From: Oceanispirochaeta crateris
GTDB lineage: Bacteria > Spirochaetota > Spirochaetia > DSM-2461
Direction: 5' to 3'
Length of the DNA: 64,000 nucleotides
Assembly: GCF_008329965.1 (NCBI RefSeq)
Contig: NZ_CP036150.1
Coordinates: 868,001 to 932,000 of the forward strand
Positions 1-64,000 of this stretch are shown here, piece after piece. The notes beneath the pieces are model-generated. The model was not told the DNA's origin. It searched no databases and was given only the letters and a program-made list of their open reading frames with translations. Within the stretch, counting starts at the first letter, position 1. Each line of letters begins with the position of its first letter. Both the position numbers and the translations under genes were made by a program.

Positions 1-829
1 CATCCAGTTTATAATCGCCTTTAGGCTGTATTCCCGTGATAGGATCTTCTACTGGATAGTCTCCAGTTGCCGGATCTTTTTCACATTCAGTGAGGAACTT
101 TACAAGTTGATTCACATTGAAAAATTTGCTTGTATCTTCTTGAACCGGGCCGGAAATAATCAGTGGGGTTCTGGCTTCGTCAATCAGGATGGAGTCGATT
201 TCATCGATGATACAGAAGGGATGATTTTTTTGAGCCTTCTTATCCATGCTCCAGCGCATATTATCTCTTAGATAATCAAAACCGAATTCGTTGTTCGTTC
301 CGAAAGTGATATCCTTGCTATATTCTATTTGCCTGGTTTCGGGATCCATGTCGGAAAGAATCACACCAACGCTGATGCCAAGGTAGTCATAAACCGGTTT
401 CATCCAGGCTGCATCCCTTGAGGCGAGGTAGTCATTTACCGTGATGATATGAACACCCTTTCCCGCTAAAGCATTCAAGTAAGCAGCGGTTACACTGGAC
501 AGAGTTTTTCCCTCTCCAGTTTTCATTTCCATGATTTTTCCCTGATGGAGGACAATCCCCCCCAGGAGCTGAACATCGTAGGGACGTTCGCCCAGTGTTC
601 TCCGTGCAGCTTCGCGAGCCAATGCAAACGCTTCGGGGAGAATCTCATCCAGAGACACTCCAGCGGCAATCTTCTCCTTGAATTGAAGAGTCTGTTCTTT
701 AAACGCCTCTTCAGGAAGATTAATTGCCCACAGTTCTTTTGCATTGATTTTGTGAAGAGTAGGAAGCAGTTGTTTCAGATCTCTATCCTGTTTTGATCCT
801 AGGATTCGAGCTATTATCTTATTTGCCAT
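1..829 (-). CDS. secA: Protein translocase ATPase SecA, N-terminal part (runs off the left edge)
   Basis: SecA is the ATPase motor that pushes unfolded preproteins through the SecYEG channel at the inner membrane. About 276 N-terminal residues are present; the rest lies beyond the window. The Walker A stretch MKTGEGKT, the [11 protein letters not shown] segment, the [13 protein letters not shown] motif and the Walker B/DEAD-like segment [14 protein letters not shown] followed by LIISG are all visible and belong to NBD1 and the start of the preprotein crosslinking domain. The start is the ATG at 829-827, matching the usual SecA N-terminus. The gene is divergent from the lipoprotein gene at 965. 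Confidence 0.97.
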
Positions 830-866
830 GGGACAAATGTACGGTTTTTATCAGGAGTCGTCAAGA

Positions 867-886
867 TTGACATTATAAAGTGTCAA
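867..886. promoter_or_regulatory. Inverted repeat between secA and the divergent lipoprotein gene
   Basis: Six-base arms TTGACA and TGTCAA flank eight bases in the 135-bp divergent spacer. The arms could be an operator or two facing -35 hexamers. The only support is symmetry and position. Confidence 0.3.
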
Positions 887-964
887 TTGTAGGATTAAAC
901 TGTTTTTATATCCCTAGCGGGAGAGGCCCTGGAGGACTAATCCGGGAATAGAGGAGTCTGTCCA

Positions 965-2128
965 TTGAAACAAAAATATCTGACCCGTTTTTTGATTATC
1001 AGCCTACTGTTCATTCTGTTCTCCTGCAACAGTGAAAATAAGGTTCTCCAACGGGAGGATTTATTCATTTTACCCATGGGTTACATGGCTGATGAGCTTA
1101 ATTATTTCCTCAAACCGGATTCTCAGCTTCCCGGATCAAGTGATCTTTTTATCAATGATGGCCGTGTTTTTTTAAGTAGCAGCAATGCGGGTAAAATCAT
1201 GGAACTCAATTCCTATGGAGATCTACTAGGATTTTATTATAACCCAACGATTAATCCTGAGCCGGCTCAGTACATAACAGAAGAGAAAGAAAATCCTGTT
1301 ATGGTCAAAAAGTGGAACTTCAGGGGAATCGAGCATCTGGCAGTGACCGATGAATACTTGCTGGTGGCAGATAGAGTTGATGAAAATCAGAGCAAAATGG
1401 AAAATAAAATCCTTCATAACCGCATTGTGCTCAGATTCAACCATAAGGGTGAGTTTATCGATTATCTGGGTCAGGAAGGTATTCAGGGGGCTCCCTTTGC
1501 TTTTATTCAGGGCTTGGAAGTGACCGATTCCGGTGAAATAGTTGTCATGACCCGACAGGGCCAGAATCAACTTGTCTACTGGTACTCCCAAAAAGGGGAA
1601 CTGCTGTATAAAATCATTCTTGATAAGCAAAACCTTCCTATCATGGAAGAAGATGGATGGAGTCCTGGTGTTCCAGAGAGCATCAAACCAGACAGGCAGG
1701 AACATAAACTCTATATTAAAATGGACTACTTTCCGCTGATCGATTCTCCGGACCTTAAATCGGTGAGTCGATTGTATACCCTTGATCTGACAGAAGAGCG
1801 GTATACGGGTTACTTTACCATTGCCAATCTTGAAGTTGAGCTGAATGGACAAAAAATGGATGGTATCTATGAATATCTTGGTATCACCAGTTCAGGGCTC
1901 CATTTTTTTCTAGGGTCAGATTTCAGCGGGCGGTACTATTTGATTTTTATGGATCAAACAGGGGCTGTTAAGGTCTCTCGAGTGATGTTTATTCAAGACA
2001 GCGGCATACTTTTTAGACGTTTTTTCCTTTCTGCAGAAGGCCTGTTGGCTGGTATCTTTTATGAGGAAAATGGAGCCAGGGTTTCTTGGTGGCGCACTGA
2101 TAAAATAGCCGAGAAATATGCCCAATAG
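965..2128 (+). CDS. Lipoprotein with probable six-bladed beta-propeller
   Basis: The product has 387 residues. A basic N-terminus, a hydrophobic core and the lipobox FILFSC place the lipidated cysteine at residue 21, so it should be an envelope lipoprotein. The mature part has repeated strand-rich segments with Gly-Glu turns (for example GEFIDYLGQEG and GLEVTDSGEIVVMTRQG), as in 6-bladed NHL-like beta-propellers; this fold call is inferred from pattern. The start is TTG at 965, chosen because a GAGG ribosome site lies just upstream and the signal peptide begins there. It overlaps the next gene by 11 bases, so the two are probably co-transcribed. No specific function is recognised. Confidence 0.8.
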   Translation: MKQKYLTRFLIISLLFILFSCNSENKVLQREDLFILPMGYMADELNYFLKPDSQLPGSSDLFINDGRVFLSSSNAGKIMELNSYGDLLGFYYNPTINPEPAQYITEEKENPVMVKKWNFRGIEHLAVTDEYLLVADRVDENQSKMENKILHNRIVLRFNHKGEFIDYLGQEGIQGAPFAFIQGLEVTDSGEIVVMTRQGQNQLVYWYSQKGELLYKIILDKQNLPIMEEDGWSPGVPESIKPDRQEHKLYIKMDYFPLIDSPDLKSVSRLYTLDLTEERYTGYFTIANLEVELNGQKMDGIYEYLGITSSGLHFFLGSDFSGRYYLIFMDQTGAVKVSRVMFIQDSGILFRRFFLSAEGLLAGIFYEENGARVSWWRTDKIAEKYAQ

Positions 2129-2630
2129 ATTTAATAAAGGTCCAGAAATATACTCCCCAAATGAGTTAAGAGTTGAATATTCAAGGTCCGAACGGCTAGG
2201 AATGAGTTCTTTCACAGACGGAAGGAGTGGGTCTTCAAGAAAAGTATCCTTGAAAATGCTCATGCTGGACCTCTTACTCTTATGCATCATCGGGGGTGTG
2301 ATTTATCCCTTTATCATAACAAGAAATAAGACAGGAAAAATTGAGGGAGTGCAATGTGATCTCTCTCTCCGTTCTTTGGATGATGAGTTGTACGTGTCTG
2401 TACTTCTACAAAATAAAGAGGATGGTCTAAGTTCCCGTCCTGTAGGGATAGAAATTCTTGTCAATGGTCATTCAGTTCAGAAAATAAATGATTTATCACC
2501 TCTTCCTGGAGAAACAAGGACATTTAGATACAGGCTGAAGAGAGAGAATGAAAAAATTTCAATCCGGTCTATAATTAGTATTGGGGAATCAAAGATAGAA
2601 CTGAATGCTGTTTCTCAGGTTCCAAAGTGA
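2118..2630 (+). CDS. Single-pass membrane protein, unknown function
   Basis: The product has 170 residues. About 50 polar residues are followed by one hydrophobic helix (LDLLLLCIIGGVIYPFIIT, about residues 50-70) and an extracytoplasmic domain of about 100 residues rich in beta-strand pattern. Its ATG lies inside the end of the upstream lipoprotein gene, so the pair is translationally coupled. I do not recognise a family. A role alongside the upstream lipoprotein in the envelope is an inference from the overlap only. Confidence 0.65.
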   Translation: MPNRFNKGPEIYSPNELRVEYSRSERLGMSSFTDGRSGSSRKVSLKMLMLDLLLLCIIGGVIYPFIITRNKTGKIEGVQCDLSLRSLDDELYVSVLLQNKEDGLSSRPVGIEILVNGHSVQKINDLSPLPGETRTFRYRLKRENEKISIRSIISIGESKIELNAVSQVPK

Positions 2631-2715
2631 ATTCTTATTAAATAAGTTGACTCGCTTTCTCCCTTTACTTATGATTTGATTAGGACTGCTTTCGGTATAA
2701 AAGGAGTGATATTAA

Positions 2716-3123
2716 ATGCAGATTTACTTTTTAGTAGTATTCACCCATCTTTTGGGTGGATTTGTCCTGAGTTCTCATTTTCTAGATGAAAAAATTGAGG
2801 ATTTTGCTTCATGTACAACCCTGTTGAATAACAACCGTTTTAAACTGGTCCTGGGAATCGTAACGGTTCTTACAGCCTTGTTTACGCTACTTAAGGTTTC
2901 ACCGGCGGATGTTATCATCATTGGTGATATTCTGCCTGCAGTTTCCGGTTTTTTACTGGGAGGATACTTCATTCTCTGTTATTTCTATGAACATCTGGAT
3001 GAAAGCAGAAGCTGGATGAAGGGTTATGTCGATTTTATGGAAGATCGTGGCCACTTTGCGGGGCTTGCCGCAGTTATCATTGCCATCCTCCATTTTCTCG
3101 TTCCATCGGCGCTTATAATTTAA
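2716..3123 (+). CDS. Small polytopic membrane protein, unknown function
   Basis: The product has 135 residues with about four hydrophobic segments: the N-terminus, residues about 43-60, about 68-87, and the C-terminal AGLAAVIIAILHFLVPSAL. An AAAGGAG ribosome site precedes the ATG. The next gene, a Nudix hydrolase, starts 2 bases after the stop, so they form a pair. No family recognised. Confidence 0.65.
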   Translation: MQIYFLVVFTHLLGGFVLSSHFLDEKIEDFASCTTLLNNNRFKLVLGIVTVLTALFTLLKVSPADVIIIGDILPAVSGFLLGGYFILCYFYEHLDESRSWMKGYVDFMEDRGHFAGLAAVIIAILHFLVPSALII

Positions 3124-3125
3124 GT

Positions 3126-3530
3126 ATGGAAAGATCCATAGCTGGACTGGCCGAAAGAGAAGGTCTCTATTTTCTCGCAAAAAGAAATCCAGGAGGGGAT
3201 CTCGGGAACAAGTGGGAGTTACCCGGAGGAAAGATCGAAGTAGGAGAAACGCCCGAACAGGCCGTCATCCGAGAATGGTTTGAGGAAATGGAATTAAATG
3301 TTCAGGTAGGATCACTCCTCTCATCTGGGCATTTTACACATCATAATAAGAAATTTCTTCTGGAGATGTACAGGGTTGAGTTCAAGGATGATCCTAAAGT
3401 CCTTCATGAACATCTTGAGTGGGGTTGGTTTTCTCCTGAGGAGATCAACGATCTGGATCTAGCCGGATCTGATCGCATCGTTTTATCGGCATTTATGGAA
3501 GCTGTAGAACCAGATCCTAAACTCTCCTAA
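3126..3530 (+). CDS. Nudix hydrolase, MutT-like
   Basis: Nudix enzymes cleave nucleoside diphosphates linked to another moiety. The 134-residue length fits a minimal single-domain MutT-type protein. The Nudix box is visible at about residues 37-59: G-x5-E-x7-RE-x-x-EE, read as GKIEVGE..., REWFEE. The usual Gly near the end of the box is replaced by Glu (EEMEL). The upstream WELPGGK is typical of 8-oxo-dGTP pyrophosphatases, but substrate cannot be assigned from sequence. It starts 2 bases after the membrane-protein gene and its 3' end overlaps the convergent gene at 3517 by 14 bases. Confidence 0.88.
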   Translation: MERSIAGLAEREGLYFLAKRNPGGDLGNKWELPGGKIEVGETPEQAVIREWFEEMELNVQVGSLLSSGHFTHHNKKFLLEMYRVEFKDDPKVLHEHLEWGWFSPEEINDLDLAGSDRIVLSAFMEAVEPDPKLS

Positions 3531-3936
3531 CTTCCATACTTTCTCTTTCAAATACCAAAATTTCCTCATAACGGCCGGAGGGGTTGGAGCCGGTAAGGAA
3601 GTGCATGACGTCGTCCATATCGTTGATGGATAGGAAGATGCTGTACCGAACAAAGCACTGATTGTCCTCTATTGTTTTTCTATGGATATTTTCTCCCATA
3701 TACAGCGGATCAATGAGTTCTCTTAATCTGTTCCGAAGACCACCGTAATAACTCATTTCGCTATGCAAAAGATGGAGCTGTCCTTTCTTGTTGACAAAAA
3801 TTTGAAATATACCGCCTTCGGAAGGCACGACGCCATGAATCAGATAACGATCCATTTCTAAATAGGGTGACCAGTTCAGGGTATACTTTGCAATCTTGCC
3901 CGAGACATTTTTTCTGCTTTGATGTGGATTTTTCAT
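3517..3936 (-). CDS. Conserved hypothetical protein coupled to glgC
   Basis: The product has 139 residues, is soluble and has no signal peptide or recognisable motif. Its ATG shares one base with the glgC stop (TAATG), so translation is coupled to glgC, which suggests a role linked to glycogen metabolism or simply an operon passenger. The 3' end overlaps the convergent Nudix gene by 14 bases. Confidence 0.65.
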   Translation of the reverse strand: MKNPHQSRKNVSGKIAKYTLNWSPYLEMDRYLIHGVVPSEGGIFQIFVNKKGQLHLLHSEMSYYGGLRNRLRELIDPLYMGENIHRKTIEDNQCFVRYSIFLSINDMDDVMHFLTGSNPSGRYEEILVFERESMEVRRV

Positions 3937-5213
3937 TAAATAACTGTCCCATCGGGAATAATAGCCTTTTTGGGGATGATAATGATGCCATCTCTTATGT
4001 AGTAGTGCTCTGCCTCAAAATCTGCTCTGTAATTGTCGTCTATGCCAATTCTACAATCCTGACCTATGCGTACACTTTTATCAATGATGGCTTTTCTGAC
4101 CTGAGTTCCAGGGCCAATGCCTAGGTTCGGTCTTCCTATCGCCTTATTGATTTCCTTGTCTCTCGTTGTTTCATAAAGGTCGGCACCCATAATATAGACA
4201 TGATCCAGGGTTGCTCCCCTATGGATGAAACTTCTGACACCAACAAGAGAGTCGACTACGGATTCACCGTTGATTATGGACCCTTCAGAGGCGAGAGCCC
4301 TATGAAAATGACAGGAATTCACCTTGGAGGGAGGAAGGTCTCTTCTATGGGTATAAATGGGGTATTCCATATCATAGAGGTTAAAGAATGGTCTTGGTGT
4401 GGCCAGATTTAAATTTGATTCAAAAAAGTTTCGGATTGTTCCAATATCCTCCCAGTAACCCTTGTAGACATGAGCTCTCACCCTTGATTTATTGATCATC
4501 ATGGGGATGACTTCTTTTCCAAAATCGGCAAAGTCATTATCCAGTCCTTTGTCGAGAGCCTCTGCATTAAAGATATAGATACCCATGGAGGCCAAATAGT
4601 CTTTATGTTCCGGAATGGCATCCGTTTTTTTTCGGAGAGCTGGAATCTTGTATTCATCAATATTTTTGTCGGGACCGGGTTTTTCCAGGAAACTGTTGAT
4701 GTACCCTTTGTTGTCCAACTGAAGAATACCAAGCTGATCGGCATTTTTCCGATTCACTGGGGTCGCGGCTATTGTCACATCAGCGCCGCTTTCCATGTGC
4801 TTCTTAAAAAAATCCTGAAGGTCCATCCGATAGAGCTGATCCCCGGAGAGTATCATGTAGTGGGTTGGTTCCTGAGAGTGGAAATGAAATGCATTTTTTC
4901 TGACCGCATCGGCTGTACCCATATACCAGTCGTCGTTGTCGAAGGTTTGTTCTGCTGCCAAAACTTCAACAAATCCGCCTGAAAATGTATCGAACCGATA
5001 GGTGCTGCTTATATGAAAGTGAAGTGATGCAGTATTGAATTGTGTCAGAACAAATATATTTCTGAATCCTGAATTAATACAGTTGGATATGGGTATGTCT
5101 ACAAGACGGAATTTTCCGCCGAATGGGACTGCTGGTTTGGCCCGTTCTTTGGTTAGAGGATAGAGGCGGGACCCTTTTCCGCCTCCTAGAACGACACTCA
5201 ATATCTTTGTCAT
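3936..5213 (-). CDS. glgC: Glucose-1-phosphate adenylyltransferase (ADP-glucose pyrophosphorylase)
   Basis: GlgC makes ADP-glucose from glucose-1-phosphate and ATP, the committed step of bacterial glycogen synthesis. The 425-residue length is usual for the family. The N-terminal nucleotidyltransferase signature GGGKGSRLYPLT and ERAKPAVPFGGKFR, the FVLTQFN segment, and the ILSGDQLYRMD metal/nucleotide site are all visible. The C-terminus has the left-handed beta-helix repeats expected of the allosteric domain (KAIIDKSVRIGQDCRIG). The partner glycogen synthase gene glgA is at 25103-26587, unlinked but in the same window. GGAG precedes the ATG. Confidence 0.96.
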   Translation of the reverse strand: MTKILSVVLGGGKGSRLYPLTKERAKPAVPFGGKFRLVDIPISNCINSGFRNIFVLTQFNTASLHFHISSTYRFDTFSGGFVEVLAAEQTFDNDDWYMGTADAVRKNAFHFHSQEPTHYMILSGDQLYRMDLQDFFKKHMESGADVTIAATPVNRKNADQLGILQLDNKGYINSFLEKPGPDKNIDEYKIPALRKKTDAIPEHKDYLASMGIYIFNAEALDKGLDNDFADFGKEVIPMMINKSRVRAHVYKGYWEDIGTIRNFFESNLNLATPRPFFNLYDMEYPIYTHRRDLPPSKVNSCHFHRALASEGSIINGESVVDSLVGVRSFIHRGATLDHVYIMGADLYETTRDKEINKAIGRPNLGIGPGTQVRKAIIDKSVRIGQDCRIGIDDNYRADFEAEHYYIRDGIIIIPKKAIIPDGTVI

Positions 5214-5434
5214 AAAAAATAAACTCCGGTATTCCCGCTATTTCCCGGTTTTCCCGGGGGTCTCTTCATTATAGAGCCTGAATCCCTGAGGTCAAGAATC
5301 TTTGTTAAGACCCTGCTCATTATCATTCAATTAGAACTTTACATCATATATGTTTACAATCCTTTTGAATATGCAAAGCCATGAAATTCATGTTAAATAG
5401 ATGCAATCTTTCCATAATATGCTAAGCTATATTC

Positions 5435-7735
5435 ATGAGTGATGTAAGATCTTTTTTGGATGAATTGAAACATAATCAGTCTTTTATGGACAATGTAACT
5501 CGATGGGAAATCCTTCCTTCTTCAAAGGGGTCTTTTGCTCCTCTGCCTGAAAGTCTTCCCTCTGTCGTCAGGAAGGCTCTGAATAATAGAGGAATAGAGA
5601 GTCTTTATACACACCAGGCTGATTGCTATGAGGCCGCTGTCAGGGGAGAGGACCTTTGTGTTGTTACACCAACTGCGTCTGGTAAAACCCTCTGTTACAA
5701 TCTACCTGTACTAAAAACTCTGCTGGATGAGCCTGAATCCAGAGCCTTATATCTTTTCCCGACAAAAGCCCTCAGCCAAGATCAGCAATCAGCATTGAAT
5801 GATATTGTTCTGGGAGATGATGTCCCTGTGAAGGTCTGTACCTATGACGGTGATACTCCCGGATCATTAAGGATTGCCGCCCGTCAGGCGGGTAGAATCA
5901 TAATTTCCAACCCTGATATGCTTCATTCGGGAATCCTACCAAACCATCCTAAGTGGATCGATTTTTTTAAGTCTTTGCGTTATATCGTCTTGGATGAAGT
6001 GCATAGCTATAGGGGTGTTTTCGGGTCTCATATGTGTAATTTGTTACGCCGTCTGAAGAGAATCGCCGCTTTTTACGGGAGTAATCCACAGTTTATCTGT
6101 TGTAGTGCCACGATCGGAAATCCGGCCGAACTGACCCAGGCAATCATCGAAAAACCAGTCACCCTGGTGAACAGAAATGGAGCTCCTGCGGGGGAAAAAC
6201 ACCTCATTTTTTACAATCCTCCTCTTGTGGACCCTGTTCAGGGCATCAGGAAAGGTGTTGTACACAGTTCTCAGCAAATGGCAGTCCGCCTTTTAAACCG
6301 GGGTATTAAAACCATCATATTCACCCGGTCGAGGGTCAAAACAGAGCTTGTAGCTTCGTACATCAACAAAAAACTCAGGAATATCTATAATGATAACAAT
6401 AGAATCAGTGTGGAAGCCTACAGGGGAGGTTATCTCCCCGGTGAACGGAGGAAAATAGAAAAAGGACTGAGGGAGGGGAGCATTCAGGGCGTTGTCTCTA
6501 CCAATGCACTGGAATTGGGTATTGATATTGGTGGACTTGATGCGGCTGTCCTGGCTGGATTTCCCGGTTCTATAGCCTCCTCATGGCAACAGGCCGGAAG
6601 AGCCGGACGGAGCTCAGCCCTGTCTGCTGCATTTTTCATAGCTTCCAGCTCTCCTGTGGATCAATTCCTGGTTCAGACCCCTGAGTATTTCTTCGGAGCC
6701 AATCCCGAGTCGGGATTTATAGATCCTGATAATCTGTACATTCTCCTGGATCACTTGAAGTGTGCATCTTTTGAAATTCCTTTCCGTAAAGGGGAGGGCT
6801 TCCCGGGGGATGTGACTTCCTTACTGTCTTATTTGGAGGAGAATGGTGTGCTCCGCTTTACCGGTGACAGCTGGTATTGGGCCGATCGTTCCTATCCTTC
6901 TGAACAAATATCCCTGCGCAGTGGAGCCTCTGAAAATGTCGTTATTATCGATACGACCAAGGGGAAGTACAATGTCATAGGTGAAATGGACAGTCACTCT
7001 GCCAGAGAGCTAATTTTTGATGAGGCTATTTATCTCCACAGGGGAGATCAATTCATCGTTAAGAAATTAGATCTTGAGAATCATCTTTGCCATGTAGAAG
7101 TCTCTGATGTGAATTATTACACCGATTCTATCCTGAAATCGGATATCAAGGTTCTAGAAGAGGATGGTACCTCTTTAACCGAGGGACAGACTATCACACA
7201 CTGTGATATTCTTTTGAGGAATGAAGTCTCAAAATATAAAAAAATCAAATTCCAGACACATGAAAATATTGGGTATGGAGAAATCCACTTGCCCGAAGAG
7301 GAAATCCATACCAGGGCTGTATTCCTGTCTCTGAATGGAGATTCGCCCGCAGGAAGGGCCTTTCAATGTGTTCCTGATACAATGCAGGCCCCTGTGCTTT
7401 CCAGGGTCTCCACACTGATTAGAAACACCGCTCCCTTGTTTCTCCTCTGCCGGGGAACGGATCTTGGGGTTTCCGGAAGGGTGAGAGATCCTCACTTTGA
7501 GTGTCCAGGTCTGTTTGTGTATGACACTTATCCGGGTGGAATTGGACTGGCTGATAATTTTACGGTGAAAATGAATGAAATCTTTCAAGCCTGTCTGGAC
7601 CTGGTTTCAGATTGCAGTTGCCAACAGGGTTGTCCCTCCTGTGTCGGTCCAGTAGATCAGCAGGATCAGTTTGAATCAAATCCCCGTACTTTAACCCGAG
7701 ACTTTCTGGCGGCCTGGCTGGAGGAAGAAAATTGA
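5435..7735 (+). CDS. mrfA: MrfA-type DEAD/DEAH-box DNA helicase with DUF1998/MZB zinc domain
   Basis: This is a superfamily 2 helicase of the YprA/Hrq1 group. In Bacillus subtilis MrfA works with the exonuclease MrfB to excise mitomycin-type DNA adducts. At 766 residues it matches the family. Motif I TPTASGKT is at 78-85, motif II DEVH at 187-190, SATIG follows, and motif VI QQAGRAGR is present. The C-terminus has four cysteines (727, 729, 733, 736) in CSC-x3-CPSC, the metal-binding signature of DUF1998. The stop overlaps the start of the mrfB-like gene by 4 bases, the same order as in B. subtilis. The function in this organism is inferred from that pairing. Confidence 0.9.
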   Translation: MSDVRSFLDELKHNQSFMDNVTRWEILPSSKGSFAPLPESLPSVVRKALNNRGIESLYTHQADCYEAAVRGEDLCVVTPTASGKTLCYNLPVLKTLLDEPESRALYLFPTKALSQDQQSALNDIVLGDDVPVKVCTYDGDTPGSLRIAARQAGRIIISNPDMLHSGILPNHPKWIDFFKSLRYIVLDEVHSYRGVFGSHMCNLLRRLKRIAAFYGSNPQFICCSATIGNPAELTQAIIEKPVTLVNRNGAPAGEKHLIFYNPPLVDPVQGIRKGVVHSSQQMAVRLLNRGIKTIIFTRSRVKTELVASYINKKLRNIYNDNNRISVEAYRGGYLPGERRKIEKGLREGSIQGVVSTNALELGIDIGGLDAAVLAGFPGSIASSWQQAGRAGRSSALSAAFFIASSSPVDQFLVQTPEYFFGANPESGFIDPDNLYILLDHLKCASFEIPFRKGEGFPGDVTSLLSYLEENGVLRFTGDSWYWADRSYPSEQISLRSGASENVVIIDTTKGKYNVIGEMDSHSARELIFDEAIYLHRGDQFIVKKLDLENHLCHVEVSDVNYYTDSILKSDIKVLEEDGTSLTEGQTITHCDILLRNEVSKYKKIKFQTHENIGYGEIHLPEEEIHTRAVFLSLNGDSPAGRAFQCVPDTMQAPVLSRVSTLIRNTAPLFLLCRGTDLGVSGRVRDPHFECPGLFVYDTYPGGIGLADNFTVKMNEIFQACLDLVSDCSCQQGCPSCVGPVDQQDQFESNPRTLTRDFLAAWLEEEN

Positions 7736-8913
7736 AACCTGGGCTGTCTGATCGACTGGCCAGGTTGAAGAAGTCTCAGTCTTCCCAGCCTATGACTCGA
7801 ATAATGAGCTCATCCACTGCAGAGGGGGACATCAGCCGTGAGATTCCTTCCGCACTGAAGGATGACTGGAAGGTCCTGGACAAAGATCTCTGGGTCATGG
7901 AACGACGTTGTAAGTCTCCTCTGACCGATTTTAAATCCAGTGGGCTTCTGGTAAAAGATTATCCTCCCCAGGATCAATGGTTGTTTTATGATACCGAAAC
8001 TACAGGTCTGTCAGGGGGGGCTGGAAATACGGCTTTCCTCGTCGGCATAGGGCGTCCCTCGGGCGATGAGTTTCTTATCACTCAGTACTTTCTAAGGGAT
8101 TATCCCGGAGAACCGGCTTTGCTTCATTATCTAAAGGAAGAAATTGCCAGGTCGGAGCTTTTTATATCGTACAATGGTAAATCCTTTGACAAACCCCTCC
8201 TTGAAACCAGATTCCTTATGAACAGGATAAGTTGCCGGATGGGACCGCAGCTGGATTTGCTGTATCCGGTTAGATCCCTCTTTAAAAACCGCTTACCCAA
8301 TTGCCGCTTGGGCTCTGTGGAAGAGCTTATATTGGGGATTCACAGAACTGATGATATTCCCGGTTCTGAGATTCCCGATATATGGTTTGAATTTCTTAAA
8401 GAAGGGAGCCATCCTGATTTGAAGAGGGTCATGATTCACAATGACATGGATATTCTTTCTCTGGCGGTGCTGTTGAATGCCCTGGAGAATTATATGCATT
8501 TCCCCGATTCCCTACCGATATGCGACTCCTTTGCTCTAGGACGTTTTCTATTAGACAGGAATGATCCCAGGGCGTTGTCTTTCCTAGAGTCCTCTGTGGA
8601 TCAAGGAGATCAGCGGGGCGAGGTTCTCTTGTCGCTTCACTGGAAACGTCAGGGTGAATGGGAAAAGGCGGTGCAAATCTGGACAAATATTTTAAAAAAG
8701 CGTCAATCTCCCTTTGCTTCGGTGGAAATGGCTAAATATCTCGAACATAAAAAGAAAGATATTCCAGCCGCATTGGACATCATTGATCATCTCATGAGGA
8801 GCATGCGCCCTAAGAGTATGCTCCAGAAGGAAGAACTTCTACATAGAAGAACCCGGCTTATAAGAAAAAAAGAGACTTTCGTTGCAGATACACCTTGTGA
8901 AACTGTAGAATGA
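7732..8913 (+). CDS. mrfB: MrfB/YprB-type DEDDh 3'-5' exonuclease
   Basis: The RNase H-like exonuclease domain spans about residues 75-250. The DEDDh metal ligands can be placed: Asp87 and Glu89 in DTETTG, Asp153 in NGKSFDKP, and His236/Asp240 in HNDMD. The C-terminal third looks helical and TPR-like (GEVLLSLHWKRQGEWEKAV), as in B. subtilis YprB. It overlaps mrfA by 4 bases (ATGA-type junction), so the helicase and nuclease are made together, consistent with SOS-independent crosslink and adduct excision. Length is 393 residues. The small lipoprotein gene starts 4 bases after its stop. Confidence 0.87.
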   Translation: MKPGLSDRLARLKKSQSSQPMTRIMSSSTAEGDISREIPSALKDDWKVLDKDLWVMERRCKSPLTDFKSSGLLVKDYPPQDQWLFYDTETTGLSGGAGNTAFLVGIGRPSGDEFLITQYFLRDYPGEPALLHYLKEEIARSELFISYNGKSFDKPLLETRFLMNRISCRMGPQLDLLYPVRSLFKNRLPNCRLGSVEELILGIHRTDDIPGSEIPDIWFEFLKEGSHPDLKRVMIHNDMDILSLAVLLNALENYMHFPDSLPICDSFALGRFLLDRNDPRALSFLESSVDQGDQRGEVLLSLHWKRQGEWEKAVQIWTNILKKRQSPFASVEMAKYLEHKKKDIPAALDIIDHLMRSMRPKSMLQKEELLHRRTRLIRKKETFVADTPCETVE

Positions 8914-8917
8914 GTCT

Positions 8918-9307
8918 ATGAATATCCAACTCTCAAGAGTTTTTTGGTTCTTCTCTATCCTGATCCTTCTTCTGTCCTGCAACAATAGAAAAGAGCAGAG
9001 GAATAAAGCCCTGGAGGATGCAGGAGCCATTGTAATGGAAGAGCCTGAAGTCATCCCTATCCTTCAGACCATACTCGAGCTGGAGGAAACCCTGGCAGAT
9101 GTGAATGCCTCTCTTAATGGGAAAAACGGAAATTTTAAGAAGACCCTCAATGATGCGGACCAATCTCTGCAGAAAATTCAATTACAGATCGAAGAGCTTA
9201 AAATACAGCTGAATCAACAGGAACTTAAATTCCAAGATTTACGACAGGAAGTTGAAGTCCTAATGGTTCAGGAATCCCGGGATCAGGCGGTGGCAGATCT
9301 TCCCTGA
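8918..9307 (+). CDS. Small coiled-coil lipoprotein
   Basis: The product has 129 residues. The N-terminus has a hydrophobic stretch ending in LILLLSC, a lipobox. The mature region (residues about 50-120) is charged with heptad-like leucines (LQKIQLQIEELKIQLNQQELKFQDL), predicting a coiled coil. It follows mrfB by 4 bases and its end overlaps the convergent ankyrin gene by 25 bases. Function unknown. Confidence 0.7.
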   Translation: MNIQLSRVFWFFSILILLLSCNNRKEQRNKALEDAGAIVMEEPEVIPILQTILELEETLADVNASLNGKNGNFKKTLNDADQSLQKIQLQIEELKIQLNQQELKFQDLRQEVEVLMVQESRDQAVADLP

Positions 9308-10071
9308 GGTTCCGGCCATCTTTTCATGATTCTTTTCCAACGGTCTGAGCCTTCCAGGTTCACAAATAATCCACTTTCAATCATCCCTTCACGAGGTATC
9401 GTTGTCCATTTCTTCTTATGAATCATCTCCAGAATATCCAACGCTTCATTATGGCTTCCTGATGAGGCCAGTATGGAGGCATAAGGAAACGCTCCCACAC
9501 GTGGATCCAAGTGATAAGCCTTTTTGAAAAGCTTTTTTACTTTCTGAGGGTACTCTTCTCCAATCCACCATACATATCCGCGGTCTATGCACGACAAGGC
9601 CAAAGCCGTTCTATCCCGGGCTTCAGGCCGTTTCTGACGTTCTAATTCAATGGTTTTCAAGGCTTCGATGAGAATCCCTGCATGTTTCATTCTGACCATG
9701 TGGAGACGTTCATTAAAAAGATTGACCGTTTTCATATTCCGTTCTTTTTGGGCAATGTAGACCGCTGATTCACCCTGGTCGGAACGGGGATGTACCAGAG
9801 CATTATGACTCAAAAGACAGTCTATGGCTTCCTGATGATTGTAATAGGAGGCATGCATCAAAGGTGTCCAGGATTCCTGATCTCTACCGTTTATTTCAGC
9901 TCCTTCTTTCAGGGACTGTTCAATTAGAGGAATTGAATTAGTCTGGGACCCAAGTATAAGAAGTCTAAAGGGGGAAATCCCTCTTCTGATCATCCGATTG
10001 ATCTCTGCACCGGGCATATCCATGCACACTTGTCTTATCTCTTCTTTCATTTCATGTGTTAATGAAAGCAA
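9283..10071 (-). CDS. Ankyrin-repeat protein with TPR-like C-terminus
   Basis: The product has 262 residues and no signal peptide. Ankyrin-like repeats at about residues 45-115 are readable (IEQSLKEGAEINGRDQ, SWTPLMHASYYNHQEAIDCLL). The second half has helical TPR-like segments (GYVWWIGEEYPQKVKKLFKKAYHLDP). Both domains are protein-binding scaffolds; partners are unknown. The start is TTG at 10071, supported by AAGGAG seven bases upstream. Confidence 0.75.
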   Translation of the reverse strand: MLSLTHEMKEEIRQVCMDMPGAEINRMIRRGISPFRLLILGSQTNSIPLIEQSLKEGAEINGRDQESWTPLMHASYYNHQEAIDCLLSHNALVHPRSDQGESAVYIAQKERNMKTVNLFNERLHMVRMKHAGILIEALKTIELERQKRPEARDRTALALSCIDRGYVWWIGEEYPQKVKKLFKKAYHLDPRVGAFPYASILASSGSHNEALDILEMIHKKKWTTIPREGMIESGLFVNLEGSDRWKRIMKRWPEPQGRSATA

Positions 10072-10105
10072 TTGTCTCTCCTTATCCGGTTTCTGTTGAT
10101 AATCT

Positions 10106-10612
10106 TCAAGCAGTTACCTCTGTAAAATGATCTTTCAGGAAGTTCCTGATCGATTCAAATGCAAAAAGTTCAATTTTTATTTCATCCCTTTCGAGAAGAA
10201 GAATTTCATCCACTTCATCTATCTGTCTTACGAAGTTCGTATCAATGCATTCTGCTATAAAAAACAGGTCACATGTGGTATAGGTTACACCTTTATAAGG
10301 GTAAATATTAGGACAGCTGCCAACATAAGTGATATTTTGTACTGATATTCCCAATTCTTCCTTTATTTCACGGTGACAGCCGGCTTCGGCGGATTCCCCC
10401 GGGTCAACAAAACCACCAGGTAAATCGAGCATTCCCTTCCCGGGGTTTCGACCCCTTTTTAGAACTATAAACCTATTTTCAAATTTAACAAGAACGGCTA
10501 CAGCGGCCGCTGTATTCTGGTAGAAAACAAAACCGCAGGAGAGGCAATGAGTCCGCTTCTGCTTTGTATATTCAAGCTGGTCTGATTTACATTGGGGACA
10601 ATATGAAAACAT
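10106..10612 (-). CDS. Nudix hydrolase with N-terminal zinc ribbon
   Basis: The product has 168 residues. Two CxxC pairs at the N-terminus (CPQC and CLSC) form a zinc ribbon like that of NudC/ADP-ribose-type Nudix proteins. The Nudix box is intact: GGFVDPGESAEAGCHRE followed by IKEELGI. The substrate is probably a nucleotide sugar or dinucleotide but cannot be fixed. It is monocistronic, divergent from the LOG-family gene at 10675. Confidence 0.87.
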   Translation of the reverse strand: MFSYCPQCKSDQLEYTKQKRTHCLSCGFVFYQNTAAAVAVLVKFENRFIVLKRGRNPGKGMLDLPGGFVDPGESAEAGCHREIKEELGISVQNITYVGSCPNIYPYKGVTYTTCDLFFIAECIDTNFVRQIDEVDEILLLERDEIKIELFAFESIRNFLKDHFTEVTA

Positions 10613-10674
10613 TGATGACTCCTGATCATGATTATAGCATTGTGAGTTACCCGTTTAAATATTAAAATGGACAA

Positions 10675-11259
10675 ATGAAGAGTATATGTGTTTTTTGCGG
10701 ATCAAGTACTGGTTCTAAAGCTGAGTATACTGCCGCCGCAGTCAGCCTGGGAGCAGAGTTAGCCCAAAGGAAAATCCGTCTTGTTTACGGAGGAGGGAGT
10801 GTTGGTCTTATGGGAAGCCTGGCTCAGTCGGTGCTGGATCAAGGAGGGCAGGTTCTGGGGATAATACCCGAAGCAATACATAAAAAGGTCGCCCCCCTAC
10901 AGGGAGGTCAGATCATTGTTGTTAAGGATATGCACAGCCGTAAAATGAAGATGCATGAACAATCCGATGGCTTCATTGCTCTGCCCGGAGGAATCGGCAC
11001 ATATGAAGAATTGCTGGAAGCCTATACATGGAGTCAGCTTGGATTTCATGAGAAACCGGTAGCCATATTGAATACACTTGGTTATTACAATAGTCTTATC
11101 GAGCAGATTGAACATAGTGTGAGGGAGGGGTTCCTAAAGCAGGGGCATAAAGAATCTCTTCTCATTGAAAATGATCCACAGCATCTACTGGAAGCCATGG
11201 AATCTCATGAACACCAAGCTGTGGATAAATTTACCGACAGATTCCCAGGAGGTAACTGA
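10675..11259 (+). CDS. LOG-family nucleotide 5'-monophosphate phosphoribohydrolase
   Basis: The family (TIGR00730/LONELY GUY) releases the base from N6-modified AMP or other nucleotide monophosphates. The N-terminus ICVFCGSSTG and GGGSVGLMG match the Rossmann fold, and the signature PGGIGTYEE with downstream TWSQLGFHEKP is complete. At 194 residues it has the standard length. Bacterial members often act in nucleotide salvage; whether this one makes cytokinin-like bases is unknown. Its 3' end overlaps the convergent methyltransferase by 29 bases. Confidence 0.92.
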   Translation: MKSICVFCGSSTGSKAEYTAAAVSLGAELAQRKIRLVYGGGSVGLMGSLAQSVLDQGGQVLGIIPEAIHKKVAPLQGGQIIVVKDMHSRKMKMHEQSDGFIALPGGIGTYEELLEAYTWSQLGFHEKPVAILNTLGYYNSLIEQIEHSVREGFLKQGHKESLLIENDPQHLLEAMESHEHQAVDKFTDRFPGGN

Positions 11260-12454
11260 CGGGATAGCCACCGTTTTTGAATAGGTATTTCTTCTCCCAC
11301 TTCAGGCCGAGAGCCTTTTCACATTCCAGCCCGGGGACAATAATACCCCAGGGAATCCCTTTGTATTTTTCCAATATCTGACGACCTATTTTTCTAAAAA
11401 ATGCTTCCTGGTCTTCCAATGAAAGGCGTCTGCCATAGGGCGGATTCAGGATTAAAAAGGGTTTCCTGTCCCCACTGTCAATCAGAGCCGTTTTATTGAA
11501 GAAATCTTCTTTGATGAATTCACAGGCCCCAGGATCTACAGAGCATTGAGAAGCCATTAACTTCAAGTTTTCACGCCCGGCTCCTATGCTCTTTTCATCT
11601 ATATCTGCCGCAGCTATCTGCCATCCCGGTTTCATTTCTTTCATGATCTCTTTTTTAAGCCATTGGAACCTGCCTGGTCTGAAAGAGGGCCAGTTTTCAA
11701 AAGGATAATTCCTGTTGGGAGCCGTTAAAAGGCCCCTTGAATATCCCAGACCTTCCAGGGCAAAGGTACCGCTGCCGCTCATAGCATCCAGAAGAAGGGT
11801 GTTTTCGGGTAAATCTGAAAGAATGAGCAGAGCCGCCGCAATATTTTCTTTTAAAGGGGCATCATTTATAAATTTTCTATATCCCCTTTCATAAAGGGCA
11901 CCGCCACCGGCATCCAGGCTTATGGTAAAGTGATCATCCACTCCCCGTATGATGATGGTTTGTATGGCTGCATCTTTTTCTTTGGTATCCGTATAGACAG
12001 GAGGTCTTCCTTCCAACTGTACGTAGTGGTCCTGCATGCAGTGATTCAAGGATTTTATGATCTTGTCTTCCACATGCAGCCGGCAGTGTCTTGTCGTTAA
12101 TTTTATTTTGAAGCTACATCCTTCCCTTAGGTATAAACTCCATTGAATCCTTGCCAATTTCTGTTTGAGTTCCATAAAACCACTGGATTTAAAGCTGTCA
12201 AGACGAAGGTATAGCCTTGAAAAACTTCTGGACAAGAGCACCGTTTTCCAAAGTTCATCAAGACTGATGTTTGTACAGAGGCTTCCCGGTTCTTTTTCTC
12301 TTACAGGAGTCAGCCCCAATTGACTGAGCTCCCTTTCTCCGGCTTCTTCCAGTCCCGGTTGGATGGCACCGAATAGAGTATGTTTTCCGGCGATTATATG
12401 ACGCTTGATTCGGCGTTCCAGAGATTTTTGATTTATCATACGCCACCATAACAT
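11231..12454 (-). CDS. THUMP-domain class I RNA methyltransferase (RlmL-like, 23S rRNA guanine-N2)
   Basis: The product has 407 residues: an N-terminal THUMP-like RNA-binding region (residues about 25-180) and a C-terminal SAM-dependent domain. The SAM-binding loop DAMSGSGTFALEG and the catalytic ILNPPYGRRL (NPPY, typical of N-methylation of an exocyclic amine) are clear. The family includes the RlmL N-terminal half, which methylates G2445. The exact target is inferred from homology. A second in-frame Met lies five codons in, so the start is uncertain. Confidence 0.88.
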   Translation of the reverse strand: MLWWRMINQKSLERRIKRHIIAGKHTLFGAIQPGLEEAGERELSQLGLTPVREKEPGSLCTNISLDELWKTVLLSRSFSRLYLRLDSFKSSGFMELKQKLARIQWSLYLREGCSFKIKLTTRHCRLHVEDKIIKSLNHCMQDHYVQLEGRPPVYTDTKEKDAAIQTIIIRGVDDHFTISLDAGGGALYERGYRKFINDAPLKENIAAALLILSDLPENTLLLDAMSGSGTFALEGLGYSRGLLTAPNRNYPFENWPSFRPGRFQWLKKEIMKEMKPGWQIAAADIDEKSIGAGRENLKLMASQCSVDPGACEFIKEDFFNKTALIDSGDRKPFLILNPPYGRRLSLEDQEAFFRKIGRQILEKYKGIPWGIIVPGLECEKALGLKWEKKYLFKNGGYPVSYLLGICR

Positions 12455-12551
12455 ATTTAAAGCCCCGACTAGAAGTCGCTTAGAGATGAATAAGGCTAAG
12501 CCGTAGATTCCCTGTTCCCATTCATGGCACTGTAGGCTAATCTTAGCATAA

Positions 12552-15017
12552 ATGAAGACTCAACTGTTTCACTCCTTTCCTGTCTCATCCCTGTTTGAAG
12601 AATTGAAGTCTCAATGGAGTTCTTATCAGAGAATCCTCCTGAAGGCCGATCCCGGAGCGGGAAAGTCGACAATCCTTCCTCTGTTTATACTCAGTGAAAA
12701 CCTGAGCGAAGAAAAAATTCTCATCCTGGAGCCCAGACGCATGGCTGCTCGTTCTCTCGCCAGGTATATGTCTAATTTGATGGGATACAAATGTGGTGAA
12801 TTGATAGGCTATCGAGTTAAAGGTGATGTCTGCTGCAGCCCCGATGCACGGATTGAAATCGTCACAGAAGGGGTCTTTGTAAGGATCATTCAGGATAATC
12901 CTTTTCTGGATGGGTTCTCCCTTGTCATTATGGATGAGTTTCATGAAAGGAATCTTTTTACAGACCTTTCCTTTGCATTCCTGTTCGATGTACAGACCAA
13001 TATTAGATCCAACTTGAAATGGATCATCATGACAGCTACCCCCGAAGTGGAGAGGCTAAAAAAGGTTCTTCCAGATATTTTATATCTACAGACACAGGGT
13101 AGGATGTTTCCTGTAACTATAGAGTCAGATGGACATTCTCTTGAAACCCGTATCAGAACTTCAAGAATCAGAACTGTATTGAAAAATGCCCTTGAAAAAA
13201 CCGATGGCAATATTCTTATTTTTCTCCCAGGAGAGGGTGAGATTCTGGATCTTATAAAAGAGATAGTAGATCATCCCTTTGACTCAAAAATACAAGTTTT
13301 ACCGCTATACGCTCGCTTACCCTCGGCCGAACAGGATGCTGTATTGAATCCTTCAAGCAGTCGTATGATTGTAGCCGCGACCTCTATTGCCGAAACGAGT
13401 TTAACCATCCCCGGTATCAGCTGTGTCATTGACACGGGGCTGGAAAGAAAACCCAGTTTTGACCCTAATGCCGGACTCACCAGACTGGTAACCAAAGCCA
13501 TTTCAAAAGCATCTGCCAGTCAGAGAGCCGGGCGAGCCGGCCGTGTTAAAGAGGGTTTGTGTATCAGGCTCTGGGATGAAAATGACGAGAGACTCATGGA
13601 TGATTTTGCCGAACCGGAAATCCTGAATGCCGATTTATCCTCTCTGGCTCTGGAACTCCTTGTCTGGGGTGCCCGTACCCCGGAAGACCTTACTTGGATT
13701 GATCCGCCACCCCGTGCCCATTACCATCAGGCTCTTTCTCTCTTATATCTCCTTAAGATTATTGATAACAATAACCATCTGCGACCGGAAGGCAGGGCTC
13801 TGGCAGGAGCCGGAGTCCATCCGCGCCTGGCTCATATGCTGGAACAAGGAAGAAGAGATGGGTGTGAACAAACAGCCTGCGCTCTGGCGGCTTTACTGAC
13901 AGAAGGGGACTGGATGGCCTATGGGAAGGGATCAGATATCAGGCTGCGCCTGGAGGCCCTCAAGGATGGGCGGGATAGTCATTCAAAAAAAAATCGACGG
14001 ATTATCAGAACCTGGCAAAGTTTGTTAAAGACGGGGAAAGTGCAGAGGCATGAGATTGAACCCGAGGATTGTGCAGCACTTCTTTGTCACTCCTATCCTG
14101 ACAGGATTGCAGGATTAAGAGGGGAAAGAATTTATCAGATGTCCGGTGGGGGAAACTGTCGTTTGAAGGCTGAAGATCCGGTTCAAACTCATGAATTCCT
14201 GATCGCACCACTTGTGGGCGGTTTTGGGGATATTCCCTCTTGTTTTTTATCATCTCCCCTGAGTAGAGAACTATTATTAAAAGAGTTCTCATCTTTGATG
14301 ACAGAAGATTATTCTTATAATTGGGATGAAAAAAAGAACAGATTGAGTACTGTGGTGACAGTCAAGCTGGGTGACCTACCCTTAAGAGAAGACAAGAGGG
14401 TACCCCATCTTTCAGAACTAGATGTATCTGCTTCATTGACTTCGTTTTTTAAGAAGAAAGGTCTTTCTTGTTTCCCCTGGAGAAAAGAAGATCTTTCATT
14501 TTTAAATCGACTGCGGTTTGCAGGGGCTTTGAAAAAATCGCCTGAGAATTGGCCGGATATGAGGGAAGAAGCTCTTTTAGGATCACTTGAATTATGGTTC
14601 TTTCCATTATTTGTGGATGGAAAATTGGAGGGAACCATAAAAGAAGGATTGGGTCACCTGTTAAACTGGGAACAGAGACAATTCCTGGATAAGAATGTTC
14701 CGGAGCGTCTCACCGTACCATCGGGAAGCCGCATACGAATAGACTATTCTATTCCCGGATCGGCGGCTGTGGATGTGAGGCTTCAAGAACTCTTCGGTCT
14801 TACAGAGACACCCCTTTTGGGAGGAGAAATCCCTCTGTTATTCAGGTTGTTGAATCCGGCACAAAGGCCCATCCAATTGACAAGCGATTTAAAGAGTTTC
14901 TGGCAAAACACCTACCAGGATGTGAGGAAAGAGTTGAGGGGACGCTATCCGAAACACTACTGGCCTGAAGATCCCACACAGGCGGAACCGACCAGTAGGG
15001 TCAGACCAAGAAAATAA
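12552..15017 (+). CDS. hrpB: ATP-dependent helicase HrpB
   Basis: HrpB is a DEAH-family RNA helicase-like protein with a family-specific C-terminal domain. At 821 residues it has the normal length. Visible motifs are Walker A DPGAGKST, motif II DEFHERN (the DEFH form is normal for HrpB), TATPE, and motif VI SQRAGRAGR. The C-terminal region contains FPWRKEDLSFLNRLRF and GSRIRIDY, typical of HrpB. The physiological substrate is not established for the family. It stands alone, divergent from the methyltransferase gene. Confidence 0.93.
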   Translation: MKTQLFHSFPVSSLFEELKSQWSSYQRILLKADPGAGKSTILPLFILSENLSEEKILILEPRRMAARSLARYMSNLMGYKCGELIGYRVKGDVCCSPDARIEIVTEGVFVRIIQDNPFLDGFSLVIMDEFHERNLFTDLSFAFLFDVQTNIRSNLKWIIMTATPEVERLKKVLPDILYLQTQGRMFPVTIESDGHSLETRIRTSRIRTVLKNALEKTDGNILIFLPGEGEILDLIKEIVDHPFDSKIQVLPLYARLPSAEQDAVLNPSSSRMIVAATSIAETSLTIPGISCVIDTGLERKPSFDPNAGLTRLVTKAISKASASQRAGRAGRVKEGLCIRLWDENDERLMDDFAEPEILNADLSSLALELLVWGARTPEDLTWIDPPPRAHYHQALSLLYLLKIIDNNNHLRPEGRALAGAGVHPRLAHMLEQGRRDGCEQTACALAALLTEGDWMAYGKGSDIRLRLEALKDGRDSHSKKNRRIIRTWQSLLKTGKVQRHEIEPEDCAALLCHSYPDRIAGLRGERIYQMSGGGNCRLKAEDPVQTHEFLIAPLVGGFGDIPSCFLSSPLSRELLLKEFSSLMTEDYSYNWDEKKNRLSTVVTVKLGDLPLREDKRVPHLSELDVSASLTSFFKKKGLSCFPWRKEDLSFLNRLRFAGALKKSPENWPDMREEALLGSLELWFFPLFVDGKLEGTIKEGLGHLLNWEQRQFLDKNVPERLTVPSGSRIRIDYSIPGSAAVDVRLQELFGLTETPLLGGEIPLLFRLLNPAQRPIQLTSDLKSFWQNTYQDVRKELRGRYPKHYWPEDPTQAEPTSRVRPRK

Positions 15018-15040
15018 AACATCATGGAAGGAGTGACCTG

Positions 15041-15562
15041 TTAAATGATACTGACTCTTTCGTTGAAACTTTGTTTAGCTGGTCTTTTCTGTTCAGCCAG
15101 AGCTTTGCCGACAGGAATCAGAATCCGGATGATCCTCTCATCATCTAAACCGCAGAGGCTCCCCAGAGTCTCGGCCCGGTTTTCACTTCGAAGCCAGCCG
15201 TCAATCCACACGGTGCTATACCCAAGGGCTGTGGCAGCCAAAAGAATATTTTCAACCGCTGCCGCACAATCTTCTATTTCAAAGCCTTTAGGTCCAGAAT
15301 CCTGCACAGAATCTTTACTGATATGACAGGCAATAAATGCCGGCGCTGTAGCCATTGATCCACCGGCTCCAGGCATTTCTCTGATTTTTTGAACAATGGA
15401 TTCATCCTGAATGATAATGAATCCAGTAGTCTGTCCATTTTTACCTGACGGGGCATCAATTCCTGCCTGTACAATTTTTTTCAAGTTTTCAAGGGGAAGA
15501 GGAGTTTGGTCCATTTTTCCTCTATAACTCTGTCTTTTTACTACTGCTTCGAAAAAATCCAT
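15041..15562 (-). CDS. Nitroreductase-family flavoprotein
   Basis: The N-terminus MDFFEAVVKRQSYRGK and the APSGKNGQTTGFIII segment match FMN-binding nitroreductases, which reduce nitro compounds or quinones with NAD(P)H. A GYSTVWIDG segment near residue 120 fits the family. The start at 15562 is preferred over a longer reading because GGAG lies just upstream and the family begins there; this gives 173 residues. Convergent with hrpB. Confidence 0.87.
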   Translation of the reverse strand: MDFFEAVVKRQSYRGKMDQTPLPLENLKKIVQAGIDAPSGKNGQTTGFIIIQDESIVQKIREMPGAGGSMATAPAFIACHISKDSVQDSGPKGFEIEDCAAAVENILLAATALGYSTVWIDGWLRSENRAETLGSLCGLDDERIIRILIPVGKALAEQKRPAKQSFNERVSII

Positions 15563-15787
15563 TTGTAGGCTCCTTGTTATGCTGCATAAGAATAGGAACG
15601 TTCTAAAGAGACTGCTCCTGAATCTGTTTTTGAACAGTATAGCCAATATATTAATACTATCAAAGATGATTTTCAAATACCCTCATATTAATTTGACAAG
15701 CTTCGTAGATATGATAGATTTAAAGAGTACAGTGAACGCTGCCTATTGATTCCCCTTTGTTTATACCCGACAGCAAGGAGGTTTCAG

Positions 15788-15997
15788 ATGTTTCAGAGAT
15801 TCTTTTTCCTGGAAGAAAATGAAGAAATTGCCGGTGTTTTTACAGATGTGGATGAAGCACAGGAAATAGCTTTATATCTGAGAGAAGATCATCCACTCGA
15901 TCATTTTAGATTGTACAGTCTGACCACAGCCGAAATTGAAAACTATCCCGATGCCTTTGAATATGCAGAAGATGCCGGGCTGGTGCAACACAATTGA
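15788..15997 (+). CDS. Small acidic hypothetical protein (69 residues)
   Basis: An excellent AAGGAGG ribosome site sits 6 bases before ATG at 15788. The product is acidic and soluble (FFLEENEEIAGVFTDVDEAQ), with no motif recognised. Stand-alone gene; function unknown. Confidence 0.7.
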   Translation: MFQRFFFLEENEEIAGVFTDVDEAQEIALYLREDHPLDHFRLYSLTTAEIENYPDAFEYAEDAGLVQHN

Positions 15998-16130
15998 AAA
16001 TCCTATCTATTATCAATCTCTTTCTTTGCCGTCTCCGTTTAGGAATTCTCAAAAAATTGTCTTAGAATAAAGAATAGGATGATCTTGAGGTGTATAATAA
16101 CACTTATTATTGTTTGAGGAATATTCTTTA

Positions 16131-17450
16131 ATGAGAAAAGCCGTATTCATTTTTTTTATAGTATTAATCATTGTTGGTTATAATTCTTGTGAACTATTTA
16201 TTGAGGATAGTGATACCTTTGTATATGATGATGGTATCCCAGATGAATATGAGCAAGAAGGCACAAGCTATTATGGAATGCCCTTATATGATTGGGGCGC
16301 TCGTGCGGGGTTTGCTGATTTATTTGTGCATATTGCTCCCATGGAACCGGGACTTGATCCAAACTCATCCGATTATTATGATGCCGGAATGTTACTTCAA
16401 AAGAGTGCATTAGACAAAGTCGTTGCAGCTTTTGCAGAGGAGGGTATTGCCCTTCACTTCGATGTCGGGAGTAGAGGTTTATATGATGGATACACAGAAA
16501 TCACTGGAAGAGGTGTCAGTCAGTATAACCTCAGTGATGAAGATCATCGTGTAGACTATAATCCCGCAATAACCTTATCATCCAATACTGTTCCATCAGA
16601 GATGGATGCTACAAAATTTGTCTTTGTAGATGAGCTCAAAGCTGCATCATTTCCCTCTGAGCGCTATCAGATCTTTTATTTTATGGTCTTCGGTTCGTCT
16701 CAAGAAGATAGTGGGGATGGCGGTTCTTCAGGAATTGCCTATCTTGGAGGGCGTGATTTTCTGATCACATTGGCAAAATGGGGATTGAACTTATGGCAAT
16801 ATGATGACTATGGCTTCACTTTGGATGAATTCAAAAATAGGGTCATCAATTACCAAGCTTCAACGATTATGCATGAATTTGGACACAATCTGGGGCTTTC
16901 CCATGGTGGGAATGAAAGTTTGAATTACAAACCAAACTATTACAGTATTATGAACTACCTATATCAAATTCAAGGTTTGCCCAGGATCGGTTCCAATGAG
17001 GGGGATCGCTATTATTATGAACGATATTCTTTAGAGGTATTCTATGAGAGTGGGGATGAAGAAAAATGGAGTGATTTATTGATTTCTACAAATCCATATT
17101 ACTTTAATGATAGTTTTTTTTCATCAACCTTTAGAATGGATTATTCCCATGGGAATGGTGGAGATCTGAATGAAAATCTTTTATATGAGCGAAATGGCTT
17201 GATGCAGGATAGCTCTTCTTCCATTGATTGGAATGGTAATGGGAGCTCATCAGACTTAATTTCAACGAATATCAATCCTAGCTATGACAGTAATCTTTCG
17301 ACACTAAGTGATTATAACGATTGGGATAATCTTTATTTTTACTATTATTATTTGAATAAAAGTGGCAGCAGAAGTATTGCCGAGTCAAATCAGGAATATG
17401 TGGTTGAATATGACAAACCAGCTGTATTATTGCCTCTGCAAAGGGAGTAA
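16131..17450 (+). CDS. Secreted metzincin-type zinc metalloprotease, probable lipoprotein
   Basis: The product has 439 residues. An N-terminal hydrophobic stretch ending in GYNSC suggests a lipobox. The zinc-binding signature HExxHxxGxxH is intact as HEFGHNLGLSH (His248, Glu249, His252, His258), followed by a Met-turn SIMNY with Met274, so the metzincin fold is well supported. The region before the catalytic site is acidic and Tyr-rich. The next gene, a secreted protein, starts 4 bases after the stop, so the two are co-expressed. The DNA is more AT-rich than its neighbours. The substrate is unknown; candidates are surface or external proteins. Confidence 0.85.
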   Translation: MRKAVFIFFIVLIIVGYNSCELFIEDSDTFVYDDGIPDEYEQEGTSYYGMPLYDWGARAGFADLFVHIAPMEPGLDPNSSDYYDAGMLLQKSALDKVVAAFAEEGIALHFDVGSRGLYDGYTEITGRGVSQYNLSDEDHRVDYNPAITLSSNTVPSEMDATKFVFVDELKAASFPSERYQIFYFMVFGSSQEDSGDGGSSGIAYLGGRDFLITLAKWGLNLWQYDDYGFTLDEFKNRVINYQASTIMHEFGHNLGLSHGGNESLNYKPNYYSIMNYLYQIQGLPRIGSNEGDRYYYERYSLEVFYESGDEEKWSDLLISTNPYYFNDSFFSSTFRMDYSHGNGGDLNENLLYERNGLMQDSSSSIDWNGNGSSSDLISTNINPSYDSNLSTLSDYNDWDNLYFYYYYLNKSGSRSIAESNQEYVVEYDKPAVLLPLQRE

Positions 17451-17454
17451 TAAC

Positions 17455-18036
17455 ATGAAACGGTTTAGCTTTTCTTTGCTATTATTCTTCTCTCTGACCA
17501 TATTGTATGGTTTCGGTCAAAGAGAGGATACTTCACAAAAAGATGACGTCCCTCAAGTCCGTAAATCAATCATAAATCCTGATGACAGTTCTGGTAAGAT
17601 TGGCTCAATAATCATTGAAAATAAAATTTTGTTTCTCCCAGAGAATCATATTAAAATTCCTATTCCACTGGATTCAGAAAAAACAATGACTTCTCTCAGC
17701 TCTGCTGAATCATATAGTTATTTTCAACATAATCGTCCCGATGGTCCCGTTGCCATATTGGCTCTGAAAGATCAGGATTTGCTTGCCTGGATCGGAGATG
17801 GTATTCGCAGCGGTATGGGGCCTGAAGGCCTCTCTATTGTAGCAGAAACAGGAGTAACCACCGTAGCGCTCAAATCAGATGATACAACCTGGTCCATTCC
17901 TGCGGAGGAGGAGGTTCTCATCCAGTGGAGAGACGCTTCCTGGCTCATCTATGTATCGGGAGTCACGAAGGGTTCTCTGATGGACCAGCCCTCCTTCAAG
18001 GCTGATATCATAATTCTGAGGCTTTCATCGAATTAA
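17455..18036 (+). CDS. Secreted protein paired with the metzincin protease
   Basis: The product has 193 residues with a clear signal peptide (KRFSFSLLLFFSLTILYGFG). The mature part is beta-rich with no recognised domain. The ATG at 17455 follows GGGAG and lies 4 bases after the metalloprotease stop, so it probably acts with that protease as inhibitor, chaperone or partner. That role is inferred only from adjacency. Confidence 0.7.
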   Translation: MKRFSFSLLLFFSLTILYGFGQREDTSQKDDVPQVRKSIINPDDSSGKIGSIIIENKILFLPENHIKIPIPLDSEKTMTSLSSAESYSYFQHNRPDGPVAILALKDQDLLAWIGDGIRSGMGPEGLSIVAETGVTTVALKSDDTTWSIPAEEEVLIQWRDASWLIYVSGVTKGSLMDQPSFKADIIILRLSSN

Positions 18037-18166
18037 TTGGCTTAGGCATTCCATCAAATGATTAGTATTTTGACTCTTTGGTGTTTGATTCATCCTTGAA
18101 CAATAATTGCCTATATTTTAGCTTTGACAATTTTTCTGTCTATGGTACCCTGCTTGCGGAGGATTT

Positions 18167-18919
18167 ATGAGCACTATACGCACAGCCCATCCGTCTACTG
18201 TTGCAGCCGTTAAAAGCGCAGTGGTCGCTACATTAATTGAAACCCTTTTAGATATGGATTCTGAAATGCAAAACAGTCTACCAGAAGGTTCCTATGGAGT
18301 CAGACTCATTGCTCCCGGGGGGATCGGAAGTCTGGTCAGTTTTAAAGGTGGGACGACGGGAACTCTTATCCAATTTTTATCTTGTGATGCCATGAATCGC
18401 ACCCTCTCCGGGGAAAAAGCATTCCTCCTTCCTCTACCAACAGGACGCTCTTTTCTAAAAGGACTAAAAGCCTTTTCGAGTTGTGCCACCGCCGTTTCAA
18501 AGGCTATGGCTTTTGTTCCTGAACAAGCCGATACCCAGGGCATCCATAAAAAAGCTCGTCTTTTGTTAACCGCTGCACTTCAGGGCGTTTGTGAAGTCTA
18601 CAATCATGACCATTGGATCAAAATGAAGTCTGCTTCTTTACCAGAAGGAAGCATTGCCGTTCTGGTTGCCGGAAATGATGACCTTTCAGGCACTATCACA
18701 CAGAAAAATAAAATTATGACCTATCAAAGAGGATCCCAGACGGAAAAGGCAAACGCCGTCCTTGAGTTTTCAGATGTATCTGTCTGCTATGGTGTTTTGA
18801 CAGGGAGTCTGGCCGCCATGGGAGAATTGGGGAGCGGTCGGGTTATGCTCAAGGGAAAAATATCCATGATACAAGGGTTGTTTCCTCTTTTAGACAGATT
18901 TGGAGAGATAATGAAATGA
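18167..18919 (+). CDS. Hypothetical protein with SCP2-like C-terminal domain
   Basis: The product has 250 residues, no signal peptide. The C-terminal about 90 residues (ANAVLEFSDVSVCYGVLTGS, then GSGRVMLKGKISMIQG) have the strand/helix order of SCP2 lipid-binding domains; this is a pattern call, not a firm family match. The start follows GGAGG. Its stop overlaps the start of the aminotransferase gene (ATGA), so the two are coupled. Confidence 0.65.
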   Translation: MSTIRTAHPSTVAAVKSAVVATLIETLLDMDSEMQNSLPEGSYGVRLIAPGGIGSLVSFKGGTTGTLIQFLSCDAMNRTLSGEKAFLLPLPTGRSFLKGLKAFSSCATAVSKAMAFVPEQADTQGIHKKARLLLTAALQGVCEVYNHDHWIKMKSASLPEGSIAVLVAGNDDLSGTITQKNKIMTYQRGSQTEKANAVLEFSDVSVCYGVLTGSLAAMGELGSGRVMLKGKISMIQGLFPLLDRFGEIMK

Positions 18920-20154
18920 GTGCGAATGAAAAATACAAAACAAGTCAGGATCTGTTTGAGCGTGCTGTAAAAGTCATTCCCGGTGGTATCTATGGATCTA
19001 AGAGTCCTGGTTTTACGGTTCCCGGGGAGTTTCCCTATTTCTTTACAGAAGGGGAAGGCTGCCGGGTCAAAGATGCAGACGGCAACAGTTATATTGATTA
19101 CCTCTGTGGGTTTGGTTCTATGATTCTGGGTTTTGGAAACTCAGTTGTGGATGATCCTGCGGTTGTTCAACTCCGAAAAGGAGATCTTCTCAATTGTCCC
19201 TCCCCGGTGTTTGTAGAACTGGCAGAACGGCTTTGCAAGCTTATTGATGGAATGGGTTGGTCTGTTTTTGCCAAGAATGGTTCTGATGCAACAACTCTTG
19301 CGGTCACAATGTCACGGGTTCATACGGGTAAAAGAAGAGTTCTGATGGCTAAAGGAGCTTATCACGGCTCAGCTAATTGGTGTTCTGCCAATGAATATCC
19401 TGTTCTGGATGACCGGGATTATGTCCATACATTTCCTTATGGAGATGAAGAAGCTCTTAAAGAACTCTTTGACAGATACCGGGATGAGATAGCCTGTATC
19501 ATCCTTACCCCCTATCATCATCCTACCTACACAGATCAGGTTCTTCCTCAACACACTTGGTATCCCCTTGTTGAGTCTTTGTGTGAAAAAGAACATGCAC
19601 TGTTTATCATGGATGATATTCGGGCCAATTTCCGTCTTTCCCTTCATGGTTCGCATCATTATTTCAATGCTCATCCTCACCTTGTGACCATGGGAAAGTC
19701 TTTGGCTAACGGATATCCTATTGCGGCTCTCATGGGAACGCCGGAACTTAAAAAAGCCGCTAGTAGTCTTTTTATTACGGGAACATTTTGGACTTCTTCG
19801 GTACCTATGGTGGCAGCCATGCATTGCCTGAAGGCCATGGAGGAATGGGATGTTCAAAATCATATGAACCAGATGGGAAAAATGTTAAAAGACGGACTAA
19901 AGAGTGCAGCAGAAGCCGAAGGGTTGAAGGTCAATTTATCTGGTCCCGATGCCATTCCATTTATGACTTTTCCTGATGATCCCAATCTCTATCATAACCA
20001 GATTTTTTCGGCAGCCATGGCGAGGCGGGGGGTCTATCTCCATCCGCATCACAATTGGTTCTTATCTTATGCTCATAAAACAGAAGATATAGAGGAAACT
20101 ATTGACAAAGCAGGAGATAGTTTTAAGGAAGTTAAAAGGCATTTTTCAAAGTAG
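18916..20154 (+). CDS. Class III PLP-dependent aminotransferase, HemL-like
   Basis: The product has 412 residues. The fold-type I features of the glutamate-1-semialdehyde aminomutase group are visible: FFTEGEGCRVKDADGNSYID at the N-terminus, FAKNGSDATTLA, the PLP-Asp region IMDDIRANFR (family form DExxTGFR), and the lysine in TMGKSLANGYP that would bind PLP. It is unlikely to be the haem-pathway HemL itself because key stretches differ and no other haem genes are nearby. Coupled to the SCP2-like gene by a 4-base overlap; convergent overlap of 9 bases with the DUF819 gene. Confidence 0.85.
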   Translation: MSANEKYKTSQDLFERAVKVIPGGIYGSKSPGFTVPGEFPYFFTEGEGCRVKDADGNSYIDYLCGFGSMILGFGNSVVDDPAVVQLRKGDLLNCPSPVFVELAERLCKLIDGMGWSVFAKNGSDATTLAVTMSRVHTGKRRVLMAKGAYHGSANWCSANEYPVLDDRDYVHTFPYGDEEALKELFDRYRDEIACIILTPYHHPTYTDQVLPQHTWYPLVESLCEKEHALFIMDDIRANFRLSLHGSHHYFNAHPHLVTMGKSLANGYPIAALMGTPELKKAASSLFITGTFWTSSVPMVAAMHCLKAMEEWDVQNHMNQMGKMLKDGLKSAAEAEGLKVNLSGPDAIPFMTFPDDPNLYHNQIFSAAMARRGVYLHPHHNWFLSYAHKTEDIEETIDKAGDSFKEVKRHFSK

Positions 20155-21297
20155 ACTAAACAGTTTGAAGACGAGAACGCCCAGGTAATTTCCCAGGGCG
20201 TAACCCATCAGCCCGGCTGTAATCCCCGGGGCAACCAATGAGGGGCGCTTCAGGGACAGGGCGGCGACTCCCACAAAGGGTGGGGAGCAGATGGCGGCCG
20301 TACTGGCAATGAGCATCGTATCCACATCAATCTTAAAGAAACGGCACAACAGCATATGGATGATCAAAGAGACAAATAGCGCAAAGGCCACAAAGATAAA
20401 AACTATGGGTGTAGAGCTCAGTATTCTTGAAAAATTACCCATAGCACCCGTTGATGCACTGAAAACGAGAATAAAATATTCTCCGAGGGCAAAGGTTTTT
20501 TTTATGTTTCTTACTTTCTTAAAATTAGAAGCGCCAAGACTCAATGTCGTGATTACTAAAATAACTGCCAATGTCTGACTATCGGGGGGAACCAATAGAG
20601 TCGTGGCACCAGCTATGGCAAATATGACCACAGCCAGCCCCAGGGCTGCCAACAGGGGCAGAACCGTTCCTTTTGAAAAAAGTGTTCCCAGAGCTGTGAA
20701 CTCCTGATCTGACTCCATAATTGCGGCATAGCTCATATCTTCGTGAGTTTCTGTTTTCATGAAGGGAGAGAAAACTTTCCGGGCAATGGTCATAATAAAC
20801 ATCAAATATAGGGCACTGAGTAATATATCCGAGGCATGAACGGCAAGGTAGAGGTCGGCGGGAACGGATAAAGCTGCTCTCAGGGCCGCTAAATTGGGTG
20901 TTCCTCCCGTATAAACTCCAACAAGCATACCCGAAATTCTCGGAAAATCAGACAATTTCTGTTTGAAGAAAAAGGACCCTATAAAGAGAGTCAGAGCAAT
21001 CGAGACTGCTGCCAAACCCATAGCGGCTCCCGTCTTGCCGGACTCTTTAAACCAGGTTCGGATATTTACTGAAAACAGCATTAGAGGGATGGAGAGGGCC
21101 ACGGTAATGGTGGCGATTAAATCTAATATGGGAAAGGCTTCTTCACCTATTATGCCGCTGTTCACGAGGATTAGGCCGAAAATATAAGCTGAAACTATGG
21201 GGTTTATTTTTCTCAAAAATGGAAAGCTCAATCTGAAGATATGAATACCGATTGGAAAAGAAAAAACGGCTGCCGATAATAGAATTGCTTGTGCCAT
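20146..21297 (-). CDS. DUF819 family membrane protein
   Basis: The product has 383 residues with about ten hydrophobic segments and the DUF819 pattern, including MLVGVYTGGTPNLAALRAAL in the middle and a GVAALSLKRPSLVAPGI segment near the end. DUF819 proteins are permease-like, with no transported substrate assigned. GAGG precedes the ATG. Confidence 0.87.
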   Translation of the reverse strand: MAQAILLSAAVFSFPIGIHIFRLSFPFLRKINPIVSAYIFGLILVNSGIIGEEAFPILDLIATITVALSIPLMLFSVNIRTWFKESGKTGAAMGLAAVSIALTLFIGSFFFKQKLSDFPRISGMLVGVYTGGTPNLAALRAALSVPADLYLAVHASDILLSALYLMFIMTIARKVFSPFMKTETHEDMSYAAIMESDQEFTALGTLFSKGTVLPLLAALGLAVVIFAIAGATTLLVPPDSQTLAVILVITTLSLGASNFKKVRNIKKTFALGEYFILVFSASTGAMGNFSRILSSTPIVFIFVAFALFVSLIIHMLLCRFFKIDVDTMLIASTAAICSPPFVGVAALSLKRPSLVAPGITAGLMGYALGNYLGVLVFKLFSLL

Positions 21298-21395
21298 ATG
21301 GTTTTTTACCTCAGATTTTTAATCTATCTTAGTTTAAAACTTCTCACAACAGCCGTCAAGTTATACATAATTCAATAAAGTGTCATAATTATTTT

Positions 21396-21698
21396 TTAAA
21401 ATTCATAATCCACAACCACCCGGTCCAAGCGGCAGAGTTTATTGTAGGCTGCTGCTTTTTTATGTCGGGGATCTTCTCTATAGGCCTTTAGGTCTTCCAT
21501 TGAATCAAATGTAGAGACAAGAACTGCATCAAAGGCTGTATCAGCAACTGTTTTATTGATTCCTACTTCCAGCTCTCTTATCTCGGGAATGACTCCTACC
21601 AGATTTTCAAGGTCTTTTTTTATAATTTGTATATTTTCATCCTTACTTTTTCCTTCAGCTTCATCCTTGAACTTCCACATTACGATGTGTTTAATCAT
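21396..21698 (-). CDS. Dabb-family (stress-responsive A/B barrel) protein
   Basis: The product has 100 residues. MIKHIVMWKFKDEA at the start and the LEVGINKT segment are characteristic of the dimeric alpha-beta barrel Dabb domain. Function in bacteria is mostly unknown. It overlaps the upstream MATE gene by 8 bases, so they are one transcript. Confidence 0.87.
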   Translation of the reverse strand: MIKHIVMWKFKDEAEGKSKDENIQIIKKDLENLVGVIPEIRELEVGINKTVADTAFDAVLVSTFDSMEDLKAYREDPRHKKAAAYNKLCRLDRVVVDYEF

Positions 21699-23124
21699 TT
21701 TCTTCTCCTGTTATTTTATTTTCTGATGTTTTTTGAACCTTGAAGGTTCCTTTTTTAAGTCTGTTAACAGTTATATTGACCCAGGGGATACTGACCATAA
21801 GAGTCAGAATACTTGCCGTGTTGAGTCCCCACCAGACCCCTTCAATGCCCATGTCAAAGGACAGGACATACAAATAGGAGATGGGTAATGAGAGGAGGAT
21901 GGTCCGTAGCAAAGTCAGGAAAAGAGCCGGTAAGGGGTGGCCAATGGCCTGAAAGAAGCTTCTGTTCACAATCCCTACAAGGGCAAAAATATAAAAAAGT
22001 TCCAGAGTGTAGGTTTGTCTTACGGCATAATCAATCACCTCTGGAATATTGCTGAACAGTGGGTATATAGATTTCGCAGCCAGTATCATGGATACAGCCA
22101 GGGCTAAAACTACGATCATGCCCCAGATATAGGCCTGAGTCATCACCTTCCATGTTCGATCATATAAGCCTCTTCCGGCATTTTGACCCACGATGGTGAC
22201 CACTGCCGCACTTAGAGCAAAAGCAGGCATCAGTACTAGTTGTTCAAATCTTCCAAAAAGAGAGAAAGCCGTCAAAGCCAGTGGGTCAATAGACACAACA
22301 AGGTGGTTGAAAAAGAAAAAACTGACGGCCATCAGCATCATTCCCATGGATTGGGGTAGGCCAATGAGGATGATTTTTTTCATGATTTCTGAGCTGATAT
22401 TCGATAATTTCCATTCGATCCGTATGGAGGAACGGTTTTTGAGAAATACACTTAGAACATAAATAAAAGAGGCTATTTGACCAATCACAGTCGCAATGGC
22501 AGCACCCCGTACATCCATTTCAAGAATAAAGATAAGGACAGGGTCCAATATAATATTTATAACTGTTCCTAAGATCATTCCGTTCATTACATGCTTCATC
22601 AGTCCTTCTCCTTGAAGGATTCCGATAAAAACACTTCCAAAAAAAATAAACAGGGCTGCAGGGGTCACGTATAAAAGATAGTTATACCCATGAACAAAGT
22701 AGTCTCCCTGAGCACCCATGAGCTGGACGATTGGTTTTCCGAAAATGAAAGCAACCGATGTTGAAAGGATGGTAATCACCAGAGCTATGAAAAGTCCCGA
22801 CTCGGCAGTTCTATCCAGCACGCTGCTGTTCTTCTCTCCAATGGCTCTTGCGACCAAGGAGCTAATACCTACCATAATGCCATTTCCCAGGGCAATGAAT
22901 AGGAAAATGAGAGGAAATATTAATCCAACACCCCCAACATAGGAGGGATCTGTTAGATCAATACGGCTCACAAACCAGGTATCAACAATATTGTATAGGA
23001 GTTGAAAAAACATACCGGCAAGAATCGGGAGGCTCAGCCGAATCAGAAGCGGACGTATAGGGCCAGAAAACATAGGTTCTTCATCTGGTATTTCGGTATT
23101 TTCAATAGAAACATTTTCAGACAT
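21691..23124 (-). CDS. MATE-family efflux transporter
   Basis: The product has 477 residues with about 12 transmembrane helices. The family features are visible: PLLIRLSLPILAGMFFQLLY at the N-terminus and the duplicated second half starting at IGLPQSMGMMLMAV. Such proteins export cationic drugs or metabolites by Na+ or H+ antiport. AAGGA precedes the ATG, and the Dabb gene is translationally coupled behind it. Confidence 0.92.
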   Translation of the reverse strand: MSENVSIENTEIPDEEPMFSGPIRPLLIRLSLPILAGMFFQLLYNIVDTWFVSRIDLTDPSYVGGVGLIFPLIFLFIALGNGIMVGISSLVARAIGEKNSSVLDRTAESGLFIALVITILSTSVAFIFGKPIVQLMGAQGDYFVHGYNYLLYVTPAALFIFFGSVFIGILQGEGLMKHVMNGMILGTVINIILDPVLIFILEMDVRGAAIATVIGQIASFIYVLSVFLKNRSSIRIEWKLSNISSEIMKKIILIGLPQSMGMMLMAVSFFFFNHLVVSIDPLALTAFSLFGRFEQLVLMPAFALSAAVVTIVGQNAGRGLYDRTWKVMTQAYIWGMIVVLALAVSMILAAKSIYPLFSNIPEVIDYAVRQTYTLELFYIFALVGIVNRSFFQAIGHPLPALFLTLLRTILLSLPISYLYVLSFDMGIEGVWWGLNTASILTLMVSIPWVNITVNRLKKGTFKVQKTSENKITGEEND

Positions 23125-23291
23125 ATAACTTCCTTATCCAAATCTACTAGTCCATAGGATTCTAATTGTATCCAAACATTGGGTCAATCTTTGGAAGGAT
23201 TATACTAATGAAACTGTAGAGCCTTCTGAATACTTGTGATATATATTCAATTTATCTATAATGGCGTCGATATTATCATTCTGGAGTCTTT

Positions 23292-24227
23292 ATGTTAGAT
23301 CCGTCCTTAAACAATCTGTTGATTGAAACCATAGCAGCCAATTTTAAGTCCAAGGAAATGGATGAGATTGGCCGTATGCTGAATAAAAAATTCAATCTTT
23401 ACGATGTGGCAGAAAAAACATCAGTTGTCACAATAGGTGCCCGATCTGCTGCTACAGTACTGGTTGATCATATGGTCTCAATAAATAAACTTCACGATTT
23501 TATCAAACTTTTGGCAGAATTGGATAATAATCAGATTCAGGGAAGAACTCTTCAGATGGAAGGGTATGACTATTTTTTGCAGCAGTTTACCCACTCGGGA
23601 TACTTCTATGATTTTACAAAAAGAAAAGTCCTGCCTCTGAAAACCGAAAGCAAAGAAATGCCTAACTGGGGAGCCTTGAAAGACGGTAAGAGCTATCCCA
23701 TTACCATCATCAGTGTCGATATTGTATCCAATTCAGAACTTGTAAACAAATACGGTGCAAAGGTCATGAAAAAAGTTTACACAAGTCTCTGGGGCTTTCT
23801 TAAACATAGCCTTGAACATACAGATGGCCGGATCTGGACCTGGGCAGGAGACGGTGGAATCCTGGCTTTCGCCTTCAAGGATCAGATCGAAAGGGCCGTT
23901 AAATTCGCCGTAGAAGTACAAAGAACTATTACCCTGTTCAATATGAATAAGAACTATCCAATATCCGAACCCATTGAACTCCGATTAGGAATCAATTCCG
24001 GAAAACTTGTATATCATAATGACACCGGTCAGATCATTTCTGAGGTGATCAACCTCGCGGCACATCTGGAAAAACATAAAACCATTCCAGGCGGGATTTC
24101 AATTACAGAAAAGGTTTTCACCTCAATTAATCCTAAACTGCAGAGTATCTTCAAGGGCATTGGCAATTTTGAGGGAGTTCCCTGTTTTCAAAGTGACCGA
24201 TTGGATCTCGTTGTCTGTCAGGACTGA
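23292..24227 (+). CDS. Class III nucleotidyl cyclase-like protein with altered substrate residues
   Basis: The product has 311 residues: an N-terminal helical region of about 120 residues and a C-terminal cyclase homology domain. The two metal-binding aspartates are present (Asp133 in ISVDIV and Asp177 in WAGDGG), as is the transition-state Asn244. The expected Arg four residues later is His248 (NLAAHLE). The purine-contact positions that are usually Lys and Asp/Thr align with Thr173 and Gln237. It may be a weak or noncanonical cyclase, or a signalling pseudo-enzyme. GGAG precedes the ATG; the methyltransferase gene follows by 6 bases. Confidence 0.8.
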   Translation: MLDPSLNNLLIETIAANFKSKEMDEIGRMLNKKFNLYDVAEKTSVVTIGARSAATVLVDHMVSINKLHDFIKLLAELDNNQIQGRTLQMEGYDYFLQQFTHSGYFYDFTKRKVLPLKTESKEMPNWGALKDGKSYPITIISVDIVSNSELVNKYGAKVMKKVYTSLWGFLKHSLEHTDGRIWTWAGDGGILAFAFKDQIERAVKFAVEVQRTITLFNMNKNYPISEPIELRLGINSGKLVYHNDTGQIISEVINLAAHLEKHKTIPGGISITEKVFTSINPKLQSIFKGIGNFEGVPCFQSDRLDLVVCQD

Positions 24228-24233
24228 GTCTTA

Positions 24234-25106
24234 ATGGAAAATCCCTCCTCCCATAAGGACAACTATCTCTTTTTGGATTGTGGTGATCAGAAGAGATTGG
24301 AAAGCATTGACGGCAAAACCTTTGTAAGGCAGGCTCCTCAGGCCAATTATTCACCATCTCCAAAAGTCTCCTGGACTTCTCCAGATTACGAATTCAATTC
24401 GGCTCAGAAGAGTCCCTCGTGGACCCCTCCTCTCAATGCGGTAAAAACACTCCCCGATTTTCATTGCGGTACACTTGTCATGGAGATCAGGCTTTCAGAA
24501 AACGGGCAAATAGGTGTTTATCCCGAACAAAAGCTAAATTGGGATTGGCTGAACAAGGTGATTGCTAACGCCCAACGTCCATTACGAATATTAAATGGCT
24601 TTGCCTATACCGGAGGTTCTTCCATTGTTTGTGCTCAAGCTTTAGGTAAAACAGATCACTCAGAGGTCTGCCATTTGGATGCTTCCAGTAGCGCTGTGAA
24701 CTGGGCAAAAATCAACCGTGATAAATCCGGACTTCCTGATGATTCCATTCGTTTCATTGTGGATGATATACGCCGTTTTCTTGAAAGAGAGATAAGACGT
24801 GGAAAATTTTATGATGGTGTTATTCTGGATCCTCCCGCCTTCGGACGGGCTAAAGGTGGCAAAACCTGGGTTTTAAAACGGGATCTTTCTTCACTTATGG
24901 ATCTTTGCCGTCAAATTTTGGTACCAAATCCAGCCTTTTTTTTACTTTCCTGTCATGATCCAGAAATGTCTAAAGGTGATTTGGAACAAATTCTTGCAGA
25001 GACTTTGAAGGCTGAAAAATCTGAGATAGAAACTATAGATCTGACTCTTAATTCTCATGCAGGAAATTCACTACCCAACGGTATTGCCGCCAGGTGGAGA
25101 GCTTAA
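24234..25106 (+). CDS. RlmI-like class I SAM-dependent methyltransferase
   Basis: The product has 290 residues. The SAM-binding stretch LNGFAYTGGSSIVCAQALG and the catalytic ILDPPAFGRAKGGKTW match the RlmI/RlmK C-terminal-type methyltransferases (pfam10672 group), which modify 23S rRNA. It lacks the N-terminal PUA domain of E. coli RlmI, so the exact target is uncertain. Only 6 bases separate it from the cyclase gene. Its stop overlaps the convergent glgA stop (TTAA). Confidence 0.87.
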   Translation: MENPSSHKDNYLFLDCGDQKRLESIDGKTFVRQAPQANYSPSPKVSWTSPDYEFNSAQKSPSWTPPLNAVKTLPDFHCGTLVMEIRLSENGQIGVYPEQKLNWDWLNKVIANAQRPLRILNGFAYTGGSSIVCAQALGKTDHSEVCHLDASSSAVNWAKINRDKSGLPDDSIRFIVDDIRRFLEREIRRGKFYDGVILDPPAFGRAKGGKTWVLKRDLSSLMDLCRQILVPNPAFFLLSCHDPEMSKGDLEQILAETLKAEKSEIETIDLTLNSHAGNSLPNGIAARWRA

Positions 25107-26587
25107 TCTTTCTGGGGTATTTCACGATTTAAGGGTGTTCTTAACTCTTCATATATTTTCATATAAGACAGGGCCGAGGGAGTCCATGAAAAGTCTTTAT
25201 TCATCCCATTCTTTTGCATTTTATGTATCAATTCTGGGTGATCTTTCCAACAATTTACCGCTCTGTTCAAGGCAAGCCCAAAATCGGATGGATCGGCTTT
25301 CTCAAATACAAATCCTGTTGCACTGTCCCATCCTTCATCCTGGGGGTCTGAAACTGTATCGGCAAGGCCTCCAGTGCGTCTGACCACAGGGATAGAGCCA
25401 TATTTGAGGCTATAAAGCTGGTTTAGTCCGCAGGGTTCATAACGGCTGGGCATCAGAAAAAAGTCTGAACCGGCTTCAATCAAATGTGACATTTTCTCAT
25501 TATAGGTGATCTTGACTGCCAAATTAGGGAGTATCCTGCTTAACCTGGTTAGTTCTTCTTCACACCAGGGTTCACCAGTTCCCAAAATTACAACCTGAAC
25601 ATCCTGGTCCTTGCAAAAATCTTCCAGAATTCCATAGTTTGGTTTACAGAGCTCTTCAATTCCTTTTTGTTCTACAAGACGGGTAATCATGGCAAACAGT
25701 GGAGTTTTTGGATTTTCTTCAAGTCCCATAAGGATTTGAAGTCTGGACTTACAATTCTTTTTTCCTTCAAGGTCCAGTATTGAGAAATTATCAGGAGCAA
25801 TCAAAGCATCATTCACTGGATCCCAGCTTTGATAATCAACTCCATTGATAATCCCCGTAAGATCATTTTTCCTATGGCTCAGAGATTGATCCATGCCATG
25901 GCCGTATGCCAGTGTCTGAATCTCTCTGGCATATCCGGGAGATACAGTCGTAATATGATCATTATTTTCGATGGCTGTTTTGAGAAAGTTTATCTGATTG
26001 TCACAGATCATATTATATGTCTTTGTTTCTTCTGGAGTCAGACCTATCCATGGTAAATCCTGTTTCAGATAACAACCCTGATACCCCATGTTGTGTATCG
26101 AAAATACGGATGAACAATTACTGAATTTCTGAGCTGCCTTTTTAAGAAAAACTGAAGCTAAACCGCATGGCCAATCATGACTGTGAATCACATCGGGAAT
26201 CCAATCCAGAAAAGTACAGACCTCTATGAAACTTTTGCACAGAAGGCTGTATCTTTGGGCATTATCAGGATAAGAAGAAGAGGGTGTGGGACCATAAATC
26301 CCTTTTCTATTGAAATACTTGTTGTTGTCAAGAAAATACACTGGGATCGTAGAATCTTCTAAGGTCGAGCGATAAAGATCGGCCGTTTCGAATCTGTTGA
26401 CCATGTCTATTTGAAGGGATCCAAGGAAATCAAAGTCTTTAGAGTCTATAAAACCATAGAGGGGCAAAAGGATTCTAACATCGACACTTTGCTCATTTAA
26501 TGACAGAGAGAGAGCACTGACCATGTCTGCTAATCCACCGGATTTTGCAAAGGGAACTGTTTCGCTGGTCATCATCAGAATCTTCAT
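25103..26587 (-). CDS. glgA: Glycogen synthase
   Basis: GlgA (GT5) elongates alpha-1,4-glucan using ADP-glucose, the product of GlgC encoded at 3936. MKILMMTSETVPFAKSGGLADMV at the N-terminus carries the KxGGL substrate motif. The VIHSHDWPCGLA, FSIHNMGYQG and the C-terminal PSRYEPCGLNQLYSLKYG segment are diagnostic. At 494 residues it has the usual length. GAGG precedes the ATG. Confidence 0.95.
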   Translation of the reverse strand: MKILMMTSETVPFAKSGGLADMVSALSLSLNEQSVDVRILLPLYGFIDSKDFDFLGSLQIDMVNRFETADLYRSTLEDSTIPVYFLDNNKYFNRKGIYGPTPSSSYPDNAQRYSLLCKSFIEVCTFLDWIPDVIHSHDWPCGLASVFLKKAAQKFSNCSSVFSIHNMGYQGCYLKQDLPWIGLTPEETKTYNMICDNQINFLKTAIENNDHITTVSPGYAREIQTLAYGHGMDQSLSHRKNDLTGIINGVDYQSWDPVNDALIAPDNFSILDLEGKKNCKSRLQILMGLEENPKTPLFAMITRLVEQKGIEELCKPNYGILEDFCKDQDVQVVILGTGEPWCEEELTRLSRILPNLAVKITYNEKMSHLIEAGSDFFLMPSRYEPCGLNQLYSLKYGSIPVVRRTGGLADTVSDPQDEGWDSATGFVFEKADPSDFGLALNRAVNCWKDHPELIHKMQKNGMNKDFSWTPSALSYMKIYEELRTPLNREIPQKD

Positions 26588-26641
26588 AACCTTATATACC
26601 TCTTCCTAGCTTTATTCTATCACGATTATGGATCTCCACAT

Positions 26642-28321
26642 TTAGGGGACCGGACTATTTTGAATTAAATCTATGGGCAGTGTACCACTAGGGATAAAAT
26701 CTCCTCTAATGGCACCAAGACCGGCCTGAAAAGACTCAATCCCTGTGCCGTATACGGCTAGGGCATCTTTTACCCAGGGGAGTTCATTGAGATAGATGGG
26801 AGTCAGTGATGAGAGGACAATCATCTTATGGGATAGATCTTCGAGCTCCTTCAGAATCCTCAAGTCCTGATATCGGGAGAGGCTGAAAACCACATAATCC
26901 ATTTTTGATGCCTGTTCTCTGATAGAGTTGATTATCTCCCATTTTTCACTTGTAGTAAAAGAGTAGGGGACTCTAATACTCCTACCATCAAACATGGCTT
27001 CCCCCATTCTTCTAAAATCATAATGTAAGCCGCAAAAAAGAATATTACTTGTGGGTTCTATAGGTATGAGGGATTGTCGAATCATTGTTGTACTCCGGGC
27101 CGCTTGCCCAAAGAAGAACTTTTGACTGTCTGATCCGGGGATATCCTGACTTATATCACTAGGAGAGGGAAAAAAGGGGACATGGTCCTCTCTTTTTAAA
27201 TAATCTACTTTAATTCTTAAGACTCTCGCTGCCGCCGTTCTGACATCCTGCGAAAACTCCTCATCTTCATCCATTAAACCTATCAGATGCTGCCATATTT
27301 CTTCGTGTGTATCTGGATTTCTGCTGACCAGAAGAAAATCATTTCCCTCTCTTAATGCCATTTCACAGACCTCTGGAAGGCTTCTGTTTTCATACTGGGC
27401 TCCCTGCATGACAAGGTCATCGGTGATCACAAGGCCTTTATATTGGAGCTGATCTCTGAGTATGTCTTTTAAAAAAATAGAACTGAGGGAGGCGGGTTTT
27501 AAATTCCCAGTGATGTTGGGAAATGCCAAATGGCCAACCATAATAGCAGGCAAGCCCTCTTTAATCATCATTTTATAGGGAATCAGGTCGTGAGACTCAA
27601 TGAATTCCAGAGTTGAGGGAATCTCTGGAAGGGTGCCGTGGGAGTCTTCGTCGGCATTACCATGACCTGGAAAGTGTTTGGCTGTGCTTATAATTCCGGC
27701 TTCTTCCATTCCCTTAAAGAACGCCGTACCCAAGGTGCCTGTCTGGACAGGGTTTTGTGAGAAGGCCCGTGGACCTATAACATCGGCTAAGGGATTGAGA
27801 TAGACATCTACAGTAGGTGCAAAGTTCATATTAATGCCGAGGCGTCTGAGCTCTCTGCCAATGTAAAGGCCTGTCATATAGGAATCGTAGGGGATACCTG
27901 AGGCACCAAGGGCCAGATTGCCAGGTGTTATGGATGTCTCACCCTTGATATGTCGAACCCATCCCCCTTCCTGGTCTGTAGCAATGATCAGTGGAATCTT
28001 ATACTCCGTACTCAAGGCGCCTTTTTGCATTGTGCTAATGGTATCGGCTAAAATTGATAAATCGTTGGCATTCCACCCAAAGATCTTGATCCCTCCGATC
28101 TTTTTCTGAACGATCCAATCCATGATGACATCAGAGGCTCTTTCACCCATGTATCCCAACATAAAGACCTGACCCAGGATCTCTTCCTGACTCATATGGT
28201 CCAGAAGCTCCTCAACTAACTGCTCTCCGGGCAATTCAGAATTGAAATCTAGTGAAAGCAGGGGGAATACAACAGAGGTGAAAATTGTCAGAAAAATGGA
28301 TCTTTTTAATATTAAAGCCAC
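26642..28321 (-). CDS. Secreted glycoside hydrolase family 3, beta-N-acetylhexosaminidase-like
   Basis: The product has 559 residues with an N-terminal hydrophobic signal. The NagZ-type catalytic loop KHFPGHGN-x3-DSH (His and Asp of the GH3 acid/base pair) and the ITDDLVMQG nucleophile segment are visible, with the usual TDQEGGWVRHIKG. A C-terminal domain follows (about residues 370-559), as in two-domain GH3 proteins. It probably trims cell-wall muropeptides or chitin-like sugars in the periplasm. The start is GTG at 28321 with AGGA upstream. Confidence 0.87.
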   Translation of the reverse strand: MALILKRSIFLTIFTSVVFPLLSLDFNSELPGEQLVEELLDHMSQEEILGQVFMLGYMGERASDVIMDWIVQKKIGGIKIFGWNANDLSILADTISTMQKGALSTEYKIPLIIATDQEGGWVRHIKGETSITPGNLALGASGIPYDSYMTGLYIGRELRRLGINMNFAPTVDVYLNPLADVIGPRAFSQNPVQTGTLGTAFFKGMEEAGIISTAKHFPGHGNADEDSHGTLPEIPSTLEFIESHDLIPYKMMIKEGLPAIMVGHLAFPNITGNLKPASLSSIFLKDILRDQLQYKGLVITDDLVMQGAQYENRSLPEVCEMALREGNDFLLVSRNPDTHEEIWQHLIGLMDEDEEFSQDVRTAAARVLRIKVDYLKREDHVPFFPSPSDISQDIPGSDSQKFFFGQAARSTTMIRQSLIPIEPTSNILFCGLHYDFRRMGEAMFDGRSIRVPYSFTTSEKWEIINSIREQASKMDYVVFSLSRYQDLRILKELEDLSHKMIVLSSLTPIYLNELPWVKDALAVYGTGIESFQAGLGAIRGDFIPSGTLPIDLIQNSPVP

Positions 28322-28335
28322 ACAATATCCTAAAT

Positions 28336-28359
28336 GAAGCCCTTTACAAACTGGGCTTC
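28336..28359 (-). terminator. Stem-loop between trxB and the GH3 gene
   Basis: Arms GAAGCCC and GGGCTTC (28336-28342 and 28353-28359) close a ten-base loop downstream of trxB. No long T-run follows, so it may be a weak terminator or a stabilising hairpin. Confidence 0.4.
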
Positions 28360-28376
28360 ATAATTGATTTAAAGGC

Positions 28377-29315
28377 TTAAATATAGGCTTCTCCCTTGAG
28401 GTCGTCAATATAGTTGGATGCAGAGTGAGCGGCAATTGCCCCATCTGATGCAGCTGTTATGAGCTGTCGGAAGGGGGTGTCTCTTACATCTCCCACTGCA
28501 TAAAGGCCTTTTATGGATGATTCCATGTTTATATCTGTTTGGATGTATCCCGTTTCATCTTTCTTAGCATCCGGAACCAACTGTGTCTGAGGGATGGAGC
28601 CTACAAAAATAAAAACGGCATCAAAATCTTCTTCCAGAACCATATCGCTGTCTGTTTTTGCCAGAACAACTTTGTCCAACTTTGTTTCATTTCCCTTGAT
28701 TTCTTTGACGATCGTATTGAAACGAACTTCAATATTGGGATTATTCATAACTCTGTCAGCAACTGCTTTTTGAGCCCGAAATCTGTCCCGTCTATGAATC
28801 ATGACAACCTGATCAGTCAGATTTGCCAGATAATTTGCTTCGTCACAAGCGGCATCTCCACCACCGACAACAAGCATTTTTTTATTTTTAAAGAAAGGTC
28901 CGTCACATGTGGCGCAATAAGAAACGCCTCTGCCTCCAAACTCTTCTTCTCCCGGTACTTCTAAATGACGGTGTTTGGCTCCAGTGGCCAAAACGACGGC
29001 TTTTGCTGTTATAATTTCTTTTGAAGTCTCAATGATGAAGGATTTTCCTTCTTTTTTGATGCTTCGAACAGAAGCTGTCATGAATTCTGCGCCAAATTTC
29101 TGAGCTTGTTTGTGCATGTCCATTGAAAACTGAAAACCGTTGACCGGTTCTGGAAATCCAGGATAATTCTCAAGGTCGGATATTAGGAGTGCCTGTCCTC
29201 CAGGAGCCATCTCTTCAATGACTAGGGTTTCTAAATTGGATCGGGCTCCATATTGGGCTGCACTTAGTCCGGCAATTCCACCACCGATGATTACAAAATC
29301 TTTTTCCATGCTCAT
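28377..29315 (-). CDS. trxB: Thioredoxin reductase
   Basis: TrxB transfers electrons from NADPH through FAD to thioredoxin. The redox-active pair CATC (Cys134/Cys137), the FAD-binding GGGIAGLSAA at the N-terminus and the NADPH-binding GGGDAACDEA are all visible. At 312 residues it has the usual length. GAGGAG precedes the ATG. Confidence 0.96.
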   Translation of the reverse strand: MSMEKDFVIIGGGIAGLSAAQYGARSNLETLVIEEMAPGGQALLISDLENYPGFPEPVNGFQFSMDMHKQAQKFGAEFMTASVRSIKKEGKSFIIETSKEIITAKAVVLATGAKHRHLEVPGEEEFGGRGVSYCATCDGPFFKNKKMLVVGGGDAACDEANYLANLTDQVVMIHRRDRFRAQKAVADRVMNNPNIEVRFNTIVKEIKGNETKLDKVVLAKTDSDMVLEEDFDAVFIFVGSIPQTQLVPDAKKDETGYIQTDINMESSIKGLYAVGDVRDTPFRQLITAASDGAIAAHSASNYIDDLKGEAYI

Positions 29316-29450
29316 TTTATCTCCTCAACTGAGTTCTTTTCTATATTTATGGAACTAATATAATAATTGAATATAGTAAAATCAAACTATTCCCCCATCA
29401 ATAGCCTAATAGCCTTGATATCCAATGACTTTCCCTTAAAATAAGTGGAT

Positions 29451-30866
29451 ATGATTCATTATAACAGAAAGATTCTGATTCTCACTTATATTTTTTATAT
29501 TTCTTTGTCGGCAGGGGCAATTGATATCCCTTTTGGATCGGATCTGCCTTACAGTCATTATTCAACCTGGAGTGAACCTCTGAACACAGATCAATTGATA
29601 CGCCTATATCTAACCAGTTCCGGACTGCAGGAAAACAACTTCTCTAAGTATGAGAAAAGAATCTACCAATTCTTAGAAAAATCGGAAAGTTCAGTTCAAT
29701 CCTCTCAAAGCGATGAAGAAAAATCAGAAGCCCTATTGCTGTATATGCATAACAATCTCTTCAAAAGATATAGTCTCAAACAGACACGAGTCGATAAAAT
29801 ATTTGATACGGGATATTACAACTGTGTTTCATCGGCGGCTTTATTTATCATTCTTAACCGTTATCATAATATTTTCATCGAGGGAGTCCATGCAATAGAC
29901 CATACCTTTTGCGTCCTTCCTGAAGATGGTGATAGAGATGGAATTGATATTGAAACGACAAGTGAATGGGGTTTTGATCCCGGCAGTAGAAAAGAGTTTC
30001 AATCTAATTTCACCAACAGGACGGGATATGTTTATGTGCCTCAGGGCAATTACAATCATCGTGTACGGTTAAACGATAAAGATATGGCTGGTTTGATACT
30101 GCAAAACCGGATAGTTGAATTACAGGGAACAAATCAGCATCAGGAGGCTTTGACTCTAGCTGCTGATCGTCTGCTGTTGACCGGTTCGACCCAGGCTCTT
30201 GAGGACTATTTTGATGCGGTACAAAATGCTGCCGCCCTTTTGAACAGTAAAAGCGATTACATCGGAGCCTTTCAAATCGTTCATAAAGCCTTTACTGGAC
30301 CTTACGAGTTTCCTCTATTTCTAATCAAAACGCAGTCACAAATTCTTTTCAATGCCAGTGCCGACCTTGTAAACAAGAATAGACTGGAAGAAGCCCGGCA
30401 GTTTTTAACAGATTATTCCTCCTTTATATTGACAGAGGAGCTCGCGACAATAGAGAGTCTTATCCAACAGCGTTCGCTGGAGCTGAAGGTCCGGGAGCCT
30501 TTTTCTGAAGAATTGATAAAAGAAATTGAGCAGAGCCTTGATGATGGTTACATTACAGAAGTTACCGCCAGATCATTAGCCTCTTTTCACTATTTACTGG
30601 AAGCCGAGAACTACTCAAACAGGGGAGAACACAGGAAAGCCTTCGATTTCCTTATGTCCGCACCTCCATGGGTGCAGCAGGATCGGGAATTCAAGAGAAT
30701 TCTAACACATGTGAGGAATAATACAGCCATAGTCTTCCACAACCAGGTAGTACAGTTGATCAATGAAGGGCGTACCACGGAAGCAAATACCCTATTGAGA
30801 GAAGCGTTGAGGCTGTTGCCCGGTCATACTCTCCTCCTTCAAGATGAGAAGAAATTGTCAAACTGA
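29451..30866 (+). CDS. Secreted transglutaminase-like (Cys-His-Asp) protein with helical C-terminal repeats
   Basis: The product has about 471 residues with an N-terminal signal (ILILTYIFYISLSAGA). A transglutaminase-like core is suggested by TGYYNCVSSAALF (Cys), AIDHTFCVL (His) and GIDIETT (Asp/Glu), in the right order and spacing. The C-terminal half is helical and repeat-like (residues about 210-470). It sits just upstream of flgN-flgK. Catalytic activity is inferred from these residues alone. A GTG two codons earlier is an alternative start. Confidence 0.7.
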   Translation: MIHYNRKILILTYIFYISLSAGAIDIPFGSDLPYSHYSTWSEPLNTDQLIRLYLTSSGLQENNFSKYEKRIYQFLEKSESSVQSSQSDEEKSEALLLYMHNNLFKRYSLKQTRVDKIFDTGYYNCVSSAALFIILNRYHNIFIEGVHAIDHTFCVLPEDGDRDGIDIETTSEWGFDPGSRKEFQSNFTNRTGYVYVPQGNYNHRVRLNDKDMAGLILQNRIVELQGTNQHQEALTLAADRLLLTGSTQALEDYFDAVQNAAALLNSKSDYIGAFQIVHKAFTGPYEFPLFLIKTQSQILFNASADLVNKNRLEEARQFLTDYSSFILTEELATIESLIQQRSLELKVREPFSEELIKEIEQSLDDGYITEVTARSLASFHYLLEAENYSNRGEHRKAFDFLMSAPPWVQQDREFKRILTHVRNNTAIVFHNQVVQLINEGRTTEANTLLREALRLLPGHTLLLQDEKKLSN

Positions 30867-30935
30867 CAGAAAAAATTAAAATCCTAATCTTCAAGAATTA
30901 AATACCGAAAATAGAAGAGAAGGAGTATCTTGAGA

Positions 30936-31436
30936 ATGTCAACTGCCAGTAATACCCTCAAATTAATCGATGTATTAAACAAAGAACTTGAAACTCTTGA
31001 AGAGTATAACAAAGGATGTGAATCGCTTCATAAACATGTTGTCGCCAAAAACTGGACAACCCTGGAAAATGTATTAAATACGTTAAAGTGTGAATCTGAG
31101 AAGTTAAATTCCCTTGATTTACTGAGGGAATCTCTAATCCAAAACCTCAAAGAAGAACATTCTTTGCCTGGGGAGTGCTCCTTTGGGCTCCTATTGACAC
31201 ATCTCGATACTCCAGGACAATCCGAAATTAAGATATTGAAACAAAAAATACGACACGCCGTTAACATCCTTCAAACACGTATCAACGGCATTGGGACTTA
31301 TACGGAGTCACAAACATGCGCCCTTCGGGATGTCCTGGATGAATTAATTCCGGATCAGAAAGGTAGAATATACAATAGTAGAGGTACTGCTTCCATTTTG
31401 GAATCAAAACCACTTCTATTTAACCATCAGTTTTAA
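30936..31436 (+). CDS. flgN: FlgN-type flagellar chaperone
   Basis: FlgN binds the hook-filament junction proteins FlgK and FlgL before export. The product has about 166 residues, is all-helical (LDVLNKELETLEEYN-like heptads) and lies 17 bases upstream of flgK, the usual position. The sequence is diverged, so the call leans on position. ATG at 30936 is preferred; a TTG six bases earlier sits too close to the AGGAG site. Confidence 0.75.
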   Translation: MSTASNTLKLIDVLNKELETLEEYNKGCESLHKHVVAKNWTTLENVLNTLKCESEKLNSLDLLRESLIQNLKEEHSLPGECSFGLLLTHLDTPGQSEIKILKQKIRHAVNILQTRINGIGTYTESQTCALRDVLDELIPDQKGRIYNSRGTASILESKPLLFNHQF

Positions 31437-31453
31437 TAGAGAAAGGATTGAAT

Positions 31454-33325
31454 ATGGGTTCCACATTCAGCGGTATCGAATTAGGAAAAAGAAGTCTCCA
31501 GGCTCATACACAAGGCTTACAGACTATCGGACATAACCTCAGTAACGCCTCTACAGAGGGGTATAGTCGCCAAAGAGTACAACTTTCGGCTACAGACCCC
31601 ATCTACATGCCCCAGTTGAACCGTGCAGAGAGGCCGGGACAGGTTGGACAGGGTGTAGATGTCACGACTGTAGAACGAATAAAAGATATCCTTCTTGAAA
31701 ACCGCGTCATCGCACAGGGTGATGAGAGCGGTTATTGGGAAACCAGAGATCAATACCTTCTGATGGTAGAACAGATCTATAACGAACCGTATGATACCTC
31801 TGTAAGGTCTCTTATGGACAAATTCTGGGATGGTTGGCAGGAGCTCTCGGTCAATCCCGAAGAAATACCATCACGTCAGGCCGTACTAAAAAGGGGAGAA
31901 TCCCTTATGGATGGAATCAATAGCCGTTACAGAAGACTAAAAGAAACAAGATCCATGCTGAATGACGACGTGGCTGTTTCCGTTGGAGAAGTTAACAGCA
32001 TCCTCAAAGACATCTCTCGCTTAAACGAACAGATTGTCAAGTCAAAAGCAGTGGGAGACAATCCAAACGACATGCTGGACAGCCGGGATCTTTTGGTTGA
32101 GAAATTATCCGCTTATATCAATATCACTGTGGATAACAGAGACAGTGACGAATTTCAAATTCATACACAGGGAATGCATCTCATACAGGGCAAGCAGGTT
32201 CATCTTTTAAGTACCGAACCCAATCCTCTGAATGAAGGATATAATGACATTACCTGGGAACAGACCGGTCAAAATGTTGATATAAGGAATGGAAAATTGG
32301 CAGCTCTTATTGAACTAAGGGATGGCGATGTAAGAGGGGAAATCCAGAAATTAAATACCATGACTGTTAACTTTACAGATATGGTTAACGAAGTTCATAG
32401 CAATGCATTTGCGGCAAATGGCAAGACAGGGCTTAACTTTTTTAATGAACTCCCCTTTGTGAATAACAACCTTGGAAATTATGACAGGTCCGGCGACGGT
32501 GAGTTCGACTCTTCTTATATCTTTCGCTTCAAGGGGAACAATGTATTAGACCCTGAGCAGCAGACTGGATTGCAGGGAACAATCTCATTGAATGGACCTT
32601 CTGGAAATATTGATGTGAACTATTACCCCACCGACAGAGTTTCAGATATTGTCGACAGAATAAATAATTCCGGAGCTGAGGTGAAGGCCCTGATAAACAG
32701 AGATGGAAAACTCCTATTAAAAGCCAGCTCCTCCGAGGATATGGAAAATCCAGATTTTGTGATCCGCCATGTGGAAGATTCTGGTCAGTTCCTCAGCGGT
32801 TATACCGGAATCTTGAGTGGAAGTGGTCCGGATAACGCTTATGACTGGGAACAGGCCGATGCAGTTTTAGGTCTGCGTGATATAGAATATGCCGTGGCCC
32901 CCTTATCACACCCGGCGGGATGGATGGGGATCAATAAGACTCTCCAGGCCGATCCGGCTTCCATTGCCTCTGGATACGGTGTGGGCGGAAGAGAGGGATT
33001 ACCTGGAGATGGTAGTGCCGCTCTTGAAATCGCAACCTTAAGAAATAAACCTGTCATGGTTGGCCCCAGCAATACTTTTGATGACTATTTTGCCGAAGCT
33101 GTAGCCTCTATCGGACTCAAGGGTGAGGTTGCTCAACAAGCCAACGAATCACAGCAGTTAGTAATGAAAGATTTAAAAGATTTTCAATCATCTATTTCCG
33201 GTGTGAATATGGATGAAGAGATAGCCGAGATGATCAAGTTTCAGCATGGTTATAATGCCACAGCCAGATTTGTAAATGAAATCAACGATATGCTGGACAC
33301 CATTATCAACAGAATGGGAGTGTAA
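31454..33325 (+). CDS. flgK: Flagellar hook-associated protein 1 (FlgK)
   Basis: FlgK forms the first junction ring between hook and filament. The N-terminus has the rod/hook family motif (GLQTIGHNLSNASTEGYSRQ) and the C-terminus ends with the matching coiled coil (ISGVNMDEEIAEMIKFQHGY). Length is 623 residues. ATG at 31454 is preferred over TTG at 31448 because AAGGA lies 6 bases upstream. It precedes flgL by 3 bases. Confidence 0.95.
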   Translation: MGSTFSGIELGKRSLQAHTQGLQTIGHNLSNASTEGYSRQRVQLSATDPIYMPQLNRAERPGQVGQGVDVTTVERIKDILLENRVIAQGDESGYWETRDQYLLMVEQIYNEPYDTSVRSLMDKFWDGWQELSVNPEEIPSRQAVLKRGESLMDGINSRYRRLKETRSMLNDDVAVSVGEVNSILKDISRLNEQIVKSKAVGDNPNDMLDSRDLLVEKLSAYINITVDNRDSDEFQIHTQGMHLIQGKQVHLLSTEPNPLNEGYNDITWEQTGQNVDIRNGKLAALIELRDGDVRGEIQKLNTMTVNFTDMVNEVHSNAFAANGKTGLNFFNELPFVNNNLGNYDRSGDGEFDSSYIFRFKGNNVLDPEQQTGLQGTISLNGPSGNIDVNYYPTDRVSDIVDRINNSGAEVKALINRDGKLLLKASSSEDMENPDFVIRHVEDSGQFLSGYTGILSGSGPDNAYDWEQADAVLGLRDIEYAVAPLSHPAGWMGINKTLQADPASIASGYGVGGREGLPGDGSAALEIATLRNKPVMVGPSNTFDDYFAEAVASIGLKGEVAQQANESQQLVMKDLKDFQSSISGVNMDEEIAEMIKFQHGYNATARFVNEINDMLDTIINRMGV

Positions 33326-33328
33326 TAA

Positions 33329-34576
33329 ATGAGACGAATCAGTACGAATATGCCTAATGCGGACTTGCAGTATCAGATGAAGTTAAGAGACTTCAAGCTG
33401 AATGAAATGCAGTCGGGGATTGGAAGCAGCAGACGGCTGAATAATTTGCGGGATGATCCGATCGCGGCTGCACACTCTACCCGCTATTCATCCCATATAA
33501 CCCATCTGGAACGCTATAGTAAAAATATTGGCACAGCCCAGGGTGAGTATTCTCTGGCAGAAACTTCAATGAATCAGTCCGTTCAAGTCGTACAGAGGCT
33601 CAGGGAACTGGCTGTTCAGGGAAGTAACGGGACCTATGCAAAAGAAGATATGAATTACATGGCTACCGAGGTGAATGAGCTCCTCAAGGAGCTTGTGAGC
33701 ATGGGAAATACAAGAACTGCTGATGGACGATCTCTCTTTGGAGGGAACGATACTCTAAATGATCCCTTTGTGGCCATGAAAAGCAGAGTCCCCGGCATCG
33801 AAGGGGCTGTTATTTCTGAAGTCAGATATGCCGGAAATATCGTTGCCAATCAGACAGAAATATCAGAAGGGTCCAGAATAGATTTGAATTTTGCAGGAAA
33901 CAAGGTGTTTTGGGCAGAGGATCAACAGCTCTTTGCCCAAAGAGATGCTCTCGACTATGTCGTTACCGAAGATAGTCAGATATCTATTGATGGTGAGCAG
34001 ATCAATTTAAAGAGCGGTGACAATATTCATGGTATTATTTCAAGAATCAATAATAGTGATCTGTCTGTGAAGGCATCATTGGATCCTGTGACAAACAGCC
34101 TGACTCTTGAAACAACTGTTCCCCATCAGATCTGGATAGATGAGCCCGTAGACAATACAGTCCTTAAAGATCTGGGCCTCTTGTCTGAAACCGGTAGCAG
34201 ACCACCAGACAATCTTCATCAGGATGTTGTGAAAGGGGGAGGGTCACTCTTCGACATGGTCATAGGACTGCGTGATAGCCTACTCTCAGGAGATCAGGAA
34301 GCCGTAGGTGGAAGAATCCTCGGGGGAATAGATACATCATTAAGTAATCTTCTGAATAACCTTTCGGACCTTGGTGCAAGGAATGAAAGACTTGATCAAA
34401 CATACGCAAGATTGGACAGTGAAAAATTAAATGTTATATCCATCAATTCCAAGTTAACAGGCCTGGATATGACAGAGGCAATTACAAATCTTAAAATGCT
34501 TGAATACACACAAAAAGCAGCCTATCAGTCTGCTTCCAAGGTTCTTCAATCTAATCTTATGGACTTTTTGAGGTAA
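33329..34576 (+). CDS. flgL: Flagellar hook-associated protein 3 (FlgL)
   Basis: FlgL is the second junction protein. The N-terminal MRRISTNMPNADLQYQMKL and RLRELAVQGSNGTY follow the flagellin-like D0/D1 pattern and the C-terminus (LDMTEAITNLKMLEYTQKA) matches the family. Length is 415 residues. It starts 3 bases after flgK and is followed by fliW after 5 bases, so the block is one operon. Confidence 0.94.
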   Translation: MRRISTNMPNADLQYQMKLRDFKLNEMQSGIGSSRRLNNLRDDPIAAAHSTRYSSHITHLERYSKNIGTAQGEYSLAETSMNQSVQVVQRLRELAVQGSNGTYAKEDMNYMATEVNELLKELVSMGNTRTADGRSLFGGNDTLNDPFVAMKSRVPGIEGAVISEVRYAGNIVANQTEISEGSRIDLNFAGNKVFWAEDQQLFAQRDALDYVVTEDSQISIDGEQINLKSGDNIHGIISRINNSDLSVKASLDPVTNSLTLETTVPHQIWIDEPVDNTVLKDLGLLSETGSRPPDNLHQDVVKGGGSLFDMVIGLRDSLLSGDQEAVGGRILGGIDTSLSNLLNNLSDLGARNERLDQTYARLDSEKLNVISINSKLTGLDMTEAITNLKMLEYTQKAAYQSASKVLQSNLMDFLR

Positions 34577-34581
34577 TATGT

Positions 34582-35037
34582 ATGAAGATCTATACAAAAG
34601 CATATGGTGAAGTAGAAATTGATGACAGACAGGTTATTAATTTCCCCAATGGATTATTCGGTTTTGAAACTCTCAGGCAGTTTGCCTTGCTGGACGCTGC
34701 CCAACAACCCTTTTACTGGATACAGTCTCTGGATGTAGAACAAGTTGCTTTTGTCCTGATCAAACCAGTTATTTTTAGGCCAGACTATAAACCTGGTCTT
34801 ATGGCTTCGGATCTTGAAGAATTGAAGCTAAAAAATACAGATGAAGAAAATGCACTTGTTTTCAGCATTGTTACATTTTTGGATGATAAAAAAACAATGA
34901 CCGCAAATCTTCAGGGACCAGTCATCATTAACCGTCTTACCAGAACGGGTAGACAGTGTATTTCATCCGATTCAAGATGGCAAACACGACATAATATCGC
35001 CGAGGAATTGGCCAATCAGAGGAATAGTGTATGCTGA
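34582..35037 (+). CDS. fliW: Flagellar assembly factor FliW
   Basis: FliW binds flagellin and CsrA alternately. Free flagellin takes FliW away from CsrA, letting CsrA repress flagellin translation. The product has 151 residues with the family pattern [19 protein letters not shown] and [13 protein letters not shown] lies upstream, and the stop overlaps csrA by 7 bases, so FliW and CsrA are made together. The probable targets, the flaB leaders, are at 43.2 and 44.4 kb. Confidence 0.95.
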
Positions 35038-35258
35038 TACTGTCTAGAAAAAAAGATGAAAGTATCATCATCGGCGATAACATTGTTATCTCAGTTGTTG
35101 ATATCAAGGGTGACCAGGTTAAATTGGGAATAGCGGCGCCAACATCGGTTAAGGTATTCAGACAGGAAGTCTATCAGGCCATCCAGGAAGAAAATAAGGC
35201 AGCAGCAGCCAGCAGTATACCCGAGGATTTATCACTGGATGAGCTATTTAAAAAATAA
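35031..35258 (+). CDS. csrA: Translational regulator CsrA
   Basis: CsrA is a dimeric RNA-binding protein recognising GGA in hairpin loops. The N-terminus [16 protein letters not shown] is canonical, followed by [11 protein letters not shown] and VFRQEVY. The 75-residue length includes the short C-terminal extension found in FliW-partner CsrAs. It overlaps fliW by 7 bases. Candidate RNA targets are the flaB leaders. Confidence 0.97.
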
Positions 35259-35268
35259 TTGAACTCTT

Positions 35269-36447
35269 TTAAATTATTTGAGAATTTGAATAGATAGAAT
35301 CAAATTCTTCATGAATGGAGAGAAATAGATCCAATAGATCCGGATCAAAATGCGTTTCTCTTCCTTTTTTCATTATATCCACAGACTTCTCATGGCTGAA
35401 TGACTCTTTATAGCTGCGCTTTGACCGAAGAGCATCATATACATCGGCTATGCAGACAATCCTGGCACATAGTGGAATCATTTCTCCAAAGATACCATAG
35501 GGATAACCGCTTCCATCCCACTTTTCATGATGGGAAAGGGCTATCTCTCTGGCCATGGTTTTGGGATATGTACTAAGTATATAAGCTCCATTTTTTGTAT
35601 GTTCATTCATAATCTCTCTTTCCCAGTCATCCAGTGGACCACCCTTGTTGAGGATGTCATCGGGTGTTCCGATTTTTCCTACGTCGTGCATGGCCGCTAA
35701 AAATCCTATATCATCAATAAAATCATTGCTTACTTCTTCATAACCCTTCTTGCCTTTCAATTTCTGGCTCAATAAGCGGGAATAATCATTGACCCTTTCA
35801 ATATGCTCGCCCGTATCGTTATCTTTGAGTTTGGAGGCCTCTAAAAGGCTCAGGAACATTTTCTGAAGCAGATCTTTATATTCATTGGTTATAATATCCC
35901 ATTGAACCATATAAGCCTTAGGACGCTCATTTGAATCATAGTGCAATGGCTGAATCATGGCTCGTAAAAAACTGCTGCTCTTTGTATCTCCAAAGGGAAA
36001 CAGTCTTCCAGCCCAGGAATAGGAGCACTGGGGATTTTCAAGGCATACTTTGAGTGTAGAACTCAGGTTAATATCAGAATCAGTGCGGAATATTTCGGGC
36101 AGATGTTTATTGATAGGTGACTTATCCAATACAAGGTCCTTGATGAATTCAAGGTTTGACCAGAGTATCTTCAAATCTAGATCAACGAGACAAGTGGGGA
36201 TGGGGCTGTTCTTAGTTCGGTCAATGGAAAGCCGTATCCATGGGTCATCCAGTAGGAATCTATTCTCCGATCTATCCAGGGTTGTGAAGAGTGACCAGGG
36301 ATAAATATAAGATTCATCTTCATCTATGTCTTCTAATTCAAGTACTTCTTCAAGGAGTTCGAAAGAATCGGATTCTGAGTATGAAACATCGGATAATGGA
36401 GCATCTCTAAAATCAAATTCATCTTTAGAACTCTTTGAGTGACTCAA
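35269..36447 (-). CDS. HD-GYP domain cyclic-di-GMP phosphodiesterase
   Basis: The product has 392 residues. The C-terminal half has the HD motif (MHDVGKIGTPDDILNKGG) and HHEKWDGSGYPYG, the complete HD-GYP signature. The N-terminal half contains a PAS-like region. It should degrade c-di-GMP and so tune motility or the PilZ proteins encoded nearby. The start is TTG (TTGA overlap with the tsaB stop), supported by GGAG upstream. It is convergent with csrA. Confidence 0.92.
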   Translation of the reverse strand: MSHSKSSKDEFDFRDAPLSDVSYSESDSFELLEEVLELEDIDEDESYIYPWSLFTTLDRSENRFLLDDPWIRLSIDRTKNSPIPTCLVDLDLKILWSNLEFIKDLVLDKSPINKHLPEIFRTDSDINLSSTLKVCLENPQCSYSWAGRLFPFGDTKSSSFLRAMIQPLHYDSNERPKAYMVQWDIITNEYKDLLQKMFLSLLEASKLKDNDTGEHIERVNDYSRLLSQKLKGKKGYEEVSNDFIDDIGFLAAMHDVGKIGTPDDILNKGGPLDDWEREIMNEHTKNGAYILSTYPKTMAREIALSHHEKWDGSGYPYGIFGEMIPLCARIVCIADVYDALRSKRSYKESFSHEKSVDIMKKGRETHFDPDLLDLFLSIHEEFDSIYSNSQII

Positions 36448-37112
36448 ATATGGTCTCCATACAAGGCAATTTCAGCTTCACTTTTTCGTAAATAGAGAGG
36501 CCCTGAACTCTCATCGAGGGCTCCTTCCTTCTGAAAACGCTTTATTCCCAGTTCTAAAAGCTGTCTACTCCTTCCTTGAGAGCCATTCCCATCAAAAAAT
36601 AATCCTGGTCTAGAATCTGTTTTTATCATTGAACAGTCCGGACCAGTAAACAATACATTTTCGAATTTTTCCAGCTTGGCTAATAATTGATCTTCAGAAA
36701 GATCCAGAGCTCCGGAAATACTCTGTCCCTCACTATAAATACCGCAATAGTAACGTTTTTTTCGTGCATCCAATATGGGGACCACAGCTCCTGGAAAATA
36801 GTCATATCCATAGGCAAGATAGTCTGTTGTTAATATCGTTGTATGTGGGATTTTCAAACCAAAAGCCATGCCTTTTATGGTAGACATGCCTATCCTCAGT
36901 CCGGTGAATGATCCAGGCCCTTCAGAGCAAACTAGTAACTCAAGTTCCTCTTTCTTAACATTTCCTTCTTTCAAAATAAGAAGAATTGTATCCATAAGAT
37001 TCTCAGAATGCTTTAATCCATCTTGAATAGTCATTTCAAACCAGGAATTTTCTTTTTTAAGGCAAACGCCGAGTAGGGAGGAGGCGGTATCAACGGATAA
37101 AACACAATTCAC
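36444..37112 (-). CDS. tsaB: tRNA threonylcarbamoyladenosine biosynthesis protein TsaB
   Basis: TsaB is the non-catalytic partner of TsaD in t6A37 tRNA modification. The N-terminal VDTASSLLGVCL and CSEGPGSFTGLRIGM are diagnostic. Length is 222 residues. The start is GTG, overlapping the tsaE stop (GTGA), so tsaE-tsaB are translationally coupled, and the HD-GYP gene is coupled behind it. Confidence 0.93.
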   Translation of the reverse strand: MNCVLSVDTASSLLGVCLKKENSWFEMTIQDGLKHSENLMDTILLILKEGNVKKEELELLVCSEGPGSFTGLRIGMSTIKGMAFGLKIPHTTILTTDYLAYGYDYFPGAVVPILDARKKRYYCGIYSEGQSISGALDLSEDQLLAKLEKFENVLFTGPDCSMIKTDSRPGLFFDGNGSQGRSRQLLELGIKRFQKEGALDESSGPLYLRKSEAEIALYGDHI

Positions 37113-37531
37113 AATGAAATTCCCTCTAAAATAATTTTACGGACTCCAGATTCCATTATCTGTATTGAAATGCTTTTGCAATCTTCTGGAAGGTACTCCA
37201 GTATCCTTTCGCTCCATTCGATGAGAGTGATGCCTTTACCAAATAGTAATTCATCGACACCCAACATCTCAAATTCTTCAACTCCAGAAATTCTATACAT
37301 ATCCATGTGATATAGGGGAATGCTGCCTTCGTATTCAGACACGATTGTATAGGTGGGACTGGTGATCTCATCCTCAATTCCCAAAGACTTGGCTATCCCC
37401 TTGGTTATGGATGTTTTGCCAGCCCCGAGATCACCTTTGAGGGCTATAATATCCCCTGGTTTAAGAGATTTCCCAACTTTTTTACCCCATTGGAGAGTTT
37501 CTTCAAAACTATGACTCAGCAATTCTATCAA
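37109..37531 (-). CDS. tsaE: tRNA threonylcarbamoyladenosine biosynthesis ATPase TsaE
   Basis: TsaE is the P-loop ATPase that cycles the TsaB-TsaD complex. Walker A KGDLGAGKTS and the SPTYTIVSEYEG segment are clear. Length is 140 residues. The start is TTG at 37531, overlapping the stop of the upstream 87-residue gene (TTGA). Confidence 0.93.
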   Translation of the reverse strand: MIELLSHSFEETLQWGKKVGKSLKPGDIIALKGDLGAGKTSITKGIAKSLGIEDEITSPTYTIVSEYEGSIPLYHMDMYRISGVEEFEMLGVDELLFGKGITLIEWSERILEYLPEDCKSISIQIMESGVRKIILEGISL

Positions 37532-37791
37532 AGAGGTAACCCTTCACGGTCAATATTGATGATTTCTTCTTTCAATGATTTTATGATGGGAATCACAGGA
37601 TAATCGATATTGTCCAGGAGTTTTAGAAAAACATCTCTTTCTCCAGTAGGTTTCATCTCCACTATAGATTGAAATCTTATACTTGTTCTTTTGTCTGCAA
37701 CTAATGCAAAAGAAGCACTACCGCTATACTCATTTCTATAGTATATGAGAGTGTCCTTTTTTATGATTTCATCCATTCCAAGAAACTTCAT
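37528..37791 (-). CDS. Small hypothetical protein coupled to tsaE
   Basis: The product has 87 residues with a mixed strand/helix pattern and no known motif. AGGTGG precedes the ATG. It is translationally coupled to tsaE by TTGA overlap. Function unknown. Confidence 0.65.
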   Translation of the reverse strand: MKFLGMDEIIKKDTLIYYRNEYSGSASFALVADKRTSIRFQSIVEMKPTGERDVFLKLLDNIDYPVIPIIKSLKEEIINIDREGLPL

Positions 37792-37848
37792 TTAGTAAAT
37801 CCACCTGTGCCCTATTATAAACTTTTCTTAATATGTTTTACATTATAC

Positions 37849-38940
37849 TCATTCAAAATCATAGACATATTCATTGATTCTGTTCAGATTTTTACTAGAA
37901 GCTCTTGTAAACATGATATGAATGGATGTATATATGCGGCTTCTTGATCTGGTATCTACAATTTTTCCATAGGTAACTACAGGGCTTCCTTTGATGGGTT
38001 CAAAACTGAGTTTGATGAGTTCTCCCTTATTCAAGGCGCTTGTTGTTTGCAGAGAGCATCCTCCAGCTGATAAATCAATGAGAGTCCCCATTCTTCCCTT
38101 GTTTTTAAGGACGACAGCTTCCTTACGTTCTCTTTTACCCGAGCCGGTAATTTGAATTTTGATAGGAAATATATAACAGGGCCTTTTTATCTGTTTTCTT
38201 CTGAATTTTCTCTGATAGGCTCTACTGATTTTATTTGAATGCTGTAGGAAAACACTGGTGATCCCTTTTACCGAATTATAACCAAGGACCTTAGATGTAA
38301 AAGTGTATTCTTCTCCATCTGCACCCCATATCAGTATTGTTAGACGGGTTCCTTTGGGCCACTTTACTTGAGAGCCTTTTTTACCAATAGGAACTCTGGC
38401 ACAATAAAATTCCTTTAGATTAGCCGTTATTACCGAGGAATATCTGTTGCCATTATCCATCTTGAAAGTAACATTCTGGCTGAGTTTCAGCTTCCTCGTA
38501 TCCGTAATTTGGTTTGTTTCGGCAAAAACACGTTCTATCCGTTGTTTGATTCTGTAAATATTTAACTTTCTTTCTTCTACAACAGAAGGAGGAGCTTCCA
38601 TATGACTAATGTCACGTAAGGCCTGGCTTAATGTGTTGTTCAGAGTTCTGGTATTGCTTAAGAGATCAAAGGGTTTATTGACATGGTATACCTTAATAAA
38701 ACTCTCTAGCAGCGCAATCTGTTTTTTGGTTAAACCGACTCTCGTTCCTTCTCTTCTGAAAGCTCTTTTGCTGTAACGCTTGTTTTTAGCGTTTGAACCA
38801 TTGCTGAGTTTATTACCAATGATCAGAAAAAGAAGACTAATACCCATTACAGCCAGAAAAATCAGGTTTTGTTTGGGATCAGAAGGGGTGAATAACTGTC
38901 CTTTAAAGCGAGATGATGACTGTAAAAGAGTAATAAACAT
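37849..38940 (-). CDS. Membrane-anchored PilZ-domain protein (c-di-GMP effector)
   Basis: The product has 363 residues. A transmembrane helix lies near the N-terminus (NLIFLAVMGISLLFLIIGN). The C-terminal PilZ domain has the RxxxR motif (RKQIKR) and the DLSAGGCSL loop, both needed for c-di-GMP binding. The middle region may be a YcgR-like N-terminal domain. Given its place behind fliD-flaG, a role as c-di-GMP brake on the flagellar motor is likely but inferred. AAAGGA precedes the ATG. Confidence 0.87.
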   Translation of the reverse strand: MFITLLQSSSRFKGQLFTPSDPKQNLIFLAVMGISLLFLIIGNKLSNGSNAKNKRYSKRAFRREGTRVGLTKKQIALLESFIKVYHVNKPFDLLSNTRTLNNTLSQALRDISHMEAPPSVVEERKLNIYRIKQRIERVFAETNQITDTRKLKLSQNVTFKMDNGNRYSSVITANLKEFYCARVPIGKKGSQVKWPKGTRLTILIWGADGEEYTFTSKVLGYNSVKGITSVFLQHSNKISRAYQRKFRRKQIKRPCYIFPIKIQITGSGKRERKEAVVLKNKGRMGTLIDLSAGGCSLQTTSALNKGELIKLSFEPIKGSPVVTYGKIVDTRSRSRIYTSIHIMFTRASSKNLNRINEYVYDFE

Positions 38941-38941
38941 T

Positions 38942-39832
38942 TTAGTTTCCTTTACTGTTCATTGATTCAAAAAACTTCGGAAAAGATTCCATTCTTGGCA
39001 TAATCTCATATTCCATAAGATCACCCATAAGAACAGAGTCTTCAGAAGTAAAAGCTTCAGTAAGGTCTTTAAGTATCCCTGACATGTCATTTATGTAGGC
39101 TTTTAAGTCTTCATGGTGATTTTCTTGTGTTTCCCGGGGGAGGTAGGTGTATATTCTCAAGAGTTTCTGAAACAGCTCGGAAAAGCAAATAATGACATCC
39201 ATGGCCTCTTTATCTTTGCCTGTTTGAAGCATAAGGGAGACTTCTTCCATCCGTGGCATCAGGTTTACTATGGCATCATAGCACTCTTTCCCCGATCTGA
39301 AGGGATCGTTAACTTCTTCTAATCTTCCCTGAATAACAGCCTCAAGCATGATAAATGATTCTAAGACCTTTTTAACATTTTCTTCACTGCGTTCTCCCTG
39401 TGGCCTAAATCCATTGGAAGCAAGAATACTATTCATATGGTTTTTAATAGAATGAGAAAAATCTTCTAAAAGAACTTCATAACTATTTTCAATATAAGTA
39501 TATTCATGCAGCAGCTCATTCAATAGTTCAACATTCCCTTCTTTGAGAGACCTTTGAATCATCTGGCAGAAATTCAGGAGTGTTTTGAGGTTCTGTGATT
39601 TGAGTTCAGCCAGTGTCAGGGCTGTCACGCGAAAGGATTCTTTATCACTAAAGGGCAAAGACTCCCAGTTCTTTTTATCTGTAATCAGAATTTCCTCGTC
39701 ATCAAGAAACAACTCAGTAATAGAATAGGATTGAAGAGCCAGCCATTTTTCAACTGAGTTATATACATCTCCCAGAGATTTTTCCTGTTCAAGGATGAAT
39801 TCAATTTCATCCTGATTTATATAAATTTTCAA
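38942..39832 (-). CDS. Helical hypothetical protein in the fliD operon
   Basis: The product has about 296 residues, mostly helical and acidic, with no signal. TTG at 39832 is preferred as start because AAGGAG lies seven bases upstream; the longer reading to 39862 lacks a good site. It sits between fliD and the PilZ gene, so it may be a motility accessory protein. No family recognised. Confidence 0.65.
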   Translation of the reverse strand: MKIYINQDEIEFILEQEKSLGDVYNSVEKWLALQSYSITELFLDDEEILITDKKNWESLPFSDKESFRVTALTLAELKSQNLKTLLNFCQMIQRSLKEGNVELLNELLHEYTYIENSYEVLLEDFSHSIKNHMNSILASNGFRPQGERSEENVKKVLESFIMLEAVIQGRLEEVNDPFRSGKECYDAIVNLMPRMEEVSLMLQTGKDKEAMDVIICFSELFQKLLRIYTYLPRETQENHHEDLKAYINDMSGILKDLTEAFTSEDSVLMGDLMEYEIMPRMESFPKFFESMNSKGN

Positions 39833-39899
39833 ATAAATCTCCTTCAGATTTCCGGATATCACAGAAACCGGTCTTTTTCATTATCAGGCATTCAGCCTA

Positions 39900-41882
39900 T
39901 TAGTTATTATTTTGCTGATTGAAAGTGTCCAGTGAGCTGGAATTTGATTCCAATTGATTCAACATTCCTTCCATACTGCCATACTTTCTCTTTAAGTCTG
40001 ACTCATAATCCGCCAGATATTCTTTGTAGTCTTCTATCTCATCGTTTGTATCACTGATTCCATTATCAAGCATCCTGATCTTATTGGAAAATATTCCACC
40101 AGTCTGGATATAAGGATTTAAGAATCGGTCAAGTTCATAACCGGCACCGCTATCAATGACGAGATCACCATCTGTATCCTGTCCGAATAGCTCTTTAATA
40201 GCCCTGCTGTTTGTCTGAAGGGATTTGTCCAGAACTTCTTCATTGATCTCCAGATACCCTCGCAATTTACTGACATTTACAGAACCACCACCTCCCACTG
40301 CAGCGTTGGTGGATATTCCAATTTGGCTGAGCATGGACAGCTCTCGTTCCAATGACGTTTCATAAGGGGATGATGTGATCCTCTGCAACCGGTTTTTCAG
40401 CTGCATAAGGGTTATATCAGCCCTGAAAGTTCCCAGCTCTTCTAAAGCCTTTTCCCTTTCTTCATCAGTAAAATAATCTATCTCATTCACAATATCGGTA
40501 TTATCGGATGACAGTATTAGTATTTGTGTCATGGCTTGATTATAATTATATACAAATTTGATAATTTCATCTTTTGCAGATTCTACATCAGGTTTTATGG
40601 CTATATCCACTTCTTCGTCGGGATTTGCACGCTGTAAATTTAGAGTGACACCCGGAATCAGGTCATCAATTTCATTTGTATCTCTTTCGACTTTTATGCC
40701 GTTAAAGTCCAGAATGGCATTTCCCGCTGTGGAGAGGGAATTCACACCAACATATCCGTCAGCGCTTCTGGGGTCTGTAATACGCATGTTGGAAATATTG
40801 ACTTCTCTAAGTGTATTCTTATTGATGAAATCAAAAGAGAGGATATTACCCTGACTGCTTGTGAGGGGAATCTTGACTTTTTGGGGTTCGTTACCAGCTG
40901 GCAAGTCCTGGAGATTCTGGCTTTCTGTCTCGGTGAGAAAAAAACCAATAGAGCTGTCCTCTACCACAGGTGGAAGCTCTGGTTTGTTCCAGGGGGGAAT
41001 CTCTGCCTTGTTTGCAAAGCTCTGTACTTCAAGGCCATCAAGAACGGCCGATGCTGTAGATGGTAATACAGGTGGAGGAGGTTCAACAGGTTCTCTGGAT
41101 GCCGGATCAATATCTGTGACAGAAATTGTATATTCAAGAATCATTCCGTCCTCTACCGGTACAGGGGAGGGGAGTTCTATGTGTAATTCTGACTCTGCCG
41201 TCAAGAGGACTTCACTTTGAACTGTTTTACGGCTTGTATCAAAATTGATTTGAGTATTATCCGTTTCTACTGGCTTAATAATTCCACTATCCAGAGCCCA
41301 GCTCAAAGCATCATCTTTAAACCTAAGGCGATTTTCTGTTCCTGTTGCTGTGGATTCGAAAAGGACAACCTGCGTATCAGATGTATCTCTGACAACAGTC
41401 AATTTCATCAGACCGTCAGCTTTTGCTTCAAGCCTTTTCGCAAAATCTGAAAGTTTCCCGCCTCTGTATCTGAGGGAAAATTCCTTATCGCCTACTTCAA
41501 AGCTATAAGTCCCTTCGGGTACACGTTCATCCACTGGCATTGAAGGTGAAATAAATTTATCTGTAGATGCTGTTTGAAGGACAGTAAAACTCAATTCCTG
41601 CTCTTCTGCATCTCTGGTGGCTGTTGCGGTTAGAATCCTCTCATTCGAAGAATCTACCAACTTATTACTGAAAGGATTTTCAAAACCAAAAAGAGTTCTT
41701 GCTGATGTTCTCAGACTGCTGATCTTCCGGTTAAAGTTCTGCCAAATTCTTTTTTCTTCTTCTTGTTCTTTGACCGAATTTTCCATGGTGCTGAGCTTAA
41801 CTTTCTCAACTTCCACGAGTCCTTGAACGAGTTCTTCTGTATTATATTTACTGTTTATACCAGGGATGCTTATGTCTGCCAT
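39900..41882 (-). CDS. fliD: Flagellar filament cap protein FliD
   Basis: FliD caps the growing filament and promotes flagellin folding. The N-terminus (ISIPGINSKYNTEELVQGLV) and the C-terminus (the YESDLKRKYGSMEGMLNQLE segment) match the family. Length is 660 residues, with the central variable region. It is 18 bases downstream of flaG and about 450 bases downstream of the flaB gene. Confidence 0.93.
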   Translation of the reverse strand: MADISIPGINSKYNTEELVQGLVEVEKVKLSTMENSVKEQEEEKRIWQNFNRKISSLRTSARTLFGFENPFSNKLVDSSNERILTATATRDAEEQELSFTVLQTASTDKFISPSMPVDERVPEGTYSFEVGDKEFSLRYRGGKLSDFAKRLEAKADGLMKLTVVRDTSDTQVVLFESTATGTENRLRFKDDALSWALDSGIIKPVETDNTQINFDTSRKTVQSEVLLTAESELHIELPSPVPVEDGMILEYTISVTDIDPASREPVEPPPPVLPSTASAVLDGLEVQSFANKAEIPPWNKPELPPVVEDSSIGFFLTETESQNLQDLPAGNEPQKVKIPLTSSQGNILSFDFINKNTLREVNISNMRITDPRSADGYVGVNSLSTAGNAILDFNGIKVERDTNEIDDLIPGVTLNLQRANPDEEVDIAIKPDVESAKDEIIKFVYNYNQAMTQILILSSDNTDIVNEIDYFTDEEREKALEELGTFRADITLMQLKNRLQRITSSPYETSLERELSMLSQIGISTNAAVGGGGSVNVSKLRGYLEINEEVLDKSLQTNSRAIKELFGQDTDGDLVIDSGAGYELDRFLNPYIQTGGIFSNKIRMLDNGISDTNDEIEDYKEYLADYESDLKRKYGSMEGMLNQLESNSSSLDTFNQQNNN

Positions 41883-41900
41883 GGCATCCCCCTATGAGTT

Positions 41901-42227
41901 TTAAACCATTTTATCAATAAATATACCGATAGCTTCACGCAGATTTTCATGTAATGTCTGTAGTTCCCTAGATGGAATTTCCTTTACTACCTTATCGGTA
42001 CTCCTATCAATGATTTTTACTACAAAACTGTCAATCTTTTCATTGATAGAATAACTGAATCGCGTGTTATTGGTAATTTCGTTGAGTATGGTTCTTGTTT
42101 CTTTGATATCCGGAACGGTAAGTTTTACTTTCTGCTTCTGCAGTTCTACCTGTTGCTTTGATCTTTCTGCATTCTGCTGAGTGCTTATCTGTACCGGTCC
42201 AGAACTGGATATTTTACCTACGTTCAT
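41901..42227 (-). CDS. flaG: FlaG family protein
   Basis: FlaG influences filament length. The product has 108 residues with the family C-terminus: FVVKIIDRSTDKVVKEIPSR, then LHENLREAIGIFIDK. AGGGAGG precedes the ATG. Placed between flaB and fliD, as in many bacteria. Confidence 0.9.
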   Translation of the reverse strand: MNVGKISSSGPVQISTQQNAERSKQQVELQKQKVKLTVPDIKETRTILNEITNNTRFSYSINEKIDSFVVKIIDRSTDKVVKEIPSRELQTLHENLREAIGIFIDKMV

Positions 42228-42241
42228 ATAGACCTCCCTGT

Positions 42242-42288
42242 AAAAATAGTAATGGGGAAGGGCGCGAACCCCCCCATAACTACTGTAA
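42242..42288 (-). terminator. Intrinsic terminator between flaB and flaG
   Basis: Near-perfect arms TAGTTATGGGG and CCCCATTACTA enclose a GGGTTCGCGCCC-type apex, and the 3' arm is followed by TTTTTA. It would end most flagellin transcripts and let a fraction read through to flaG-fliD. Confidence 0.75.
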
Positions 42289-42333
42289 AAAAGATAACGT
42301 CCAGAAATCTCTTTTATTAGCGATTACCCAGTC

Positions 42334-43188
42334 TTAGCCCAATAACTGCAGTACAGATTGTGTCCGTACATTAGCCTGTGCCAGCATGGAAGAACCAGCC
42401 TGATTCAGAATCTGATTTTTTGTGTAATCCACGACCTCACTGGCCATGTCTACATCACGAATCCTGGATTCAGCTGCCTGCATATTTTCCGCTGCAATGG
42501 CAATACCTTTGGCAGCCATTTCGAAACGGTTCTGGTATGCACCAAGATCGGCTCTCTGTTTGTTAACAGTTTTCAAAGCTTCATCTACGATACCGATAGT
42601 ACGGTTTGCTTCTTCCACAGAAGAAAGGGTAACAATTCCGCCACCACCCTGCTCGTTTTGAAGACCTAAAGCCTCAGCAGTCATAGTACCAATAAAGATA
42701 GATTCTTTCTGATCCATATTGGCTCCCACTTGAAGCTGCATGACATCACCTGTCGCAGAAGCTTCTGCAAACCGGCCGGTCAGTAGGTTCATGCCGTTGA
42801 ACTGTGCGTGTGATGCAATTCTATTCATCTCATCAACTAATTGGCTGACTTCGACCTGAATCTGCATTCTATCTTCCGCAGTATAAATACCGTTGGAAGC
42901 CTGTACGGACAATTCTCTAACACGATGTAGAATATCCTGAGTTTCCTGCAAGAATCCTTCGGTTGTCTGGATAAAAGAAACACCGTTCTGGATGTTCTTT
43001 TCTGCCTGATTCAGACCTCTGATCTGACTCCGCATTTTTTCAGATACCGCCAGTCCTGACGCATCGTCAGCTGCCTTGTTAATTCTCAGACCTGATGAAA
43101 GTTTTTCCATGTTATTAGCAGTTTCACTCTGAGAAACAGCGAGCTGCCTATTAGAATTGATGGCGCTCATGTTATGATTAATTATCAT
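42334..43188 (-). CDS. flaB: Flagellin core protein FlaB (copy 1)
   Basis: FlaB forms the core of the periplasmic flagellar filament. [15 protein letters not shown] at the N-terminus and [20 protein letters not shown] at the C-terminus match flagellins. The start at 43188 has AAGGAGGG eight bases upstream; the longer reading to 43239 is rejected. Length is 284 residues with no central variable domain, typical of spirochaete FlaB. The leader contains the GGCAAGGATGCC hairpin. Confidence 0.96.
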
Positions 43189-43211
43189 ATACCCTCCTTG
43201 AAATGTTTGTT

Positions 43212-43223
43212 GGCATCCTTGCC
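43212..43223 (-). promoter_or_regulatory. Candidate CsrA-binding hairpin in flaB copy 1 leader
   Basis: GGCAAGGATGCC forms a three-base stem (GGC/GCC) presenting AAGGAT with GGA in the loop, 24 bases upstream of the ATG. The same element occurs upstream of the second flaB at almost the same distance. GGA in a hairpin loop is the known CsrA target. Confidence 0.65.
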
Positions 43224-43287
43224 GCAAACCTGTATGCACCTGACTTTGAATAAAGCCGAATCGCGCCGCTTTACCATTGACAGCTGA

Positions 43288-43425
43288 ACAGGGAGATTGA
43301 CACGATCCTTTTGTACCAGAATCGTGCTCATCTCCCTGTCCTGTGAATACACAGGAGGGTTATTTCAAAGAACTTCTAATCCAATAGAGGCGATGCTTCA
43401 TCCAAATTTAGGAAAAACATCGCCT
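43288..43425 (-). promoter_or_regulatory. Structured flaB copy 1 leader with three hairpins
   Basis: Three perfect-arm hairpins lie in the 330-base space between the two flaB genes: AGGCGATG/CATCGCCT (43388-43425), CCTGTG/CACAGG (43340-43355), and ACAGGGAGAT/ATCTCCCTGT (43288-43339) with an inner CACGAT/ATCGTG pairing. They may stabilise the flaB mRNA or regulate it. No T-run follows the large hairpin, so termination is unlikely. Confidence 0.5.
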
Positions 43426-43518
43426 TCACTGCAATATCAAACACTGTTTGAAGATCTGCAGTAAAGACCTAAAGCAGGCTATGAACCCGAACAGAACTCT
43501 ACTGAAGATTATATTACA

Positions 43519-44379
43519 CTATTGGAGAAGCTGCAAGACTGACTGTGATCTCTGGTTTGCCTGAGCTAACATGGCATTACTAGCCTGTGTCAGGATCTGG
43601 TTTTTTGTGAAATCAACAGTTTCTTGTGCCATGTCCAGGTCTCTTATTCGGGATTCAGCGGCCTGCAGGTTTTCTGCTCCGATGTCAATTCCCTTAATCG
43701 CCATTTCCAGTCTGTTCTGATAAGCACCCAGATCTGCTCTCTGTTTGTTAACAGTTTTAAGAGCGGAGTCCAGTACACCTATGTTTCTGTTAGACTGTTC
43801 GGGTGTTGAAATAGACATTATTTCACCACTACCGATCTGACGAAGACCAAGTGCTTCAGCAGTCATGGTTCCAATGTAAACCTGTTCTCTCTGATCCATA
43901 TTGGCACCGATATGGAACCACATGGATGAAGTCACAGTGTTGAAACCGTTGTCGGCTGCAAACCGGCCAGTCAGCATATTCATGCCGTTAAATTGAGCAT
44001 GTGATGCCACTCTGTCAAGTTCGTCAACAAGCTGGGAAACTTCTACCTGGATCTGCATTCTGTCTTCTGAGGTATAAATACCGTTGGAAGCTTGAATCGC
44101 CAGTTCTCTCACTCTCTGAATGATGTCAGTTGTTTCCTGGAGATAACCTTCAGAAGTCTGAATAAAGGAGATTCCATCTGCAGCATTTCGAGATGCCTGG
44201 TTCAAACCTCTGATCTGAGATCGCATTTTTTCAGATACAGCAAGTCCTGAAGCATCGTCGCCAGCCTTGTTGATACGCATACCTGAGGACAATTTCCCCA
44301 TGTTGGCTGCGGTATTCGAGTTGGCGATTCCCAAGTTCCTGTTAGCACTCATAGCACTAATGTTGTGATTAATAATCAT
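43519..44379 (-). CDS. flaB: Flagellin core protein FlaB (copy 2)
   Basis: Homologous to the gene at 42334 and arranged in tandem. [17 protein letters not shown] and the C-terminal [16 protein letters not shown] match flagellins. Length is 286 residues. The start is 44379, after GGAGG; a reading starting four codons earlier is less likely. Spirochaetes often carry several FlaB isoforms; two adjacent copies suggest a duplication. Confidence 0.96.
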
Positions 44380-44404
44380 ATATTCCTCCATGAATATTGT
44401 ATTA

Positions 44405-44418
44405 GGGCATCCTTGCCC
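44405..44418 (-). promoter_or_regulatory. Candidate CsrA-binding hairpin in flaB copy 2 leader
   Basis: GGGCAAGGATGCCC (four-base stem, loop AAGGAT) lies 26 bases upstream of the ATG. The GGA in the loop and the match to the other flaB leader support a CsrA site. The GGAGG ribosome site itself could be a second, overlapping contact. Confidence 0.65.
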
Positions 44419-44445
44419 GGAGAGTTTTAATACCCTCTTAATTTC

Positions 44446-44474
44446 CTATCGTCATGGAGGTTGAAATAACTTGA
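44446..44474 (-). promoter_or_regulatory. Possible sigma-28-type promoter for flaB copy 2
   Basis: GACGATAG (44446-44453) resembles the -10 element GCCGATAA and TCAAGTTA (44467-44474) resembles TAAAGTTT, but the spacer is 13 rather than about 11 bases. It would give a short leader that includes the GGA hairpin. Weak call. Confidence 0.35.
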
Positions 44475-44530
44475 AAAAAAATAAAGTTTTTTTTATTTAT
44501 TCCGATTAGTCGGAGACCAAAAGATCGACT

Positions 44531-45655
44531 TTAGGTCTGTTCTGACTTTTTTTCAATAAAATTCAAATATTCTGCCGCTATAGTATCTTCCGGGTCCAGA
44601 GCAATCACGGTTCTGAAAAAAGCAGACGCTTCTTCCATCTTTTTTTCTTTTAGGGAAAGGATTCCCATGTTGGAAATTATTTTTAGATTTTCAGCATCTA
44701 GTGACAGGGCTTCTTCCAGATATTTGCGGCTCTCATCGTAATTTCCCAGCTCTAAACTGCATATAGCCAGCTCATTTAGAATGTCGGGGTGAGGACCTTT
44801 TAGTTCTGCTGCTTGTTTAAAGCTTAAGAGGCCTTCTTCAAATTGTGACATTTTCCGGAGCGCCCAGCCTTTAAGAAACCAGGCATTCCAAACATTTTTA
44901 TTTTCATTCAAAAATTGGTCAATAAGATCCAAGCCTTCCTGATTCTTGTCTTCACTAACGAGTCTGTATGCACTTCTATATATTTCATTGGTGTCTTTCA
45001 ATTCAGAACATTCCCGCATCAATTTTTCGGCTTCGCTGCGCTTTTGTTCATCTTCTCCCATACTCAGGTAGCTGGAAGAGAGTTCATAAGATCTTTTGAA
45101 ATCCTGTTTGTTGTAGTAGAACCAGGCGGCATTGAAGTAAATATCAGGTAAATCTTCAGCCTGCTCAATTAAGTTGGCATAAAGAGATTCTATCTGATTT
45201 TCCAGCTCTACATAGGGGGCGGAGAATTTATCCTTTATTTCTCCTAGTTTATTCTCATAGAGTAGGACCAGGTTTAAATGGCTTCGGATATCCTGGGGAT
45301 TCAGTCCAATAAGAGCCAGAAAAATTTCTTCTGCCAGATCAAAATCAGAGCTTTGTGCCTTAATTATTGCAGATTGAGTTAACTCCGCTGTGATATCAGG
45401 CTTTGAAGAATGAATGAAATTTCTGTAGTAGGGTAGGTTCTCATTTTCAGGATCGTAGGCCAGAACCTTCAGCATTCCAGAAATAATCATTTCCCAACTG
45501 AGGTCTTCTGATTTCCAACTGGAAGGATCTACACCTTCGGGGATTTCAATGGGTATGAGTACCGAAGGATCGAGATCGAGGGTTCCAATTTTATGGCTTA
45601 TATTTTCAGGTATTGAAATATATACAATTTGATTGAGTTTATAATTTTTTTCCAT
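44531..45655 (-). CDS. TPR-repeat protein
   Basis: The product has 374 residues, with helical repeats in the second half: WFLKGWALRKMSQFEEGLLS, DILNELAICSLELGNYDESR and NMGILSLKEKKMEEASAFF. No signal peptide is seen. It lies between flaB and a PilZ gene, and may be a motility or c-di-GMP scaffold, but that is context only. Confidence 0.8.
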   Translation of the reverse strand: MEKNYKLNQIVYISIPENISHKIGTLDLDPSVLIPIEIPEGVDPSSWKSEDLSWEMIISGMLKVLAYDPENENLPYYRNFIHSSKPDITAELTQSAIIKAQSSDFDLAEEIFLALIGLNPQDIRSHLNLVLLYENKLGEIKDKFSAPYVELENQIESLYANLIEQAEDLPDIYFNAAWFYYNKQDFKRSYELSSSYLSMGEDEQKRSEAEKLMRECSELKDTNEIYRSAYRLVSEDKNQEGLDLIDQFLNENKNVWNAWFLKGWALRKMSQFEEGLLSFKQAAELKGPHPDILNELAICSLELGNYDESRKYLEEALSLDAENLKIISNMGILSLKEKKMEEASAFFRTVIALDPEDTIAAEYLNFIEKKSEQT

Positions 45656-45672
45656 TCTTACAATGTAACGGA

Positions 45673-46473
45673 TTAGCGCTTAAGAAGGAAGTTATTTATC
45701 ATCACTTTGTAAGCTAAAGGCAACGCTTCCAGGGGAAAATGGATGGCAATGGCTGCCAGATCTCTTCTTCCCTGTACTTCTTCAAAACGAAGGATTTGAC
45801 CTTCGATGCTGATATATTCACCTTTACTGTTGATTATCTTTAGTTCGGCCGCTTTATTGATAAGAAATTTTGCATTTCCAGGAACAATCACCTTAGCACC
45901 GGAAAAAGATAAATCTCTCAATATACCCTTTCTTGGAAGACTGTCCACAAGAAGAACACAGTTCTTTGATCCGAGATCCAGTTTTTTCATGCTGTCAGCG
46001 GTTACTAAAACACGGTCTTCTTTTCTTTTAGTAGCATTTACATTGGCTTCCAATAGAAAACCGAGTATTTCTATGAGATCATCAGGTGGTCTTGTAGAGT
46101 AGGTGAGTGTGCTGAAATAAAGATCGGGCTGATTTGCAGAATACTTTGTGAAATTGCTCAGTCGTCCCTGTATAAAAAAATTCAGCTCCACAGGTTTAGG
46201 CTGATCATCTCTTAAAAATGAGAGTCTGAGAGAGATGTTCGGCTCTTCTTCAATGATATTGCTGACCATCGTATCGGTTAAAGAGACAAGAATCCTGGCA
46301 GATTCGAGGCTGGTTGCATAGAGTAGGCAGGCATGGGGACCTTCCTTCAATTTCAGAAATACTTTCTTTGGCTGCAAACCTGTGCTCTTAATTACTTCCT
46401 TATTAAAAGTAACTTCAATGCTGCGATATTTATTGTAGAGATCCTTAATGATCTGGTTCGTTACTATGGCCAT
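45673..46473 (-). CDS. PilZ-domain protein
   Basis: The product has 266 residues. A C-terminal PilZ domain is suggested by RKEDRVLV (the RxxxR motif) and DLSFSGAKV; the N-terminal half looks like the PilZN-type domain. It should bind c-di-GMP. It follows the 6S RNA region and precedes the TPR gene by 17 bases. Confidence 0.8.
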   Translation of the reverse strand: MAIVTNQIIKDLYNKYRSIEVTFNKEVIKSTGLQPKKVFLKLKEGPHACLLYATSLESARILVSLTDTMVSNIIEEEPNISLRLSFLRDDQPKPVELNFFIQGRLSNFTKYSANQPDLYFSTLTYSTRPPDDLIEILGFLLEANVNATKRKEDRVLVTADSMKKLDLGSKNCVLLVDSLPRKGILRDLSFSGAKVIVPGNAKFLINKAAELKIINSKGEYISIEGQILRFEEVQGRRDLAAIAIHFPLEALPLAYKVMINNFLLKR

Positions 46474-46534
46474 ATGGATGGGTGAATTCTAACGATATTT
46501 GGTCTTGTGGTCAATTGAAAACAAAAATGAATCG

Positions 46535-46717
46535 AAAAAACCCGCAGTGCCGTTTTGGGAACTCATCCTCTTGAACTCAACTGTTCAAGTGGGCTTCCGT
46601 TCCAAGACATCCTGTTTCTCCGCAATGGGATAACAATTCAGTCATAGGCATTCTGGAATCCCATGGATATAACTTGTCGCAAGAGAAATATCCCTATAAA
46701 CACGTACACCGCAGGTA
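46535..46717 (-). ncRNA. ssrS: Probable 6S RNA (SsrS), downstream of zapA
   Basis: About 183 nt on the minus strand. The ends pair as CCTGCGGTG (46707-46715) with CACTGCGGG (46541-46549), nine pairs including two G-U, and the helix can be extended inward by CG, UUU/AAA and GGGA/UCCC. The 3' side carries a CTTGAAC/GTTCAAG hairpin like that of E. coli 6S RNA, and the middle has an ATGGGAT/ATCCCAT stem-loop. T6 at 46535-46540 follows the closing helix directly. 6S RNA adjacent to zapA is a known arrangement. An alternative is a CsrB-like RNA, since seven GGA motifs occur in it. 6S RNA binds sigma-70 holoenzyme in stationary phase. Confidence 0.7.
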
Positions 46718-46721
46718 AAAA

Positions 46722-47048
46722 TTATTCGTTTACATTAGTTTCAAGTACATCAATCACTCTTTGAAAAGCCCTGTCTACTTCTTCTGTAATCAGAATGTCA
46801 GTTTGAGGGAGAGTTTCTTCTGAAGTTGCATTGAATTGTGAGTTTTTAAGGCTGATCAGTTCATCTACGATGTAGATGCTTGACAGGATGGAAAGCTTCA
46901 GTTGATCTACTGATTTGTGCTTATCCCTCGTTTCCTCAATTTTTTTGTTTAAAAACCAGATGACCTGCTTGAGCTGGGTAGAATTTTCCTTTGCTTTAAA
47001 GGTTAGATTCACACCCAATATATTTACTTTAAGCAGGTCATCTTTCAT
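46722..47048 (-). CDS. zapA: Cell division protein ZapA
   Basis: ZapA bundles FtsZ filaments. The product has 108 residues with the family's N-terminal VNILGVNLTFKA and a C-terminal coiled coil. It starts 3 bases after a coiled-coil protein and is followed directly by the 6S RNA candidate, the same neighbourhood as in other bacteria. Confidence 0.87.
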   Translation of the reverse strand: MKDDLLKVNILGVNLTFKAKENSTQLKQVIWFLNKKIEETRDKHKSVDQLKLSILSSIYIVDELISLKNSQFNATSEETLPQTDILITEEVDRAFQRVIDVLETNVNE

Positions 47049-47051
47049 TTC

Positions 47052-47714
47052 TTAGAATATTTCCAGGTTCTTTGGATATCCTGAGTTTTTGTCTTCTTCA
47101 GATTTGATTTCTGCGGTTTCATCAATTTCTGATTCTGCTGGGTCTGTAGTATCCTCAAAAGAAGACTCTACCACTGCCGCTGATTCTTCAACGACAGGGG
47201 CTTCGTTCTGAGAATTTTCTGATTCAATTTCAAACTGTTCGGATTGATTGCCTGATTCATCACTATCAGCCTCTTCGCTGTCATTCTCATCATCTGAAAC
47301 TTCCTCTGACGCACTCGCATCATTGGAATCTTCTGATAAGCTGACTTCAATAGTTTCCTCTTCAGATTCTTCTTCTTGGGAAGATTCCTCTTCAAGAATC
47401 ACTTCGGGCTGTGCAATTTCAGTATCTTCACTAGCTGAAATAGCTTCAGAAGGTATCTCTTCATCAGCAGTCTCATCATCTCCGCTTTCATCATCCAGTT
47501 CGTCAAACTGGTTAAGCGCTCCAATAATCCCTTTTTCAATCACTTCATGCTCACTGGTCAGTGATGATTTCTGGCTTTCCAGCTCAGAGATTCTTTCTTC
47601 CAGAAGATTCAATTCCTCTTTCAGATCACTATTTTCTCTTTTCAGCTTTTTAATTAATTGAACTGCGTCGCTGACTTTTGTTTCCAGTAACTGAACTTGA
47701 TCGAATGTTATCAT
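47052..47714 (-). CDS. ZapB-like coiled-coil protein with long acidic tail
   Basis: The product has 220 residues. The first about 65 residues form a leucine-rich coiled coil (SDAVQLIKKLKRENSDLKEE) as in the division protein ZapB; the last about 140 are very acidic and rich in Glu, Ser and Asp. Coupling to zapA (3-base gap) supports a Z-ring role; the family call is inferred. AGGAG precedes the ATG. Confidence 0.7.
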   Translation of the reverse strand: MITFDQVQLLETKVSDAVQLIKKLKRENSDLKEELNLLEERISELESQKSSLTSEHEVIEKGIIGALNQFDELDDESGDDETADEEIPSEAISASEDTEIAQPEVILEEESSQEEESEEETIEVSLSEDSNDASASEEVSDDENDSEEADSDESGNQSEQFEIESENSQNEAPVVEESAAVVESSFEDTTDPAESEIDETAEIKSEEDKNSGYPKNLEIF

Positions 47715-47721
47715 TGAATTA

Positions 47722-48081
47722 TTACGCTCCTAAAGAAGTTTTAGCTTTTTCTACAAGTGCAGAAAATGCTTTGGGATCTTCGATTGCCATATTTGACAGA
47801 GATTTTCTATTGATCTCAATATTGGCAATGTTCAATCCATTGATAAATCTTGAATAACTGATCCCTTCTGCTCTACATGCTGCAGAGATTCTGGCAATCC
47901 AAAGCTGACGGAAATCCCGTTTCCGGACTTTTCTGTCTCTATAGGCATACTGTCCTGCTTTGGCTACAGCGTCTTTGGCAACCCGGTGTAGTTTACTCCG
48001 GCGTCCCCAATATCCTTTCGCTTCTTTAAGAATCTTTTTTCTATGATCCTTTCTTTTTGTACCGTGTACTGCTCTAGGCAT
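47722..48081 (-). CDS. rplT: 50S ribosomal protein L20
   Basis: The product has 119 residues, with [18 protein letters not shown] and the [17 protein letters not shown] segment diagnostic of L20. It ends the infC-rpmI-rplT operon; the ZapB-like gene follows after 7 bases. Confidence 0.97.
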
Positions 48082-48096
48082 TCTTCAATCCCTTCC

Positions 48097-48294
48097 TTAA
48101 CCGTAAGGCAATAAAATTTTCAGTCTTGGAATCTCAGTTTTACTGATCACATCAGGATGTCTGAGTTTCCTCTTTCTCTTGGCTGACTTTTTGGTCAGGA
48201 TGTGGCGGGTAGCCTGTTTCTTATACTTGGCTTTACCTGTGCCGGTCATCTTAAACCGTTTTGCAGCACTTCTACGTGTCTTCATCTTAGGCAT
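48097..48294 (-). CDS. rpmI: 50S ribosomal protein L35
   Basis: The product has 65 residues: [20 protein letters not shown] is canonical for L35. Between infC and rplT, as usual. Confidence 0.97.
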
Positions 48295-48307
48295 ATGAAT
48301 CCCTCTA

Positions 48308-48832
48308 TTATTTTTTCTGTTTCGGGCTCAGCATCATAGACATGAACCTACCCTCCTGACGGGGAGGGCTGTCTATAACGAATGAACCTTCTTCCAGCAG
48401 TTCAATCAATTTATCTAGAACAACACGTCCTAATTCCGTATGAGCCATTTCTCGGCCACGGAAACGAATTGTTACTTTTACTTTATTTCCTTCACCAAGG
48501 AATTCCTGAACATGTTTTGTTTTGAATGCAAGATCATGTTTTTCAATCTTGGGCTGCATACGGACTTCTTTCAGCTTAACAAGTTTCTGCTTTTTCTTCT
48601 GTTCCCGGTTCTTTTTATCCAGGTCAAATTTATATTTTCCGTAATCCAGGATTTTACACACAGGGGGCTTTGATTGAGGAGCTACTTCTACCAGATCTGC
48701 ACCGACCTCTTTTGCCATTTCCAGAGCTTCTCTGGTGGACACAATGCCCTTCTGATTTCCCTCATTATCTATGAGTCTTACTTCTCTCACCCTAATCTGC
48801 TCATTAATCCTTAAATCTTTAACAGCCAACAT
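48308..48832 (-). CDS. infC: Translation initiation factor IF-3
   Basis: IF-3 checks the initiator codon. [19 protein letters not shown] and [18 protein letters not shown] are diagnostic. ATG at 48832 is only one base from the AAGGAGG site, so TTG at 48829 (four bases) is plausible; IF-3 genes often use unusual starts. Length is 174 or 173 residues. Confidence 0.95.
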
Positions 48833-49053
48833 TCCTCCTTGGAATTATTCTGATTTGAATAATACTCTTCCTTAACAAAATTAGTGAAAATATAACATGA
48901 TCGCCTTAGAAGAGTCAAAGGGCATAAATCTCACTAATCACGGGAATATAAAGGAATTAAGCAGTTGTGTCCAGACTGTATTCAAAGAGTTAAAAGATAG
49001 TTCTTGCAAGATTCTTGTGCAATCCTCTAATTCATGATAATAATAGCCCCAAT

Positions 49054-49692
49054 ATGGTACTTTTTTTAATAACATTAATGCCGCTTTTCTACTGGGCAGT
49101 TCAGTACATTTTCGATAATAGTAATGTGCGTTTCCCCGATAGGGTTCTTCCTTTCTTCTATGGCTTTCTCGCTGCCATACCCATTGTGCTTTTGCAATGG
49201 GCTCTGGATGTGTATTTTCCACTTCAATGGAATCCTCTAGGCATATTCATGTACTGTTTTTTCAATAAAGAAGGTTTTATCATCTATCCTTTGCTTCTTT
49301 TACTGTTCTTTACATTTAAGAAAAAATCTTACAATGGAATTCCACTAAGGGAACTCACAGCATGGTTCTGTGGTTATTATTTCATGTTTTCCCTGAGTGA
49401 ATCACTAATACTAGATGGAGCCATGACACCCTTTGGAGCGGTATTAAACCCCTTAATTAGACTCTTTACACTCATGATATTGTCAACTCTGCTTGTAAGA
49501 GCTTTGCATGAAGCGATATCAAAAAAGAAATATTTGTATACAAGTCTCTACTTTTTGGCTCCGGTGGTCCTCAACTTTCTACCCGTATTTCATTTGATCA
49601 ATAATTCAATCCTTTTCTATTTAATGTTTTTTCTCATTGGGATTCTTTCAGTAGTCCTTTATCTGCTGGAATCACGGGGAAAAATTTCTTGA
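49054..49692 (+). CDS. Polytopic membrane protein, unknown function
   Basis: The product has about 212 residues with six or seven hydrophobic helices (MVLFLITLMPLFYWAV, PFFYGFLAAIPIVLLQ, and so on). ATG at 49054 has no clear ribosome site; a TTG at 49015 would add 13 residues. No family recognised. The lipoprotein gene starts 7 bases after it. A 46-codon reading frame at 48897-49037 just upstream lacks a ribosome site and is not annotated. Confidence 0.65.
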   Translation: MVLFLITLMPLFYWAVQYIFDNSNVRFPDRVLPFFYGFLAAIPIVLLQWALDVYFPLQWNPLGIFMYCFFNKEGFIIYPLLLLLFFTFKKKSYNGIPLRELTAWFCGYYFMFSLSESLILDGAMTPFGAVLNPLIRLFTLMILSTLLVRALHEAISKKKYLYTSLYFLAPVVLNFLPVFHLINNSILFYLMFFLIGILSVVLYLLESRGKIS

Positions 49693-49699
49693 GCGTCTT

Positions 49700-50560
49700 T
49701 TGAGGGTGAACCGGGTCCGTTATTTACTAATTTTTCTGATCCTTGCTTCTACAATATCCTGTAAGCAGGAACGCATTCTTGTTTTATCAGATCCTGTTTT
49801 TGATCTGTTTGCCTCTGAGCAAATTTTTTTCTACCCTGTGAGGAAGTCAATATTTTTCCTCACTCAGGGATTTATACCAGAATTCCTTGAGTATTCATCC
49901 ACTGAAGAATATAAGGACTCCGTACAGGTTAAATTAGATAGTGGTCAATACGGCGGAATTGTTACCACCTATTTTAATTATCATAGTTTTTCTTTACCAG
50001 AAAATATGAAAGCCGTACTCATCGGAGGTTCTAAGGACATCCGCTATCCTGGATTTTCCCAGATTGTCAGTACTGATTTGGAGGCCCTGAGGCATCTGAG
50101 TTCTTATCTGCACAGTAAATGGCAAGAAGAGGGCTTGATTCCACTTGTTGTCCTATGGGAAGAGCCCGGCCTGAATGAGTTGACCAAAGAGGCACTTCTT
50201 TATTCCTGGAAAGAAGAAGAACGACATATTATGACTGACAACTGGATTAGCTTTAGTGCTTCAGACGGGGATCGTCAAAACAGACTGGAGGCGTTCTTTC
50301 AGAAATATGATCTGGATTCTCAGGAATATATTGTCTTTGGAGGAGCACCTCTCCTCTTTTCTGAGTTTTTTGATGCTCTCCCCAGGGATGAGCATCTATC
50401 TCTAATATTGACGATTCCGGACAATCCTGTACTTCCTGAGGGAACTAAGGGTATAATAAGTCCTGATTACAAAAACCTCATAAAAGAGAGTGTTCGGGCC
50501 TTGAAAATGGATTTTCAGGATGATATTCGAGAAATTGAAAATATCTTCATAAAGAAGTAA
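49700..50560 (+). CDS. Lipoprotein, periplasmic-binding-protein-like
   Basis: The product has 286 residues with a signal ending in ASTISC (lipobox). The mature part has alternating strand-helix segments (SDPVFDLFASEQIFFY, IPLVVLWEEPGLNELT) like periplasmic sugar-binding folds. It may be a sensory or solute-binding protein working with the upstream membrane protein. The start codon is uncertain (TTG at 49700 or GTG at 49706). Confidence 0.7.
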   Translation: MRVNRVRYLLIFLILASTISCKQERILVLSDPVFDLFASEQIFFYPVRKSIFFLTQGFIPEFLEYSSTEEYKDSVQVKLDSGQYGGIVTTYFNYHSFSLPENMKAVLIGGSKDIRYPGFSQIVSTDLEALRHLSSYLHSKWQEEGLIPLVVLWEEPGLNELTKEALLYSWKEEERHIMTDNWISFSASDGDRQNRLEAFFQKYDLDSQEYIVFGGAPLLFSEFFDALPRDEHLSLILTIPDNPVLPEGTKGIISPDYKNLIKESVRALKMDFQDDIREIENIFIKK

Positions 50561-50619
50561 ATGCTTATTTTATGGAGAATAATTTTATTCAACAAGGGGA
50601 ATAAAAACCAAAAAATGGT

Positions 50620-50648
50620 TTGACATGAAATCCCCTGAGAAATATAAT
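50620..50648 (+). promoter_or_regulatory. Consensus sigma-70 promoter for flaA1
   Basis: TTGACA (50620-50625) and TATAAT (50643-50648) with a 17-base spacer are an exact match to the housekeeping consensus. Transcription should start near 50655, 45 bases before the flaA ATG. Confidence 0.87.
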
Positions 50649-50699
50649 TCATTTGAATAAGAATAAATTGTTTCTTTGATAATTAATAAGGAGTTTAGA

Positions 50700-51494
50700 A
50701 TGAGACGTAGCTGCCTGTTGATTTCAGGCTTAATGGTGCTGTTGACTCTTAGTACAGGTTTCCTGTTCGCTGATGAGAAAACTCTCAAGCTGGAATCTAT
50801 TGTTGTTGAAAGTTTTGATGGTCCAGGTGTTTCTACGTATGCCGATGGGTCTGCTGTTAATTGGCAGGTGAGGGGAAGTAAATTCTCAACAGAGGATTTT
50901 CCTAAAATGACCTATGTAGCAAACGAATGGCCTGATGACCTTTTCGGACCCAATCCTGAAAATGCCGATGAGCTTCAGGTAATTGGTGTAAATACCAGAT
51001 TTGATAGAATGGGATATAATCAGGTTGAGATTATCCCCGGTGTTGGAGAAGGTGATAACTGGGTTGCAAAACCTTTGGACTTGCCCGGAAGAATTAAGAC
51101 CGTGGATCTTTGGGTCTGGGGTTCAAATTTCAAGTACAGCATTGAAATGCATTTTATCGACTATGAAGGATTGGCCTACAGATTAGATCTGATTCAGTCT
51201 GATTACAAAAGAAATCCTGGAAGTCTAAACTTTACCGGTTGGAAGAATATGTACACTGATATACCCAATTATATCAGACAGTCTGTTGTTTATAAGCCTG
51301 AGCATAAGGGCTTGAGAATGACTAAGATTGTTATTTATACACACCCTTCTGAAAAAGTAGACAATTTCTATGTTTATCTTGATAATCTTAAAGTCCTGAC
51401 TGACAGACATGAAAGCTTTTACGATGGTTTTGGTTTGACTGCACCCGATAGGATTGCCGAAATCTGGGGTGAAGAGAACGGTGGAGGAGAATAA
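50700..51494 (+). CDS. flaA: Flagellar filament outer-layer protein FlaA (FlaA1)
   Basis: FlaA coats the FlaB core of the periplasmic filament in spirochaetes. The product has 264 residues with an N-terminal signal peptide (SCLLISGLMVLLTLSTGFLFA). The mature part (NFYVYLDNLKVLTD, VNWQVRGSKF) matches FlaA. The start at 50700 follows AAGGAG. The second flaA starts 3 bases after its stop. Confidence 0.92.
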   Translation: MRRSCLLISGLMVLLTLSTGFLFADEKTLKLESIVVESFDGPGVSTYADGSAVNWQVRGSKFSTEDFPKMTYVANEWPDDLFGPNPENADELQVIGVNTRFDRMGYNQVEIIPGVGEGDNWVAKPLDLPGRIKTVDLWVWGSNFKYSIEMHFIDYEGLAYRLDLIQSDYKRNPGSLNFTGWKNMYTDIPNYIRQSVVYKPEHKGLRMTKIVIYTHPSEKVDNFYVYLDNLKVLTDRHESFYDGFGLTAPDRIAEIWGEENGGGE

Positions 51495-51497
51495 TCA

Positions 51498-52205
51498 ATG
51501 AAGAAAATTATACTACTAACACTTGTATTGACTGTTGCCTTTTCAGGGATTATTTTTGCCCAGAATGCGGGTGAGCCTAATGCTGCGGAGATTGGGGTAA
51601 GTTCTGCACAGCAGAAGCTGAAAGAAATCTCAATTTCTAAAATGGAAGATGCCGGTCTTTGGTATGGCATAATGCCTGCAGACGAAGGAATCATGCAGTT
51701 GAGACGCTTTGAAGCATCTCCTTTGGATAAAGAGCCTATTGAAGGTGAAGAAGAATCAGGTATCGTTGAAGCGGATGACTATGTTGTGGGTGCAAAGGTT
51801 TCCTTTTACAGAAGAAGTATGAGTACTTTTTCTATTCGCCCCATCAGACCTCTTCCTGTAGAAGGTATTGCAAAAACAATCTCAGTTTGGGTTGCCGGTA
51901 GAAATACAAACCATGTTCTTCAGCTTGAGATTTCTGACCATTTTGGTAATACAGCGTATATCAATATGGGAAAACTCAATTTTGTTGGTTGGAAAAAGAT
52001 TACCGTGTCTGTGCCTCCTTCTATCGTTCAGCGTGATTATCATTACTATAACAAAATGGGAATTACAGTTGAAGGTTTCAACATTCTTTGTGATCTAGAT
52101 GAGACCTATGGTAACTACTATATCTATCTGGATGACTTGAGAGCCGTTTCTGACTTGTTTGCAGAAGAAAGCAGGGATGAAGACGATCTCATAGATGCAT
52201 GGTGA
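51498..52205 (+). CDS. flaA: Flagellar filament outer-layer protein FlaA (FlaA2)
   Basis: The product has 235 residues with a signal peptide (LLTLVLTVAFSGIIFA) and a mature part similar to FlaA1 (YYIYLDDLRAVSD, KTISVWVAGRN). It is co-transcribed with flaA1 and followed by an intrinsic terminator. Confidence 0.92.
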   Translation: MKKIILLTLVLTVAFSGIIFAQNAGEPNAAEIGVSSAQQKLKEISISKMEDAGLWYGIMPADEGIMQLRRFEASPLDKEPIEGEEESGIVEADDYVVGAKVSFYRRSMSTFSIRPIRPLPVEGIAKTISVWVAGRNTNHVLQLEISDHFGNTAYINMGKLNFVGWKKITVSVPPSIVQRDYHYYNKMGITVEGFNILCDLDETYGNYYIYLDDLRAVSDLFAEESRDEDDLIDAW

Positions 52206-52229
52206 TTTAAACTCTTTTTAAGATAATCG

Positions 52230-52257
52230 GGGCTACCATTTCGGTAGCCCTTTTTTT
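52230..52257 (+). terminator. Intrinsic terminator after flaA2
   Basis: GGGCTACC and GGTAGCCC close a five-base loop, followed by seven T. The convergent tatD stop overlaps the T-run. Confidence 0.92.
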
Positions 52258-53047
52258 AGGACAATTTTAAAAAAGCCTTAAGATTCTTATCTACCCTAGG
52301 GATCAAATCATCCACATCTATATTCTTTTCAAGTGCAATGCATTCGTATGTATAAGCAATCAGACCGGGGTGGTTGTCCCGTCCTCTTTTGGGATGAGGA
52401 GCGAGGTAGGGTGCATCTGTTTCTACTAGAATTCTATCCAATGGAACTATCTTGAGAGAGTCTCTAATATCAGAAGCATTTTTAAAAGTGACATTCCCTG
52501 CATAGGATATATAAAATCCTTTTTCGAGTGCGACCTCTGCCAGCCTTTTGTTTCCTGGAAAGCAATGAAGTACCGCAGGTGTTTTAAAATCTCTTTCAAG
52601 AATCCAATGGATCATCTCATCTTCTGCATTTCGAATGTGAAAAATCAGAGGTTTTTCAGTTTCTTGGGAAATTTCATAGTGAGTATTGAGTAAAGCCTTT
52701 TGATCAGGGAGAGGAGAATATTCTCTAAAGAGATCCAATCCTGTTTCGCCTATGGCTTTCACAAGAGGATGATTGATCTGCTCCTTCAGAATCTCTATAA
52801 AATTATCAGGCCAGCTGTTTTTCGGGATATTGGGGTGGATACCGGCAGCAAAATAGAGTTGTTCATAATGATCAGCCCAGAATATACGTTCTGAGAAGTC
52901 ATCTAGCTGTACCCCGGCATCCAGGAGTATTCCAGCACCTGCATCCTTAAGCGTTCGAAATAGAAGTTCTATGTCCATCTCTCTCCGCTTCATTTCCATA
53001 ATGTGAAAATGACTGTCACTCATTCCCATTTTAAAATTATCTACCAT
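52256..53047 (-). CDS. tatD: TatD-family metal-dependent hydrolase (DNase)
   Basis: The product has 263 residues. DSHFHI at the N-terminus, GETGLDLF, HIRNAEDEM and ETDAPYLAPHPKRG are the TatD metal and active-site motifs. ATG at 53047 is preferred because GAGAGG lies nearby; a reading from 53077 would start inside the fba terminator. Confidence 0.93.
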   Translation of the reverse strand: MVDNFKMGMSDSHFHIMEMKRREMDIELLFRTLKDAGAGILLDAGVQLDDFSERIFWADHYEQLYFAAGIHPNIPKNSWPDNFIEILKEQINHPLVKAIGETGLDLFREYSPLPDQKALLNTHYEISQETEKPLIFHIRNAEDEMIHWILERDFKTPAVLHCFPGNKRLAEVALEKGFYISYAGNVTFKNASDIRDSLKIVPLDRILVETDAPYLAPHPKRGRDNHPGLIAYTYECIALEKNIDVDDLIPRVDKNLKAFLKLS

Positions 53048-53059
53048 TGTATTCCTCTC

Positions 53060-53089
53060 AAAAAAAAATCCCTGCATTGCTGCAGGGAT
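53060..53089 (-). terminator. Intrinsic terminator after fba
   Basis: ATCCCTGCA and TGCAGGGAT close a four-base loop, and the transcript ends in nine T (53060-53068). It is about 26 bases downstream of the fba stop. Confidence 0.92.
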
Positions 53090-53115
53090 TCGAATTACGA
53101 GAAAATTATCTCGGT

Positions 53116-54111
53116 TTACGCCTTTCCGGCAGATCCCAGAACATTTTCATTTTTACCCTTGTACATAACAACAAGTGCATCTCTGGCAGGACCAATATAC
53201 TTTCTAGGGTCAAATTCGCCAGGTTTTTCGGCTAATACTTTTCTAATAGCCGCTGTCATAACCAGTCGTCCATCAGAGTCTATGTTGATTTTACAAACAG
53301 CGGAAGCAGCAGCTTCTCTCAGCTGAGATTCAGGGATACCAACGGCATCATCCAGTTTTCCACCAAATTTGTTGATTGTATCAACTTCCGCCTGTGGGAC
53401 AGAGGAAGATCCATGAAGAACAATGGGGAATCCAGGGATTCTTTTTTCAATTTCTTTGAGGATGTCAAACCGGAGGGGAGGGGGTACAAGTACGCCTTCT
53501 GCATTTCTTTCACACTGGGAAGGTGTAAACTTGTTGGCACCGTGTGAGGTTCCGATAGAAATAGCCAGTGAGTCAACATTGGTTTTTTTGACGAAGTCTT
53601 CAACTTCGCTTGGTTTGGTATAGGTAGATTTTTCTGCAACAACATCATCTTCTACACCGGCAAGAACTCCCAGTTCTCCTTCCACTGTTACATCAAACTG
53701 ATGTGCATACTCTACTACTTTTTTTGTGAGTGCAACATTTTCTTCGTATGAGTGATGTGATCCATCGATCATAACTGAAGAAAATCCATTGTCTATACAG
53801 TCTTTACACAATTCAAAGGTATCACCATGGTCCAAGTGAAGGGCGATAGGTATTTCATATCCCAGTTCTTTTGCATATTCAACTGCTCCTCTTGCCATGT
53901 TTCGCAGAAGAGTAGCATTGGCATACTTCCGTGCACCGGAAGAAACCTGCAGAATAACAGGTGATTTTGTCTCTACACATGCCTGGATAATAGCCTGAAG
54001 CTGTTCCAGATTGTTGAAATTGTAAGCAGGAACGGCATATCCACCGTCTACAGCTTTTTTAAACATCTCTCTTGTATTTGCTAATCCAAGATCTTTATAG
54101 CTTGTCATCAT
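53116..54111 (-). CDS. fba: Class II fructose-1,6-bisphosphate aldolase
   Basis: The product has 331 residues. LHLDHGDTFELC (zinc-binding His), GELG near the middle and FPIVLHGSSSVP are family signatures; it splits fructose-1,6-bisphosphate in glycolysis using zinc. ATG at 54111 or the adjacent one at 54108 may be the start. It lies near flaA1-flaA2, an order I recall from Treponema. Confidence 0.94.
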   Translation of the reverse strand: MMTSYKDLGLANTREMFKKAVDGGYAVPAYNFNNLEQLQAIIQACVETKSPVILQVSSGARKYANATLLRNMARGAVEYAKELGYEIPIALHLDHGDTFELCKDCIDNGFSSVMIDGSHHSYEENVALTKKVVEYAHQFDVTVEGELGVLAGVEDDVVAEKSTYTKPSEVEDFVKKTNVDSLAISIGTSHGANKFTPSQCERNAEGVLVPPPLRFDILKEIEKRIPGFPIVLHGSSSVPQAEVDTINKFGGKLDDAVGIPESQLREAAASAVCKINIDSDGRLVMTAAIRKVLAEKPGEFDPRKYIGPARDALVVMYKGKNENVLGSAGKA

Positions 54112-54309
54112 TTACTCCTTATAAAAGTAACGCACATTTTGTATGTTTAAAATATAGGCATCCTCAAAAATACTGTCAAGGGAAGAGATCAATAAAACCT
54201 TACCGATTCAAAGAATGAGACTAATTAATTCATTTTTAAATACAGAGGTCAATTCTGTAAGAAAATGATTGACCAAGCTAGTTCAGACATGTAATATAGC
54301 CATGGTGTT

Positions 54310-54393
54310 GCCGGTGTGGTGGAATTGGTAGACACCCGAGACTTAAAATCTCGTGGGCGCAAGCCCGTACCGGTTCAAGTCCGGTCACCGGCA
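54310..54393 (+). tRNA. tRNA-Leu (anticodon UAA)
   Basis: The acceptor stem GCCGGTG/CACCGGC, a long variable arm (TGGGCGCAAGCCCG) and the anticodon loop CTTAAAA give anticodon TAA, decoding UUA. The CCA end is not encoded. Confidence 0.96.
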
Positions 54394-54403
54394 CAAACTT
54401 GAA

Positions 54404-54438
54404 AAGGCTGATTTGCGAATAGCAGATCAGCCTTTTTT
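54404..54438 (+). terminator. Intrinsic terminator after tRNA-Leu
   Basis: AGGCTGAT/ATCAGCCT arms with an inner TGC/GCA pair close a small loop, followed by seven T. Confidence 0.87.
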
Positions 54439-54728
54439 TATGTTCTCATTTACGACAAAAGTATTGGTAAAGGTTTTTAGTATTCAAAAATCTTCCATAT
54501 GAAATAGCCCTGCAGATTATGAAATCTTAGAAATCAGCACTATGTTTGCACATACTGCTGATAAATGAGACTTGACTGGTTGTGGATCAGGGATGTTTCC
54601 TAACACTTTTTGTCAAATCATCTTTGAATTTTTTGATCATGATTAATAATAGCGCACAAGGTTAATTGCGCTAAGCGCTACTATTTTTGAATAAGCCCAT
54701 GAGTAAGCTGGAAGGTATCCAAGCCCTT
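54439..54728. other. Intergenic region after tRNA-Leu
   Basis: I see no gene here. It is AT-rich and contains short palindromes around 54650-54690 (GCGCTAAGCGC). It marks the transition from the core to the RHS region. Confidence 0.5.
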
Positions 54729-54954
54729 TCCGTTGCCAGAGAGTCTACAATAAGTACGGCAACGGTACGGAAACCAACTATATCTATGATGAAAACCACT
54801 GCTGGCTAAGCAAAATCAAAACATCTCTAACACTTCCGGTGACTTCTACCAGATCACCTCGGCAGTAGGAAACTACGACTATCACAACGGCGGAGGAGTA
54901 GTAACCCGGGACAGTTCATATACGCCAACCTTTTCTTATGATAAAATAGAAAAC
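54729..54954 (+). pseudogene. Degraded 5' part of an RHS-repeat gene
   Basis: YD-repeat-like coding is readable in pieces: NYIYDENHCWLSKIK in one frame, then, after a shift near 54815-54830, NTSGDFYQITSAVGNYDY leading in frame into the gene at 54955. A frameshift and loss of the upstream part mean that most of the RHS protein is gone. Confidence 0.65.
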
Positions 54955-56148
54955 ATGTTGATCAAGCTAAGCAGCAAAGACAGCAGCAGCTCGGGCCTGA
55001 GCACCCTCGACTACAACAACACCTTCTCCTACTATGCCGACGCCCCTCACAGGGTAGAAGTCATAGCTAACAAGTACTATCGCTACGACCTTAACGGCAA
55101 CCTGGAAGAAACCTTCTTCTTCGACAGCATGTGGAGCGTCTGCGGCACAGAATCAACTGACGGCCTCAGTCAGAGCAAGAACATCTACGTGGGAGAAACC
55201 AGGATATCCACCAAGCTGAACTTCCCGGAAAGCGACCTAGGCTACGAGACACTGAACACTTACTACTATCACACGGTCCACCAGTTGTCATCGAATGTGG
55301 TAACAGATCCTGACGGTGAGGTCTACGAACACCTGGAGTACACCCCATACGGTGAGATGTGGGTGGAAGACCAGACAACGGAAGACCTTGATAAGATTCC
55401 CTACGGCTTTACAGGCAAGGAGTGGGATGAAGAGACGAACCTCTATTACATGTCTGCAAGGTATCAGGATCCCATGACGAGCAGGTGGATTTCGGCAGAT
55501 CCGGCTGGGGCTAAGCTTGTTAATCCGAATAGCAGCCAGTTTATATTAATCGGTTCAATCAACTGGTATAGCTATACTGAAAACAATCCCCTTAAGTATT
55601 TAGATCCGACGGGTTTTAAGCCAGTTAATTTCAATACAAATACAATGCAGAGTTTCACTGGAAATATTCCTAATACTACAACTCCTTTCGGAAAGGAAGG
55701 ATGTACATTTTCTGGTATGTCAGGTGTCGTTGATGATTATCGAGCTAAAAATGGTCTTGAGAAAATTGACTGGCAGGATAAACTTGATAGCGATAAAATG
55801 AATGATTATTTCGACGATGACGGAAAATTGAAGAGGGATAAGTTCCTTAAAGATTTTACAGATGATGGTTTAGCGGTACTGGAAGACACACGGGATACAG
55901 GTAATGATTCTTCCAAAGTTATCGATGATGCTGTTAAGGATGAGGACAATGACTTTTATCTTTTAGGACGAGGTGATATTACCAAGGGACCTGGTAAGGG
56001 TGGAGAGCATGAAATCGGTATCTCTGGAGTAACGGGTAGTGATATTAACCAGATAGATACTAGTGATAATGATCAATACCGAAACTACACAACAGATGGG
56101 CAGAACAAAATTGATCGAGTTATAAAGATTGGGGAGAAGGAAGAATGA
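54955..56148 (+). CDS. RHS core end with variable C-terminal domain (module 1)
   Basis: The product has 397 residues. Residues 1-195 are the RHS repeat-associated core: SSNVVTDPDGEVYEHLEYTP, the GFTGKEWDEETNLYYMSARYQ signature and SRWISADPAG. The rest is a variable C-terminal domain, Cys250 (EGCTFSGMSG) and His352 (GGEHEIG) suggesting a papain-like or C39-like fold; this is an inference. Relative to module 2 the core lacks 84 residues. No ribosome site precedes ATG 54955; coding may continue upstream in the decayed part. It overlaps the next gene by 4 bases. Confidence 0.75.
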   Translation: MLIKLSSKDSSSSGLSTLDYNNTFSYYADAPHRVEVIANKYYRYDLNGNLEETFFFDSMWSVCGTESTDGLSQSKNIYVGETRISTKLNFPESDLGYETLNTYYYHTVHQLSSNVVTDPDGEVYEHLEYTPYGEMWVEDQTTEDLDKIPYGFTGKEWDEETNLYYMSARYQDPMTSRWISADPAGAKLVNPNSSQFILIGSINWYSYTENNPLKYLDPTGFKPVNFNTNTMQSFTGNIPNTTTPFGKEGCTFSGMSGVVDDYRAKNGLEKIDWQDKLDSDKMNDYFDDDGKLKRDKFLKDFTDDGLAVLEDTRDTGNDSSKVIDDAVKDEDNDFYLLGRGDITKGPGKGGEHEIGISGVTGSDINQIDTSDNDQYRNYTTDGQNKIDRVIKIGEKEE

Positions 56149-56738
56149 GACTGATATTATTCCTTTTGTTTACGACATCATGCCTGTTTGCAGAATCTGT
56201 TGTTGAGTTGACATTGATAGATCATGATCGCGGCTTTTCGATTAACTATTATGACTCGCCAAACAAGGTATTAGAGAGTCTTGGTTCTGAAAGTAATTTT
56301 CTTTCAGAAGGCCAGACGAGAGGATGGTTTACCAATAAAGGTGATGGTTTTGAATTAAAAACGCTAGTTCTACCAAGTAAATATCCTATTAGAGGGAAAA
56401 CTATTAGTCTTTATGAGATTCATTACTTGAAGATAACGAAGAGGTTTAGAACATTTAGAGATATTGGGATCGGATCAAGCGTAAAAGAAGTGGCTATGGC
56501 CTATCCTAATGCTATATTCTATATTCCTGGAGAGAAATATTGGCAGGATGAGTTCTGGACATTTGAAGATGGAAAGGCTACTCCCAAAGGACTAACCGCT
56601 GCTATCTATTGGGATTTTGGAACAAGTAAGCGTCCTGCAGACCTCTCAGGAGACCTTGAATACGGTTTTAGCTTCCGGTTTAATGATTCAGGATATGTAA
56701 ATGAGATTGAAATGGGGAATATTGTTACCGAAAAGTAA
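56145..56738 (+). CDS. Putative periplasmic immunity lipoprotein of module 1
   Basis: The product has 197 residues. The N-terminus RLILFLLFTTSCLFAES has a signal with a possible lipobox (TTSC). The mature part has no recognised domain. Its start overlaps the RHS stop (ATGA), and it precedes the palindrome, the usual position of an immunity gene for an RHS tip. The signal SC(L)FAES is shared with the gene at 58759. Confidence 0.65.
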   Translation: MRLILFLLFTTSCLFAESVVELTLIDHDRGFSINYYDSPNKVLESLGSESNFLSEGQTRGWFTNKGDGFELKTLVLPSKYPIRGKTISLYEIHYLKITKRFRTFRDIGIGSSVKEVAMAYPNAIFYIPGEKYWQDEFWTFEDGKATPKGLTAAIYWDFGTSKRPADLSGDLEYGFSFRFNDSGYVNEIEMGNIVTEK

Positions 56739-56746
56739 TTATACAT

Positions 56747-56827
56747 CCATAAGAACCTGTTAACCTGCGCCCGAGACAACCTGCTTCACAATCTGAGTGG
56801 GCGTCAGGTTCAACATACTTCTTATGG
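56747..56827. repeat. Imperfect palindrome after module 1 (attC-like architecture)
   Basis: Outer arms CCATAAGAA (56747-56755) and TTCTTATGG (56819-56827), a spacer, then inner arms GTTAACCTGCGCCC (56759-56772) and GGGCGTCAGGTTCAAC (56799-56814) with two unpaired bases. A similar copy follows module 2. Confidence 0.7.
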
Positions 56828-57266
56828 TTCTCCATTTCATTTCTGCCGGAATGAAGTTAATGGATGATCGTAGTAAGATGTCTGCAGCGGTCAGTCCTTC
56901 GGCATGCAAATGAGACCGGTATTATATTGATATCATAGCGAAGGACATAAAAAGGGCAATTGTAACGGGAGAGTCCACCCCCATTAACGAACACCCAGCC
57001 CTCACAGGACAAAAAGGAACAGTAGGGGAGCCGAAGGCTGACCCCGCAGGAGCGAAGCTCCGAGGAGTCCTGGCCCCGAATGGTCCGACCCCACACCACG
57101 AGGTCTGGCATTTCCCGACCCGCGGACAAAGCCGAACAGGATGGAGGGGGACGGCGCCGGCGAGTTTCGCAGCACCGCAGGTGCGAGGACCTGTTTGAGC
57201 AAGGTGCTGTTCCCGTCCGATCCTGCTCATGATAAACTGTGTGGGGATTTTGCCAGAAGGAGAAAC
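56828..57266. other. GC-rich hairpin block upstream of module 2
   Basis: No gene is supported. From about 57020 to 57230 the DNA is far more GC-rich than its surroundings and holds tight hairpins: GCCGAAGGC (57030-57038), GGAGCGAAGCTCC (57049-57061) and GCACCGCAGGTGC (57172-57184). It replaces the 5' RHS sequence in module 2. Confidence 0.65.
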
Positions 57267-58778
57267 ATGTTGACCAAGCTAAGCAGCGAAGACACCAGCA
57301 GCTCCGGCCTGAGCAGCCTCGACTACGACAACTTCTACTCCTACTACGCCGACGCTCCTCACAGGGTAGAAGTCATAGGCAACAAGTACTACCGCTACGA
57401 CCTTAACGGCAACCTGGAAGAAGAAAGGGTAGGAGGCCACAGAAGCCTCCAGGACTACGACCAGGCCGAATACAACTTCAGAGACAACGTCACGGTAGCC
57501 AACCAGGCCTTCGCCTGGGACATAGACGGCGGAGATGACGATGACGTCTACAGCCGCCAGTTCGAATGGGATGAAGAGAACCGCCTGAAAGCGACGGTAG
57601 ACCCCAACCACTGGACCGTCTACCGCTACGACCAGGACGGAGAAAGAACCCTCAAGTACTCAGACCTGGGAGAAACCCTCTACTTCGACAGCATGTGGAG
57701 CGTCTGTGACACCGAATCAACGGACGGCCTGAGGCAAAGCAAAAACATCTACGTGGGAGAAACCAGGATAGCCACCAAGCTGAACTTCCCGGACAGCGAC
57801 CTGGGCTACGAGAAACTGAATACCTACTACTACCACACGGACCACTTATCGTCATCGAATGTGGTAACCGACCCGGACGGAGAGGTCTACGAACACCTGG
57901 AATACACCCCATACGGTGAGATGTGGATTGAGGATCAGAAGGCTGAAAACCTGGACAAGATCCCCTTCCGTTTTACCTCCAAAGAGTGGGATGAAGAGAC
58001 TGGGCTTTATTACATGAGTGCCAGGTATCAGAATCCGATGACAAGCCGGTGGATTAGTGCTGACCCGGCGGGGTTCGGGTTGGTTAATCCTATGGGGGAT
58101 AAGGGGAATCTGAAGAGTGGGTTCTCTGTGATAGAGAATGTAAATTGGTATAGTTACTCATCAAATAATCCTTTAAGATATGTAGATCCAAGTGGCCTTG
58201 ATGATGTTGATGCAATTACTGGTGCACAACCTTCTTCCTCTTCGAAACCTGAATGGTTGGATAATAAGGCTATCAATCAACAACTTTATCAAACTAATAT
58301 GGAGAATGATTTTTCTGATAAAATGAAGGATTTAAGAGGTACGCCTTATGACTTAGGAGGGAATAGTACTGATGGAACAGATTGTAGTGGATCAGTTTTA
58401 TTAGCTTTAGAGCAAATGGGATTTGACACCGGGGATATGACTGCAAATACTATGGCTAGCGGCGATGTTCCTTGGATAGAGATATTAGATCCAAAGTCGT
58501 CAGTTGATCAGGGAACTCCTGGGATTTTGAATTTTTATTCCTGGGGTAAAAAGAAAATCCAGCATGTTAATGCCGGAGTCGGTTCCACGGTTAATGAAAC
58601 AAACACGCAAGTTATTGATGCAACAGAAGGTGATTGGATGACGGCACGAAATGGCAATACAAACCAAATCTATCCTGCACAAGCAGGCTCTATAAATCAA
58701 ACTTATGTACCTTATTCGACACGCACAAAACCTGATATTCAAGGAAGGATTAACTTTAATGCAATACCAAGAAAATAG
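57267..58778 (+). CDS. RHS core end with NlpC/P60 C-terminal domain (module 2)
   Basis: The product has 503 residues. The RHS core (about residues 1-280) includes SSNVVTDPDGEVYEHLEYTP and the FTSKEWDEETGLYYMSARYQ signature. The C-terminal domain has the NlpC/P60 motif GTPYDLGG-x6-DCSG with Cys373 and a downstream HVNAG with His433, so it is a probable peptidoglycan endopeptidase toxin. ATG at 57267 is preferred since AAGGAG lies five bases upstream and similarity to module 1 starts there. Base composition falls sharply from the GC-rich core to the AT-rich tip. Confidence 0.85.
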   Translation: MLTKLSSEDTSSSGLSSLDYDNFYSYYADAPHRVEVIGNKYYRYDLNGNLEEERVGGHRSLQDYDQAEYNFRDNVTVANQAFAWDIDGGDDDDVYSRQFEWDEENRLKATVDPNHWTVYRYDQDGERTLKYSDLGETLYFDSMWSVCDTESTDGLRQSKNIYVGETRIATKLNFPDSDLGYEKLNTYYYHTDHLSSSNVVTDPDGEVYEHLEYTPYGEMWIEDQKAENLDKIPFRFTSKEWDEETGLYYMSARYQNPMTSRWISADPAGFGLVNPMGDKGNLKSGFSVIENVNWYSYSSNNPLRYVDPSGLDDVDAITGAQPSSSSKPEWLDNKAINQQLYQTNMENDFSDKMKDLRGTPYDLGGNSTDGTDCSGSVLLALEQMGFDTGDMTANTMASGDVPWIEILDPKSSVDQGTPGILNFYSWGKKKIQHVNAGVGSTVNETNTQVIDATEGDWMTARNGNTNQIYPAQAGSINQTYVPYSTRTKPDIQGRINFNAIPRK

Positions 58779-59307
58779 ATATTTTAAAAGAATTATCTTA
58801 CTTTTATTACTTACATTACTTGTTTCTAGTTGTTTTGCTGAGTCAACTATTGGATTTTATACAAATGAATTAAGCTCAGAGAATTATAAGATAGTTGATG
58901 TTCTTTTTTGGGATTGGTTCCCTCAAAAAAAAGAGGTAGAAGATAACTACGATTCAGTGCAATTCTATTATAAGTCGAATAGAACTTATAAAGACTATTC
59001 TGGTACTGAAAAGGAGCTAGTTTTAGTTGGGTATTTAGTAGGTGTAAAAAATGAGACAAGATTTATTCTTGCAAAATATACTCCTACGGCTGTTTATGAT
59101 GCAAATGGTAATACATTATCAGAAATACCAGAAACTTCGAAAATCTATAAAAGTATTATTGGATTGAATGGTGATATTTTAGAAGATCCAACAGCAGTAG
59201 CTCCAGTTATTGATAAGAATGGCGAAACAGAAGTGGATTCTTTTGCACTTTTGGAGTTTGATTTTGCGAATAATACAATGGTTAAGTATATTATTCAATT
59301 AGATTAA
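58759..59307 (+). CDS. Putative immunity lipoprotein of module 2
   Basis: The product has 182 residues. The signal RIILLLLLTLLVSSC ends in a lipobox, so it should sit in the periplasmic space, where an NlpC/P60 toxin would act. Its ATG at 58759 lies 20 bases inside the end of the RHS gene. The mature part is strand-rich and unrelated to the module 1 partner apart from the signal. The immunity role is inferred from position. Confidence 0.65.
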   Translation: MQYQENRYFKRIILLLLLTLLVSSCFAESTIGFYTNELSSENYKIVDVLFWDWFPQKKEVEDNYDSVQFYYKSNRTYKDYSGTEKELVLVGYLVGVKNETRFILAKYTPTAVYDANGNTLSEIPETSKIYKSIIGLNGDILEDPTAVAPVIDKNGETEVDSFALLEFDFANNTMVKYIIQLD

Positions 59308-59319
59308 AAATGGATTCCC

Positions 59320-59399
59320 CATAACCATGTGTTAACCTGCGCCCGATAACTTCCTGCTTCACAACCGGAGAGGGTGACAGGTTCAACAAACTCGTTATG
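59320..59399. repeat. Imperfect palindrome after module 2 (second copy)
   Basis: Outer arms CATAAC (59320-59325) and GTTATG (59394-59399), inner arms GTTAACCTGCGCCC (59331-59344) and GGGTGACAGGTTCAAC (59372-59387). The outer pair differs from copy 1 by a compensatory change (G-C to C-G), evidence that the fold matters. Confidence 0.7.
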
Positions 59400-59504
59400 A
59401 ATCTTCTTTTATTAATCATAATAATCACCGGAGGGCAGTCAAACTTAAAGCATAAAACCCAATCCACCCCCTACCAAAAAGGGATGCACAGGGCCGCGAA
59501 GCAG

Positions 59505-59541
59505 TGTAATCCCCCCCATTTATAGAGGGCGTCATATGTAG
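59505..59541. repeat. IS3-family left inverted repeat
   Basis: TGTAATCCCCCC, then a variable part, ending CATATGTAG. It matches the right repeat at 60666-60702 in reverse complement. Confidence 0.85.
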
Positions 59542-59547
59542 AGCTTC

Positions 59548-60372
59548 TTAAGCTACCGGATTTTTCATTCTCGGTGGAATGCCGCCAATAGCTGAATTAG
59601 GACGCTCGTTATTATATGTCCATAACCAATCTGTAGCAAGTTTTTGAGCATGTTCAATTGATTCAAAATTGATCAAATCCAGCCATTCATGCCGAACCGT
59701 CCTGTTAAATCTTTCAATATAAGCATTCTGAGTCGGCTTTCCTGGCTGTATGAATATCAAATCAATTCCTTTATTTTCAGCCCAATTCTGTAATGCACCG
59801 CTACAATACTCTGGACCATTATCGCATCGGATAGCCAGTGGCTTTTCTCGCCACTCCAGAAGCTGATCAAGGGATCGAACAACTCTTAATGAAGGTAATG
59901 ACAGGTCAACGTCAATGGCCAATCCCTCGCGATTATAGTCATCAATGACATTGAATGTCCGGAATGATCTACCATCCGATAATGTATCAGTCATAAAATC
60001 CATTGACCAAACTTGATCAGGTCTGGAAGGAACGTCCAGAGCATCTGGCTTATCACGTTTCAGCCGTTTCCGTGGTTTAATTCTCAGATTCAATTCCAAT
60101 TCACGGTAGATCCGATAAACACGTTTATGATTCCAAGGATACTTCTTCACGTTCCTCAAATACAGAAAACAAAGACCGAAACCCCATCGTTTATAGGTCG
60201 TGGTTAATCGTAGCAGCCAGTCAGCGATAAGCTCATTCTCTGATCACATTTTAGGCTCATATCGGTAGCATGTTTCGCTGATTTTGAATGCTTTACACGC
60301 CAGATTAATCGTTATATCCTGGTGCTGTACATAAAACTGGGTCATCTCTTTGCGTTGAGATGGCTTTACCAC
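59548..60372 (-). pseudogene. IS3-family transposase orfB (integrase core), interrupted
   Basis: The rve integrase core has its DDE residues: WSMDFM (Asp), IRCDNGPEY (Asp) and [12 protein letters not shown] (Glu). The upstream part, entered from the A7G frameshift site, is broken by TGA at 60244-60246 (YEPKM then stop), so full-length transposase would not be made. Confidence 0.85.
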
Positions 60373-60631
60373 TTTTTTTCTAATGCATCCTGTACAATTT
60401 CTGCTTTCAGACGTTCTTCAGCATACATCTTCTTAAGTCTGGCATTTTCTGATTCCAGTTCCTTCATTCTGGAAAGAAGGGATATATCCATGCCTCCATA
60501 TTTGGATCGCCACCGGTAAAAAGTGCCGAACTGATATTGTTATCCCTGCAAATCTCAGTTACAGGTACACCACTTTCTGCTTTTTTCAGAATAGCCATTA
60601 TCTGGCTGTCTGAAAATCTTGATTTCTTCAT
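60366..60631 (-). pseudogene. IS3-family transposase orfA, frameshifted
   Basis: MKKSRFSDSQIMAILKKAES at the N-terminus is the IS3 orfA helix-turn-helix. A single-base loss near 60527 shifts the frame; the C-terminal FYRWRSKYGGMD and leucine-zipper part (ESENARLKKMYAEERLK) is in another frame. AAGGAG precedes the ATG. Confidence 0.8.
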
Positions 60632-60665
60632 GTAGAAACTCCTTCAAATAGAATAAAGATTATTT

Positions 60666-60702
60666 CTACATATGGCGACCACTAATTTTCGGGGGGATTA
60701 CA
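60666..60702. repeat. IS3-family right inverted repeat
   Basis: Reverse complement of the left end: CTACATATGGCG to GGGGGGATTACA. It interrupts the GNAT remnant. Confidence 0.85.
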
Positions 60703-60826
60703 CTTCTTCAAGATACTGTGCCATCGTTTTCTTATTATTCATTAAATAGAAAGTATCATAATAAGTTTGACGGCCCATGTTTATCACTTCTTCCAAATCA
60801 GATAGATTTCATTTTCGAATCTCCAT
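60703..60826 (-). pseudogene. 5' remnant of a GNAT acetyltransferase interrupted by the IS
   Basis: MEIRK then an in-frame stop, then NLSDLEEVINMGRQTYYDTF, NNKKTMAQYLEE resembles the start of a GNAT-family acetyltransferase. The IS end follows directly, and no matching 3' part is seen on the other side of the IS. Confidence 0.6.
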
Positions 60827-60877
60827 AGCCTTTCCTTAGCCCGCAGATAAGGGCCTATTCAATTCACTCTCAGAGTC

Positions 60878-61309
60878 TTAAACATTTGCATCATCAATTG
60901 ATAAGTTACGATAATTTAAGTCTTTTCTTTTGATAAAACCCATTGATTGCCAAAAGTCATTCCCTTTCTGATTTTCTGCAAATACAACTAAGGCGACTTT
61001 CTTTATTCCTTCCTCATCAAGAGCCGTTAAGACCTTGTGGATGAGGCTTTTACCGATACCTTGTCTATGGTAGTTCTGATGTACTACGGCATGGTAAATA
61101 TACCCTCTTCGACCATCATGACCACATAAAATGACAGCTACTAGTTCCTTCCCTTTTCTGCAGACAAAGTTTGTGTTTGGATTTCTCTGTAAAAAGGCAT
61201 TTATTCCTGACTCAGAATCATCAAGTGATCTTAATCCCATACCTTCTGTCTCCGACCAAAGATTAAATGCATCTTTGTAATCAGTCATGGACATCTTTGA
61301 TATATTCAA
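60878..61309 (-). CDS. GNAT-family N-acetyltransferase
   Basis: The product has about 143 residues. The acetyl-CoA motif A VVHQNYHRQGIGKSLIHKVL (RQGIGKS) is clear, followed by NDFWQSMGFI. The start is TTG at 61309, supported by GGGAG; a reading to 61345 is longer but lacks a site. Substrate unknown. Confidence 0.85.
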   Translation of the reverse strand: MNISKMSMTDYKDAFNLWSETEGMGLRSLDDSESGINAFLQRNPNTNFVCRKGKELVAVILCGHDGRRGYIYHAVVHQNYHRQGIGKSLIHKVLTALDEEGIKKVALVVFAENQKGNDFWQSMGFIKRKDLNYRNLSIDDANV

Positions 61310-61431
61310 AATGAACACTCCCTCTTTTATCAAACCTTGGTTCAATCGTTCCTGTTCTGATTCCGTAATAGAGCAAGAGAGTATACCGGAGCTTTACATA
61401 CATCTACCCAGCACATAATACTCTTTTTATC

Positions 61432-62043
61432 TCAGATTTCTTTTTCCATATAATAGGAACCACTAATTCCTGTTGAACGTTTCATCCACCAGTGAGAATG
61501 CGAAGATTTTACCTGGAATCCGCAACTCTCATATAGCTTTTGGGCTTTGGGGTTTTCATAAATAACTAATAGCGACAGCCTCGACAGACCTTTCTGCCTG
61601 GCAATACTCTCTGCAAAATTTATAAGTTGGGTACCAACCCCTTTACCGCGGTATTTTGGAGCCACCCCCAGAGTGTCAATATATGCTTCTCCTTCTTTAA
61701 TCTTATGGTAAAAGGTGGCACCAAGGAGTATTGTCTTTACGATGCCTAGCAGGCCATATTTACGGAGAAGTTCGTGATTGGAAAGTCCCTTTTTGGATTT
61801 TGATTTGTGTTTTATCGGTAATTTCAGTAATAAAAACCCCGCTACATGTCCATTGAGAACAGCAACAAAATTCAAATTTTGAGATTCGTGGTGAAAGAGA
61901 GCAAAATCACGTGCAAATGATAATTGCTGATCTTTGTTTTGAGTTACAAACTGGAATTTAGACGAAAAACCATCATTGAAAATTTGTAGCACCTCATCCT
62001 GGTGCTCTTGTTTACTTGGAATGATCTCTATTTCATACTTCAT
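61432..62043 (-). CDS. GNAT-family N-acetyltransferase
   Basis: The product has 203 residues. Motif A LGVAPKYRGKGVGTQLINFA and YENPKAQKLYESCGF are clear. ATG at 62043 follows GAGGA; the longer reading to 62154 would overlap the deaminase gene and is rejected. Substrate unknown. Confidence 0.87.
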   Translation of the reverse strand: MKYEIEIIPSKQEHQDEVLQIFNDGFSSKFQFVTQNKDQQLSFARDFALFHHESQNLNFVAVLNGHVAGFLLLKLPIKHKSKSKKGLSNHELLRKYGLLGIVKTILLGATFYHKIKEGEAYIDTLGVAPKYRGKGVGTQLINFAESIARQKGLSRLSLLVIYENPKAQKLYESCGFQVKSSHSHWWMKRSTGISGSYYMEKEI

Positions 62044-62116
62044 ATTTTTTTCCTCAGTTATCGACAACCACTTTGAAGTGAAAAAACCTCGTTTGATGCT
62101 GAAAACGGCATAATAA

Positions 62117-62551
62117 CTATCTGTTAGAATAGAACTCCATGTCTTTTTTGTCATAGGCCTTTGACCAATGAAATGGTTGAAGATCCCGGAGAGGGACTAG
62201 TTTCAGTGGAGAATCAGAGTCCGTGACTCCTACGTATACATCATCCCAATACATGAGTCTTTCCTGGCAGATGCCACAGGGAGTTAAAACCTTATATTCT
62301 GATTTTTCTGAATCCCTCACAACGCAAATAGAATGAGTGACTGCTTCATCCAATTTATGAGCTTCACAAATAGCCCCAGTTTCGATACAAAGGGATGCCC
62401 CTGCGTTGCATGTTTCTATAGCGATGCTAATCAAGAAGTTATTGTTAACTGTTCGTAATACGGCAGCTCCTCCCCATCCCGTTGGATAGCGATTTTCAAT
62501 AAAAGTTTTAGCTTTTGAGAATAGGACCTGGGCTATCTCATTTTGTTGCAT
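62117..62551 (-). CDS. Cytidine deaminase-like enzyme (blasticidin-S deaminase type)
   Basis: The product has 144 residues. Zinc-binding C-x-E (LCIETG) and the later PCGIC are visible, the C-AE/PCxxC pattern of the cytidine/blasticidin-S deaminases. It could act on cytidine or on a drug. Substrate cannot be fixed from sequence. Confidence 0.8.
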   Translation of the reverse strand: MQQNEIAQVLFSKAKTFIENRYPTGWGGAAVLRTVNNNFLISIAIETCNAGASLCIETGAICEAHKLDEAVTHSICVVRDSEKSEYKVLTPCGICQERLMYWDDVYVGVTDSDSPLKLVPLRDLQPFHWSKAYDKKDMEFYSNR

Positions 62552-62645
62552 CTTTTCCTTCTTTTATCATTTAGTCTCACGCGAGTCTTCCGCGAAAATA
62601 CGCAGTTCAGGAAGGCTATTTCAATAGTGATTCCCGAACTTTCTG

Positions 62646-62825
62646 CTATTCAATAATCGTTATTCTACTGACTTTTCCCAAATTGATTATTTCTATCTTT
62701 TTTTTCGTTTGGATTTTTAACCACAGATTTTCAACCTGAATTACAGAACCTTTTACTGTATCTGTAATTCCACTTATAACACCAAAGTGTACTATTACGT
62801 TTTTACCTTTTAGATCATCAAACAT
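62646..62825 (-). CDS. Small 59-residue protein
   Basis: GAGGAG lies 5 bases before ATG at 62825. The product is basic and strand-rich (KNVIVHFGVISGITDTVKGS), with no hit I recognise. Too short for many gene finders. Function unknown. Confidence 0.6.
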   Translation of the reverse strand: MFDDLKGKNVIVHFGVISGITDTVKGSVIQVENLWLKIQTKKKIEIINLGKVSRITIIE

Positions 62826-62964
62826 AATTACTCCTCTTTTAAATATTCTACCTTAAAAACAACATTGAGTGGATGCAGAAAGCCCCAAATACATTAGAAT
62901 CTAGGACTGAATTATTTAAATTTTTGTTTAGCTGTGTTCTCCATAAAATGGCTTATGAAATCAT

Positions 62965-63482
62965 TCATTTCTGTATTATCTTATTGAAACAATAAAATGT
63001 AGAATCCTTAAAGGGAATAAATATTTGTCCTAACCTTTGGTAGCCCATTCTTTCATACAACTTTAAGGCTGCAATATTTTCACTATAAGCATCTAATCTG
63101 ATAAATAAATATTTTTCCTTTTGAGCAAAAGTCTTTATAAAATTCATGAATATTCTTGCAATTCCTTTTCCTTGCGAATCAGGATGTACAGATAATCGAT
63201 GTACGACTAAAATCTTATTCTCATGAGTAGACCAGGAAATCTGACCATACTCTGAGGGTTGGTTTTCGTTCATTGCCGCGTAAGCGATGCATCGATGCTA
63301 TCCTTTATGACATAGCCACAGCCATCTTTTATATCTTTTTTGATCAACTCAAAGCTCGGATAATCCTCATTCCACTGATATATTCCCTGATCTTCCATGG
63401 ATGTTATACATTTAGAAATCATATCTATAATAGAATGACTATCCTGTTCATTTGCTTTCACTATATCCATACAGTCCTTCAT
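62965..63482 (-). pseudogene. Frameshifted GNAT-family acetyltransferase
   Basis: The N-terminal part (MKDCMDIVKANEQDSHSI to DGCGYVIKD, from 63482) and the C-terminal part (IAYAAMNENQPSEYG, RLSVHPDSQGKGIARIF, from about 63290) are in different frames. The change lies in GCATCGATGCATCGC near 63285-63300, a small indel. Joined, they give a normal GNAT domain. It could be a true pseudogene or a sequencing error. Confidence 0.8.
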
Positions 63483-63552
63483 ATTTCCTGTCTGAACCAG
63501 TTGCTAGACCATTTTTGCTCAATTGATTAATACAGATTCTTTCATGTTTTGA

Positions 63553-63870
63553 CTATTGAATCCCATCTTTTGTGACATTATATTCAGATTTCCTTTTTGG
63601 ATTCATTGGAAACCAACCTTTTTCTACTCTTTGTTTTTGATGGAATAATTCACCGATACTCCATAATAAAGAAAAACCAAGAATCCCGAATCCTGATCGT
63701 AGTGTCTCAATATTTAAAATGACAGCAAGGCCGCATGATAATAATCCAAGAACCAGGAATAAAGGCCATATCTTAACTCCAAAGAAGTATTCACCTTTAA
63801 TAACGACTGGATGAAGTACACCTATGATCATAAATGCTAAAAAACCTATCGCTAAGCCATCAATATACAT
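63553..63870 (-). CDS. DUF4491 family membrane protein
   Basis: The product has 105 residues with three hydrophobic helices and the family segments IIGVLHPVVIKGEYFFG and LWSIGELFHQKQRVEKGWFP. GGAGG lies eight bases before ATG at 63870. Function unknown. The last 121 bases of the window hold no gene I can support. Confidence 0.87.
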   Translation of the reverse strand: MYIDGLAIGFLAFMIIGVLHPVVIKGEYFFGVKIWPLFLVLGLLSCGLAVILNIETLRSGFGILGFSLLWSIGELFHQKQRVEKGWFPMNPKRKSEYNVTKDGIQ

Positions 63871-64000
63871 AATATACACCTCCCGAAAGAAATAATTTTA
63901 GAACTAAATATTCATTTTGTTAATCAAATAGCAACTAAATGAAGTCTGAGCTGACCATTGTGCATCAATTCTTACACGGGTCACTCAATCTAAATTACAT

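Follow-up and report, generated by a model that had tools for sequence, protein, structure and literature searches.

RHS tip-immunity modules ending in probable attC-family hairpins, and their probable past movement as integron cassettes, in the spirochaete Oceanispirochaeta crateris

Background

Displaced rhs tips, in which the end of an RHS core is followed by a variable tip and a small partner gene, in tandem, have been described before (Jackson et al. 2009, PMC2935791), and the locus of Oceanispirochaeta crateris presented here has the same make-up. It differs in that the genome lacks a full-length rhs gene and in that each module ends in a hairpin that very probably belongs to the attC family. 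A second comparable system is formed by the integron arrays of Treponema and the clusters without intI (PMC3607928). These share with the present locus the attC hairpin, the R and L boxes and a protruding base, as well as sites left without intI nearby; T. denticola likewise possesses sites without the AAC triplet. Here, however, the cargo consists of a truncated RHS core, a tip and a candidate immunity gene, and the sites are shorter than the array attCs of the family itself and often antisense or provided with CTTATG. Thirdly, sequential displacement resulting in strings of immunity genes is also seen in the Type VI effector-immunity arrays of Vibrio cholerae (PMC5361080), but an attC-type site is present here, whereas the authors report no evidence of an integrase for the Vibrio arrays. 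According to Jackson 2009 (PMC2935791) and Kirchberger 2017 (PMC5361080), the integron is the obvious precedent, and no integrase is known for such modules. A search of the open literature, subscription papers lying outside it, retrieved nothing that joins orphan rhs genes, integrons and attC sites; polymorphic toxins combined with integron or attC returned only an unrelated review.

Results and discussion

Two tandem RHS modules with candidate immunity genes

The window, which is the whole stretch of 64,000 nucleotides analysed (C1, 868,001-932,000, on one 4.01-Mb contig), contained two modules on the forward strand between 54,737 and 59,399 (window positions), with the following features:

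54737..55626, +, RHS core end of module 1, decayed (tblastn with the full-length RHS of genome G010; core alignment; Rhs_assc_core)
55627..56148, +, variable tip of module 1 (no Pfam match)
56145..56738, +, partner gene of module 1, coding for a probably exported protein of 197 amino acids, candidate immunity protein (overlap with the tip ORF)
57261..58208, +, RHS core end of module 2 (core alignment, Rhs_assc_core, tblastn)
58209..58778, +, tip of module 2, with a NlpC/P60 peptidase-like domain at about 58338-58628 (PF00877)
58759..59307, +, partner gene of module 2, whose product is a candidate immunity protein and probably a lipoprotein (VSSC within its signal sequence, by eye)

As an earlier note on this DNA had described, the order of RHS core end, variable tip, overlapping partner gene and palindrome occurs twice, in tandem. 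Both core ends matched Rhs_assc_core (TIGR03696; 73 bits for module 1 and 69 bits for module 2, cut-off 32.5), and the core comparison placed their relatives among the spirochaetes. The near identity ascribed to the two cores holds for stretches of 160 nt (91%) and 300 nt (87%), with a protein identity of 80%, but not for their condition. In module 1, the core has an open ORF only from 54955 onwards; the upstream pieces lie in a different frame, with about 40 residues gone (tblastn, full-length RHS of G010 as query), and the core alignment revealed an in-frame deletion of 84 residues. Module 1 is a decaying copy and not an intact twin of module 2, the core of which begins near 57261.

The tips and partners differ, as had been noted, no similarity being evident between the two tips or between the two partners. 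The tip of module 1 had no Pfam match and no relative across 393 genomes of the phylum. The tip of module 2 matched PF00877 (E 8e-6, 26.2 bits, cut-off 23), and the NlpC/P60 peptidase class attacks peptidoglycan; elsewhere in the family, modules have M23 or NlpC/P60 peptidase domains. Modelling by AlphaFold without relatives gave unusable models for both tips (pLDDT 32 and 38). The partner gene of module 1 starts with an ATG at 56145 and the tip stops at 56148, an overlap of 4 nt, and the partner gene of module 2 overlaps the tip ORF by 20 nt, counted from its likely start at 58759. Both partners had been taken for small lipoproteins. This description suits partner 2, in which a VSSC lipobox was found by eye with a sub-threshold LPAM_1 match only, but not partner 1, the start of which resembles a signal peptide without a convincing lipobox and for which a profile search gave no family match. 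A lipoprotein-like partner 2 and an exported-looking partner 1 would fit periplasmic immunity.

The core protein search and the TIGR03696 search of the genome retrieved no full-length RHS gene and only two Rhs_assc_core matches, both in the window modules. In relatives, full-length RHS genes code for about 1,700 to 3,500 residues. The full-length gene and the further orphans that the earlier note expected are absent, and the window modules are, since the genome has no full-length RHS gene, orphans without a parent. Their proposed identity as orphan RHS toxin/immunity cassettes agrees with the Rhs_assc_core match in each module, the NlpC/P60 domain of tip 2 and the exported-looking partners, but tip 1 has no recognisable relative. 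Homology supports an interpretation of the locus as two displaced RHS C-terminal tip and candidate immunity modules, in which the tips would be toxic and the partners would confer immunity. The leader at 56835-57275 is not repeated elsewhere in the genome, and no similar DNA was found on plasmids.

Palindromes with the structure of attC sites

The palindromes, described earlier as being of about 80 bp, are 79 and 80 nt long. Exact copies of the 16-mer GTTAACCTGCGCCCGA occur in the window only at both palindromes (2 versus 0.11 expected, <=3 mismatches), and the gapped palindrome motif was found nowhere else in the 4.0-Mb genome. Rfam matched only a tRNA over the region. Two covariance models were used, namely R1, built from four RHS-linked palindromes only (both window sites, one of G010 and one of genome G003), and R2, a refined model built from 33 hits that were mostly RHS-linked, the R1 search that yielded them being blind to RHS. 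The following sites were distinguished:

56748..56826, -, antisense to the RHS ORFs, probable attC-family site 1, boxes CATAAG/CTTATG (R1, R2, fold)
59320..59399, -, antisense to the RHS ORFs, probable attC-family site 2, boxes CATAAC/GTTATG (R1, R2)
56869..56926, +, possible degenerate second attC-like site, weak, sense (R2, 19.1 bits)

Site 1 and site 2 scored 88.9 and 77.0 bits with R1, of which both are training members. The R2 scores were higher on the reverse than on the forward strand (63.5 versus 36.1 bits for site 1 and 56.4 versus 29.5 bits for site 2), indicating that the ORF does not lie in attC orientation for either window site. The fold z-scores of the hairpins on the forward strand were -4.1 (site 1) and -2.1 (site 2). 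The hairpin consists of outer six-base R boxes (CATAAS/STTATG), an unpaired spacer and inner L boxes, with two extrahelical bases, 7 nt apart, in one arm. Longer hairpins beside the integron integrase (IntI) of this genome share these boxes and both bulges. The AAC/GTT triplets are present in site 2 and absent from site 1 and many relatives, where CTTATG stands instead of GTT. The weak site had an E-value of 0.35 in 170 kb and of 0.014 in 6.6 kb, and it occupies the position that the sense-oriented site takes in the composite tails of G003.

Over 26 family genomes, R1 found 23 further sites. These include a member of this genome's IntI array (C1:2077426-2077533, E 5e-4) and a site 2.3 kb from IntI in genome G015. 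R2 found a string of 12 or more sites beside the IntI of genome G014, most of them spaced at 399 bp, as well as three sites in G004, two in G015 and a second cluster of seven or more in the genome studied here. The matches to IntI-array sites indicate that the attC family of this clade includes the window palindromes, a membership that we consider very probable and that had gone unrecognised when the recurring palindrome was proposed as a cassette boundary. A role as an RHS-only feature was rejected, since the same models find arrays beside IntI. A search with strict RYYYAAC/GTTRRRY attC boxes returned no array sites; the clade uses boxes of the CATAAC/GTTATG type.

Hairpin pairing is conserved by compensatory change. 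Indeed, across the 33 sites, 94% of the cells were paired versus 73.9% in shuffled controls, with 111 versus 29 double changes, in an alignment that was model-fitted, which somewhat favours pairing; slid controls were 19-44% paired.

The window copies themselves may be relics, both sites being antisense and site 1 being without GTT. Indeed, both copies look immobile, given the missing GTT of site 1, the decay of the weak sense site and the insertion sequence behind site 2. Within the window, the precise 5' limit of a cassette could not be located.

Association of the sites with RHS modules across the family

Genome-wide R2 searches of the 26 family genomes gave 48 sites, 29 of which lie 0.8-3.6 kb downstream of an Rhs_assc_core end. 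Eleven other short sites had no RHS core on their contig, all 11 being located within 0.9 kb of a contig end. The remaining eight sites are long and of the array type (three beside IntI, two in a second cluster of this genome and three elsewhere). RHS-linked sites measure 52-85 nt and array attCs 97-114 nt, so that the former make up a distinct, shorter class. Wherever a site precedes an RHS core end (four cases), it also follows another RHS module. Hairpins start 0-30 nt past the stop codon of the candidate immunity gene, and the orientation is sense for 19 and antisense for 10 of the RHS-linked sites. In G003, G004, G010 and G011, a composite tail is found, consisting of an antisense site followed by a sense site within about 10-65 nt. 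The earlier note had named absence of the palindromes from other RHS loci as grounds against its reading; instead, members of the palindrome family were found behind RHS modules in 10 genomes, which represent four genera.

In three orphan modules (L107:5310, L108:7861 and L110:570), RHS core homology begins exactly at G|TTATTAC, which codes for two tyrosines. This start resembles the G|TT crossover of integrons and may be a cassette 5' boundary or due to chance. In genome G016, several contigs (L058, L059, L060) are broken at RHS core repeats and bear further orphan tips.

Genomic surroundings

The two modules are flanked by the following features:

54310..54393, +, tRNA gene, Leu by its CTTAAAATC anticodon loop (Rfam tRNA, 58.1 bits)
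59477..60730, -, IS3-like insertion just after site 2 (broken transposase ORFs, 66-nt imperfect terminal repeats; DDE-type ORF at 59548-60159)

In blastn comparisons, synteny with four congeners ends at window positions 54409-54518, right after the tRNA gene, where a variable island probably begins. G003 has a block of 2.8 kb between housekeeping genes, made up of an RHS module, its composite tail and two gene pairs resembling toxin-antitoxin pairs; its neighbours are a rluA-like gene and, on the miaB side, a LysM-type gene adjacent to miaB. This place is empty in the genome studied here and in G005, and is taken by an acyltransferase-like gene in G004 and G006. The exact cassette ends cannot be read at the empty miaB site because the intergenic flanks are too diverged.

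Contig 4 of G010 (L054:1-16501, L053:9121-17604) carries a 9.8-kb element between the full-length RHS gene and the displaced tips. It contains genes for two tyrosine recombinases, a primase-like protein and ParA, and appears to be tandemly duplicated. The RHS frame restarts at '..FTGKEWDEE' right after a recombinase gene, as if the element attached in the RHS core end and brought a tip.

Integron integrase and signs of cassette movement

The genome codes for an IntI (C1:2,082,618-2,083,826; family match at C1:2,082,894-2,083,823; TIGR02249, 373.5 bits, cut-off 265), which was found in 15 of the 26 family genomes. In the draft assemblies G009 and G011, sites were present and IntI was not found. 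A search with RHS motifs retrieved no RHS tip in the IntI-proximal loci.

A second cluster (C1:448.9-458.5 kb; L124:4872-14552), with at least seven attC sites and no recognisable IntI adjoining, carries Fic, DUF262-like and PIN-like genes. A Fic-gene segment of 1,384 nt is 96.9% identical between the IntI array and this cluster, with both ends of the match falling within or at attC sites. This segment reads as evidence that cassettes were moved or copied within this genome, evidence that concerns other cassettes than the RHS modules.

Possible routes of tip exchange

The best single explanation, which we hold at about even confidence, is that IntI moved RHS tip-immunity modules via the attC-type hairpins. 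A core end, a tip, an immunity gene and an attC-type hairpin would together form an integron-like cassette. IntI, encoded elsewhere in the genome, would recombine the single-stranded hairpin, so that modules would be excised and inserted beside another such site, yielding strings of silent tips interspersed with toxin-antitoxin cassettes. Finally, RecA recombination via the repeated core end would furnish a full-length RHS gene with a new tip, a step without a target in this genome because no full-length RHS gene is present. We infer the action of IntI on RHS sites and the later steps from the modules themselves, the attC-type structure and conservation of the hairpins, the link of the site class with RHS 3' ends in four genera, the presence of IntI in the genome and the past movement there of another attC-bounded cassette. 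Several findings count against integron-mediated movement, namely the antisense position of both window sites and of 10 of the 29 RHS-linked sites family-wide, the CTTATG in place of the required GTT in site 1 and many relatives, the shorter class to which RHS-linked sites belong, the lack of RHS tips in IntI-proximal loci, the sites of G009 and G011 without IntI found, and the dominance of RHS-linked sites in the refinement of R2.

Loss of the GTT triplet from many sites and the antisense position of 10 of 29 would also be expected if the hairpins descended from attC sites and now served only as 3' ends of RHS-immunity transcripts, for stability or termination, with the modules moving by homologous recombination. 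The location of the hairpins 0-30 nt after the immunity stop codon and their strong compensatory pairing agree with this as well. However, a T-run is missing, hence they are no classical terminators, the extrahelical bases and unpaired spacer that have been kept are needless for a transcript hairpin, and hairpins occur in both orientations after RHS genes, with paired inverted copies in several loci; we regard this alternative as fairly unlikely, though a serious rival. A little less probable still, but likewise a serious rival, is C-terminal displacement by RecA alone, as in enterobacterial rhs genes (PMC2935791), the palindrome being a conserved 3' flank that acts as second homology arm. The repeated core ends with 87-91% identity and the long, variable core fragments of the window speak for it, but it leaves unexplained both an attC-type hairpin that displays covariation instead of conserved sequence and the presence of orphan modules in unrelated places that have no RHS gene. 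As to the 9.8-kb element of G010, with two tyrosine recombinases between RHS core and displaced tips, another recombinase or a transposon might move the tips, the hairpins being its ends or targets, and inverted hairpin pairs do resemble element ends. Yet, the window contains no such element, only one orphan tip of G010 has a hairpin, and the same site family makes ordinary arrays beside IntI, which renders this route very improbable.

That the modules end in hairpins of the integron attC type suggests a part for integrons in the shuffling of RHS toxin tips within this spirochaete group, a link for which the two earlier papers saw no evidence; the modules themselves have probably at one time been moved as integron cassettes. 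More tentatively, and with somewhat more doubt than belief, the RHS tip-immunity modules could be a dedicated class of integron-type cassettes, of which a short, RHS-specific attC subclass would let IntI collect, spread and reorder tips, so that an integron would be coupled to a contact-dependent weapon.

Conclusions

Ever since the displacement model was put forward, it has been asked how the tips of RHS and other polymorphic toxins can be exchanged while earlier tips are retained. With a conserved attC-type hairpin at the 3' ends of tip-immunity modules and IntI encoded in the same genomes, this question becomes directly testable by a standard integron recombination assay. If IntI does move these modules, secreted antibacterial toxins would join the toxin-antitoxin pairs already known as integron cargo.
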